A DNA stretch of 43,359 nucleotides, from contig JMRP01000024.1 of the NCBI GenBank assembly GCA_000708525.1, positions 1 through 43,359 on the forward strand, written 5' to 3'. Below are positions 1 through 43,359 of the stretch, piece after piece (the first letter of the stretch is position 1; every line of letters starts with the position of its first letter). The notes beneath the pieces are model-generated. The model was not told where the DNA came from, made no database searches, and saw nothing but the letters and a program-made list of their open reading frames with translations. The stretch is from Cyanobium sp. CACIAM 14 (lineage in GTDB: Bacteria > Cyanobacteriota > Cyanobacteriia > PCC-6307 > Cyanobiaceae). A program made the position numbers and the translations under genes.

Positions 1-1
1 G

Positions 2-922
2 CGCCCGCTGCGCCTCGCCGCCGCCACGGCGGCCCTCGCCCTGCTGGCGGTGGCCGGGCTGCGGCTGCGGGCAGGCGCAGCGGCGGACACGGTGCGGATC
101 GGCAGCAAGAGCTTCACCGAACAGCTCATCCTGGGGGAACTGCTGGCCCAGCAGATCGAAGCCACCACCCCGCTGAAGGTGAAGCGGGACTTCGGCCTGG
201 GGGGCACCGGCCTGATCCACGACGCGGTGCGCAGCGGCCGGATCGACGGCTACGTGGAGTACACCGGCACCGCCTGGACCAGCCTGCTGGACCAGCCGCC
301 GCTGCCGCCGGGGGTTCCGGATCCTGCCCGGCGGGTGTTCGAGGAGACGCGCCGTCTCTACGCCAGGCGCTTCGGGCTGAGCGTGTTCCCCTCCCTCGGT
401 TTCGAGAACAGCTTCGCGATCCTGGTGCGCCGGGCCGACGCCCGGCGGCTGGGGATCGCCACCCTCAGCGAGGCGGCCCCCCACACGCCCGGCTGGCGGG
501 CGGGCTTCGGCTACGAATTCCTCAGCCGGCCCGACGGCTACCCCGGCCTGGCGCGCCGCTACGGACTGCGCTTCGTCCAGCCGCCCCAGGCCATGGATCT
601 GGGCCTCACCTACCGGGCCCTGGCCGAGGGGCGCGTCGACCTGATCGCCGGCGACAGCACCAACGGCCTGATCCCCGCCCTCGACCTGCAGCCGCTGCGG
701 GACGACCGCCATTACTTCCCTCCCTACGACGCCGTGCCCGTCTTCAACGCCGCGACCCTGCACCGCCACCCGGAACTGGGGCCGGCGATCACGGCTCTGG
801 CCGGCCGGATCCCGGCCGCCAGCATGCAGCGGCTGAATGCCCAGGTCGACCTGGAGGGCCAGGGGGTCGCCGAGGTGGTGCGCCGCTGGCGGCGTCAGGC
901 GGCCGGCTCGGGGCGCCGGTAG
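2..922 (+). CDS. Osmoprotectant (glycine betaine/choline-type) ABC transporter substrate-binding protein, 5'-partial
   Basis: The reading frame is open from the window edge, so the true start lies upstream. The first visible residues form an Ala/Leu-rich hydrophobic stretch. It could be the end of a signal peptide or of a fused permease domain. The mature part begins with VRIGSKSFTEQ and continues with a GGTG..IHDAV segment and GYVEYTGTAW, the pattern of the OpuAC/OsmX periplasmic-binding family (QAT-type transporters). These proteins capture quaternary ammonium compounds outside the membrane and deliver them to the permease. About 290 residues are visible, close to a full binding domain. Its last 28 bases overlap the end of the convergent stress-protein gene. 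The ligand cannot be fixed from sequence alone, and the permease and ATPase genes, if present, are outside the window. Confidence 0.85.
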   Translation, partial: RPLRLAAATAALALLAVAGLRLRAGAAADTVRIGSKSFTEQLILGELLAQQIEATTPLKVKRDFGLGGTGLIHDAVRSGRIDGYVEYTGTAWTSLLDQPPLPPGVPDPARRVFEETRRLYARRFGLSVFPSLGFENSFAILVRRADARRLGIATLSEAAPHTPGWRAGFGYEFLSRPDGYPGLARRYGLRFVQPPQAMDLGLTYRALAEGRVDLIAGDSTNGLIPALDLQPLRDDRHYFPPYDAVPVFNAATLHRHPELGPAITALAGRIPAASMQRLNAQVDLEGQGVAEVVRRWRRQAAGSGRR

Positions 923-1368
923 ACCAGCACCGGCAGGGAGGAGTGGGTCAGCACCCGCTGGGTTTCGCTGCCCAGCAGCAGCCCGGAGAGCCCCCGTCGG
1001 CCGTGGGACGCCATGAAGATCAGGTCACAGCCGTGCCGCGTGGCGGCCTCGATGATCGCCTCGTGGATCACCGGGTGCTCCCCCGTGACCGTGTCGCAGG
1101 TCACGCCGGCCTCCGCGGCGATGGCCCTGGCCCGGGCCAGGAGGGACTCCGCGTAGGCCTGCTCCGCCCGGCTGAACTGCTCCACCAGCACCGGATCGAG
1201 CGTCATCGGATCGCCGTAGATGGAGGGGTGGGGCGGCATCGCCAGGCTGGCCATCCCGTGGAAGAAGGTGATGGAGGCTCCGGTGTCCCGCGCGAAGCGC
1301 ACCGCCTCCCGGATCGTGGCGTCGGACAGATCCGAACCGTCGGTGGGCACCAGCAGGTGACGGAACAT
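895..1368 (-). CDS. Universal stress protein (UspA family)
   Basis: A 157-aa single-domain Usp protein. It starts with FRHLLVPTDGS, the usual beta-1 strand with the Asp that contacts ATP. It ends with the SHGRRG...LLGS nucleotide-binding loop, followed by VLTHSSLPVLVYR, the canonical last strand. The loop indicates the ATP-binding subclass. These cytoplasmic proteins help survival under stress; the exact role here is unknown. The frame stays open upstream to 1623, but that extension is Ala/Ser/Arg-rich and unlike Usp proteins, so the ATG at 1368 was chosen. An ATG at 1401 is the alternative. The gene is divergent from xfp (169 bases apart) and overlaps the preceding gene tail to tail. Confidence 0.9.
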   Translation of the reverse strand: MFRHLLVPTDGSDLSDATIREAVRFARDTGASITFFHGMASLAMPPHPSIYGDPMTLDPVLVEQFSRAEQAYAESLLARARAIAAEAGVTCDTVTGEHPVIHEAIIEAATRHGCDLIFMASHGRRGLSGLLLGSETQRVLTHSSLPVLVYRRPEPAA

Positions 1369-1537
1369 CGGCCCGGGGGCGGCAGAGGAGATGGCCCTCA
1401 TGATCGCCCGGCGGGCGGCGGCAGGCGCTTCGAGGCGGGCCCGCCAGGGTCTGGCCTGATGAGGAGAGGCCCATTCCTTAACGCCGGCTTCGGAGGCCCC
1501 CCCTAGCTTCGGAAGGATCCCGGCTGGAGCAGGACCC

Positions 1538-3958
1538 ATGGTTTCCGCCTCACCCCGCCCCTCCCTCCCGATGGAACACACCCAGGAGCTGGAGCTGCTC
1601 GACGCCTGGTGGCGGGCCGCCAACTATCTGGCGGTGGGGATGATCTACCTGCGCGACAACCCGCTGCTGGCCGAACCCCTCCGGCACGAGCACGTCAAGA
1701 CCAGGCTGCTGGGCCACTGGGGCTCGTCGCCCGGCCAGGCCTTCCTCTGGGCCCACGCCAACCGGGTGATCCGCCATCACGACCTCGACACGATCTACCT
1801 GTCGGGGCCGGGACACGGGGCGCCGGGGGTGCTGGGTCCCACCTACCTCGACGGCAGCTACAGCGAGGTGTACCCCGACAAGAGCCGGGACACGGAGGGG
1901 ATGCGGCGCTTCTTCAAGCAGTTCTCCTTCCCGGGCCACATCGGCAGCCACTGCACACCGGAGACCCCGGGTTCGATCCATGAGGGGGGCGAGCTGGGCT
2001 ACGTGCTCTCCCACGCCTGCGGCGCGGTGTTCGACAACCCCGACCTGATCGCCCTGGCCTGCGTGGGCGACGGCGAGGCCGAGACCGGCCCCCTGGCCAC
2101 CTCCTGGCACATCAACAAGTTCCTCAACCCGATCGGCGACGGGGCGGTGCTGCCGGTGCTGCACCTCAACGGCTACAAGATCGCCAATCCCACCCTGCTG
2201 GCGCGGATCCCCCGGGAGGAGCTGGCCAGCCTGATGCGGGGCTACGGCTGGGAGCCGCTGTTCGTGGAGGGCCAGGAGCCGATGGCGATGCACCGGGCCA
2301 TGGCGGCGGCGATGGACAAGGCGGTGGGCCGCATCCTGGAGATCCGCGAGGAGGCCCGCCGCAGCGGCGAAGCGGTGCGTCCCGCCTGGCCGATGATCGT
2401 GCTGCGCTCCCCCAAGGGCTGGACCGGACCGGCCGAGCTGCACGGCAGGAAGCTGGAAGGCTTCTGGCGCTCGCACCAGGTGCCCCTGCCGGCGCCCAAC
2501 AGCGATCCGGAGCAGCTGCGGCTGCTGGAGGACTGGCTGAAGAGCTACCGGCCCTGGGAGCTGTTCGACGTCAACGGCACCCTGCGGCCGGACCTTCAGG
2601 CGCTCTCCCCCCAGGGGCCGCGGCGGATGGGCTCCAACCCCCATGCCAACGGCGGCCTGCTGCGCCGCAAACTGCGGCTGCCCGCCACCGACGACTACGC
2701 CGTGCCCGTGGAACGGCCGGGACAGGGGGAGCATGAGAACACCGCTCCGCTGGGGGCGCTGCTGCGCGACGTCATCCGCCTCAACCCCGACACGATGCGG
2801 GTGTTCGGCCCCGATGAGACCGCCTCCAACCGTCTGCAGGCCATCTACGAGGTGAGCAAGAAGGTCTGGATGGAGGACTTCCTCCCCGAGGACTCGGGCG
2901 GCAGCGAACTGGCCCGCAGCGGCCGGGTGGTGGAGATGCTCAGCGAGCACACCCTGGTGGGGATGCTGGAGGGCTACCTGCTCACCGGGCGCTACGGCTT
3001 CTTTCACACCTACGAGGCCTTCGCCCATGTGATCGCCTCGATGTTCAACCAGCACGCCAAGTGGCTGGAATCCTGCAACCTGCATGCTCCCTGGCGGGCG
3101 CCGATCGGCCCCTGGAACTGTCTGATCTCCTCCACCGTCTGGCGGCAGGACCACAATGGCTTCACCCACCAGGATCCCGGGTTCATCGACCTGGCGGGCA
3201 ACAAGAGCGGCGAGGTGGTGCGGGTCTATCTGCCCCCCGATGCCAACTGCCTGCTGGCGGTGGCCGAGGAGGCCCTGCAGGAGACCAACGTCTGCAACAT
3301 CATCGTCTCCGACAAGCAGAAGCACCTCCAGTACCTCACCCTGGAGGAGGCCCGCATCCATGTGGCCAAGGGCATCAGCATCGTGCGCTGGGCCAGCAAC
3401 GACGATCAGGGCAGCGCCCCGGACGAGCCCGACGTGGTGATGGCCTGCGCCGGCGACATCCCCACCAAGGAGACCCTGGCGGCGGTGGAGATCCTGCGAC
3501 GTGAGATCCCGACCCTGAAGGTGCGCGTCCTGAACGTGGTGAAGATGTTCGCCCTCACCGACCCCAGGGAGCATCCCCATGGACTGAGCGACAGGGATTT
3601 CGACACCCTCTTCACCACCGACCGGCCGGTGATCTTCAACTTCCACGGCTATCCCTGGCTGATCCACCGGCTCACCTACCGGCGCACCAACCACGCCAAC
3701 TTCCATGTGCGCGGTTACAAGGAGAAGGGCAACATCAACACACCGCTGGAACTGGCGATGAACAATCAGATCGACCGGTTCAACCTGGTGATCGACGTCA
3801 TCGACCGGGTCCCCTTCCTGCGCTCCCGCGCCGCCCACGTCAAGGAGGCGATGCAGGAGGCGATCCTGCGCCACCGGACCTACGCCCACACCCACGGCAC
3901 CGATGCCCCCGAGGTGACCGAGTGGCGCTGGAGCCTGCCGCTCAACGACATCGGATGA
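1538..3958 (+). CDS. xfp: Phosphoketolase (xylulose-5-P/fructose-6-P)
   Basis: An 806-aa thiamine-diphosphate enzyme that splits xylulose-5-P or fructose-6-P with phosphate to give acetyl-phosphate plus glyceraldehyde-3-P or erythrose-4-P. The N-terminal half carries the substrate-pocket segment [10 protein letters not shown]. The ThDP/Mg motif begins [15 protein letters not shown] at about residue 177, followed by LHLNGYKI. The C-terminal half holds [11 protein letters not shown] and GFTHQDPGF, also typical of the family. The length matches the family norm of about 800. The ATG has an AGGA element six bases upstream. Its stop overlaps the acetate kinase start as ATGA, so the two are translationally coupled. 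The pair forms a carbon-saving route to acetate and ATP, plausible for a cyanobacterium in the dark or as a C2 bypass. Confidence 0.96.
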
Positions 3959-5058
3959 CGGCCCCGGCCGGAACGGCCGCAGCGGAACGGGGACACGTCC
4001 TGGTCCTGAACGCCGGCAGCTCGAGCCTCAAGGCATCGGTTCACATGCCTGCCGGCGACGGCCTCTGGAGGGATCAGCGCCGCTGGAGTCCCTTCGAGAC
4101 GGGGGGGAGCGGCCGGGAGGCCCCCCTGGAGGCGGTGCTCGATGGCTGGCTGCGCGAGGCGCTCGCACCCTGGAGCGATGGGCTGGTGCTGGCCGGTCAT
4201 CGGGTGGTGCATGGTGGCGAGCGCTTCACGGCGCCCACCCGCCTCGATCCGGAGGTGCTGGCCGAGCTCGAGACCCTGGTGCCCCTCGCCCCCCTGCACA
4301 ACGCTCCGGCCCTGCGGGTGATGCGCTGGCTGGGCCGCTGGAAGCCCGAACTGGAGCAGTGGGCCTGCTTCGACACGGCCTTCCACGTCACGCTGCCGCC
4401 GGAAGCCCGCACCTATGCGATCCCGGCCCCGTGGCGCGCCACGGGCCTGCGACGGTTCGGCTTCCATGGCCTCAACCACCAGCACGTGGCCGAAGCCGTG
4501 GCCCGTCGCCACGTGGATCCGGCAGGGCGGGCCTCGCTGCGCCTGATCAGCTGCCACCTCGGCGCCGGCTGCTCCCTCTGCGCCATCCGGGGAGGGCGCA
4601 GCATCGCCACCACCATGGGCTACACCCCTCTGGAAGGGCTGGTGATGGCCACCCGCAGCGGGTCGGTGGATCCCGGACTGCTGCTGCACCAGCTGCGCCG
4701 GGGCCTCTCGGTCGAGAGCCTCGACCGGGCACTGCAGAAGGAAAGCGGGCTGCTGGGTCTCTCCGGGCTGAGCGCCGGCATGGAGGAGCTCCGCGTCGCC
4801 GCGGCGCAGGGCCATGCCGGAGCCCGGCTCGCGATCGATGTCTTCCGGCACCAGCTGCTGCAGGGAATCGGAGCGATGGCCGCCTCCCTGGGCGGAGTCG
4901 ACGTGATCGCCCTCAGCGGCGGCATCGGCGAACACGACGACACCCTGAGACAGGAGCTGGAGGAGCGGCTGGCCTGGCTGCGGCCGTTCGAGCTGCTGCG
5001 GATCCCCGCCGACGAGGAGGGAATGATCGCCCGGAACTGCCGGCGGGCCATGGGCTGA
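3955..5058 (+). CDS. ackA: Acetate kinase
   Basis: A 367-aa enzyme that converts acetyl-phosphate and ADP to acetate and ATP, here the direct consumer of the phosphoketolase product. The signature LNAGSSSLK lies at residues 18-26, followed by [30 protein letters not shown] and the C-terminal [11 protein letters not shown]. These are the ASKHA-fold phosphate and adenosine motifs. It is a little shorter than the usual 390-400 residues. The frame is open upstream to 3922, but the ATG at 3955 overlaps the xfp stop in an ATGA and is the better start. It ends two bases before the end of the convergent sdhB, leaving no room for a terminator. No phosphotransacetylase gene is seen nearby. Confidence 0.95.
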
Positions 5059-5060
5059 GC

Positions 5061-5804
5061 TCAGACCGGCCGCCAGGATTCCCGGTGCATCCAGCTGATC
5101 CAGTCGGCGGAGATCTGCTTGGGGCAGACGGCCTCGCACTCCAGGTTGCTGCTGCAGCTTCCGAAGCCCTCGGCGCGCATCTGGGCCTGCATCGCCCGGG
5201 CCCGCTGCCGGCGCTCCGGCTGCCCCTGGGGCAACTGGCCGAGGTGGGCCAGCTTGGCGGCCACGAACAGGCTGGCGGAGGCGTTGCGGCAGCTGGCCAC
5301 GCAGGCCCCGCAGCCGATGCAGGTGGCCGCGTCGAAGGCCCGCGCCGCCTGATCACGACCGATCAGCAGGGCATTGGCTTCGGGAGCGCTGCCGGTGTTC
5401 ACCGAGCAGTACCCCCCGGCGGCGATGATCCGGTCGAGAGCCGCGCGGTCGACGGCCAGATCCTCCAGCACCGTGAAGGCACGGGCACGGAAGGGCTCCA
5501 GCGTCAGCACGTCGCCGTCGCGGAACTGGCGCAGGTAGAGCTGGCAGACACTGGTGGCCCGCTGGGGCCCCTGGGCCTGGCCATTGACCAGAAAGCCGCA
5601 GGAGCCGCAGATCCCCTCCCGGCAGTCATGCTCGAAGCCCACGGGCCGCTCCCCGGCGGCGATCAGCCGTTCATTGAGGAGATCCAGGGCCTCCAGCAGG
5701 GACAGGTCGGTGGGGACAGCTTCCAGCGCGTGGGTCTCGAAGCCACCGGAGGCGGAAGGTCCGGCCTGACGCCAGATCCTCAGGGTGAGGGAAACGGTGG
5801 ACAT
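5061..5804 (-). CDS. sdhB: Succinate dehydrogenase/fumarate reductase iron-sulfur subunit
   Basis: A 247-aa electron-transfer subunit that passes electrons from the flavoprotein through three iron-sulfur centres to quinone at the membrane. The [2Fe-2S] ligands are in CREGICGSC plus a downstream Cys (SVCQLYL). The [4Fe-4S] and [3Fe-4S] ligands are in CIGCGACVASC and CSSNLECEAVCPK. This arrangement and the tail ISADWISWMHRES fit the B-type (Bacillus/epsilon-proteobacterial) SdhB. The frame extends 38 codons further upstream, but the ATG at 5804 begins MSTVSLTLRIWRQ, the normal first strand. It lies on the same strand as sdhC-sdhA but is separated from them by an oppositely oriented signalling gene, so it probably has its own promoter. 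Confidence 0.94.
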   Translation of the reverse strand: MSTVSLTLRIWRQAGPSASGGFETHALEAVPTDLSLLEALDLLNERLIAAGERPVGFEHDCREGICGSCGFLVNGQAQGPQRATSVCQLYLRQFRDGDVLTLEPFRARAFTVLEDLAVDRAALDRIIAAGGYCSVNTGSAPEANALLIGRDQAARAFDAATCIGCGACVASCRNASASLFVAAKLAHLGQLPQGQPERRQRARAMQAQMRAEGFGSCSSNLECEAVCPKQISADWISWMHRESWRPV

Positions 5805-5955
5805 GGTCAGGGCTGCGCGGCGCCGGAAAGGCCCGAGGTCATCAAGGATTCTGGCGATCCCCGAGCCCTGCCCGGCCCGGCGAGGGAGTCCGGCCAGGGG
5901 GGCTTCGTTCTGCTTCATCCCTGCAGCACGAGGCGGGGCGCCAAGGGAAGGATGG

Positions 5956-5961
5956 CATACT
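5956..5961 (+). promoter_or_regulatory. Candidate -10 box for the GGDEF-EAL gene
   Basis: CATACT, preceded by TGG, matches an extended -10 (TGn-TATAAT type) in an otherwise GC-rich gap. If used, transcription would begin about 5967, after the ATG at 5963. That would favour the GTG at 6044 as start codon. No convincing -35 is visible. Confidence 0.3.
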
Positions 5962-6043
5962 CATGGAATTTTCAGGTTCCACACCCCGCGGCCGCGCCGG
6001 ATCGGCCCTCCCTGGCCCCCTGCCCCCGGCTCCCCCTGGACAC

Positions 6044-7778
6044 GTGAACGAATCAAGCAAACTGGTCGCCGAACTTCGACGCTCGATGGGCCGGCTCGAA
6101 GCAGCCCTCGGCACCATCAGTGATGCCCTGGTGATCACCAGCAGCGAGGGCCGGGTGCTCTGGTGCAACGCCAGCTACGCCCGGCTGGTGGCGCGAGCGG
6201 CTCCCGGCCTTCTCGGCGAATCGATCTTCGATCAGCTTCCCCGGGACTGCGACAGCGCCCCCCTGCTGAACCCCGCCCAGGTGAAGGCCGGCGGCGACCA
6301 GGGCGGACACACCACCAAGGTGCTGCAGCGCCACAGGCTGCGTGCCCTCCAGATCGAGTGGCGACCCGTCTGCACCGAACGGCGGCGGCCGCTGATCTTC
6401 TGCTTCCGGGACGTCAGCGCCCTGCTCTCCTACGAGCAGCTCCGGGTGGAAGCCGAGCAGATCGAACGGCGACGCCAGCAGACGGAGAATCTCAACCGGG
6501 CGCTTGAGCTGGAACGTCTCGCCCTGGCCACCAAGGTGATGGAGTGCCCGGTGACCGGCCTGCCCAACCGGCGCGGGCTCCAGGTCAGCCTCAGCGCCGC
6601 CCTCCGGACACAGCGGGAGAACGGCGGCCGGATCACCATCCTGTTCTGCGATCTCAACGGCTTCAAGGAGATCAACGACCTCCATGGCCATCAGATCGGC
6701 GATGAGCTGCTGATCGAGATCGGCCGACGGCTGCAGCGGTCGCTGCGGTTCGGCGACATCCTCGCGCGCCTCGGCGGTGATGAGTTCGTGATTCTCACGA
6801 TGGGCGTCTTCGATGAGGCCGATGCGTTCCAGCTGGCCATGCGGCTGATGGACGCCGTGGGGCAGACCTGGTCCGTGGAGGACCACACGATCCGTCCCTC
6901 GATGAGCATCGGCATCACCATCTCGGACGATCCCGAGATCTCGATCGACGAACTGATCCGCCGAGCCGATCTGGCCATGTATGAAGCGAAGGGCAAGAGT
7001 GATCGACACATCGCCTTCTATCAGCCTTCCATCGACAGAAAGGTCAGGCAGAACATCCAGATGCGCCATCAGCTGGAGGACGCCATCCTCCACGAAGCGA
7101 TGTTCCTGGCCTATCAGCCGATCGTGGATCTTCACGATCAGACGTTGCTGGGCATGGAGGCGCTGCTCCGGCTTGGAGAACGTTCGGCACCGATCGCCAC
7201 CCCGACCGAATTCATCCCCGTGGCCGAACGCACGGCCCTGATCCTGCCGCTCGGCCGCTGGGTGATCGGCGAAGCCCTCAAACGTCTCCGCCAGCTCCGC
7301 GGCGCTGGATCGAACGTCAGCATGGCGATCAACGTGAGTCCCCTGCAGCTGAGGGAGAGCGGGCTGAGCGACTTCTTCCTGACCCAGGTGGAGCATGCCG
7401 GGGTGGATCCGAGCTGGACGGCGATCGAAGTGACCGAAAGCATCCTGATCGAACAGCCCGACCTGGCGGCCTGCGAGCTGAGCCGTCTGCGGGAGGCCGG
7501 CGTCAAGGTGCACCTCGATGACTTCGGGACGGGCTACTCCAGCATGTCCTGGCTGGCACGTCTGCCGATCGACACGATCAAGGTGGACCGGAGTTTCGTC
7601 GCCGACTTCCTCGAGAATGACCGCAAGGCGGTGGTGCTCGAGGCGATGATCCGCCTCTCCCGCGACCTGGGCCTGGGCCTGATCGCCGAAGGGATCGAGA
7701 CCGCCGAGCAGCATGCGGGCCTGCTCTCCTTGGGTTGCGAACAGGGCCAGGGGTTCCTGTTCGGACGACCCGAGCCGC

Positions 7779-7807
<29 letters not shown>
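6044..7807 (+). CDS. PAS-GGDEF-EAL cyclic di-GMP enzyme
   Basis: A 587-aa cytoplasmic protein (from GTG 6044) with an N-terminal PAS sensor at about residues 15-120 and a coiled-coil linker rich in Glu/Arg/Leu. A diguanylate cyclase domain follows, with an intact GGDEF at 244-248 and an RxxD inhibitory site (RFGD) five residues before it. The phosphodiesterase domain has the EAL of GMEALLRL at 372-374, [16 protein letters not shown] at 492-493 and IKVDRSF. All catalytic residues I can check are present, so both synthesis and breakdown of c-di-GMP are possible. No transmembrane segment is seen. An ATG at 5963 would add 27 Pro/Gly-rich residues that look non-coding. The gene is opposite in strand to the sdh genes around it and overlaps the end of sdhA by 29 bases. 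Confidence 0.93.
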
Positions 7808-9700
<1,893 letters not shown>

Positions 9701-9704
<4 letters not shown>

Positions 9705-10348
9705 CCGCCCACGTCCGCCGCTGCGCGCGCCGCCAGCACCAGGGCGACGGGGAGGAGTGCGAAGCCCCCTCCGAGCAGCAGGGCCAGGCCCCGGCCGGCC
9801 TGGCGCAGGGATGTGGCGGTGGCGGGGGCGAGGAGGCCGAGCCGCCGCACGGCGCTCTCACCGCCGTGCAGCAGGTGCAGGCCCAGCGAGGCTCCGGCCG
9901 CCACGTAGAGGGCCAGGCTCCAGGGAGCCCTCAGGGCCGCCAGCACAGCGGTCAGTTCCATCCCGGCCGGCGGACGGTCCCAGCGCAACTGGGCGATGTG
10001 CAGGATGAGGAAGAGCAGCATCAACGCGCCGCTCCAGGGGATGGCCCTGGCCGCCAGGGCCGCCAGCGGTTCCCATGGTCCCTGGCGGCGGCTGCGCAGG
10101 GGCCCGGCGGCCGGGCCCCGGGCCTGGCGGTTGGCGACGGTCCGCCGCAGCGACAGGAACGGGTGGATCAGGGCCGTCCCCGCCAGGGCCGCCTCGAGCC
10201 AGGGAAGCCAGACCTGCTGGTGCAGCGCGGCGGCATAGCTCTCGAAGGCCGCGGCATCCACCAGGGCCAGGGTCACCCCCCCCAGGTGGAGCATCAGGAA
10301 CAGCACCAGTGCCAGACCGGAGACGGCGATCCAGAATCCAGGGATCAT
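9701..10348 (-). CDS. sdhC: Succinate dehydrogenase cytochrome b membrane anchor
   Basis: A 215-aa protein with about five hydrophobic helices. His residues sit at positions expected for two haem b groups: LMLHLGG in helix 1, LIHPFLS in helix 2, LILHIAQ in helix 3 and GLHLLHGG in helix 4. This is the layout of the single-polypeptide anchor of B-type succinate:quinone oxidoreductases. Sequence identity in this family is low, so the call leans on topology and on the four-base overlap with sdhA. It is the first gene of the sdhC-sdhA operon. Confidence 0.85.
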
Positions 10349-10631
10349 CGGAGGCGGGTGAAACCCCCTGGAGAGATGGTGGCTGAGCGCATCGGCGAAT
10401 TCAGGCGGAGGGCCGCGGGGGCGATGAACCGGCCGGCCCCGGACCAGGAAGCCGGACGAAGCGAGACGGACGGAATACTGAATTTAGGATGGATCTGGAC
10501 TAGATGAACTCGCGGCAGGTCCTGGCACAACCCAGCGGCAGGCGCGGGGCCGCCGGCGATGGCCGGAGCATGGTGGAAGTCGTTGTGAACGGCGTGGGTC
10601 CGGAGCGGGCACGCTGGCCAGGGGGCGCGTC
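10349..10631. promoter_or_regulatory. Divergent promoter region between sdhC and the glycosyltransferase genes
   Basis: A 283-base gap between divergent genes. Most of it is GC-rich. A short AT-rich island at about 10473-10490 contains TAGGAT (10485-10490) on the plus strand and TAAATT (10486-10481) on the minus strand. Each could serve as a -10 box. No clear -35, operator or RNA gene was recognised. Confidence 0.3.
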
Positions 10632-11624
10632 ATGAAGGGGCCCGGGGATTCGCCCCTCGTCAGCGTCATCGTTCCCAACTACGAGCATGCGCCGTTCCTG
10701 GGCGAACGCCTCAGGTCCATCCTCGGTCAGACGTTCCGGGATTTCGAACTGATCGTCCTCGATGACGCCTCCGGGGACGATTCGCTCCAGGTCATCGAGG
10801 AGACGCTCCGGGGCCATCCTTACCGCCTGTTCCGGAACGCCATCAACTCCGGCCAGCCCTGCTCGCAGTGGTTGAGCGGGCTCCGGCAGGCCGCTGGTCG
10901 CTTCGTGTGGATCGCGGAATCCGACGACACCTGCTCCCCTCTCTTTCTCGAGCGGATGGTGCGTCCGCTGCAGGAAGGCCATGGGCTGGCCTACTGCCGG
11001 ACGACCTCGATCGATGCCCGGGGCGATCGGATCAGCAGCAATCCGTTCTGGCCGGACACCTTCGATCCCGAGCGCTGGCAGAGTTCCTTCAGCATGGATG
11101 GGGCCGAACTCTGCCGGACGTTCATGGCCCGAGGCAATGTCATCGCCAATGCCAGTTCCGTCGTCTTCCGCAAGCCCGATGACAGGCTCCTGGCGACGCT
11201 GCGGGCCGTCACAGCCAGGAGCCGCTGCACCGGAGACTGGCTCTTATGGACCCACTACCTGATGGGCACGGGTGGATCGGTGCACTTCGAGTCGGCGGAG
11301 CTGTCGTGCTTCCGCTGTCACGACCAGACCACCCGCAGCATCGTCAGCCGGCAGAAGGAACGGCAGCGCTTCGCCGAATACTCCTCCACCATCGCCTCGG
11401 TCCTGCGGATCACCCATCCCTGGCCGCGGGGGCACTGGTACAGGGTGGCCACCAGCGGCAGCTGGGACTGGCTCCTGTACGAGTACCTCTTCCGCTACAG
11501 ACCGACTCTGCCGGAGAAGCTCCTCATCCGGATCATGCATGGCCCCCTGCGCCTGGGGATCTACGTGCGCCTTCTCCAGGTCGCCGGGCTGCGCCACCGC
11601 TACCTGCACTGGCCCACCGGCTGA
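10632..11624 (+). CDS. Family 2 glycosyltransferase
   Basis: A 330-aa GT-A-fold enzyme. The N-terminus VSVIVPNYEHAPFLGERLRSI is the classical GT2 nucleotide-sugar binding start, followed by FELIVLDDASGDDS and WIAESDD, which holds the acidic metal-binding motif. The C-terminal third lacks strong hydrophobic segments, so it is probably cytoplasmic or peripheral. It likely transfers a sugar to a surface polysaccharide or glycan; donor and acceptor are unknown. The ATG is preceded by a G-rich stretch that may act as ribosome binding site. It is followed 45 bases later by a second glycosyltransferase, so the two probably form an operon for surface-glycan assembly. Confidence 0.88.
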   Translation: MKGPGDSPLVSVIVPNYEHAPFLGERLRSILGQTFRDFELIVLDDASGDDSLQVIEETLRGHPYRLFRNAINSGQPCSQWLSGLRQAAGRFVWIAESDDTCSPLFLERMVRPLQEGHGLAYCRTTSIDARGDRISSNPFWPDTFDPERWQSSFSMDGAELCRTFMARGNVIANASSVVFRKPDDRLLATLRAVTARSRCTGDWLLWTHYLMGTGGSVHFESAELSCFRCHDQTTRSIVSRQKERQRFAEYSSTIASVLRITHPWPRGHWYRVATSGSWDWLLYEYLFRYRPTLPEKLLIRIMHGPLRLGIYVRLLQVAGLRHRYLHWPTG

Positions 11625-11669
11625 AGCCCGGGGCCGACGCTCGGGTTCGACCGTGTTCTCCACGTATCG

Positions 11670-12977
11670 TTGCAGCGGCCAACCCCGGCAGGTCCGTTGC
11701 GCGTCGCCTTCGCCCACTACAGCCAGGCGAACGACATCAGCGGCGTCACCACCTGGGTCCTGGGCCTGGCCCGGCGCCTGTCGGCCGACGGTGTCCGCGT
11801 GGCCATCCATTTCGTGGTCAGCCCCGGGGAAACGGAGGAGGGAGAGCCGCCGTTGTTCGAGGAGCTGCGCCGCCAGGGCCTGCATGTCTCCTGGGCGCCG
11901 CGACGGGCCACTCTCAGGGACGATGTGCAGGACACCCTCCGGTTCCTCAATGACTGGAAGCCCACGGTGTTCCTGCCCCAGTGCAAGCCCGCCCATTACG
12001 CGGCGGCCGCGGCCGCCGGCGCCCGGGGGCTTCCCTGGGTGCTCACCCTGCATTCGGATGATCCGGACTACTGGGCGACCGTCCGAAGCTTCGGCGGCTC
12101 CCGCTACGGCGGCTCCATCGTCTGCGTCTCCCGGTACATCCAGAGCGAACTCAGGCGCCGGCAGAGCGATCCGCCCTCCCTCGTCATCCCCTACGGGGTG
12201 CGCCTTCCGGCCGCGCAGGCCGCCTACCGGAACACCCCGTTCCGGGTGGTGTTCAGCGGCAGGATCTGGGAGCACCAGAAGCGCGCCGGTCTGGTGATCC
12301 AGGCGCTGATCCTTGCCTGTCAGGCCCACCCGGCCATCCGGGCCACGCTGATCGGCGATGGCTATGCCCGCGCGGCCTGTGAGCAGCAGGTGGCCGACGC
12401 CGGGCTGGGGGCCTCGATCCACTTCACCGGGCCCCTGACGCCGGCGGAGGTGGAGACCCGCCTGCTCGACGCCCAGGCGATCCTGCTGATGTCGGATTTC
12501 GAGGGACTGCCCATCGCGCTTCTGGAGGCGATGGCGGCGGGGGTGGTGCCGGTGGTGCGCCGCATTCCCAGCGGGATCCCCGAGCTCGTCGCCAACGAAC
12601 GGACCGGCCTGCTGGTGTCCGCGGATCCCGGGGAGGCGGCCCAGGCCATCCTGCGGCTGGCCGGCGATCCGGGGCTCTGGCAGAGCTGCTCCACGGCGGC
12701 CAGGAGCCTGGTGATTCAGGAGTACAGCGCGGACGGCAGTTACGCCCGCTGGCGCCGGCTGCTGGAGGAGCTCCACCAGCGGCAGCCGGCGGTCTCGGCG
12801 TCACGCCCCTATCCGATCGACGCCGGCAGGATCCACGGCCTTCGCCGGATCGATCCCGCGATGCTGCAGGAGTACCGGACCACCCCTCCGCTCAGGACGA
12901 GGCTCGGCCAGGTCCTGAGCACGGTCATCGCACGGACCAAGCATCGGATCAAGGGCACCCTCACCCGGAGGTCATGA
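11670..12977 (+). CDS. Family 4 (GT-B) glycosyltransferase
   Basis: A 435-aa protein with two Rossmann-like domains. The N-terminal domain starts LRVAFAHYSQANDISGVTTWVLGLARRL. The C-terminal one has VVFSGRIWEHQKRAGLVIQAL, LIGDGYARAACEQQV and the retaining-GT signature SDFEGLPIALLEAMAAGVVPVV with the conserved Glu residues. Function: sugar transfer from a nucleotide sugar, likely in exopolysaccharide or lipopolysaccharide synthesis. The start is unclear. TTG at 11670 gives the longest form and a TTG at 11697 is nearer to the conserved start. No ATG or GTG fits. The C-terminal 60 residues beyond the GT domain are basic and of unknown role. Confidence 0.88.
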   Translation: MQRPTPAGPLRVAFAHYSQANDISGVTTWVLGLARRLSADGVRVAIHFVVSPGETEEGEPPLFEELRRQGLHVSWAPRRATLRDDVQDTLRFLNDWKPTVFLPQCKPAHYAAAAAAGARGLPWVLTLHSDDPDYWATVRSFGGSRYGGSIVCVSRYIQSELRRRQSDPPSLVIPYGVRLPAAQAAYRNTPFRVVFSGRIWEHQKRAGLVIQALILACQAHPAIRATLIGDGYARAACEQQVADAGLGASIHFTGPLTPAEVETRLLDAQAILLMSDFEGLPIALLEAMAAGVVPVVRRIPSGIPELVANERTGLLVSADPGEAAQAILRLAGDPGLWQSCSTAARSLVIQEYSADGSYARWRRLLEELHQRQPAVSASRPYPIDAGRIHGLRRIDPAMLQEYRTTPPLRTRLGQVLSTVIARTKHRIKGTLTRRS

Positions 12978-13026
12978 ACGGCCACGCCCGGCATGGGAAG
13001 GTGCCTGGACCCCCCGGCTCCTTGCC

Positions 13027-14274
13027 GTGCGCCTCTCGCGCCCCTCCACCCTCCTCTGCGCCTTCCTGACGCTGCTCAACGACCGCCTCGGGGAGAGCAT
13101 CGTCTTTCCGCTGCTGCCCTTCCTGCTGGCGGGCTTCACCACCGACGGCCGCACCCTCGGTCTGCTGGCGGGCAGTTACGCCGTGGCCCAGTTCAGCTTC
13201 ACCCCTCTGATCGGGGCCCTCAGCGACCGCTACGGGCGCAAGCCCGTGATCACGGCCTGCGTGGCGGGGTCGGTGCTGGGCCTGGGCCTGTTCGCCCTCA
13301 CCGTCAGCCTGCCCTGGAGCCGCCTCTGGCCGGAGGCCGCCGCCGGCGGCCTGCCCCTTGGGCTGCTGTTCGCCGCCCGCCTGATCGACGGGGTGAGCGG
13401 TGGCACCGCCGCCACCGCGGCCGCGGTGCTGGCCGACATCTCGCCACCGGAGCGCCGGGCCCGCGCCTTCGGACTGATCGGCGTGGCCTTCGGGCTCGGC
13501 TTCATCCTCGGCCCGGCGCTCGGCGGGCTGCTGGGCCGCATCAGCGTGACCCTGCCGCTGCTGGTCGCCGTGGGCTTCGCCGTGCTCAACCTGGCGCTGG
13601 TGGTGGCCCTTCTGCCCGAGACCCATCCAGCGGAGGCCCGCCTGCCCCTCCCCGGGCACTGGGAACTGCAGCCCTTCGGACAGCTCCAGAGGGTGTTCGC
13701 CAACCCCCGGGTGCGTCGCCTCTGCATCGCCTTCTTCCTCTTCTTCCTGGGCTTCAGCGGCTTCACCGCCCTGCTGGTGCTCTACTTCAAGCAGGCGTTC
13801 GGCTGGGGCCCGGGGCTGTCGGCCGGGGCCTTCCTGGTGGTGGGGGTGGTGGCCACGGTGGTGCAGGGGGGCCTGATCGGCCCGCTGGTGCAGCGGCTGG
13901 GGGAGTGGCGCCTCACCCAGATCGGCCTGGGCTGCGTCATGACCGGCTTCCTGCTGGTTCCCCTGGCGGAACCGCGCAACGCCGTGCCGGTGGTGTTCAC
14001 GGCGGTGGCGATCCTGGCCCTGGGCACCGGCCTGGTGACCCCCAGCCTGCGCAGCCTGGTGTCGAGGCGCCTGGCGGACAGCGGCCAGGGTGCCGCCCTC
14101 GGCAGCCTGCAGGGACTGCAGAGCCTGGCCAGCTTCCTGGGCCCCCCCCTGGCGGGACTGGCCTACGAGACGATCGGGCGCCGAAGCCCCTTCTGGCTGG
14201 GCATCCTGCTGATGGCCTGCGTGGTGTGGCTGGTGGCGGGGCGGCCCCGCCGTCAAGAAGAAGCGACACCCTGA
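13027..14274 (+). CDS. Major facilitator superfamily transporter (DHA1/TetA-like)
   Basis: A 415-aa inner-membrane protein with about 12 hydrophobic segments. The loop 2-3 signature is GALSDRYGRKPV, followed by [20 protein letters not shown] and the motif-C-like GLGFILGPALGGLLG in helix 5, which marks antiporters. This pattern is that of drug:H+ antiporters of the TetA type. The substrate cannot be predicted. The start is a GTG 49 bases after the glycosyltransferase; no strong ribosome binding site is seen. The gene is 54 bases ahead of polyphosphate kinase and may be read through into it. Confidence 0.88.
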   Translation: MRLSRPSTLLCAFLTLLNDRLGESIVFPLLPFLLAGFTTDGRTLGLLAGSYAVAQFSFTPLIGALSDRYGRKPVITACVAGSVLGLGLFALTVSLPWSRLWPEAAAGGLPLGLLFAARLIDGVSGGTAATAAAVLADISPPERRARAFGLIGVAFGLGFILGPALGGLLGRISVTLPLLVAVGFAVLNLALVVALLPETHPAEARLPLPGHWELQPFGQLQRVFANPRVRRLCIAFFLFFLGFSGFTALLVLYFKQAFGWGPGLSAGAFLVVGVVATVVQGGLIGPLVQRLGEWRLTQIGLGCVMTGFLLVPLAEPRNAVPVVFTAVAILALGTGLVTPSLRSLVSRRLADSGQGAALGSLQGLQSLASFLGPPLAGLAYETIGRRSPFWLGILLMACVVWLVAGRPRRQEEATP

Positions 14275-14328
14275 CGGCGCTGCCGCCATTGCTACGTTGC
14301 CTGCTTCCATGGCCGTGGAGCCCCGCGC

Positions 14329-16470
14329 ATGTCGTCGCCACCGGTCGTCGCTCCCGATCTCTACATCAACCGGGAGCTGAGCTGGATCGACTTCAACCAC
14401 CGGGTGCTCGCCCAGGCGCTCGATGAGCACACCCCCCTGCTGGAGCAGGCCAAGTTCAGCGCCATCTTCAGCAACAACCTCGACGAGTTCTTCATGGTGC
14501 GGGTGGCTTCGCTGAAGTCCCAGCTCGAAGCCGGGGTCACCACCCGCAGCGACGACGGTCTGACCCCCCAGGAACAGCTGCTGGCCATCCAGACCAAGCT
14601 CCGCCCGCTGCTGGAGGTCCAGCAGCAGCACTACCGCCACTCCCTGAAGAGCCACCTGGCCGAGTACGGGGTCCAGCTGCTTGACTACCTGCGGCTCAAC
14701 GACGCGCAGAAAACCTGGGCCGACGACTACTTCCGCAGGGCGATCTTCCCGGTGCTGACGCCGCTGGCGGTGGATCCGGCCCACCCGTTCCCGTTCCTCA
14801 GCAACCTCAGCTTCAACGTGGCGGCCCTGATCCGCGACCCGGACACCGGCCGGCAGCAGTTCGCGCGGGTGAAGGTTCCCCAGAAGATCCTGCCCCGGTT
14901 CGTGCCGATCCCCACCGAGCTGAGCGGGGTGGTGCCCACGCCCGGATTCACCGCCGTGCCCCTCGAGCAGCTGGTGGCCTTCAACCTGCGCTGGCTGTTC
15001 CCCGGCATGACCGTCGAGGGGCATTACTTCTTCCGCGTCACCCGCGATGCGGACCTGGAACTGCGGGATCTCGAGGCCGACGACCTGATGGAGGCACTCC
15101 AGGAAGGGCTGCGCAAGCGGCGTGTGGGCGGCGAGGTGGTGCGGCTGGAGGTGGCCGACGAGATGCCCGAGGACGTGGTCCATCTGCTGATGGAAGGCAC
15201 CGACGTGGAGCCGGAGGACGTCTACCGGATCAACGGACCCCTCGGCCTGGATGACCTGATGAGCCTCATGGCGATCCCCCTGAGCCAGCTCCGGGATGCG
15301 CCCCACAAGGGCCGCACCGTGCCGGCGCTGGTGCGGGCCCAGCGCAGCCAGCTGGAGGACGGCTCGATCAAGCAGGAGGAGTTCGAGAGCATCTTCTCGG
15401 TGCTGCGGCGCGGCGACGTGCTGCTCCATCACCCTTACGACCTCTTCTCCACCTCCGTGGAGGAATTCCTCAGCCAGGCCGCCAACGACGCCTCGGTGCT
15501 GGCCATCAAGATGACCCTCTACCGCACCTCCAAGGACAGCCCCGTGGTGGCGTCGCTGATCCGCGCCGCCGAGAACGGCAAGCAGGTGATGGCCCTGGTG
15601 GAACTCAAGGCCCGCTTCGACGAGGACAACAACATCCAGTGGGCCCGGCAGCTGGAGCGCTCCGGGGTTCATGTGGTCTATGGCGTGGTCGGCCTCAAGA
15701 CCCACACCAAGGTGCTGCTGGTGGTACGGCGGGAGAAGGGTGCCCTGCGCAGTTACGTGCACATCGGCACCGGCAACTACAACTCCAAGACCTCCGCCCT
15801 CTACACCGACATCGGACTGCTCACGGCCCGGGAGGATTTCGGGCAGGACCTGGTGGAACTGTTCAATTATCTGACGGGTTTCTCCAAGCAGCAGAGCTTC
15901 CGCAAGTTGCTGGTGGCACCCGTCACCCTGCGCAAGGGCATGGAAGGGTTGATCCGCCGCGAGATCGACCATGCCCGTGATGGTCGCGGCGGACACATCC
16001 GCGCCAAGATGAATGCCCTGGTGGATCCGACGATCATCGCTCTGCTCTATGAAGCCTCACAGGCGGGTGTGCGTATCGAGCTGATCATTCGGGGCATGTG
16101 CTGCCTGCGGCCGGGGATCGAAGGGGTGAGTGACCGGATCACGGTGGTCAGCGTGATCGGCCGCTTCCTCGAGCATTCACGTCTCTTCTGGTTCGCCAAC
16201 GGCGGCAAGCCGGAGATGTTCTTCGGCAGTGCCGACTGGATGCCCCGCAACCTGGACAGGCGCGTGGAGGCGGTGGCGCCCATCGAGGATCCACGCCTGC
16301 ACCAGCAGATGGAGGCGTTGCTGGAGCTCTACCTGGCCGACACGGGCGCCTGGCACATGCACAGCGATGGACACTTCTCCCAGCGTCAGCACTCCGGTGA
16401 AGCAAAACTGACGCAAACCATCCTCATGGAACAGTGGCGGGGGGGCCTGCCCATCGAGGCCAAAGCGTAG
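14329..16470 (+). CDS. ppk: Polyphosphate kinase 1
   Basis: A 713-aa enzyme that makes polyphosphate from the gamma phosphate of ATP, reversibly. The N-domain begins LYINRELSWIDFNHRVL and continues SNNLDEFFMVRVA, which is diagnostic. The two catalytic phospholipase-D-like domains contain VLAIKMTLYRTSKDS, GLKTHTKVLLVVRRE (the His that is phosphorylated) and YVHIGTGNYNSKTS. The C-terminal part has GSADWMPRNLDRRVE. The length matches the family (about 690-720). Polyphosphate is the phosphate and energy store in cyanobacteria. A likely intrinsic terminator follows the stop codon. Confidence 0.96.
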   Translation: MSSPPVVAPDLYINRELSWIDFNHRVLAQALDEHTPLLEQAKFSAIFSNNLDEFFMVRVASLKSQLEAGVTTRSDDGLTPQEQLLAIQTKLRPLLEVQQQHYRHSLKSHLAEYGVQLLDYLRLNDAQKTWADDYFRRAIFPVLTPLAVDPAHPFPFLSNLSFNVAALIRDPDTGRQQFARVKVPQKILPRFVPIPTELSGVVPTPGFTAVPLEQLVAFNLRWLFPGMTVEGHYFFRVTRDADLELRDLEADDLMEALQEGLRKRRVGGEVVRLEVADEMPEDVVHLLMEGTDVEPEDVYRINGPLGLDDLMSLMAIPLSQLRDAPHKGRTVPALVRAQRSQLEDGSIKQEEFESIFSVLRRGDVLLHHPYDLFSTSVEEFLSQAANDASVLAIKMTLYRTSKDSPVVASLIRAAENGKQVMALVELKARFDEDNNIQWARQLERSGVHVVYGVVGLKTHTKVLLVVRREKGALRSYVHIGTGNYNSKTSALYTDIGLLTAREDFGQDLVELFNYLTGFSKQQSFRKLLVAPVTLRKGMEGLIRREIDHARDGRGGHIRAKMNALVDPTIIALLYEASQAGVRIELIIRGMCCLRPGIEGVSDRITVVSVIGRFLEHSRLFWFANGGKPEMFFGSADWMPRNLDRRVEAVAPIEDPRLHQQMEALLELYLADTGAWHMHSDGHFSQRQHSGEAKLTQTILMEQWRGGLPIEAKA

Positions 16471-16488
16471 CCATCACGACACAAGCCA

Positions 16489-16524
16489 GTTTCCTCAGGA
16501 AATACCCCGGAAACCTTTCTTTTT
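16489..16524 (+). terminator. Probable Rho-independent terminator after ppk
   Basis: Arms GTTTCC (16489-16494) and GGAAAC (16509-16514) are perfect complements around a 14-base loop. They are followed almost at once by TTTCTTTTT. The stem is short, so strength is uncertain. A smaller hairpin (TTTCC-TCA-GGAAA) can form inside the same segment. Confidence 0.45.
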
Positions 16525-16549
16525 GGAGCTGGTGATCGCCTTCCCACAG

Positions 16550-16558
16550 TGCTACATT
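16550..16558 (+). promoter_or_regulatory. Candidate extended -10 promoter of the sigma factor gene
   Basis: TGC followed by TACATT forms an extended -10 (TGn-TAnnnT) just after the ppk terminator. It would place the RNA start near 16565 and leave a leader of about 24 bases before the ATG at 16589. No good -35 is present. Confidence 0.4.
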
Positions 16559-16588
16559 CCCGCCAAATTCATTCGGGAGCCTGGGGTG

Positions 16589-17596
16589 ATGGGGACACCT
16601 CTGCATTCCGCCCTCTCACTGCTGCAAGGCAGGGAGACCGGGTCTCCGTCCATGCGGACGCAGACCGGCGGCGGGCCAGCCACCATCAAGTCATCAGCAC
16701 GTCAGGGAGGCCGGCTCAGCGCCGACTCCATCGGCTGGTATCTGAGCACCATCGGTCGTGTGCCGCTTCTGACACCGGCCGAAGAGATCGAACTGGCCCA
16801 TCATGTGCAGGCCGGAAAGAAGCTCCAGGGCCTTGCCGACGAGGAACTCACCCCTCGTCAGAAGCGTCAGCTGCGGATGGGCCAGCGGGCCCGTGATCGC
16901 ATGATGGCCGCCAACCTGAGGCTGGTGGTGAGCGTGGCCAAGAAGTACCAGAATCAGGGGCTGGAACTGCTCGACCTGGTCCAGGAAGGGGCGATCGGCC
17001 TGGAGCGCGCCGTCGACAAGTTCGACCCGGCGATGGGGTACAAGTTCTCCACCTACGCCTACTGGTGGATCCGCCAGGGCATGACCCGGGCCATCGACAA
17101 CAGCGCCCGCACGATCCGGCTGCCGATCCACATCAGCGAGAAGCTCTCCAAGATGCGGCGCATCACCCGCGAGCTCTCCCACCGCCTGGGGCGCCAGCCC
17201 AACCGGCTCGAACTGGCCCACGCCATGGGCATGCAGCCGGAGGAGCTCGAGGAACTGATGACCCAGAGCGCCCCCTGCGCCTCCCTCGACGCCCACGCCC
17301 GCGGCGAGGAGGACCGCAGCACCCTGGGCGAGCTGATCGCCGACCCGGCCAGCAACGAGCACTTCGACTCGATGGACCGCCATCTGCAGAAGGAGCATCT
17401 GGGCACCTGGCTCTCCCAGCTCAATGAGCGGGAGCAGAAGATCCTGCGGCTGCGCTTCGGCCTGGAAGGCTCCGAACCCCTGACCCTCGCCGAGATCGGT
17501 CGTCAGATCAACGTCTCCCGCGAGCGGGTGCGGCAGCTGGAGGCCAAGGCGATCATGAAGCTGCGTCTCATGAGCAATCTCCATCAGGCCGCCTGA
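16589..17596 (+). CDS. Group 2 RNA polymerase sigma-70 factor
   Basis: A protein of about 335 residues from the ATG at 16589. Region 1.2 reads DSIGWYLSTIGRVPLLTPAEEIELAHHVQ. Region 2 has NLRLVVSVAKKYQNQGLELLDLVQEGAIGL and the -10-recognition segment KFSTYAYWWIRQGMTRAI. Region 3 includes ARTIRLPIHISEKLSKM. Region 4 is the helix-turn-helix LAEIGRQINVSRERVRQLEAKAIMKLR. It lacks the long acidic region 1.1 of the housekeeping factor, which places it in group 2, the non-essential stress and nitrogen/circadian-related factors of cyanobacteria. The frame is open from 16523, but the -10 box lies inside that extension. An ATG at 16652 is another option. Confidence 0.93.
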   Translation: MGTPLHSALSLLQGRETGSPSMRTQTGGGPATIKSSARQGGRLSADSIGWYLSTIGRVPLLTPAEEIELAHHVQAGKKLQGLADEELTPRQKRQLRMGQRARDRMMAANLRLVVSVAKKYQNQGLELLDLVQEGAIGLERAVDKFDPAMGYKFSTYAYWWIRQGMTRAIDNSARTIRLPIHISEKLSKMRRITRELSHRLGRQPNRLELAHAMGMQPEELEELMTQSAPCASLDAHARGEEDRSTLGELIADPASNEHFDSMDRHLQKEHLGTWLSQLNEREQKILRLRFGLEGSEPLTLAEIGRQINVSRERVRQLEAKAIMKLRLMSNLHQAA

Positions 17597-17669
17597 GAGC
17601 CTCTCCCTGCTGGCGTTAGCCCCCCCGCCGGGGCATGACGGGCTCGAGCGACTGACCGGTCTGCTGGCC

Positions 17670-18293
17670 GTGGTCGCCTGGCTGAGCCTGCTCAGCGCCG
17701 GAGCCCTGCTGCTGCGCCGCCGCTGGCCGGAGCAGCGGGAATGGAGCCGCAAGCTGGTGCACATCGGGGCCGGGCCGGTGGTGCTGATCGCCTGGGCGTT
17801 CGGGGTGGATCGGCTGATCGCCGTGCCCGCCGCAGGAGCCGTCACTCTGCTGGCGGCCCTCAACCACCGGGTACGGGTGCTGCCGGCGATCGAGGATGTG
17901 GACCGACACAGCTACGGCACCATCGCCTACGGGGCCTCGATCACCCTGTTGCTGTGGTGGTGGTGGCCCGCCCATCCCGCCGCCGTGGCGGCCGGGGTGC
18001 TGGTGATGGCGTTCGGGGACGGCCTGGCGGGCCTGCTCGGACCGCTGATCTCCTCCCCCAGCTGGACCGTGCTGGGGGAGCGCCGTTCGCTGGCGGGCAC
18101 CGCCGCCATGGGGCTGGCGAGTCTGGGCGTGCTGCTGGGGCTGGGCCTGGTGGGCGGCCCCCCCGCACCGGCGCCCGCCGCGATCGCCCTGATCGCCCTG
18201 GTGGCGACGGGGCTGGAACAGTGGGCCCTGCTGGGCATCGACAACTTCACCGTGCCCCTGGCCGTGGCGGGGCTGTGGAGGGTGCTGAGCTGA
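17670..18293 (+). CDS. Phytol/dolichol-kinase-like integral membrane protein (CTP-transferase-like fold)
   Basis: A 207-aa protein, nearly all hydrophobic helices. Family marks are SRKLVHIGAGPVVL near the start, then HSYGTIAYGASI, MAFGDGLAGLLG with the acidic metal-binding residue, and GERRSLAGTAAM. This is the pattern of the polyprenol/phytol kinase (VTE5/SEC59/CdsA-like) family that uses CTP or UTP to phosphorylate a long-chain alcohol. Phytol salvage from chlorophyll for tocopherol or chlorophyll synthesis is a reasonable inference in a cyanobacterium, but the substrate is not shown by the sequence. The only usual start is GTG at 17670. The frame is open further upstream with no ATG, so a few residues may be missing. 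Its stop overlaps the start of the next gene (TGATG). Confidence 0.8.
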   Translation: MVAWLSLLSAGALLLRRRWPEQREWSRKLVHIGAGPVVLIAWAFGVDRLIAVPAAGAVTLLAALNHRVRVLPAIEDVDRHSYGTIAYGASITLLLWWWWPAHPAAVAAGVLVMAFGDGLAGLLGPLISSPSWTVLGERRSLAGTAAMGLASLGVLLGLGLVGGPPAPAPAAIALIALVATGLEQWALLGIDNFTVPLAVAGLWRVLS

Positions 18294-19756
18294 TGGGCTT
18301 GCTCGGGCGGGGTCTGATCAGCCTGGCCCTGGTGGGGATCCTGCTGACGCTGCTGGTGGCCACCCGGCGGCTGCGCCTGCCACCGCCCCCGCGGGTGATG
18401 CCGCTGGTGGCGGTGATCCTCTGGTGGCTGCTCAGCGGCACCACCCGGCCCGCCGGGCTGCGCTGGCTCGGCGCCGTGGACGATCTGGCGATCGCCTACG
18501 CCCTGATCGGCCTGCTGGCCTGGCTGCTGCTGGAGTGCCCGGCGGCGCTCGGCTGGTGGCGGCCCACCGCCAAGATCCTGCGGGATCTGCTCAGCCTGGG
18601 CCTCTCGGCCGTGGCCACCGTGGTGGTGCTGCAGCGCCAGGCCAACCTCAACCTGGTGGGCCTCGTCACCACCTCCGCCGTGCTCACGGCGGTGATCGGC
18701 CTGGCGGCACAGGAAACCCTCAAGGACCTGTTCGCCGGCATCGAACTTCAGCTGGATCCCCCCTTCCGGGAGGGGGACTGGATCACCGTCGGCACCCAGA
18801 GCGGCACGGTGGAGTCGCTGCACCTGATGAGCACCCGCCTGCGCCGGAGCGACGGCTCGACCGTGAACCTCCCCAACAACACGGTGGCGGACAGTCCGAT
18901 GCACCGGATCAGTCAGCAAGAACCGGTGGGAAACCGCTTCGGCATCGCCCTGGGCTACGAGATCCCGCCGGCACGGGCCCGCCAGCTGCTGGAGCGGGTG
19001 ATGGCCGACAACCCCCTGGTGCTGAGGGAGCCGCCACCGGAGGCCTGGATCGGCGGCTACGAGGACTCCCTGATCCGCTACGAGCTGCTGGCCTTCCAGC
19101 GCGGCGCCTCGGAGCGGGACCGGCTGCGGCTGCGCAGCGCGCTGCTGGAGCAGATCTGGTATGCCCTGGAGCGGCAGGGATGGGAGCTCCCCTACCCGGT
19201 GCGGGAGCTGAAGCGCCGGTCCTTCTGGAGGGATCCCGGCCACCCGGCCGGGGTGGATGCGTCGCTCACGGCCGAACTGCTCCGTCGCAGCTGGCTGTTC
19301 ACCCAGCTGGATCCGGCCCTGGTGGAGCGCCTGGCCCCCTCGGTGCGCTGCCTCCGCTTCGGCCCGGGGGAAACGATCGTGGCCGAGGGGGAGCAGGGCG
19401 ATGCCCTGTTCCAGGTGGTGCACGGCGAGGTGGAGGTGTTCAAGGCCGATGGCTCGCCCCTGGGGCGATCGGTGGCTGTGCTGGGCAGCGACCAGGTCTT
19501 CGGGGAGATGACCGTCTGCACCGGCGAGCCCCGCACGGCCACGGTGCGTTCCCGGGGGGAGTGCGTTCTGCTCGAGGTGGAACGGGACGACTTCCTGCCC
19601 CTGGTGGAGGCGGACCCCGGCCTGCTCGAGGCTCTGGCGTCCATCGTGGGTCGGCGCCGCTCCGAACTGGAGAAGCTCTCCTCTCCCGATGCGGCCCGAC
19701 GCCAGACCTCGATCCTGGAGCGGATGCGGCAGCTGTTCGCCCTGGAGGGGACCTGA
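18293..19756 (+). CDS. MscS-family channel with C-terminal cyclic-nucleotide-binding domain
   Basis: A 487-aa membrane protein. Four or so hydrophobic segments lie before residue 135. The MscS pore-lining and beta domain follow: SAVLTAVIGLAAQETLKDLFAGIELQ at 128-153, REGDWITVG, and NLPNNTVADSPMHRIS at 192-207. After a linker, a cNMP-binding beta-roll spans about 335-450, with the phosphate-binding cassette FGEMTVCTGEPRTATV at 403-418 including Glu405 and Arg414. This architecture defines the bCNG branch of the MscS superfamily, known in cyanobacteria (Synechocystis bCNGa), where cAMP opens the channel. Intact Glu and Arg suggest nucleotide binding. It is coupled to the upstream membrane kinase by a one-base overlap. 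Confidence 0.9.
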   Translation: MGLLGRGLISLALVGILLTLLVATRRLRLPPPPRVMPLVAVILWWLLSGTTRPAGLRWLGAVDDLAIAYALIGLLAWLLLECPAALGWWRPTAKILRDLLSLGLSAVATVVVLQRQANLNLVGLVTTSAVLTAVIGLAAQETLKDLFAGIELQLDPPFREGDWITVGTQSGTVESLHLMSTRLRRSDGSTVNLPNNTVADSPMHRISQQEPVGNRFGIALGYEIPPARARQLLERVMADNPLVLREPPPEAWIGGYEDSLIRYELLAFQRGASERDRLRLRSALLEQIWYALERQGWELPYPVRELKRRSFWRDPGHPAGVDASLTAELLRRSWLFTQLDPALVERLAPSVRCLRFGPGETIVAEGEQGDALFQVVHGEVEVFKADGSPLGRSVAVLGSDQVFGEMTVCTGEPRTATVRSRGECVLLEVERDDFLPLVEADPGLLEALASIVGRRRSELEKLSSPDAARRQTSILERMRQLFALEGT

Positions 19757-19781
19757 GGCCGGACCCGGGAGAGGGCCGGTC

Positions 19782-20138
19782 TCAGGCCCTCAGGGCCTGC
19801 TCACAGCGGCGCTCCCAGTCCCTCTGGGTGCCGATCCCCGCCACCAGCAGCCGTTCGGCGGGCTCCTCGCGCAGGCGCAGCTGCCACTGGCGGATCACGT
19901 CGGCCCTCTCCATCCAGACATCCATCACCAGGCGCTGGATGGCCTCACCGTCCCAGCAGCGGCTGCGGGCGGTGTCGAGGGCCCAGGCCAGCAGGTCGTC
20001 CAGCTGGAAGGGGCGAAAGCCTCCGTAGATGGGCCCCGGTGCCGACGTGGCCTCGGCGGAGGAGGTGGCGGCCTTCTGCTCGAGATAGAAGAGCTGCAAA
20101 GGGTCCGATAAGCCGCAGAACTGCAGGAGATAGGTCAT
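19782..20138 (-). CDS. Uncharacterised 118-aa protein behind a CIRCE-like operator
   Basis: I do not recognise this protein. It starts MTYLLQFCGLSDPLQLFYLEQKA, has an Ala/Pro/Gly linker, and then two amphipathic helical stretches rich in Trp, Arg and Glu (about residues 46-118). No signal peptide or membrane segment is apparent. The ATG has a good GGAGG six bases upstream, better than most genes here, which supports real translation. Upstream lie two inverted repeats, one of which matches the HrcA/CIRCE operator. The gene is the last on this minus-strand run after aroG, 184 bases downstream of it. It ends 25 bases from the convergent channel gene. Confidence 0.65.
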   Translation of the reverse strand: MTYLLQFCGLSDPLQLFYLEQKAATSSAEATSAPGPIYGGFRPFQLDDLLAWALDTARSRCWDGEAIQRLVMDVWMERADVIRQWQLRLREEPAERLLVAGIGTQRDWERRCEQALRA

Positions 20139-20190
20139 CGAAGACCTCCACGACTTGGGGGTCTCAAACGTAACCAGGGCGACCCAGATG

Positions 20191-20209
20191 ACTGTTCAGA
20201 GGGAACAGT
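20191..20209. promoter_or_regulatory. Seven-base perfect dyad upstream of the 118-aa gene
   Basis: ACTGTTC (20191-20197) and GAACAGT (20203-20209) are perfect inverted repeats with a five-base spacer, 53-71 bases before the start of the minus-strand gene. The shape suggests a binding site for a dimeric regulator. It resembles but does not match an E. coli LexA box, because the spacing is one base too long. Confidence 0.4.
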
Positions 20210-20224
20210 TCGTTGCAGAGAATG

Positions 20225-20257
20225 GGATTGGCACTCTCATCGTCGGAGTGCCAATCC
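20225..20257. promoter_or_regulatory. CIRCE-like element (candidate HrcA operator)
   Basis: Perfect 12-base arms GGATTGGCACTC (20225-20236) and GAGTGCCAATCC (20246-20257) are separated by exactly nine bases. The CIRCE consensus is TTAGCACTC-N9-GAGTGCTAA. Here the core GCACTC-N9-GAGTGC is exact, with one symmetrical change (A to G and its partner) in each arm. It lies 87-119 bases upstream of the 118-aa gene on the minus strand and 66 bases after the aroG stop. A transcript hairpin for aroG is an alternative, but there is no T-tract on the minus strand. Confidence 0.65.
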
Positions 20258-20322
20258 TGCCGGGCGGGCAAGGCCCCGGCGGAGCCAATCCACTCATTGC
20301 CGGACGGAGCCACGCCCGGAAA

Positions 20323-21396
20323 TCAGGCCAGGGCAAGGGTTCGGGCCTGAGCTTGTTTCACGGCATCGGCGAGTTCAACGAGCAGATCCAGCGTCGTGGC
20401 CAGATCGATGCAGGCATCGGTGATGCTCTGGCCGTAGGTGAGGGAGGAGAGGTCGGCCGAAATCTTCTGATTTCCTTCCACCAGATGGCTCTCCAGCATC
20501 ACCCCCATGACGTGGATCGAGCCGCCCCTCACTTGTTCGGCCACCTGACGCAGCACCTCCCCCTGGCGTCGGTAGTCCTTGTTGGAGTTGCCGTGGCTGC
20601 AGTCCACCATCAGCCGGGCCGGCAGTCCATCGCGGGCCAGCTGGGCCGCGGCCGCCTCCACCGCCTCGGCGTGGTAGTTCGTGCCGTTCTTGCCCCCCCG
20701 CAGCACCAGATGGCCGTCGGGGTTGCCGGTGGTCGACACGATGGCGGCATGGCCGTCCTTGTTGATGCCCAGGAAATGGTGCGGGCGCGCGGCCGCCTCC
20801 ATCGCGTTGATGGCGGTGGTGACGCTGCCGTCGGTGCCGTTCTTGAAGCCGATCGGCATCGACAGTCCCGAGGCCATCTCCCGGTGGGTCTGGCTTTCGG
20901 TGGTGCGGGCTCCGATGGCGGTCCAGCTGATCAGGTCGGCGATGTACTGGGGCACCACCGGATCGAGCAGTTCGGTGGCTGCCGGCAGGCCGATCTCGGC
21001 CAGGTGCAGCAGCAGCGCGCGGGCCCGCCGCAGGCCGGTGTTGATGTCGTAGCTGCCGTCGAGGTGGGGGTCGTTGATCAGCCCCTTCCAGCCCACGGTG
21101 GTGCGCGGTTTCTCGAAGTAGACCCGCATCACCACCTCCAGTGCATCGCGGTGGCGGCGGTGGGCCTGGGCGATGGCGTCGGCATACTCCCTGGCGGCGG
21201 CCACGTCGTGGACCGAGCAGGGCCCGACGATCACCAGCAGCCGCTGGTCGCCGGCGTGCAGGATCGCCTTGATCCGCTCCCTGGCCTGCTGGACGGTGCG
21301 GGCGGCGGCCTCGGTGATCGGCAGCTCGCGATGCAGCACCGCCGGCGGCACCAGGGGTCGGGTCTCCACCACGTGGAGGTCGGAGGTGGGGATCAT
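20323..21396 (-). CDS. aroG: 3-deoxy-7-phosphoheptulonate (DAHP) synthase, AroG type
   Basis: A 357-aa type I-alpha enzyme for the first step of the shikimate pathway: phosphoenolpyruvate plus erythrose-4-P gives DAHP. Motifs: LLVIVGPCSVHD, MRVYFEKPRTTVGWKGLINDP, LPAATELLDP, IGARTTESQTHREMASGLS, GFKNGTDGS, LRGGKNGTNY and DCSHGNSNKD. These cover the PEP/E4P and metal ligands. The length is like E. coli AroG/AroF/AroH (about 350). Which amino acid inhibits it cannot be told. The ATG at 21396 gives the family N-terminus; the longer frame is Arg/Pro-rich. It lies 64 bases after cobA on the same strand and may be co-transcribed with it. Confidence 0.95.
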   Translation of the reverse strand: MIPTSDLHVVETRPLVPPAVLHRELPITEAAARTVQQARERIKAILHAGDQRLLVIVGPCSVHDVAAAREYADAIAQAHRRHRDALEVVMRVYFEKPRTTVGWKGLINDPHLDGSYDINTGLRRARALLLHLAEIGLPAATELLDPVVPQYIADLISWTAIGARTTESQTHREMASGLSMPIGFKNGTDGSVTTAINAMEAAARPHHFLGINKDGHAAIVSTTGNPDGHLVLRGGKNGTNYHAEAVEAAAAQLARDGLPARLMVDCSHGNSNKDYRRQGEVLRQVAEQVRGGSIHVMGVMLESHLVEGNQKISADLSSLTYGQSITDACIDLATTLDLLVELADAVKQAQARTLALA

Positions 21397-21460
21397 GGAC
21401 CGGCGACGACGACGGGAGCGAAAGATCCACCCTAGGGGCGTCCCTGACGGCGGCTCCGGC

Positions 21461-22255
21461 TCAGAAGGGGATCGGCATCTCGGCATCGGCGGGGACGGGG
21501 GCACAGGCGGCCACCCGCTCCGCCACCACAGCGCCGATCACCACGACCGACGGGGAGCGCAGATCCTCGCTCCGGACCTTCTCGGCCAGTTCCGCCAGGG
21601 GGGCCAGCAGCAGCCGCTGCCCCTTCACCGTTCCCTGCTGGATGACGGCGGTGGGGGTGTCCGGGGCCAGGCCGCCGGCGAGCAGTTCGTCGCGGATCGC
21701 CGCCAGGTTGTGCAGGCCCATGTAGATCACCAGGCCGTCGCAGCAGCGGGCCAGGCCCCGCCAGTCGACCCCCGGGCGAGCCTTGTCGATCTCCTCGTGG
21801 CCAGTGACGAAGGTGACGCTGGAGCCGGCCCGCCGGTGGGTGACGGGGATCCCCGCGTAGGCCGGCGCCGCGATGCCCGCGGTCACCCCCGGCACCACCT
21901 CCACGGGGATGCCCCGCGCGGCCAGGTGGGCGGCCTCCTCGCCGCCGCGGCCGAACAGGAAGGGATCCCCTCCCTTGAGGCGCACGATCGTGCGGTGCCG
22001 GCCGGCCAGTTCCGCCAGCACGGCGTTGGTGGCGCCCTGGGGCACGGAATGGTGACCCCGGCGCTTGCCGACGAAGTGGCGCTCGCAGTGCGCCGGCACC
22101 AGGTCGAGGAGCGCCCGAGGCACCAGCGCGTCGTGGACCAGGGCGTCGCAGGTTCTCAGCAGCCGATGGGCCCGCAGGGTGAGCAGTTCCGGGTCACCGG
22201 GGCCAGCGCCCACCAGATAGACGGTGCCAGGAGTCCCGGGTCCGGGAACCGTCAC
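21461..22255 (-). CDS. cobA: Uroporphyrinogen-III C-methyltransferase
   Basis: A 264-aa SAM-dependent enzyme that adds two methyl groups to uroporphyrinogen III to make precorrin-2, the branch point to siroheme and cobalamin. Motifs: VYLVGAGPGDPELLTLRA, VRLKGGDPFLFGRGGEE, VPGVTAGIAAPAYAGIPVTHR and the loop TGHEE. The length equals single-domain CobA/SumT, without a CysG-type oxidase/ferrochelatase part. The GTG start overlaps the stop of the upstream SirB-like gene (GTGA), so the two are coupled. Nearby nirA needs siroheme, which explains the location. Confidence 0.95.
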   Translation of the reverse strand: MTVPGPGTPGTVYLVGAGPGDPELLTLRAHRLLRTCDALVHDALVPRALLDLVPAHCERHFVGKRRGHHSVPQGATNAVLAELAGRHRTIVRLKGGDPFLFGRGGEEAAHLAARGIPVEVVPGVTAGIAAPAYAGIPVTHRRAGSSVTFVTGHEEIDKARPGVDWRGLARCCDGLVIYMGLHNLAAIRDELLAGGLAPDTPTAVIQQGTVKGQRLLLAPLAELAEKVRSEDLRSPSVVVIGAVVAERVAACAPVPADAEMPIPF

Positions 22256-23586
22256 GGCAGATCCTCCAGGGCCTGGAGCAGCAGGTCGCGGAATCGCGGC
22301 CGCTGCAGCAGGGGGGGACCGAGCCGCTCTGCCAGGGAGTCGGTGAGCCGGTTGGCGGCCAGGGCCAGCGGCAGGACGGCCTGGTGCATCGGCAGCTGGG
22401 GGACCTCCGGGTGGGGAGCACTGTATGGAGCGGGCCGGCAGGCGGCCCCGGTGACGGCGCTGAGGTGAGCCAGATAGCGCGCCCCCAGGGGCCCCTCGAG
22501 CGGGTGATGCAGGAGCACGGCGGGCTCCCGGTCGGGGGATCGCGCCGCCAGATCCGCCACCTCGGCCGCCAGGGCGCGCTGCCACGCCGGCCAGGCCCCG
22601 AGGAACGGCAGCCGCCGCAGCGGTGCGCAGGCCAGCCACGCCGCGGCGATGGCGGCCAGATCCCGGCGCACATGGCCGCCTGGCAGCAGGAAGAGCGGCA
22701 CCAGCGTCAGCCCTCCGGGGGACGCCGGCAGCCGGGGGGGCCGCTCGGCGGTGAGGGCCTGCAGGCGGACCGGTGCGTCGCGGCGGAGCTCCAGTTCCTT
22801 CGCCAGCGCGCGCAGTTCCCCGGGGATGCTGCCTCCCGCCCGCCCGTGCACCACCAGCAGCAGGGGGGCGGCCGGCAGTCGGGCCAGGCGCCGCTCCAGC
22901 CGTGAGGCGACCGCGGGATCCAGCGGTTCCCTGGCCAGCTGACGCAACGTGCCCCGGGCCGCCGGCAGGCGGGCCAGCAGATCCACCGCCCCTTCGGCGA
23001 GCCGGGGATCCAGATCACCGGCCAGCCCGCGGAGAGCCTGCCGCAGCGGCGCCCGGGGCCAGGCGCTCAGGCCCACGGCCAGACCCTCCAGGGCCGCCCG
23101 CCGCAGCCGCGCCGGGCCCGGTGCCAGGGCCAGCCGGCGCAGCCGGGCGAAGTCGGCCGGATCCCGCTGATGGCCCAGCAGCGGCAGCAGCAGGGCCTGC
23201 CGCTCAACCGGGGCGCCCTGGCCGTCAGCGGCAGGGAGTGGCTGATCCAGGGCCTGGCGCAGGAGCGCGGCGGCGTGCGGATCGCGCCGCAGGGCGATCC
23301 CGTCGGCCAGCTCCGGCCGTCGCTCCGGGGCCGTGAGCCACCACGCCAGCAGCCTCTGGGCGGCGGCGGCCTCGAAACGCTCGGCCAGGACGGCAATCAG
23401 ATCGCCGTGGGGCTCGAGCGCGCCGCTCTCCAGCTCCCGCAGCCAAGGATCAGGATCCAGCACGGGCGAAGCCCTCAGACGCCGCAGCCACGGCGAGCGC
23501 TCGACGCTGCCCGGCGGGGGCAGCGCCGCAGGCCGCAGGTCGCTGGAGGCCGGGGGATCCAGAGGAGCGGGGACGCGGGTCTTCAC
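22252..23586 (-). CDS. SirB/CbiX-like chelatase domain with long helical-repeat N-terminus
   Basis: A 444-aa protein. The C-terminal half begins PLLLVVHGRAGGSIPGELRALAKEL at about residue 241 and has LVPLFLLPGGHVRRDLAAI near 295-313. His247 and His305 match the metal-binding His pair of CbiX/SirB chelatases, which insert iron or cobalt into sirohydrochlorin. The N-terminal 240 residues are Ala/Leu/Arg-rich repeated helices that look like HEAT-type repeats; I cannot assign a function. Typical short SirB proteins are 120-150 residues and long ones near 260-300, so the extension is unusual. With CobA it could supply siroheme for NirA. The start is GTG with GGGAG nine bases upstream. Confidence 0.75.
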   Translation of the reverse strand: MKTRVPAPLDPPASSDLRPAALPPPGSVERSPWLRRLRASPVLDPDPWLRELESGALEPHGDLIAVLAERFEAAAAQRLLAWWLTAPERRPELADGIALRRDPHAAALLRQALDQPLPAADGQGAPVERQALLLPLLGHQRDPADFARLRRLALAPGPARLRRAALEGLAVGLSAWPRAPLRQALRGLAGDLDPRLAEGAVDLLARLPAARGTLRQLAREPLDPAVASRLERRLARLPAAPLLLVVHGRAGGSIPGELRALAKELELRRDAPVRLQALTAERPPRLPASPGGLTLVPLFLLPGGHVRRDLAAIAAAWLACAPLRRLPFLGAWPAWQRALAAEVADLAARSPDREPAVLLHHPLEGPLGARYLAHLSAVTGAACRPAPYSAPHPEVPQLPMHQAVLPLALAANRLTDSLAERLGPPLLQRPRFRDLLLQALEDLP

Positions 23587-23606
23587 GATGGCACTCCCGG
23601 AAAATG

Positions 23607-23620
23607 GTTACGAGCGATAC
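23607..23620 (-). promoter_or_regulatory. Weak NtcA-like box near the sirB-like/cobA operon
   Basis: On the minus strand: GTA-N8-AAC with spacer TCGCTCGT. It is the same variant seen at nirA. It lies only 20 bases before the GTG start, and the expected -10 position falls inside the coding region, so activation in the usual way does not fit. It may be chance or may act differently. Confidence 0.2.
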
Positions 23621-23780
23621 GTTTTATGTGGGTCCGCGGGTCTGGCCGGAGCGCCGGACTATCAAGGATGGACAGACGATGCGCGGGGCTGGGGGAATGA
23701 GCCGGAGAGGGGCAGCGGACGGCCGGGTCCGCACACCGGGCGGAGCACGACGCGGAACGGACACGACAACGGACACGACC

Positions 23781-24134
23781 ATGACGGCGAAGGAGCGTCA
23801 GCTGCTCTTCCTGCTGGTGCGTCAGCTGAGCGAGGCGCAGTTCGTCCGGGCCGACCGCCTGCGCAGCGACCGTCTCTGGCAGGAGGTCGGGGCGCTGGGA
23901 TTCGACCCCGACCTCGTCCTGTCCCTCCTGTACGGCGGTCACGACCCGGCGGAGCCCGGGGTGCTGGACGATCTCGAGGCCTGCCTGCAGGCACAGGCTG
24001 CGGCGGCCGGGCCGCGGCAGGCCCGCCGACCCACGGGCTTCCGCTGGGGCTGGGGCCTCAAACGGCGCCGGCCCGCCGCCGCGCACCGAAGTGCTCCACC
24101 AGCAGCGACTCCAGCACGTCAGGGAGTTCGCTGA
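23781..24134 (+). CDS. Uncharacterised 117-aa protein, possibly conserved in cyanobacteria
   Basis: Unknown function. The ATG at 23781 starts MTAKERQLLFLLVRQLSEAQFVRADRLRSDRLWQEVG, an amphipathic helical, protein-like sequence. LGFDPDLVLSLLYGGHDPAEPGVLDDLEACLQAQ follows. After about residue 85 it becomes Arg/Ala/Pro-rich and overlaps the 3' end of nirA by 77 bases on the other strand, so the real product may be valued mainly for its first 85 residues. No membrane segment or signal is seen. Earlier in-frame starts (23679, 23697) give low-complexity extensions. It sits between the divergent sirB-like gene and nirA. Confidence 0.5.
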   Translation: MTAKERQLLFLLVRQLSEAQFVRADRLRSDRLWQEVGALGFDPDLVLSLLYGGHDPAEPGVLDDLEACLQAQAAAAGPRQARRPTGFRWGWGLKRRRPAAAHRSAPPAATPARQGVR

Positions 24135-25680
24135 GGGGCACCCCCTTGTGGTGCAGCTCGGCCAGGCGGGGGTCGGAGCCCATGGAGCCGCCCAGGAAGA
24201 TCCTGGCGGCCTCCACCATCTGGCCCTCGTGGCGCGCCTTGGCCCCCATCAGGCCGATCTGCCCCATGTAGGGCTGGCCGCAGGCGTTGGGACAGCCCGT
24301 CCAGTGGGTGCGCACGGCGTGGGGCAGCTCCAGCCGCCGCTCCAGTTCCTCCACCACCGCCTGGGCGGTGCTCTTGGTGTGGATGAGGGCGAAGCTGCAG
24401 TAGCGGTTGCCGGTGCAGCTCACCGCCTCGGCCTCCAGGGGGCCCGGCTGCAGGCGGAACCGCTGCAGCAGCGGCTCGGCCCGCAGGGCCTCGAGGCGTT
24501 CGCCGCCGATGTCAGGGATCACGACGTTCTGGCTTTCCGTGAGCCGCAGTTCGCCGCTGCCGTAACTCCTTGAGAGATGGGCCAGCCCCGCCATGCCGGC
24601 GGCATCCAGGCGGCCCATGGGCACATGCAGGCCCGCCCAGTGGAGCCCGGCCTGCTTCTGGGGATGGAGGCCGCAGACGTCGCGGGGGGCGCGGCCGACC
24701 AGATGGCTGCCGTCATGCGGCAGCACGGCGGCGGTCGCTTCGGCACCGGCCAGGGCTGCGAACTCCGCCAGCACCCGCTCCCGGTAGGCCTCCAGACCAA
24801 GGGCGTCGATCAGGTACATCACCCGGCTGCGGTTGCGGGCCTCGCGGCTGCCCTCCCGTTCGAACTGACGCAGCACGGCGAGGCTGAAGTCGGCCAGGTG
24901 CTGCCCGGGCAGCCAGAGGCCAAGCGGAATCGCCAGTTCGTTGCGCTGGGCCGAGAAGAAGCCCCCCACCATCACCGTGAAGCCCAGCGACCCCTCACGG
25001 ATGGCCGGCAGGAAGGCCAGATCGTTGTGCAGCAGGAAGCTGTCGGGGGCACCCCCCACCGCCACGTTGAACTTGCGCGGCAGGTTGCGGGGCCCGCCGG
25101 GGCCGAGCAGCCGCGCCTGGATGGCCTGCACCAGCGGGCGGGTGTCGACGAACTCCTCCGGATCGATGCCCGCCAGGGGATTGCCCGTCACGTTGCGGGG
25201 ATTGTCATGGCCCGACTGACGGCTGGTGAGCCCCATCGCGTTCAGGCTGACGAGCAGCGGCGCCATGTCCTCCAAAAGCAGACCTCGGAGCTGCAGGTTC
25301 TGGCGCGTGGTGATGTCGGCGCTGCCGTGCTCGCCGCAGCGGTCGACGACGTCGGCCAGCCCCTCGAGCTGATCGGCGTCGAGCAGGCCGTTGGGCAGAC
25401 GCAGGCGCACCATGAAGCGCCCGGGGGTGACCGGCCGGAAGAAGATGCCGAGCCACTTGAGATGGATCGTGAGCGTGGCCTCGTCGAGGGACTCCCAACC
25501 CTGGTGGGCCAGTTCCTCCAGGCGGGGCTCCAGGTCGAGGCCGCAGTAGGCGGCCTTGGCCTGCTCGATCCTGTTGCCGGTGCTGTTGGCCGTCGCTCCT
25601 GCGGACGACGGAAGTGCAGCAGCGACGGCGGGGGAACCCGACGCGGGCGGGGCGTGCGGAGGGGAATCGGGAAGAGACAT
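24058..25680 (-). CDS. nirA: Ferredoxin-nitrite reductase
   Basis: A 540-aa enzyme that reduces nitrite to ammonium with six electrons from photosynthetic ferredoxin. The siroheme/[4Fe-4S] ligands are Cys422 and Cys428 (SCTGNRYCSFA) and Cys463 and Cys467 (TGCPNACGQ). Upstream half: ADITTRQNLQLRG, LTSRQSGHDNPRNVTGNP and PRKFNVAVGG, typical of plant-type nitrite reductases. The N-terminal 35 residues are Pro/Ala/Ser-rich and not conserved in type, making it about 30 longer than usual. It is divergent from the TrpD-like gene. An NtcA-type promoter lies 70-115 bases upstream. Confidence 0.97.
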   Translation of the reverse strand: MSLPDSPPHAPPASGSPAVAAALPSSAGATANSTGNRIEQAKAAYCGLDLEPRLEELAHQGWESLDEATLTIHLKWLGIFFRPVTPGRFMVRLRLPNGLLDADQLEGLADVVDRCGEHGSADITTRQNLQLRGLLLEDMAPLLVSLNAMGLTSRQSGHDNPRNVTGNPLAGIDPEEFVDTRPLVQAIQARLLGPGGPRNLPRKFNVAVGGAPDSFLLHNDLAFLPAIREGSLGFTVMVGGFFSAQRNELAIPLGLWLPGQHLADFSLAVLRQFEREGSREARNRSRVMYLIDALGLEAYRERVLAEFAALAGAEATAAVLPHDGSHLVGRAPRDVCGLHPQKQAGLHWAGLHVPMGRLDAAGMAGLAHLSRSYGSGELRLTESQNVVIPDIGGERLEALRAEPLLQRFRLQPGPLEAEAVSCTGNRYCSFALIHTKSTAQAVVEELERRLELPHAVRTHWTGCPNACGQPYMGQIGLMGAKARHEGQMVEAARIFLGGSMGSDPRLAELHHKGVPLSELPDVLESLLVEHFGARRRAGAV

Positions 25681-25749
25681 CGATCGCGGACACAGGAACG
25701 GAAGCCCCCGGAAGTCCCGGGGCCCTTGCGGCCGGTTCGCTCTTCGGAT

Positions 25750-26961
25750 GTGAGTATTGAGGACGGGTCCATTCCTTTCCTGTTGCCTTCGCTACCGGAA
25801 TCTGCACGCGACACGGCTGCACGCGACACGGCCTTGCAGGCGGAAGGCCCCGCTCAGCCGACACCGCAGAGCCATGGCTCGCAGGCGAGCGCCCTCCCGG
25901 GCCTCGATCGGCGCCAGCAGCGGCTCGCCGCCCTCGGACCGCAGCGGGCCCGCTTCCGCGAGCTGATCGGCAAGGTGGGCAGCGGGGAGCACACCAGCAC
26001 CGGCCTGGAGCGCAACGAGGCGCGCGAGGCCATGGAGCTGATGCTGGGCGGCACGCTCCCGGGGGCCCAGCTGGCCGCCTTTCTGATCGCCCACCGCATC
26101 CGCCGGCCCACCCCCCCGGAACTGACCGGCATGCTCGAGGCCTACCGCGCCCGTGGGCCGGTGCTCGAGACCCCTGGGCGCCGGCCCCTCTGCTTCTCCG
26201 TTCCCTACGACGGCCGCGGCCGCACCGCCCCGCTTCTGCCGTTGCTGGCCCTGTGCCTGGCGTCCGCCGATCAACCGGTGGTGCTGCACGGCGGCGATCC
26301 GATGCCGGTGAAGTACGGCGTCACCCTGGCCGAGCTGTTCGCCGCCCTGGGCATCGAATGGCGCGGCCTCAGCCTGGGAGAGGTGCAGCAGCGACTCGAC
26401 CGGCATGGGCTGGCCCTGACCCACCAGCCCGACCACTTCCCTGCCGCCGAGGCCCTGGTGGAGGTCCGCGATCTGATCGGCAAGCGCCCGCCGGTGGCGA
26501 GCCTGGAGCTGCTTTGGACGCCCCATCGCGGCCCCCACCGGCTGGTCAGCGGGTTCGTCCATCCCCCCACCGAGGCCCGGGCCTGGGAGGCCCTGGCCGG
26601 CATCGGCGAGACGGACATCCTGACGATCAAGGGGCTGGAGGGCTCCACCGACCTGCCCACCACCCGCGCCGGCATCACCGCCCGGGTCCGCGACGGGGAG
26701 GTGGAGCGCCTGCTGCTGCATCCCCGCGACCACGGCATCAGCGCCGCGGAGGTGTCCTGGAACGGTCTGGCGCACTGGCGTGAGCAGGCCCTGGAGGCGC
26801 TGCGCGGCGAGGGCCCCCTGGCCGAGCCGCTGCTCTGGAACCTGGGGGCACAGCTGTTTCTGGCCGATCGCTTCACGGATCTGCCCGCAGCCCTGGATCA
26901 GGCGCGAGCCCTGCTGCTGGCCCGCTGCGGCGAACGGCTGCGCCGGGAACTGGCGCCCTGA
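25750..26961 (+). CDS. TrpD2-like (anthranilate phosphoribosyltransferase family) protein
   Basis: About 403 residues. The helical N-domain of the TrpD fold is visible as FRELIGKVGSGEHTSTGLERNEAREAMELMLGGTLPGAQLAAFLIAHRIRRPTPPELTGMLEAYR (residues 73-137). The catalytic domain has HGGDPMPVKYGVTLAELFAALGI and KGLEGSTDLPTTRAGITARV. The PRPP-binding loop GTGGD of true TrpD is replaced by PYDGRGR, so tryptophan synthesis is unlikely. The closest described relatives are the YbiB/TrpD2 type, some of which bind nucleic acid. The start is uncertain: GTG 25750 overlaps the nirA promoter, and TTG at 25783 or 25834 are alternatives. It sits between nirA and nrtA. Confidence 0.82.
   Translation: MSIEDGSIPFLLPSLPESARDTAARDTALQAEGPAQPTPQSHGSQASALPGLDRRQQRLAALGPQRARFRELIGKVGSGEHTSTGLERNEAREAMELMLGGTLPGAQLAAFLIAHRIRRPTPPELTGMLEAYRARGPVLETPGRRPLCFSVPYDGRGRTAPLLPLLALCLASADQPVVLHGGDPMPVKYGVTLAELFAALGIEWRGLSLGEVQQRLDRHGLALTHQPDHFPAAEALVEVRDLIGKRPPVASLELLWTPHRGPHRLVSGFVHPPTEARAWEALAGIGETDILTIKGLEGSTDLPTTRAGITARVRDGEVERLLLHPRDHGISAAEVSWNGLAHWREQALEALRGEGPLAEPLLWNLGAQLFLADRFTDLPAALDQARALLLARCGERLRRELAP
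25753..25795 (-). promoter_or_regulatory. NtcA-type promoter of nirA
   Basis: On the minus strand GTA-GCGAAGGC-AAC (25795-25782) is followed after 23 bases by AATACT (25758-25753). The NtcA-activated consensus is GTA-N8-TAC, N22-23, TA-N3-T, so each box differs by one base. The RNA start would be near 25746 with a leader of about 65 bases. Confidence 0.6.
25804..25833. repeat. 15-base tandem duplication at the start of the TrpD2-like gene
   Basis: Two copies of GCACGCGACACGGC(T/C), differing in the last base. If translated they repeat the pentapeptide ARDTA. It lies just past the nirA NtcA box. Confidence 0.7.
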
Positions 26962-27311
26962 GGGGAGGAGCGCAGGAAAGTTTTTGTAACGAAAGCCACG
27001 GACGCTGGCCGGATCCGCATGGTTCTGTTGCGTGGTCGGCAAGCCTGAGCGCCGACGCTTGCCATTGCCGCGGACGCTTCGTTGTGAAGCCCGGCAGTTC
27101 GCTGGTCGGTCGCTCTCCATCCGCCAGCCCACTCCCACGCCGCCCATCCGGACGCCGCCCACCCGCAGTCCGCCTGCCAGGTCCGCATCGCTCGCCACCG
27201 CGGCTCCGGCCGGGGGTAAGACCTCGGTCTGGACGGCAGCGGCCGGGCCCAACGTCCCGTTCCCGTTCAGGCGGCAGACCGCCGCCACGCTCCGCTCATC
27301 GAATTCCCTCC
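26962..27311 (+). promoter_or_regulatory. nrtA upstream region with NtcA-type promoter
   Basis: A 350-base gap. At 26986-26999 GTA-ACGAAAGC-CAC, preceded by a T-run, matches the NtcA box with one change in the second half. TTCTGT 23 bases on (27023-27028) is a weak -10. The RNA start would be about 27035, leaving a leader near 277 bases, long enough to hold further control, though no riboswitch fold was recognised. The rest is GC-rich without a convincing ORF. Confidence 0.55.
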
Positions 27312-28607
27312 ATGACTTCCGTCTCTCGCCGCCAAGCTCTGCTCACCGGCCTGGCCGCCGCCACCGGTGTGGTGGTTCAGTTCGGTGGTGTCGCCGGCCT
27401 GCTGAGCGCCGGCGCTGCCCAGGCGGCCCCCGGCAAGCCCGAAACCACCAGCGTGGAACTCGGCTTCATCGCCCTCACCGATGCCGCGCCCCTGATCATC
27501 GCCAAGGAGAAGGGCTTCTTCGACAAGCAGGGCATGACCGGCGTCGAGCTGAAGAAGCAGACCTCCTGGGCCGTGACCCGTGACAACCTCGAGCTGGGGG
27601 GAGCCCGCGGCGGCATCGATGGCGCCCACATCCTCTCGCCGATGCCCTATCTGCTGACCACCGGGGCCATCAGCAAGAGCAGGCAACCCGTGCCGATGTT
27701 CATCCTGGCCCGCCTGAACACCAACGGTCAGGGCATCTCGGCCTCCAACGAATTCCTCAAGGACAACTTCAAGGTCTCTTCGCCCAACCTGCCCAAGGCC
27801 ATCGCCCGCAAGAATGCGACGGGGGACAAGTTCAAGGCCGCCGTGACCTTCCCGGGTGGCACTCATGATCTCTGGACCCGTTACTGGCTGGCCGCCAACG
27901 GGGTCGACCCCAACAAACAGGTCGACATCGTGGTGATTCCGCCGCCGCAGATGGTGGCCAACATGAAGTCGGGCACCATGGACATCTTCTGTGTCGGTGA
28001 GCCCTGGAACGAGCGCCTGGTGAACAAGAAGCTGGGGTACAGCGTGCTGATCACCGGCCAGCTCTGGAAGAATCACCCCGAGAAGGCCTTCGCCATGCGG
28101 GCCGACTGGGTCAAGAAGCACCCCAACGCCACCCTGCGCCTGCTGATGGCCGTGCAGCAGGCCCAGAAGTGGGCCGACAACCCCGCCAACACCAATGAGC
28201 TGGCCAAGATCCTCGCCGAGGACAAGTACGTGAAGGCCAGCGTTGACGATCTCCTGCCGCGGCTGCAGGGCAAGATCGATTTCGGCAATGGAAAGACGGA
28301 GAACCTCCCCAACCTGAAGATGAAGTTCTGGGCCGACAACGCCTCCTTCCCCTACAAGAGCCACGACACCTGGTTCGTGACGGAGGACATCCGCTGGGGC
28401 TATCTGCCCAAGGGAACGAACATCAAGGCCCTGGTGGATCAGGTGAATCGCAGTGATCTCTGGCGGGCCGCCGCCAAGGCCAATGGCTACGGAAACGGCC
28501 CCGCCGGCGACAGCCGCGGCGTGGAGGTGTTCTTCGATGGCACCAGGTTCGATGCCAGCAAGCCCCAGGCCTATCTGAACAGTCTCAAGATCAAGAATCT
28601 GAAGTGA
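27312..28607 (+). CDS. nrtA: Nitrate/nitrite ABC transporter substrate-binding protein
   Basis: A 431-aa periplasmic nitrate-binding protein. SRRQALL at residues 5-11, followed by a hydrophobic stretch, is a twin-arginine signal, with a likely cleavage after AQA near residue 38. The mature domain starts VELGFIALTDAAPLIIAKEKGFFDKQG, the NrtA/CmpA signature. TSWAVTRDNLELGG, FPGGTHDLWTRYWLAANG and VGEPWNERLV follow. Unlike the lipoprotein NrtA of other cyanobacteria, I see no lipobox Cys. First gene of nrtABCD. The bicarbonate receptor CmpA is similar, but the nitrogen-gene context supports nitrate. Confidence 0.95.
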   Translation: MTSVSRRQALLTGLAAATGVVVQFGGVAGLLSAGAAQAAPGKPETTSVELGFIALTDAAPLIIAKEKGFFDKQGMTGVELKKQTSWAVTRDNLELGGARGGIDGAHILSPMPYLLTTGAISKSRQPVPMFILARLNTNGQGISASNEFLKDNFKVSSPNLPKAIARKNATGDKFKAAVTFPGGTHDLWTRYWLAANGVDPNKQVDIVVIPPPQMVANMKSGTMDIFCVGEPWNERLVNKKLGYSVLITGQLWKNHPEKAFAMRADWVKKHPNATLRLLMAVQQAQKWADNPANTNELAKILAEDKYVKASVDDLLPRLQGKIDFGNGKTENLPNLKMKFWADNASFPYKSHDTWFVTEDIRWGYLPKGTNIKALVDQVNRSDLWRAAAKANGYGNGPAGDSRGVEVFFDGTRFDASKPQAYLNSLKIKNLK

Positions 28608-28614
28608 CCCACCC

Positions 28615-28643
28615 GGAGGCCTCCCGATCTTCGGTGGGCCTCC
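28615..28643 (+). other. Strong hairpin between nrtA and nrtB
   Basis: Arms GGAGGCC (28615-28621) and GGCCTCC (28637-28643) are perfect. Inside them CCGA and TCGG pair around TCT, giving a nearly continuous stem. It starts seven bases after the nrtA stop and has no T-tract. It probably stabilises the nrtA 3' end or partly stops transcription, keeping the binding protein more abundant than the permease. Confidence 0.6.
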
Positions 28644-28683
28644 CGACCCCCTCCTCCTCGCCCACTTTCGGCGCCATCGATCG

Positions 28684-29526
28684 ATGACCACCCTGTCTGC
28701 CCCCGCCCAGAGCCAGCGCCGCCCGGAGAAGCATTGGCTGCGCTCGCCCCTCGCCAACCAGATCAAGGCCCCGGTGGTGTGCATCGGCCTCACCCTGCTG
28801 CTCTGGCAGGTGCTGGCGCAGTTCAACCGGGCCGGCTTCCCGGGGCCGATCGATGTGATCGTGCAGACCTGGAATCCCTACATCAGCCGTCCCTTCTTCG
28901 ACGACGGCGGCACCTCCAAAGGGCTGGGACTGCAGCTGCTGATCTCCCTGCAGCGTGTGGCGGTGGGCTACAGCCTCGCGGCCGTCGTGGGCATCGCCGC
29001 CGGCATGGCCATCGGCCTCAACCGCTTCCTCAGGCGCGGCTTCGATCCAATGATCCAGGTGCTGCGCACGGTGCCGCCCCTGGCCTGGCTGCCGATCTCG
29101 CTGCTGCTGTTCGAGCAGGCCGACACGGCCGCCATCTTCGTGATCTTCATCACCGCCATCTGGCCGATCGTCATCAACACGGCCGTGGGCATCAACGAAA
29201 TCCCTCAGGACTACAACAACGTCGCCCGGGTGCTGCGCCTCAACAAGCGCACCTACCTGAAGGACATTCTGATGCCCGCCACCGCTCCCTACCTGTTCAC
29301 GGGCCTGCGCATCGCCATCGGCCTGGCCTGGCTGGCGATCGTGGCGGCGGAGATGCTCAAGGCCGATGGCGGCATCGGCTTCTTCATCTGGGATGCCTAC
29401 AACGCCGGCGGAGACACCTGCACCAGCCAGATCATCCTGGCGATCGTGGTGATCGGCCTGGTGGGCCTGGCGCTGGATCGGCTGGTGGCCAGCATCGGCA
29501 ACCTGGTGGCCAAGGGAGGCAAGTGA
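28684..29526 (+). CDS. nrtB: Nitrate/nitrite ABC transporter permease
   Basis: A 280-aa inner-membrane protein of the BPD permease family with about six helices. Near the middle is VLRTVPPLAWLPISLLLF, and the coupling loop is EIPQDYNNVARVLRLNKRTYLKDILMPATAPYLFTGLRIA, an EAA-type motif that docks on NrtC/NrtD. The length matches other NrtB proteins. It starts 76 bases after nrtA, and its stop overlaps the nrtC start by one base (TGATG), so they are coupled. Confidence 0.96.
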   Translation: MTTLSAPAQSQRRPEKHWLRSPLANQIKAPVVCIGLTLLLWQVLAQFNRAGFPGPIDVIVQTWNPYISRPFFDDGGTSKGLGLQLLISLQRVAVGYSLAAVVGIAAGMAIGLNRFLRRGFDPMIQVLRTVPPLAWLPISLLLFEQADTAAIFVIFITAIWPIVINTAVGINEIPQDYNNVARVLRLNKRTYLKDILMPATAPYLFTGLRIAIGLAWLAIVAAEMLKADGGIGFFIWDAYNAGGDTCTSQIILAIVVIGLVGLALDRLVASIGNLVAKGGK

Positions 29527-31595
29527 TGGGCAACGCCTTCATCACCGTCGACAACGTCACCCGCAGCTTCGATCTCCCCAGGGGCGGCAGCTATGTGGCC
29601 CTCAAGGACATCGATCTGGCCATCCGCCAAGGGGAGTTCGTCTCGCTGATCGGTCACTCCGGCTGCGGCAAATCGACCCTGCTCAACCTGCTGGCCGGAC
29701 TGGATCAGGCCAACACCGGCGGCATCCTCATGCACGGCCGCCAGGTCACCGATCCGGGCCCCGACCGGATGGTGGTGTTTCAGAACTACTCGCTGCTGCC
29801 CTGGCAGACCGTCCGTCAGAACATCGCTCTGGCCGTCAACAACGTGATGCGTCAGGCCTCCCCCGAGGAGCGGCGGGAGCGCATCGAGAGCACCATCAAG
29901 ATGGTGGGTCTGGCCGGCGCCGCCGACAAACTTCCCACGGAGCTCTCCGGGGGCATGAAGCAGCGGGTGGCGATCGCCCGCGCCCTCTCGATCCGGCCCG
30001 GCCTGCTGTTGCTGGACGAACCCTTCGGAGCGCTCGATGCCCTGACCCGCGGCAATCTGCAGCAGCAGCTGATGCAGATCTGCCAGGACTCAGGGGTCAC
30101 GGCGGTGATGGTCACACACGATGTGGATGAAGCCCTGCTGCTCTCCGACCGGATCGTCTGCATGACGAACGGGCCCGAGGCGCGCATCGGCCAGATCCTG
30201 ACGGTGCCCTTCGAGCGTCCCCGCAGCCGGCTCGAGGTGATGGAGCACCCCGAGTACTACAACCTGCGCACCGAGCTGATCGGGTTCCTGCAGCAGCAGC
30301 GCCGTCTGCGCCAGCGCCGTGCCGAGCTGATGCGCCAGGCCGAGATCAGCCGCGCCGCGGAGCAGCGGAGCCTGGGCGTCCAGGGACGGGTGGGCTCTGC
30401 GCCCACGGTGCTGCGTCTGGGCTATCTGCCCGGTCTCGATGTGGCCCCCCTGGCGATGGCCATCGATCGCCGCCTGTTCGATCCGTCCGCCGTACAGGTG
30501 GTGCCGGTGTCCTTCGCCACCTGGGAGCGGCTGGAGATGGCCCTGCGCGAGGGTCAGATCGATGCCGCCATCACCCCCGCCAGCACCCCTCTGCGGCTCA
30601 CCCTCGGACTGGACGGAGCACCGCCCTGGCCGGCGATCACGCCGATGACGGTGAGCCGCAATGGCAACGCCCTCTGCCTGGCACGGCCTCTCGGCGACCG
30701 GGGTGTCACCGACAGAGACCGCCTCCGGGAGTGGATCGCGGGGCGGGAGCGGCCCTTCAGCGTGGCGGTGCCCCAGCGACGGGGCATCACCGAGCTGCTG
30801 CTGCGCCACTGGCTCGCCGCCGGGGGGATCGACCCGGACACCATGGTGCGCTTCGTGCCGATCGCCCCCCTGGCGATGCAGGGAGCCCTGCGCAACCAGC
30901 AGATCGATGCTTTCATCGCCGGCCGTTACCGCGCCGCCGAGGCGGTGAACGAGCGGCTGGGGGTGCTGCTGGCCAGCGACCGGGAGATCTGGGAAGGCCA
31001 TCCGGAGAAGGTGCTGACCTGCCAGGAGGGCTGGGCCGCAGCCCATCCCGAGGCGCTGCTGGCCCTCTGCGCCGGGCTGATGCGGGCGGCGGAGCGCTGC
31101 GATGACGGCGGCCAGCGCTGGGCCATGGTGCAGGTGCTCAGCCAACCCCAATGGCTCGGCACCCGGGCGGCCGGAGCCCTCGTCCAGCAGTTCAGCGTGG
31201 AACCGGAGGGAGACAGCACCGGGATGCCCTTCAACCGGTTCCACGCGGACCGTGCCCATGCGAGCAACCCCGCCGAAGGGTGCTGGATCCTCACGCAACT
31301 GAGCCGCTGGGGCTGGTGCCCCTTTCCCAGCAACCGCGTCGAACTGCTGAGCCAGGTCTACCGCCCCGATCTCTGCGAACGGGCCCAGTCCCTGGCCGGC
31401 TTCGCCGCGTTGCCCCTGCCGCGGGGCGCCTTCCTCCTGGCCGACGGACTGCGTTTCGATCAGGACGATCCGCTGGCCTATCTGCAACAGCTGCCGGGCC
31501 GGCCGTCACCGCCGGTGCAACCACTGCCGGTGCCGCTGGGTGTGCCAGCCGTCTCGGTCGCCGCCGACGACTCCCCCCTTCCGATTCCACGCTGA
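29526..31595 (+). CDS. nrtC: Nitrate transporter ATPase with fused NrtA-like domain
   Basis: A 689-aa protein. Residues 1-255 form an ABC ATPase: Walker A GHSGCGKST, Q-loop FQNYSLLPW, signature LSGGMKQRVAIARAL, Walker B LLLLDEPFGALD and switch MVTHDVDEAL. A basic linker of about 50 residues follows. From about residue 295 (VLRLGYLPGLDVAPLAMAIDRRLF) the protein resembles the NrtA binding fold. In Synechococcus elongatus this domain mediates ammonium-triggered shutdown of uptake, so the same control can be inferred here. The length is close to the usual 660. Confidence 0.96.
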   Translation: MGNAFITVDNVTRSFDLPRGGSYVALKDIDLAIRQGEFVSLIGHSGCGKSTLLNLLAGLDQANTGGILMHGRQVTDPGPDRMVVFQNYSLLPWQTVRQNIALAVNNVMRQASPEERRERIESTIKMVGLAGAADKLPTELSGGMKQRVAIARALSIRPGLLLLDEPFGALDALTRGNLQQQLMQICQDSGVTAVMVTHDVDEALLLSDRIVCMTNGPEARIGQILTVPFERPRSRLEVMEHPEYYNLRTELIGFLQQQRRLRQRRAELMRQAEISRAAEQRSLGVQGRVGSAPTVLRLGYLPGLDVAPLAMAIDRRLFDPSAVQVVPVSFATWERLEMALREGQIDAAITPASTPLRLTLGLDGAPPWPAITPMTVSRNGNALCLARPLGDRGVTDRDRLREWIAGRERPFSVAVPQRRGITELLLRHWLAAGGIDPDTMVRFVPIAPLAMQGALRNQQIDAFIAGRYRAAEAVNERLGVLLASDREIWEGHPEKVLTCQEGWAAAHPEALLALCAGLMRAAERCDDGGQRWAMVQVLSQPQWLGTRAAGALVQQFSVEPEGDSTGMPFNRFHADRAHASNPAEGCWILTQLSRWGWCPFPSNRVELLSQVYRPDLCERAQSLAGFAALPLPRGAFLLADGLRFDQDDPLAYLQQLPGRPSPPVQPLPVPLGVPAVSVAADDSPLPIPR

Positions 31596-31599
31596 GCCC

Positions 31600-32442
31600 A
31601 TGCAGGATTCCATCAGCCAGGCCAAAGCCGCGGCGCCGTCCGTTCCGCCGGCAGCGCCTGACTTCCTGAGCTTCCACGGTGTCTCCCAGGTGTTCGAGAG
31701 CCGCCGGGGCCCCTTCGAGGCTCTGCGCGACGTGAACCTGAGCGTCCGGCAGGGAGAGTTCGTGTGCGTGATCGGCCACTCGGGGTGCGGCAAGAGCACG
31801 CTTTTGAACATGGTCACCGGCTTCCTGACCCCGAGTGGCGGCGAAGTGCGGCTGCGGGGCGCGCCGATCGGGGCGCCGGGGCCGGATCGGATGGTGGTGT
31901 TCCAGAACTATTCGCTCCTGCCCTGGATGAGCGTGCGGCAGAACGTGGCGATGGCGGTGCGGGCGGCCCGGCCCCAGCTGAGTGCCGCGGAGCGCGATCG
32001 TGAGGTGGATCACTACCTGGAGATGGTGCATCTGCTCGAGGCCCGGGACAAGCGGCCCGGCCAGATCTCCGGTGGCATGAAGCAGCGGGTGGCGATCGCC
32101 CGGGCCCTGGCGGTGCAGCCGCAGGTGCTGGTGCTCGATGAACCGTTCGGGGCCCTCGACGCGATCACCAAGGAGGAGCTGCAGGAGGAACTCCTGGCGA
32201 TCTGGCGCGAGCATCGGCCCACCGTGCTGATGATCACCCACGACATCGACGAGGCCCTGTTCCTCGCCGATCGCATCGTGATGATGACCAACGGTCCTGC
32301 CGCCACCATCGGCGAGATCATGACCGTGCCCTTCGAGCGGCCCCGCGACTACGAGACGATCCAGGCCGATCCGCGTTACGGAGCGTTGCGCCATGAGGCC
32401 CTCGATTTCCTCTACCGCCGTCACGCCCACGACGTGGACTGA
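31600..32442 (+). CDS. nrtD: Nitrate transporter ATP-binding protein
   Basis: A 280-aa ABC ATPase without the extra domain, the partner of NrtC. Walker A GHSGCGKST, Q-loop FQNYSLLPW, signature ISGGMKQRVAIARAL, Walker B VLVLDEPFGALD and switch MITHDIDEAL are all present. It ends with YRRHAHDVD. The ATG at 31600 lies four bases after the nrtC stop. The stop codon lies inside the first unit of a 13-base tandem repeat. Confidence 0.96.
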   Translation: MQDSISQAKAAAPSVPPAAPDFLSFHGVSQVFESRRGPFEALRDVNLSVRQGEFVCVIGHSGCGKSTLLNMVTGFLTPSGGEVRLRGAPIGAPGPDRMVVFQNYSLLPWMSVRQNVAMAVRAARPQLSAAERDREVDHYLEMVHLLEARDKRPGQISGGMKQRVAIARALAVQPQVLVLDEPFGALDAITKEELQEELLAIWREHRPTVLMITHDIDEALFLADRIVMMTNGPAATIGEIMTVPFERPRDYETIQADPRYGALRHEALDFLYRRHAHDVD

Positions 32443-32486
32443 AGCCCTGGACTGAAGCCCTGGACTGAAGCCCTGGCCTGAAGCCC
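32435..32486. repeat. Four tandem 13-base repeats across the nrtD stop codon
   Basis: Unit TGGACTGAAGCCC repeated exactly at 32435, 32448 and 32461, with a fourth copy at 32474 carrying one change (TGGCCTGAAGCCC). Each unit contains TGA. Because 13 is not a multiple of three, the four units place TGA in all three forward frames. The last copy ends 20 bases before the end of the convergent narB. Confidence 0.95.
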
Positions 32487-32506
32487 GCGGACCGGCCGGC
32501 AGCGGA

Positions 32507-34738
32507 TCAGGCCACCGGCGCGAGGGTGACCGCGGCGGCCTTGAGCTCGGGCTGGTGGGAGATCGGGCAGGCGAGCTCGTGCATCAGCCGGTTGGCCTCG
32601 CAAGCGTTCTCCTGGGAGCGGCCCCAGTGCATCGGCAGGAACACGGTGCCCGCCCGGATGCGTTCGGTCACGGCCACCCGGGCGGTGACGGCGCCGCGGC
32701 GGGAGCGCACCTCGGCGAGGGCGCCATCGAGGAGCCCGAAGCGGGCGGCATCGCTGGGGTGCACCTCCAGCACTGGCTCGGCATGGCGCTCCAAGAGCCG
32801 GGGCACCTGGCCGGTGCGGGTCATCGTGTGCCACTGCTCCAGGTAACGGCCCACCGTGAGCACCAGCGGGAAGGCCTCGTCCGGGGGTTCCGCCAGCCCG
32901 GCGGGACCTTCGGCGATCAGGCGGGCCCGGCCGCTGGGGGTGGGGAAGCGACCGTCCCCGTAGAGGCGGGGGGCACCATCGCCGGGGTCCGTACCGGCGG
33001 GGAAGGGCCACTGCTGAGGGCCGTGCGCGGCGAGCAGGGAATGGCTGAGGCCGCTCATGTCGCAGACGCGGCCGGCGGTGAGGGCCACGAACTCGTCGTA
33101 GACCTCGGCGGCGGAGTGCCAGGGGAACTGCGCCGCGAACCCCAGCCGGCGACCCAGCTCGGCGAAGATCGCCCAGTCGGGACGGGCCTCTCCCGGCGCC
33201 GGCCGGAAGGCGGGGCAGAGGGTGACCCGGCGCTCGGAGTTGGTCATCACGCCGGCCTTCTCGCTCCACTGGGCGGCGGGGAGCAGCAGATGGGCCACCT
33301 CCGCGGTCTCGGTGCCGGCGTAGGCCTCGCTCAGCACCACGAACGGGCAGCTGAGGGCGGCGGCGCGGACCCGGTCGAGCCAGGGCAGGCTCACCAGCGG
33401 GTTGGTGGCCGCCACCCACCAGAGGCCCAGATCCCCCCGCTCCATCGCCTCCACCTGGCCCCACACCGTGAGGCCGGACTCCGGCGCGATCGATCCGGCC
33501 GGCAGGCCCCAGTGGGCCTCCACCTCCGCCCGGTGGGGCGCCTCGGTGACGGAGCGGTAGCCCGGCAGCAGCTTCGCCAGCCCCCCGGCCTCCCGTCCCC
33601 CCATCGCGTTGGGCTGGCCGGTGAGGGAGAAGGGGCCCGCACCGGGCCGGCCGAACTGGCCGCTCACCAGATGCAGGTTGACGATGCCGGAGACCGTGGC
33701 CGATCCCTCGACGCTCTGATTCACCCCCATCGACCAGAGGCTCAGCACACCGCCGGCGCCGGCCCAGAGGTCCGCCAGGCGCTGCAGGTCGTCGATGGCG
33801 ACGCCGCAGCAGGCGGCGGTGGCTTCCGGGGTCCAGGAGGCCCAGAGGTCCGAGAGGGCCTCGAATCCTTCGGTGCTCCGCTCCACGTACGGGCGGTCCA
33901 CGACGCCCTTCGCCAGCAGCAGGTGCCCGAGGCCGTGGAGCAGGGCCAGGTCGCTGCCGGGTCGGATCGCCAGATGGAGATCGGCCGCGTCGCTGGTGGC
34001 GGTGGCGCGCGGGTCCACCACCACCAGCCGCAGGGCCTCCTTCACCTTGCGCTTGCGCTTGAGCAGCCGCTGGAACAGCACCGGATGGCACTCGGCCGTG
34101 TTCGTGCCGATCAGCAGCACGGTGTCGGCCACATCGAGATCGTCGTAGCAGCAGGGGGGGCCGTCGGAGCCGAGGCTGCGCACGTAGCCGGAGACGGCCG
34201 AACTCATGCAGAGGCGTGAGTTGGCATCGAAGTTGTTGCTGCCCAGAGCACCCTTGAGCAGCTTGTTGGCGACGTAGTAGTCCTCGGTGTGGAACTGACC
34301 CGAGCCGTAGATCGCCAGCCCGCCGGGCCCCCGCTCCGCCAGGGTGCGGCGCACCTGCGCCTCCAGCAGCTCGAAGGCCCGCTCCCAGCTGATCGGGGCG
34401 AAGGGCCGGTCGCGGTGCTCGCGGAACTGGGGGGTGGTGAGGCGGTTGCCCTCGAGGGTCTCGCCCACCGTGGCCCCCTTCACGCACACCTGGCCCTGGG
34501 AGGAGGGGTGATGGCGGTCCCCCCGGGCCGTCCAGGGGGAAGGGAGCGCGCCGTTCTCCACCGGAGGCTTCATCTCCAGGCCGCAACCCACGCCGCAGTA
34601 GGGGCACTGGCTGCGCACCGCGGCCGTTGGGATGGCGGTTGGCGTGGTGGTGGGGGCTGGAGAGGCCTGGGGGGTGCGCAGGGTCAGGAACGGCCCGGGG
34701 ACTCGTTGAAGGTTACGGAAGGGAAGGCCGGCGGCCAC
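32507..34738 (-). CDS. narB: Assimilatory nitrate reductase, ferredoxin-dependent
   Basis: A 743-aa molybdenum enzyme that reduces nitrate to nitrite with ferredoxin electrons. The N-terminal [4Fe-4S] ligands are Cys45, Cys48 and Cys52 (CPYCGVGC) and Cys85. Cys177 in NSRLCMSS is the expected molybdenum ligand. LIGTNTAECHPVLFQRL, GVNQSVEGSATVSGIVNLHL, GQFGRPGAGPFSLTGQPNAMGGREAGGL and the C-terminal RSQENACEANRL bind the bis-MGD cofactor. No flavin or cytochrome domain. The first 40 residues are Ala/Pro/Thr-rich; a GTG at 34615 would remove them. It follows cynS by 16 bases, so they share a transcript. Confidence 0.96.
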   Translation of the reverse strand: MAAGLPFRNLQRVPGPFLTLRTPQASPAPTTTPTAIPTAAVRSQCPYCGVGCGLEMKPPVENGALPSPWTARGDRHHPSSQGQVCVKGATVGETLEGNRLTTPQFREHRDRPFAPISWERAFELLEAQVRRTLAERGPGGLAIYGSGQFHTEDYYVANKLLKGALGSNNFDANSRLCMSSAVSGYVRSLGSDGPPCCYDDLDVADTVLLIGTNTAECHPVLFQRLLKRKRKVKEALRLVVVDPRATATSDAADLHLAIRPGSDLALLHGLGHLLLAKGVVDRPYVERSTEGFEALSDLWASWTPEATAACCGVAIDDLQRLADLWAGAGGVLSLWSMGVNQSVEGSATVSGIVNLHLVSGQFGRPGAGPFSLTGQPNAMGGREAGGLAKLLPGYRSVTEAPHRAEVEAHWGLPAGSIAPESGLTVWGQVEAMERGDLGLWWVAATNPLVSLPWLDRVRAAALSCPFVVLSEAYAGTETAEVAHLLLPAAQWSEKAGVMTNSERRVTLCPAFRPAPGEARPDWAIFAELGRRLGFAAQFPWHSAAEVYDEFVALTAGRVCDMSGLSHSLLAAHGPQQWPFPAGTDPGDGAPRLYGDGRFPTPSGRARLIAEGPAGLAEPPDEAFPLVLTVGRYLEQWHTMTRTGQVPRLLERHAEPVLEVHPSDAARFGLLDGALAEVRSRRGAVTARVAVTERIRAGTVFLPMHWGRSQENACEANRLMHELACPISHQPELKAAAVTLAPVA

Positions 34739-34754
34739 CGGGGCCGGCAGAGCC

Positions 34755-35198
34755 TCACCACTTGCGGTAGGGGAGGAACTTGCCGTCCATGGTGACCTTC
34801 ACCCGCTCTCCCTTGGGGTCGGGCACCTTCTCCACCTGCAGGGTGAAATCGATCGCCGACATGATGCCGTCGCCGAATTTCTCCTGGATCACGTCCTTGA
34901 GGGGCAGGCCGTAGACCTGCAGGATCTCGAAGAACCGGTAGAGCAGCGGATCGGTGGGGATCACCGGATCCAGAGCCCCCTTCAGGGGATAGGCGGTGAG
35001 CGCGGGGGCCAGGGCACGATCGAGGCCGAGCCTCTCCAGCAGCGCGGTGGCCTCCTCGGGCGAAGCGGTGGCCTGGCCGTGGATCAGGCTGGCCACCCAC
35101 ACCTCGTCGCGGCCGAGGGCAGCCCCCAGGTCGGCGAAGCTGAGCCCCAGCCTCCGCTTCGCCTCCAGCAGCGTGGACGTGTGGGCGGAAACGGCCAT
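34755..35198 (-). CDS. cynS: Cyanate hydratase (cyanase)
   Basis: A 147-aa enzyme that turns cyanate and bicarbonate into ammonia and CO2. The N-terminal helix-turn-helix-like domain (residues 8-70) is followed by the catalytic domain, with Arg88, Glu91 ([11 protein letters not shown]) and Ser114 (GIMSAIDF). These correspond to E. coli Arg96, Glu99 and Ser122 at a constant offset of eight. The active form is a decamer. It is the first gene of a cynS-narB unit under an NtcA-type promoter. No cyanate transporter genes (cynABD) are beside it. Confidence 0.97.
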
Positions 35199-35229
35199 GG
35201 CGCGACGACGGGCGGGGATGGGAGGGCAG

Positions 35230-35271
35230 ACCCTAGGGAGAACGGTGCGGCGGGCCTGTGGGATCCGCTAC
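35230..35271 (-). promoter_or_regulatory. NtcA-type promoter of cynS-narB
   Basis: On the minus strand GTA-GCGGATCC-CAC (35271-35258), then exactly 22 bases, then TAGGGT (35235-35230), a full TA-N3-T -10. Only the first base of the second half-site differs from GTA-N8-TAC. The RNA start would be about 35223, 25 bases before the cynS ATG. This is the best-spaced NtcA promoter in the window. Confidence 0.7.
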
Positions 35272-35327
35272 GGCGGATGGCCCGGGCGGGGGATGGGGTT
35301 CCGGCCGGGATGGGTCCTCCCCCCGGC

Positions 35328-35581
35328 TCATCCATGATCTCCGGATCCCCGCAGAGCCCGGCGCAGGGCCCCGAAACGCCGGCGGTAGGCGGCCGGGGTG
35401 AGCCCCACCCGCCGGCGGAACAGGCGCCCGAAGAAGGCCGCGTCCTCGTAGCCGACGGCCAGCGCGATCGCCTCCACCGGCTCCTCGCTGCCCTCGAGAA
35501 GCTGGCGGGCCTCCTCGAGAAGAGGTCGTTGAGGCCGTGGGCCACCGACGCGGAGGACTCCGGAAACACCAGGATCGCCAC
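35328..35581 (-). pseudogene. Remnant of a GlxA-like AraC-family regulator
   Basis: Two pieces of one gene family remain. In one frame PVAILVFPESSASVAHGLNDL resembles the start of the DJ-1/PfpI domain of GlxA-type regulators. A few codons later, in another frame, ARQLLEGSEEPVEAIALAVGYEDAAFFGRLFRRRVGLTPAAYRRRFGALR is the second helix-turn-helix of an AraC protein and runs to the stop at 35328. The middle, roughly 200 residues in the family, is missing and the join is out of frame. So it is a deletion remnant. The intact gene may have extended upstream towards 35686. Confidence 0.7.
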
Positions 35582-35727
35582 GGGGATGGCTGCGGAGGGG
35601 GGCACGGGCTGGGAAGCGGGCGCCGCATGGCCGGATCGACCCCATCCTTGCCGGATCCGCTGGGGTATGGCGCCACCACTCTCCATACGGTGCCGGAGTT
35701 CCCGATCCGACCCGGAGGCGTGGCCCC

Positions 35728-36498
35728 ATGCCGAATCCCTTCGCCCTGTTCGCCGACCCCCTGACCCTCACCCTGCTGGCCCTCTACGGCGGCCTCTCGC
35801 TCTGGGAGGCCCTGCGCCCCGCCCGGCCGCTGCCACCGGTGCCGCACTGGCGCCTGCGGGGCCTCGCCTGCTTCCTGATCTTCCTCGCCGTGTCCACCTG
35901 GCTGCCGCTGCTCTGGAACGACCAGCTGGCCCGCTGGCGGCTGTTCGATCTCACCGGCCTGGGCAGCGTCGGCGGCGCCCTGGTGGGGCTGCTGGTGTAC
36001 GAGGCGGGGGTGTACGCCTGGCACCGCGCCATGCACCGGAGCGACCTGCTCTGGCTGTGGTTCCACCAGTGGCACCACAGCGCCGAGCGGCTGGATGTGG
36101 CCGGAGCCTTCTGGTTCAGCCCCCTGGACATGCTCGGCTGGACCGTGCTCGCCAGCCTGGCCCTCACCCTGGTGGTGGGGATCACGCCCCAGGCCGTGAC
36201 GGCGGTGGTGGTGGGAACCACCCTGCTGAGCCTGGTGCAGCACGCCAACCTGCGCACACCGCGCTGGCTGGGGTGGTGGATCCAGCGGCCCGAGAGCCAC
36301 TCGCGGCACCACGCACGGGGGGTGCATGCGGGCAACTACGCCGATCTTCCCCTGTTCGACGTGCTCTTCGGCACCTTCGAGAATCCGGCCCGCTTCGCCG
36401 AGGAGGCCGGCTTCTGGCCCGGGGCTTCGGCCCGGGTGAGGGCGATGCTGCTGGGTCGTGACCTGGCCTTCCCGGACACCCGCACCCGCCCCATCTAG
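35728..36498 (+). CDS. Sterol desaturase/fatty acid hydroxylase-family membrane protein
   Basis: A 256-aa membrane protein with four or more hydrophobic segments and the di-iron His clusters of the family: HRAMH, HQWHHS and the C-terminal SHSRHH, with QHAN between. These bind two irons and drive oxygen-dependent hydroxylation or desaturation of a lipid. The substrate is unknown; carotenoid, sterol-like and fatty acid substrates all occur. The ATG begins MPNPFALFADPLTLTLLALYGGLSLWE. It is divergent from the regulator remnant and 85 bases ahead of an MFS gene. Confidence 0.88.
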   Translation: MPNPFALFADPLTLTLLALYGGLSLWEALRPARPLPPVPHWRLRGLACFLIFLAVSTWLPLLWNDQLARWRLFDLTGLGSVGGALVGLLVYEAGVYAWHRAMHRSDLLWLWFHQWHHSAERLDVAGAFWFSPLDMLGWTVLASLALTLVVGITPQAVTAVVVGTTLLSLVQHANLRTPRWLGWWIQRPESHSRHHARGVHAGNYADLPLFDVLFGTFENPARFAEEAGFWPGASARVRAMLLGRDLAFPDTRTRPI

Positions 36499-36583
36499 GG
36501 GTGGCGGCTCCGGCCAGGGGGCTGTACGCGGCCGGTTCCCCTGCGGGAGGATCCGGCGGCGACCCAGGCGCGGGAGGGGAACG

Positions 36584-37783
36584 ATGGAGGCGGCCGCAGG
36601 GCAACCCATCCGCTGGCGTCTGGCCTGGGCGGTCGTCGGGCTGGAGGGGGCCCTGCTGCTGGGGTGGATGGTCTACCGGGCCGGCCAGCCGACGCTGCTG
36701 GGACACCAGGGGCTGACCCAGCTGCTGCCGCTGTTCGCTCTCCTGCCCGGCCTGCTGGGCCTGGGGATCCTGCCGCTGGCCGGCTGGCTGTCCGACCGGC
36801 GGGACCCCACCGCCAGGGGACGGCTGCTGCCGGTGAGCGTGGGGGTGCTCGTGGCGGGGCTGATCTTCCTGGGCACGGCAGGGCTGCTGCGCCGCGGCCT
36901 GCCGGCCGGCAGCGCCCTGCTGCCGCTGCTGATGGTCGCCTGGATGGTGGCCGTGCAGGCGTCGGCCAGCCCGGCTCTGGCGGTGCTGGAGGAGGCGGCG
37001 CCGCTGCGGGAACTGCCGCGGGTGGCGGCCCTGATCACGGTGGCCCAGGGCCTGCTGGGCGCGTTGGAAGGGCCCCTCACCGCTGCGGCCCTACGGCTGG
37101 GCCCCGTCCTCAGCTTCACGCTCGGCGCCGCGGTGCTCGGACTCGGTCTGGGAGTCCTGCGCGCCTTGCCGCCGTTCCCCTCCGGCCGCGGCAGCACCCC
37201 GGAACCGGGCTGGATCCCGGGGCGGATGTCCGGCCGGGGGCCGTGGCGATTCCCGTGGCGGGAAGGCCTGCGCCTGCTGGCGCTGGCGCTGAGCGTCGGT
37301 CTGGTGACCGGCAGCCTGCTGAGCCTGCTGCCGCGCCTGCACCCGGGCCTGGCGATGGCCTCGGGGGCCGGGCAGCAGACGGCGGCGGTGCTGGCCGTGT
37401 CGGCCCTGGCGGCGCCGTGGGGGGGACGGCTGGCCAGCCGCTGGGGGCGGCGGCCGGCCCTGCGGGGCGGGCTCGGCGCCCTGGCCGCCCTGCTGGCCCT
37501 CGACGTGCTGGTGCCGCCTCTGCAGCTGCCGCTGCTGCCCCTGTTCGGCCTGGTCCACAGCCTGGTGACCACCAGCCTCACCGCCACGGCCCTGGCCACC
37601 CTGCCGGCCAGCTCCGCCGGGCTGGGCGCGGGGCTGGTGCTGGGGGGAGCGGGCGCGGCCGGCAGCGTTCTCAGCCTGGTGTTCGGCGACGGGGGCGGTG
37701 TGGCCGGGGCACCGCTGCTGGCGGTGGTGGCCGGGGCCACCGCCGTGGCCCTGCGCCTCACGCCCGACCGCCCGGATCCGTAG
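36584..37783 (+). CDS. Major facilitator superfamily protein
   Basis: A 399-aa, extremely Leu/Ala/Gly-rich protein with about 12 membrane helices. LAGWLSDRRDPTARGRLLP after helix 2 and GGRLASRWGRRPALRGG after helix 8 are the paired loop signatures of MFS carriers. The ATG has a good GGGAGGGGA ribosome binding site. Substrate unknown. The family of the nearest relatives is not recognisable by eye. It precedes acnB by 123 bases on the same strand. Confidence 0.8.
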   Translation: MEAAAGQPIRWRLAWAVVGLEGALLLGWMVYRAGQPTLLGHQGLTQLLPLFALLPGLLGLGILPLAGWLSDRRDPTARGRLLPVSVGVLVAGLIFLGTAGLLRRGLPAGSALLPLLMVAWMVAVQASASPALAVLEEAAPLRELPRVAALITVAQGLLGALEGPLTAAALRLGPVLSFTLGAAVLGLGLGVLRALPPFPSGRGSTPEPGWIPGRMSGRGPWRFPWREGLRLLALALSVGLVTGSLLSLLPRLHPGLAMASGAGQQTAAVLAVSALAAPWGGRLASRWGRRPALRGGLGALAALLALDVLVPPLQLPLLPLFGLVHSLVTTSLTATALATLPASSAGLGAGLVLGGAGAAGSVLSLVFGDGGGVAGAPLLAVVAGATAVALRLTPDRPDP

Positions 37784-37906
37784 CGGGCAGGCCCCGCCGG
37801 GGGGGGTTCTGCAGCGATGGTCACCAAGGGCGGTCCGGCCGGTGTCGACAATGAGCACAGCCGACCCTGTCCCCCCGGGCCCACCAGCGGCCGGGTATCC
37901 CTCCCC

Positions 37907-40561
37907 ATGCCTGACGCCACGCCCAGCTCCATCCCCTCCGCCCAGCTCGACCCTGCCGACCTGCTGCCCGCCTACCGGGCCGCCGCGGCGGAGCGCGAGG
38001 CTCTCGGCGTGCCGCCCCTGCCGCTCACCGCGCCCCAGACCCAGGCCCTCACCGAACTGCTGCAGGCGCCGCCGGCGGGCGAGGAGTCCTTCCTGCTGGA
38101 GCTGCTCGGCGAGCGTGTGCCACCGGGCGTCGACGAGGCGGCCTACGTGAAGGCCGGCTGGCTGAGCGGCGTTGCCAAGGGCAGCGCCGCCAGCCCCCTG
38201 GTGAGCCCGGTGGAGGCCGTCCGGCTGCTGGCTACGATGATCGGCGGCTACAACGTCGGCGCCCTGATCGAGCTGCTGGGCCACGCCGATGCCACGATCG
38301 CCGCCGAAGCGGCGACGGGTCTCAGCCGCACCCTGCTGGTGTACGACGCCTTCCACGACGTGCTGGAGCTGGCCGAGACCAACCCCTTGGCGAAGCAGGT
38401 GGTGGACAGCTGGGCTGCGGCCGAATGGTTCACCGCCCGCCCGCCCCTGAGCGAGGCGATCACGGTCACCGTGTTCAAGGTGGAGGGGGAGACCAACACC
38501 GACGACCTCTCGCCCGCCACCCACGCCACCACCCGGCCGGACATCCCGCTGCACGCCATGGCGATGCTGGAGACGCGGATGCCGGGCGGCCTGGAGCAGA
38601 TCGCCGCGCTCAAGGCCAAGGGCCATCCGGTGGCCTACGTGGGTGATGTGGTGGGCACCGGCAGCTCCCGCAAGTCGGCGATCAACTCGGTGCTCTGGCA
38701 CACCGGCACCGACATCCCGCACGTGCCCAACAAGCGCAGCGGCGGCGTGATCCTGGGGGGCAAGATCGCGCCGATCTTCTTCAACACCGCCGAGGATTCC
38801 GGCGCCCTGCCGATCGAATGCGACGTCACGGCGCTCAAGAGCGGGGATGTGATCACGATCCGGCCCCATGCCGGCACGATCGAACGGGCCGAAGGCGAGC
38901 CGGACGCCGGGGCGATCGTGGCCCGCTTCGCGCTCAAGCCCAGCACCATCGCCGACGAGGTGCGCGCCGGCGGCCGCATCCCGCTGCTGATCGGCCGCTC
39001 CCTGACCGACAAGGTGCGCGCCCGGCTGGGCCTGCCCCCCAGCGAGCTGTTCATCCGCCCGGTGGCCCCCGCCGACACCGGCAGGGGCTACACCCTGGCC
39101 CAGAAGATGGTGGGCAAGGCCTGCGGCCTGCCGGGGGTGCGCCCCGGCACCAGCTGCGAGCCGCTGATGACCACCGTGGGCAGCCAGGACACGACCGGGC
39201 CGATGACCCGCGACGAGATGAAGGAGCTGGCCTGCCTGGGCTTCTCCGCCGATCTGGTGATGCAGAGCTTCTGCCACACGGCCTCCTACCCCAAGCCGGT
39301 GGACCTGAAGACCCACGCCGAGCTGCCCGACTTCATGGCCTCCCGAGGCGGCGTGGCCCTGCGCCCCGGCGACGGCATCATCCACAGCTGGCTCAACCGC
39401 ATGCTCCTTCCCGACACGGTGGGCACCGGTGGCGACAGCCACACCCGCTTCCCGCTGGGCATCTCCTTCCCCGCCGGCTCAGGGCTGGTGGCCTTCGCCG
39501 CCGCCATCGGCGCCATGCCGCTGGACATGCCCGAATCGGTGCTGGTGAAGTTCACGGGGACGCTGCAGCCGGGCGTCACCCTGCGCGACGTGGTCAACGC
39601 CATTCCCTACGTGGCGATTCAGCAGGGGCTGCTGACGGTGGCCAAGGAGGGCAAGAAGAACGTGTTCAACGGCCGGATCATGGAGATCGAAGGGCTGCCC
39701 GACCTGAAGCTGGAGCAGGCCTTCGAGCTCACCGACGCCACCGCCGAGCGCTCCTGCGCCGGCAGCACCATCAAGCTCAGCGTCGAGACGGTGAGCGAGT
39801 ACCTGCGCAGCAACGTGGCGCTGCTGAAGAACATGATCGCCCGCGGTTACCAGGACGCCCGCACGCTGGCCCGCCGCATCCGGGCGATGGAGGCCTGGCT
39901 GGCCGATCCGCAGCTGCTGGAGGCCGACGCCGACGCCGAGTACGCCGCCGTGATCGAGATCGACCTCGATGCGATCACCGAACCGATCCTGGCCTGCCCC
40001 AACGACCCCGACAACGTGAAGACGCTGAGCGAGGTGGCGGGCGATCGGATCGACGAGGTGTTCATCGGCTCCTGCATGACCAACATCGGCCACTACCGCG
40101 CCGCCGCCAACGTGCTGAAGGGCCAGCGCACCAACCAGGCCCGGCTGTGGGTGTGTCCGCCCACCCGCATGGACGAGGAGAAGCTGAAGGAGGAGGGCTA
40201 CTACTCCATCTTCGAGGCGGCGGGCTCGCGCATGGAGATGCCCGGCTGCTCCCTGTGCATGGGCAACCAGGCCCGGGTGGAGGACAACACCACCGTGTTC
40301 TCCACCAGCACCCGCAACTTCAACAACCGCCTCGGCAACGGGGCCCAGGTGTACCTGGGCAGCGCCGAACTGGCTGCCGTGTGCGCCCAGCTGGGCCGCA
40401 TCCCCAGCAAGGAGGAGTACCTGGCCATCGCCGCCGAGAAGATCGATCCCTACGGCGCCGAGCTCTACCGCTACCTCAACTTCGACCAGATCGAGGGCTT
40501 CGAGGACCAGGGGCGGGTCGTGAGCGTTGATGAGGAGGCGAAGGTGCTGGCGGGGGTGTGA
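37907..40561 (+). CDS. acnB: Aconitate hydratase B
   Basis: An 884-aa enzyme that interconverts citrate and isocitrate. The AcnB order is seen: HEAT-like N-terminal domain ([22 protein letters not shown]), swivel domain ([39 protein letters not shown]), then the catalytic domains ([39 protein letters not shown]). The [4Fe-4S] ligands are Cys723 ([10 protein letters not shown]), Cys781 and Cys784 ([12 protein letters not shown]), close to the E. coli spacing. Length compares with 865 in E. coli. The ATG at 37907 gives the family start; the 30 extra codons upstream are not needed. With succinate dehydrogenase it is one of two citrate-cycle enzymes here. Confidence 0.97.
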
Positions 40562-40582
40562 GGGCCGGCCTGCGGCCAGCCC
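40562..40582 (+). terminator. Hairpin directly after acnB
   Basis: GGGCCGGCC and GGCCAGCCC form a nine-base stem with one mismatch around a three-base loop, beginning at the base after the stop. There is no T-tract, so it may pause polymerase or protect the mRNA end rather than terminate by itself. Confidence 0.4.
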
Positions 40583-41196
40583 CTGCCGGCGATGGCCGCC
40601 CAAGAGGGAACCGACATCCCGGTGGGGCCGTACCCCTTCGGCACCCTCGAGCGGCTGCCGGCCGTGGAGCAGCGCCAGGAGACCCCCCGCAGAGCGCGCG
40701 GCCCTGGGCAGGCAGAGGCGTAAAGCGCCGCCCCCTCCGTCTGCGGGGAGCAAGCGCCACGTCAGGGCATGCCGACGGTCGGAACGTCTGACCGGTGGAT
40801 TGGAGCGTGGATGGGACACCTTCCGTGCATGGCCAGAGTGATGGAAACGCAACCAGACCCCATCAACTCCCGTGGAGGACAAGGTTCTGCACGGCCCCAG
40901 GGGAAGCTGATCCCAGCATGCTGTCTACCCATGGCGCAGCACAAGGGATGCTCCAGATCTGCTCGGTGGGTTGATGACTCGAACTGGAGATTTTCTTCCT
41001 GTTCACCGAACGGCTGCGAGCGGAGACGCCCTTGACCCACTTGACGCAACTGAGGGCGAACCATAAGGCAGGGTGCCGGCCAAAGCCCGAAACAAGTAGA
41101 GGGAGGGTTCCCGCAGCCACATCAAGCAGTCACCGAAACCACACGATATCGATTTGACGAGTCACAAGATAAGAGGCTTGTAGGTTCCGCACGATT
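40583..41196. other. Gene-poor region between acnB and carbonic anhydrase
   Basis: About 600 bases without a convincing gene. A 43-codon ORF at 40592-40723 (MAAQEGTDIPVGPYPFGTLERLP...) is the most protein-like piece but has no family I know. Several other short frames on both strands look random. From about 40800 onward the base composition becomes less GC-rich and stays so through the next gene. A weak promoter for that gene may be TTGACG with TTGTAG 18 bases later, in the last 50 bases. No tRNA or known small RNA was recognised. Confidence 0.4.
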
Positions 41197-41775
41197 ATGA
41201 GTCAATATGCCGCCATTCTGGAGGCCAACCAGCACTACAGCCGGGACTTCGGCGAGAAGGGAAAGCTTCCACTGCCGCCAGCGCGGCGAATCGCCATTCT
41301 CACCTGCATGGATGCGCGACTCGATCCAGCAGCGTTCGCGGGCCTCAAGGAGGGAGATGCCCACGTGATCCGCAACGCCGGGGGCCGCGCCAGTGATGAC
41401 GCCATCCGCTCCCTGGTGATTTCCTACAAACTGCTCGGCACCCAGGAGTGGTATGTGATCCATCACAGCAACTGTGGAATGGAGTTTTTCACGGATGCGG
41501 CCATCCGCTCGCTGCTGGCGAACAGCCTTGAAACGGCTGTGCTGGAAGCGAATGGATTCACGGACGTGGGCGAAGGCCCAGGATCAAACGCGGGTGATTT
41601 CGTCAACTGGCTCACCTTCAGCAATCTGCGCCAGAGCGTGATCGATGATGTGCACCGGATTCGCGAGCACCCCCTGGTTCCTCATCGCATTCCGATCCAC
41701 GGCTTCATCTATCAAGTGGAATCGGGCGATCTGATTGAAGTTCTGGAGGCCAGTGCCATCGGCGCGGCTGGTTGA
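41197..41775 (+). CDS. Beta-class carbonic anhydrase
   Basis: A 192-aa zinc enzyme for CO2/bicarbonate interconversion. Cys37 with the Asp39/Arg41 dyad (LTCMDARLD), [15 protein letters not shown], and His90 and Cys93 (HHSNCGM) are the zinc ligands and active-site residues of small beta-CAs related to the mycobacterial Rv1284 group, rather than the carboxysomal CcaA or CsoSCA. The C-terminal strand is [14 protein letters not shown]. Codon use is visibly less GC-rich than the rest of the window, and an insertion sequence lies 200 bases downstream, so horizontal gain is plausible. The role may be cytoplasmic bicarbonate supply or something else. Confidence 0.9.
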
Positions 41776-41977
41776 CCCTTTGATCAGAGCCAGCATTGCC
41801 TGTTGTCTGATGTTGTCTGATCCAAACATCTGCCATCGCTTTCTCGCTGGCTTCTCCTGGCTCTGGGATCTGGATGGCCATTTCCACCTGTATGACCTTA
41901 GCCTGCTTGCAATACACGCGATGATACGAATTTCCATTTCGATCCGTCATGTGTTTGGCTTCGGCAATGGCCTGGCC
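41776..41977. other. Intergenic segment between carbonic anhydrase and the IS
   Basis: No supported gene. TGTTGTCTGA is repeated in tandem at 41801-41810 and 41811-41820. A minus-strand frame at 41705-41950 (81 codons, MTDRNGNSYHRVYCKQ...) overlaps the carbonic anhydrase end and has no family I know; it may be a remnant cut off by the IS. Composition is less GC-rich, as in the preceding gene. Confidence 0.4.
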
Positions 41978-41981
41978 CTAG

Positions 41982-43343
41982 GAGGCTGCTGAAATAGCCG
42001 CCACTCCGAGCCCTGCCATCCCGAATTCGGCTGCGTGGACGACGGTCAGGCCCATGCGGACGACATGCTCGGCGAATGGGGCGGTGCCCCATGACTCCCG
42101 CACCGATTCCCTGTCAGTCGATCTCTTCCGATCGGCCCTCTCCACCACCGTCATGCCAGCACCTCCCGCTCACTGAGCACGTTGGTCAGGCGGATCAGGT
42201 TGTAGGCCACCACGTGCAGCCGGAACACCGCTCCGACCCGCGATCGTCCTCTGGCCTTGAGCTGCCTGAGGCCGGCGGCCTGTTTGATCCAGCCAAACAC
42301 CTGCTCGATCCGCCTGCGGGCGTTGATCGACTGGACGTAGCCCGGGTGGCGGACGGTGCGGCCGTCGATGGCAGAGCGTCGGCGGGCCTGGATGTTCTGC
42401 GCCACATGGGGAGTGATCCCTGAAAATCGCAGATCGGCAACGAAATCCCTGGTGTCGTAGCCCTTGTCCGCGCCCAGTGTCTTCTGGTGGGCTCCGGGGA
42501 GCGACCGGGCCATCCTCATCGCCGCTGCACGCTCGCCGTAGCCATCCGCGGGCGTGACCTCACTGGCCACCACCAAGCCATGACGGTTCTCCATGAGGCA
42601 ATGGCCCAGGTAGCTGAGGAAGGCTCCGGTGCCATTGGACTTGCGGAACAGCCGCGCCTCCCCGTCGCTGCGGGAGCGGTGGGTCTGGTTGGAGAGCAGC
42701 AGACCGCGGAAGTCGCCCTTGGCTCGCTTCTTCCCCTTGGCGCCGGTGGATCCAAATCCGTTGCCGCCACTGGGCGGTGGCGGATCCACATCGCCCCCCT
42801 CGATCCGCTGCAGCGAGCTGTGGGAGGCCCAAGCCCGCAGCAGGGTGCCATCCACCGAGAAGTGCTCGGAGCTCAGCAGCGGCTTGACCTCAGGAGCAGC
42901 CAGCAGCAGCTCAAGAAACTTGGCCATGAGCTCCTCGTTGAGCAGCCGATCCCGGTTCTTGGTGAACGTGGTCGGGTGCCAGACGGGATCATCCGGGTTG
43001 AGGCCGACGAACCAGCGGAACAGCAGGTTGTAGTCCAGCTGCTCGATCAGCATCCGTTCCGAGCGGATGCCGTAGATCGCCTGCAGCAACAGGGCCAGTA
43101 GCAGCTGCTCCGGCGGGATCGAGGGGCGCCCTCCCTCGGGGTAGAGCCTGCAGAAGGTGGGATTGAGCCGATCGAGGGCCTGATCGGCCAGCCGCCGCAC
43201 CTGCCGCAGGGGATGGGCCTTGGGGATCCGCTCCTCGGTGGAGACGTAGGAGAACAAGGGACCGGTCCGATCCTGTTGGCCGCGCATCCGCTCAGTGCCG
43301 TTGGACCATTGTCCCGCGGCGGACCTGGTTTTTCAGCAGCCAC
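41982..43343 (-). mobile_element. Complete IS5-family insertion sequence, 1362 bases
   Basis: The ends read inward GAGGCTGCTGAAATA (left, from 41982) and GTGGCTGCTGAAAAA (right, from 43343), imperfect terminal inverted repeats. Both ends are flanked by CTAG (41978-41981 and 43344-43347), a four-base target duplication matching the YTAR preference of the IS5 group. One intact transposase gene fills the interior. Both the frame and the ends are complete, so the element may be active. Only 12 bases of flank remain on the right. Confidence 0.9.
42151..43287 (-). CDS. IS5-family transposase
   Basis: A 378-aa DDE transposase. The N-terminal DUF772-type domain reads HPLRQVRRLADQALDRL, GRPSIPPEQLLLALLLQAIYGIRSERMLIEQLDYNLLFRWFVGL. 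The catalytic residues are the Asp of HFSVDGTLLRAW, the Asp of LGADKGYDTRDF and the Glu of RRRIEQVFGWIKQAAGLRQ. A Gly/Pro-rich insert (about residues 165-190) sits between the first two. It is full length with no stop or frameshift. The ATG lies 56 bases inside the right end of the element. Confidence 0.93.
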   Translation of the reverse strand: MRGQQDRTGPLFSYVSTEERIPKAHPLRQVRRLADQALDRLNPTFCRLYPEGGRPSIPPEQLLLALLLQAIYGIRSERMLIEQLDYNLLFRWFVGLNPDDPVWHPTTFTKNRDRLLNEELMAKFLELLLAAPEVKPLLSSEHFSVDGTLLRAWASHSSLQRIEGGDVDPPPPSGGNGFGSTGAKGKKRAKGDFRGLLLSNQTHRSRSDGEARLFRKSNGTGAFLSYLGHCLMENRHGLVVASEVTPADGYGERAAAMRMARSLPGAHQKTLGADKGYDTRDFVADLRFSGITPHVAQNIQARRRSAIDGRTVRHPGYVQSINARRRIEQVFGWIKQAAGLRQLKARGRSRVGAVFRLHVVAYNLIRLTNVLSEREVLA

Positions 43344-43359
43344 CTAGTGTGCCGTCCCG

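Follow-up and report, generated by a model that had tools for sequence, protein, structure and literature searches.

We propose that, in Cyanobium sp. CACIAM 14, the HrcA protein of the genome binds a CIRCE dyad at 20225-20257 of the window (the whole stretch of 43,359 nucleotides analysed), represses the 118-aa gene behind it, and releases this gene upon heat. We place the probability of this reading at about 0.8. Judged by its sequence and conservation, the dyad is very probably a real HrcA operator guarding the 118-aa gene, and the gene looks like an overlooked heat-shock gene, since other cyanobacteria show the same combination of operator and gene.

The dyad and its probable target gene

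The features on which the analysis rests are the following:

20225..20257 (core 20231-20251), minus strand: CIRCE operator, proposed HrcA site; a perfect 12/9/12 dyad, conserved before homologues
20193..20207, minus strand: second conserved dyad (dyad 2), TGTTC-N5-GAACA, its centre 41 bp from the CIRCE centre
20167..20172, minus strand: predicted -10 element TACGTT (TAN3T), 20 nt after dyad 2
20144..20149, minus strand: ribosome binding site GGAGGT, read directly, 6-11 nt before the ATG
19782..20138, minus strand: gene of the 118-aa protein, proposed HrcA-controlled heat-shock gene; a listed frame with widespread homologues
20323..21396, minus strand: aroG-type DAHP synthase, tandem upstream neighbour; start codon chosen by us
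18290-19756, plus strand: mechanosensitive channel that carries a cyclic-nucleotide domain; its gene converges on the 118-aa gene

At the sequence level, the dyad reads GGATTGGCACTC-N9-GAGTGCCAATCC, with arms at 20225-20236 and 20246-20257 that are complementary at 12/12 positions. The original prediction of a perfect 12/9/12 dyad with the exact GCACTC-N9-GAGTGC core was thus confirmed, and no other inverted repeat of at least 12 nt was reported across 19700-20700. Published descriptions give the CIRCE sequence as TTAGCACTC-N9-GAGTGCTAA (PMC4755962, PMC7464140, in the portions available); the dyad, as TTGGCACTC-N9-GAGTGCCAA, departs from it by one pair, changed symmetrically.

The pattern is rare. 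The 3.21-Mb genome contains 3 copies of the core GCACTC-N9-GAGTGC, whereas the reversed control pattern has 0. The copies lie before groES, before the 118-aa gene, and within a long coding frame that looks GGDEF-like by eye, the last being read as a chance occurrence. The longer pattern TTRGCACTC-N9-GAGTGCYAA is exact at only 2 sites, before groES and before the 118-aa gene, and the third listed place has 3 mismatches. At the groEL2 of this genome, a search allowing up to 3 mismatches found no CIRCE-like site, which makes the 118-aa gene the second one here, after groES, to have a CIRCE. The original prediction also depended on the genome having hrcA, and a single hrcA match was found (E 9e-29, above the cut-off).

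The neighbouring genes bear out the claim that the dyad can serve no gene other than the 118-aa one. The aroG frame ends at 20323, on the same strand as the 118-aa gene and upstream of the dyad, and the listed plus-strand frame that spans the dyad (20155-21435) is antisense to aroG; the 118-aa gene is therefore the only plausible target. Its ribosome binding site, which the original prediction called strong, reads GGAGGT. On the other side of the gene, a mechanosensitive channel of this kind was also a neighbour in 17/40 family loci with enough DNA and in 0/34 outside the family, and one wider stretch from outside the family (L353) has it as well.

Homologues of the 118-aa gene were found in 63/119 relatives and in 133/400 genomes of the family. 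A search with a distant member as query found homologues in 127/291 genomes across the class, the family itself accounting for 11. The reverse search with this distant member gave the 118-aa gene as its sole match in this genome, which supports the common descent of the homologues. hrcA is present in 62/63 relatives with the 118-aa gene, and the gene is absent from 10/11 relatives without hrcA, an association confounded by kinship. One contig titled as a Bifidobacterium breve MAG (L250, CALPNT020000223.1) carries the cyanobacterial gene and is probably mislabelled or from a mixed bin.

Conservation of the proposed operator

The check proposed with the original prediction, a search for the dyad upstream of homologues, gave a clear answer within the family. 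We examined 130 family loci, 125 of them usable (enough upstream DNA and a clear start). The core was perfect (12/12) in 90, matched at 11/12 in 24 and at 10/12 in one, and was missing in ten; that is, at least 11/12 in 114/125. As a control, the rest of these loci, beyond the upstream 200 nt, gave 0 cores of at least 11/12 over 269,913 positions. When the spacing was varied from 3 to 20, N9 gave 114 matches, and the other matches were at N3 (14), N16 (3) and N17 (4); all 21 of these overlap the N9 site of their own locus. Loop letters vary among the family sites, while the core and its spacing of 9 nt are conserved. Moreover, five base pairs flanking the core covary, and the observed pairing was reached in 0/2000 shuffles (kinship not removed). 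A set of 46 named-organism loci, overlapping the family set, had 45 usable loci and a core of at least 11/12 in 43/45; strains of Cyanobium and Synechococcus and Vulcanococcus limneticus are among the named organisms. A core at this level was lacking in 11/125 family loci, and six of the ten with none belong to one genus (g24).

Outside the family, we required TTRGCACTC-N9-GAGTGCYAA at 15/18 or better within 400 nt upstream of 90 distinct homologous genes. CIRCE was found upstream of 26/90, and every other spacing from 4 to 14 gave 0/90 at the same threshold. Relaxing it to 14/18 gave 28 for N9, 2 for N6, and 1 each for N11 and N13. The control of 104,807 bases contained 0 CIRCE matches. No groE gene was found in the DNA examined around these outside-family loci, and in one family (f32) all 14/14 genomes listed with the homologue carry CIRCE. 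The remaining 64/90 loci had no site at threshold, some of them in genomes with hrcA. With 26 loci carrying the site and 64 without it, the link between CIRCE and the gene is not universal, and is either ancient or arose more than once.

Among 30 other CIRCE-core loci inspected, groES or groEL adjoins the core in 26 and does not in 4. Two loci with homologues had unusual arrangements. In L297 (G093:C1:4410900-4412900) the homologue is cut to 65 aa with an intact CIRCE, and the sequence past the break may, by eye, be inserted DNA; L298, of the same genus, has a full-length frame. In L323 (G616), three near-identical CIRCE-like sites lie 57 bp apart upstream of the homologue.

Predicted promoter layout

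The predicted promoter lies downstream of CIRCE. From the TAN3T element we infer a transcription start for the 118-aa gene at about 20160. Relative to this predicted start, dyad 2 would be a putative regulator site at an activator-like position of about -40, and CIRCE lies behind it, about 81 bp upstream.

The gap between dyad 2 and TAN3T is nearly constant. With 12-30 nt allowed, it was 20 nt in 36/37 loci and 21 in one; a larger run that allowed only 19-21 gave 20 in 90 loci and 21 in 4. The distance between the centres of CIRCE and dyad 2 falls into four classes over these 94 loci: 40-43 (66 loci), 52-54 (8), 62-65 (17) and 71-72 (3). In a strict set of 74 loci the same classes held 61, 5, 5 and 3. 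These distances fit steps of about whole helical turns. On the unique distances of the strict set, the Rayleigh test gave p 0.002 at 10.5 bp, and permutation on shifts grouped by clade (by hand) gave p 0.003 with 7 shifts and 0.014 with 5. The period is only loosely set, since there are few shift events and all periods from 9.5 to 11 bp gave p below 0.02.

The pair of dyad 2 and TAN3T was missing in 20/114 sites, 10 with no dyad-2 match and 10 with a weak one. The weak matches lie at distances of 53, 64, 73 (four), 88, 101 (two) and 102; they were left out of the counts, and some are off the spacing.

A genome search for dyad 2 followed by TA, with up to 1 mismatch, gave 13 places among the matches listed and 3 for the control. 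Two of the listed matches were exact, one being this site, which was listed twice. Of two other places inspected, one falls within coding sequence and the other precedes a small frame. At L126 (G000:C9:47314-47350), another TGTTC-N5-GAACA of this genome precedes a small frame and has no TAN3T 20 nt further on. At groES, dyad 2 was found in 0/30 loci at 9/10 or better.

The 118-aa protein

The 118-aa protein matched 0 Pfam or NCBIfam families at E up to 1, and thus no known heat-shock family there. Its distant homologues gave only matches under the cut-off against the same collections, among them DUF2031 for one member (E 0.0032). By sequence there were also weak helix-turn-helix matches, to a PDB profile (E 0.033) and, for a distant member, to a PHROG antitoxin (E 0.0076).

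A structure model built from 124 sequences reached a pLDDT of 92.3 and a pTM of 0.84 (24 sequences gave a poor model, pLDDT 60.6). It confidently predicts an alpha/beta fold, ordered as strand 3-11, helix, strand 37-41, three helices, strand 97-104 and helix. Residues L46 and W75 are invariant, and G9, F17, D47, W62, W85, L89 and E113 nearly so. No clear structural match was found with Foldseek against the PDB (best E 0.78), with VIA (best Z 4.5) or in a viral structure library (best E 0.26). The absence of a structural match is no proof of a new fold.

One lead for a relative of the 118-aa protein is Slr1674 of Synechocystis, a protector of PSII against heat. Its transcript rose 18.55-fold after 10 min in a microarray, and its mutant kept a basal PSII thermotolerance of 23.2% of the wild type (PMC2865547, in part). 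The Slr1674 operon is described as ending in hypA1 (PMC4759255, in part); by word pattern, no hypA-like frame was found beside homologues of the 118-aa gene in the DNA examined for 274 loci.

Proposed mechanism and alternative explanations

According to a review, HrcA acts through CIRCE as a repressor of heat-shock genes, to which it binds there, and its activity after heat is restored by GroEL (PMC7760821, in part). Following this scheme, HrcA in unstressed cells would occupy CIRCE, some 81 bp before the transcription start and on the same helix face as a second regulator, of conjectural identity and sign, on TGTTC-N5-GAACA at about -40, and the TAN3T promoter would be kept off. Under heat or other protein-damaging stress, HrcA would lose its activity, with GroEL needed to restore it, and leave CIRCE. 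The 118-aa gene would then be induced alongside groESL. A mere block of RNA polymerase fits poorly, because CIRCE lies upstream of the predicted promoter and not over it as at groES.

This layout leaves room for a different role of HrcA on the same site: it could bind and yet help the gene, or only block a neighbouring activator, acting through the dyad-2 protein. The position of CIRCE at about -81, its helical spacing from dyad 2, the activator-like place of dyad 2 at 20 nt before TAN3T, and the cooperative binding of HrcA and HspR in Campylobacter jejuni (PMC7464140, in part) all agree with such a role. However, the available HrcA literature (PMC7760821, PMC7464140) describes repression, and in f32 a stretch that is rich in TA and looks like a promoter (by eye) precedes the site, as would suit blocking; we consider this different role unlikely. 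It is still less likely that the dyad is used by another regulator reading the same words. In one clade the outer bases are TCAG/CTGA here versus TTGG/CTAA or TTGG/CCAA at groES, as a separate reader would allow, but core and spacing are identical to those of CIRCE at groES, the genome has a single hrcA, and hrcA accompanies the gene in all but one of the 63 relatives that have it.

The competing view offered with the original prediction, in which the hairpin ends the transcription of aroG, is very improbable and we have dropped it. The hairpin does lie 65 nt past the aroG end, on the same strand, and a 12-bp stem is possible. However, no T-run follows it on either strand and the terminator scan did not list it. 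The site is kept in 17/19 family loci where the upstream DNA examined showed no aroG, its core and spacing are constant over varying loops, and homologues in other families carry the same sequence. An RNA element at the dyad was also considered and rejected: Rfam gave two matches below the gathering score (E 0.6 and 0.78), neither on the dyad.

Repression by HrcA remains our preferred reading: the switch is of a known kind, while its target, the 118-aa gene, and its layout would both be new. The original prediction is supported, and its reach is wider than first suggested. The HrcA/CIRCE literature surveyed, in the portions available, ties HrcA in cyanobacteria to chaperonin genes and names no cyanobacterial CIRCE target besides the groE genes. 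A distant, helically phased control by HrcA is likewise a mode not described in those portions. We give even odds to a wider claim: that the 118-aa protein belongs to a third family of HrcA/CIRCE targets in cyanobacteria, in addition to groESL and groEL2, and is a heat-shock protein so far unrecognised, perhaps with an unseen fold; and that, among the picocyanobacteria of the family, HrcA acts on it at a distance and in helical phase with a second regulator. A gene under the HrcA operator across many lineages adds a new and directly testable component to the response to protein damage, and the phased upstream layout would show HrcA working otherwise than by occupying the start site.

Comparison with known systems

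Regarding stress activation of cyanobacterial chaperone genes, a parallel is given by the promoters activated by Rre1 (PMC13421787, in part). Rre1 was tried as the binder of dyad 2 and rejected: its proposed motif GTNCGGK, as given there, fits the left half in 3/76 loci. On either strand of the 200 nt upstream of the 118-aa gene in the window, GTNCGGK was not found.

HrcA and CIRCE control cyanobacterial groE (PMC7760821, PMC2662882, PMC4755962, each in part), and HrcA may also affect genes without CIRCE, according to the same review (PMC7760821). The groEL2 CIRCE is similar in being that of a second CIRCE gene beside groESL in a cyanobacterial genome (PMC5381637, in part), whereas the target before the present dyad is not a chaperonin.

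The original prediction called for comparison with the groES CIRCE, and the likeness held for the sequence of the operator and not for its placement. The groESL CIRCE shares the GCACTC-N9-GAGTGC core, and within the genus the distance to the start codon is similar (left edge at -100 to -162 for groES and -119 to -144 for the 118-aa gene). By contrast, TAN3T abuts CIRCE, ending one base before the core, in 29/30 groES sites, and does so in 1/114 family sites of the 118-aa gene (4 more have it two bases further off) and in 1/26 sites of outside-family homologues. The abutting TAN3T of groES is what one would expect if transcription starts in the CIRCE loop, to the first base of which a groES start was mapped (PMC2662882, in part). 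The groES core is also the weaker one, at 11/12 in 14/17 genus loci against 12/12 in 24/34 before the 118-aa gene, so that in this genus the operator of the 118-aa gene is mostly better kept than that of groES. In the groES loci of the genus (L104-L105, L107-L112, L114-L119), 12 of the 14 imperfect cores read GCAGTC.

Finally, the promoters of Campylobacter jejuni, where the available text reports that HrcA and HspR bind neighbouring sites cooperatively (PMC7464140), resemble the layout proposed here in that HrcA shares one promoter with a second regulator. In that species, the start site is covered by HrcA, and its partner lies upstream. Here, the order is the opposite: CIRCE is upstream, and dyad 2, of another sequence, is promoter-proximal.
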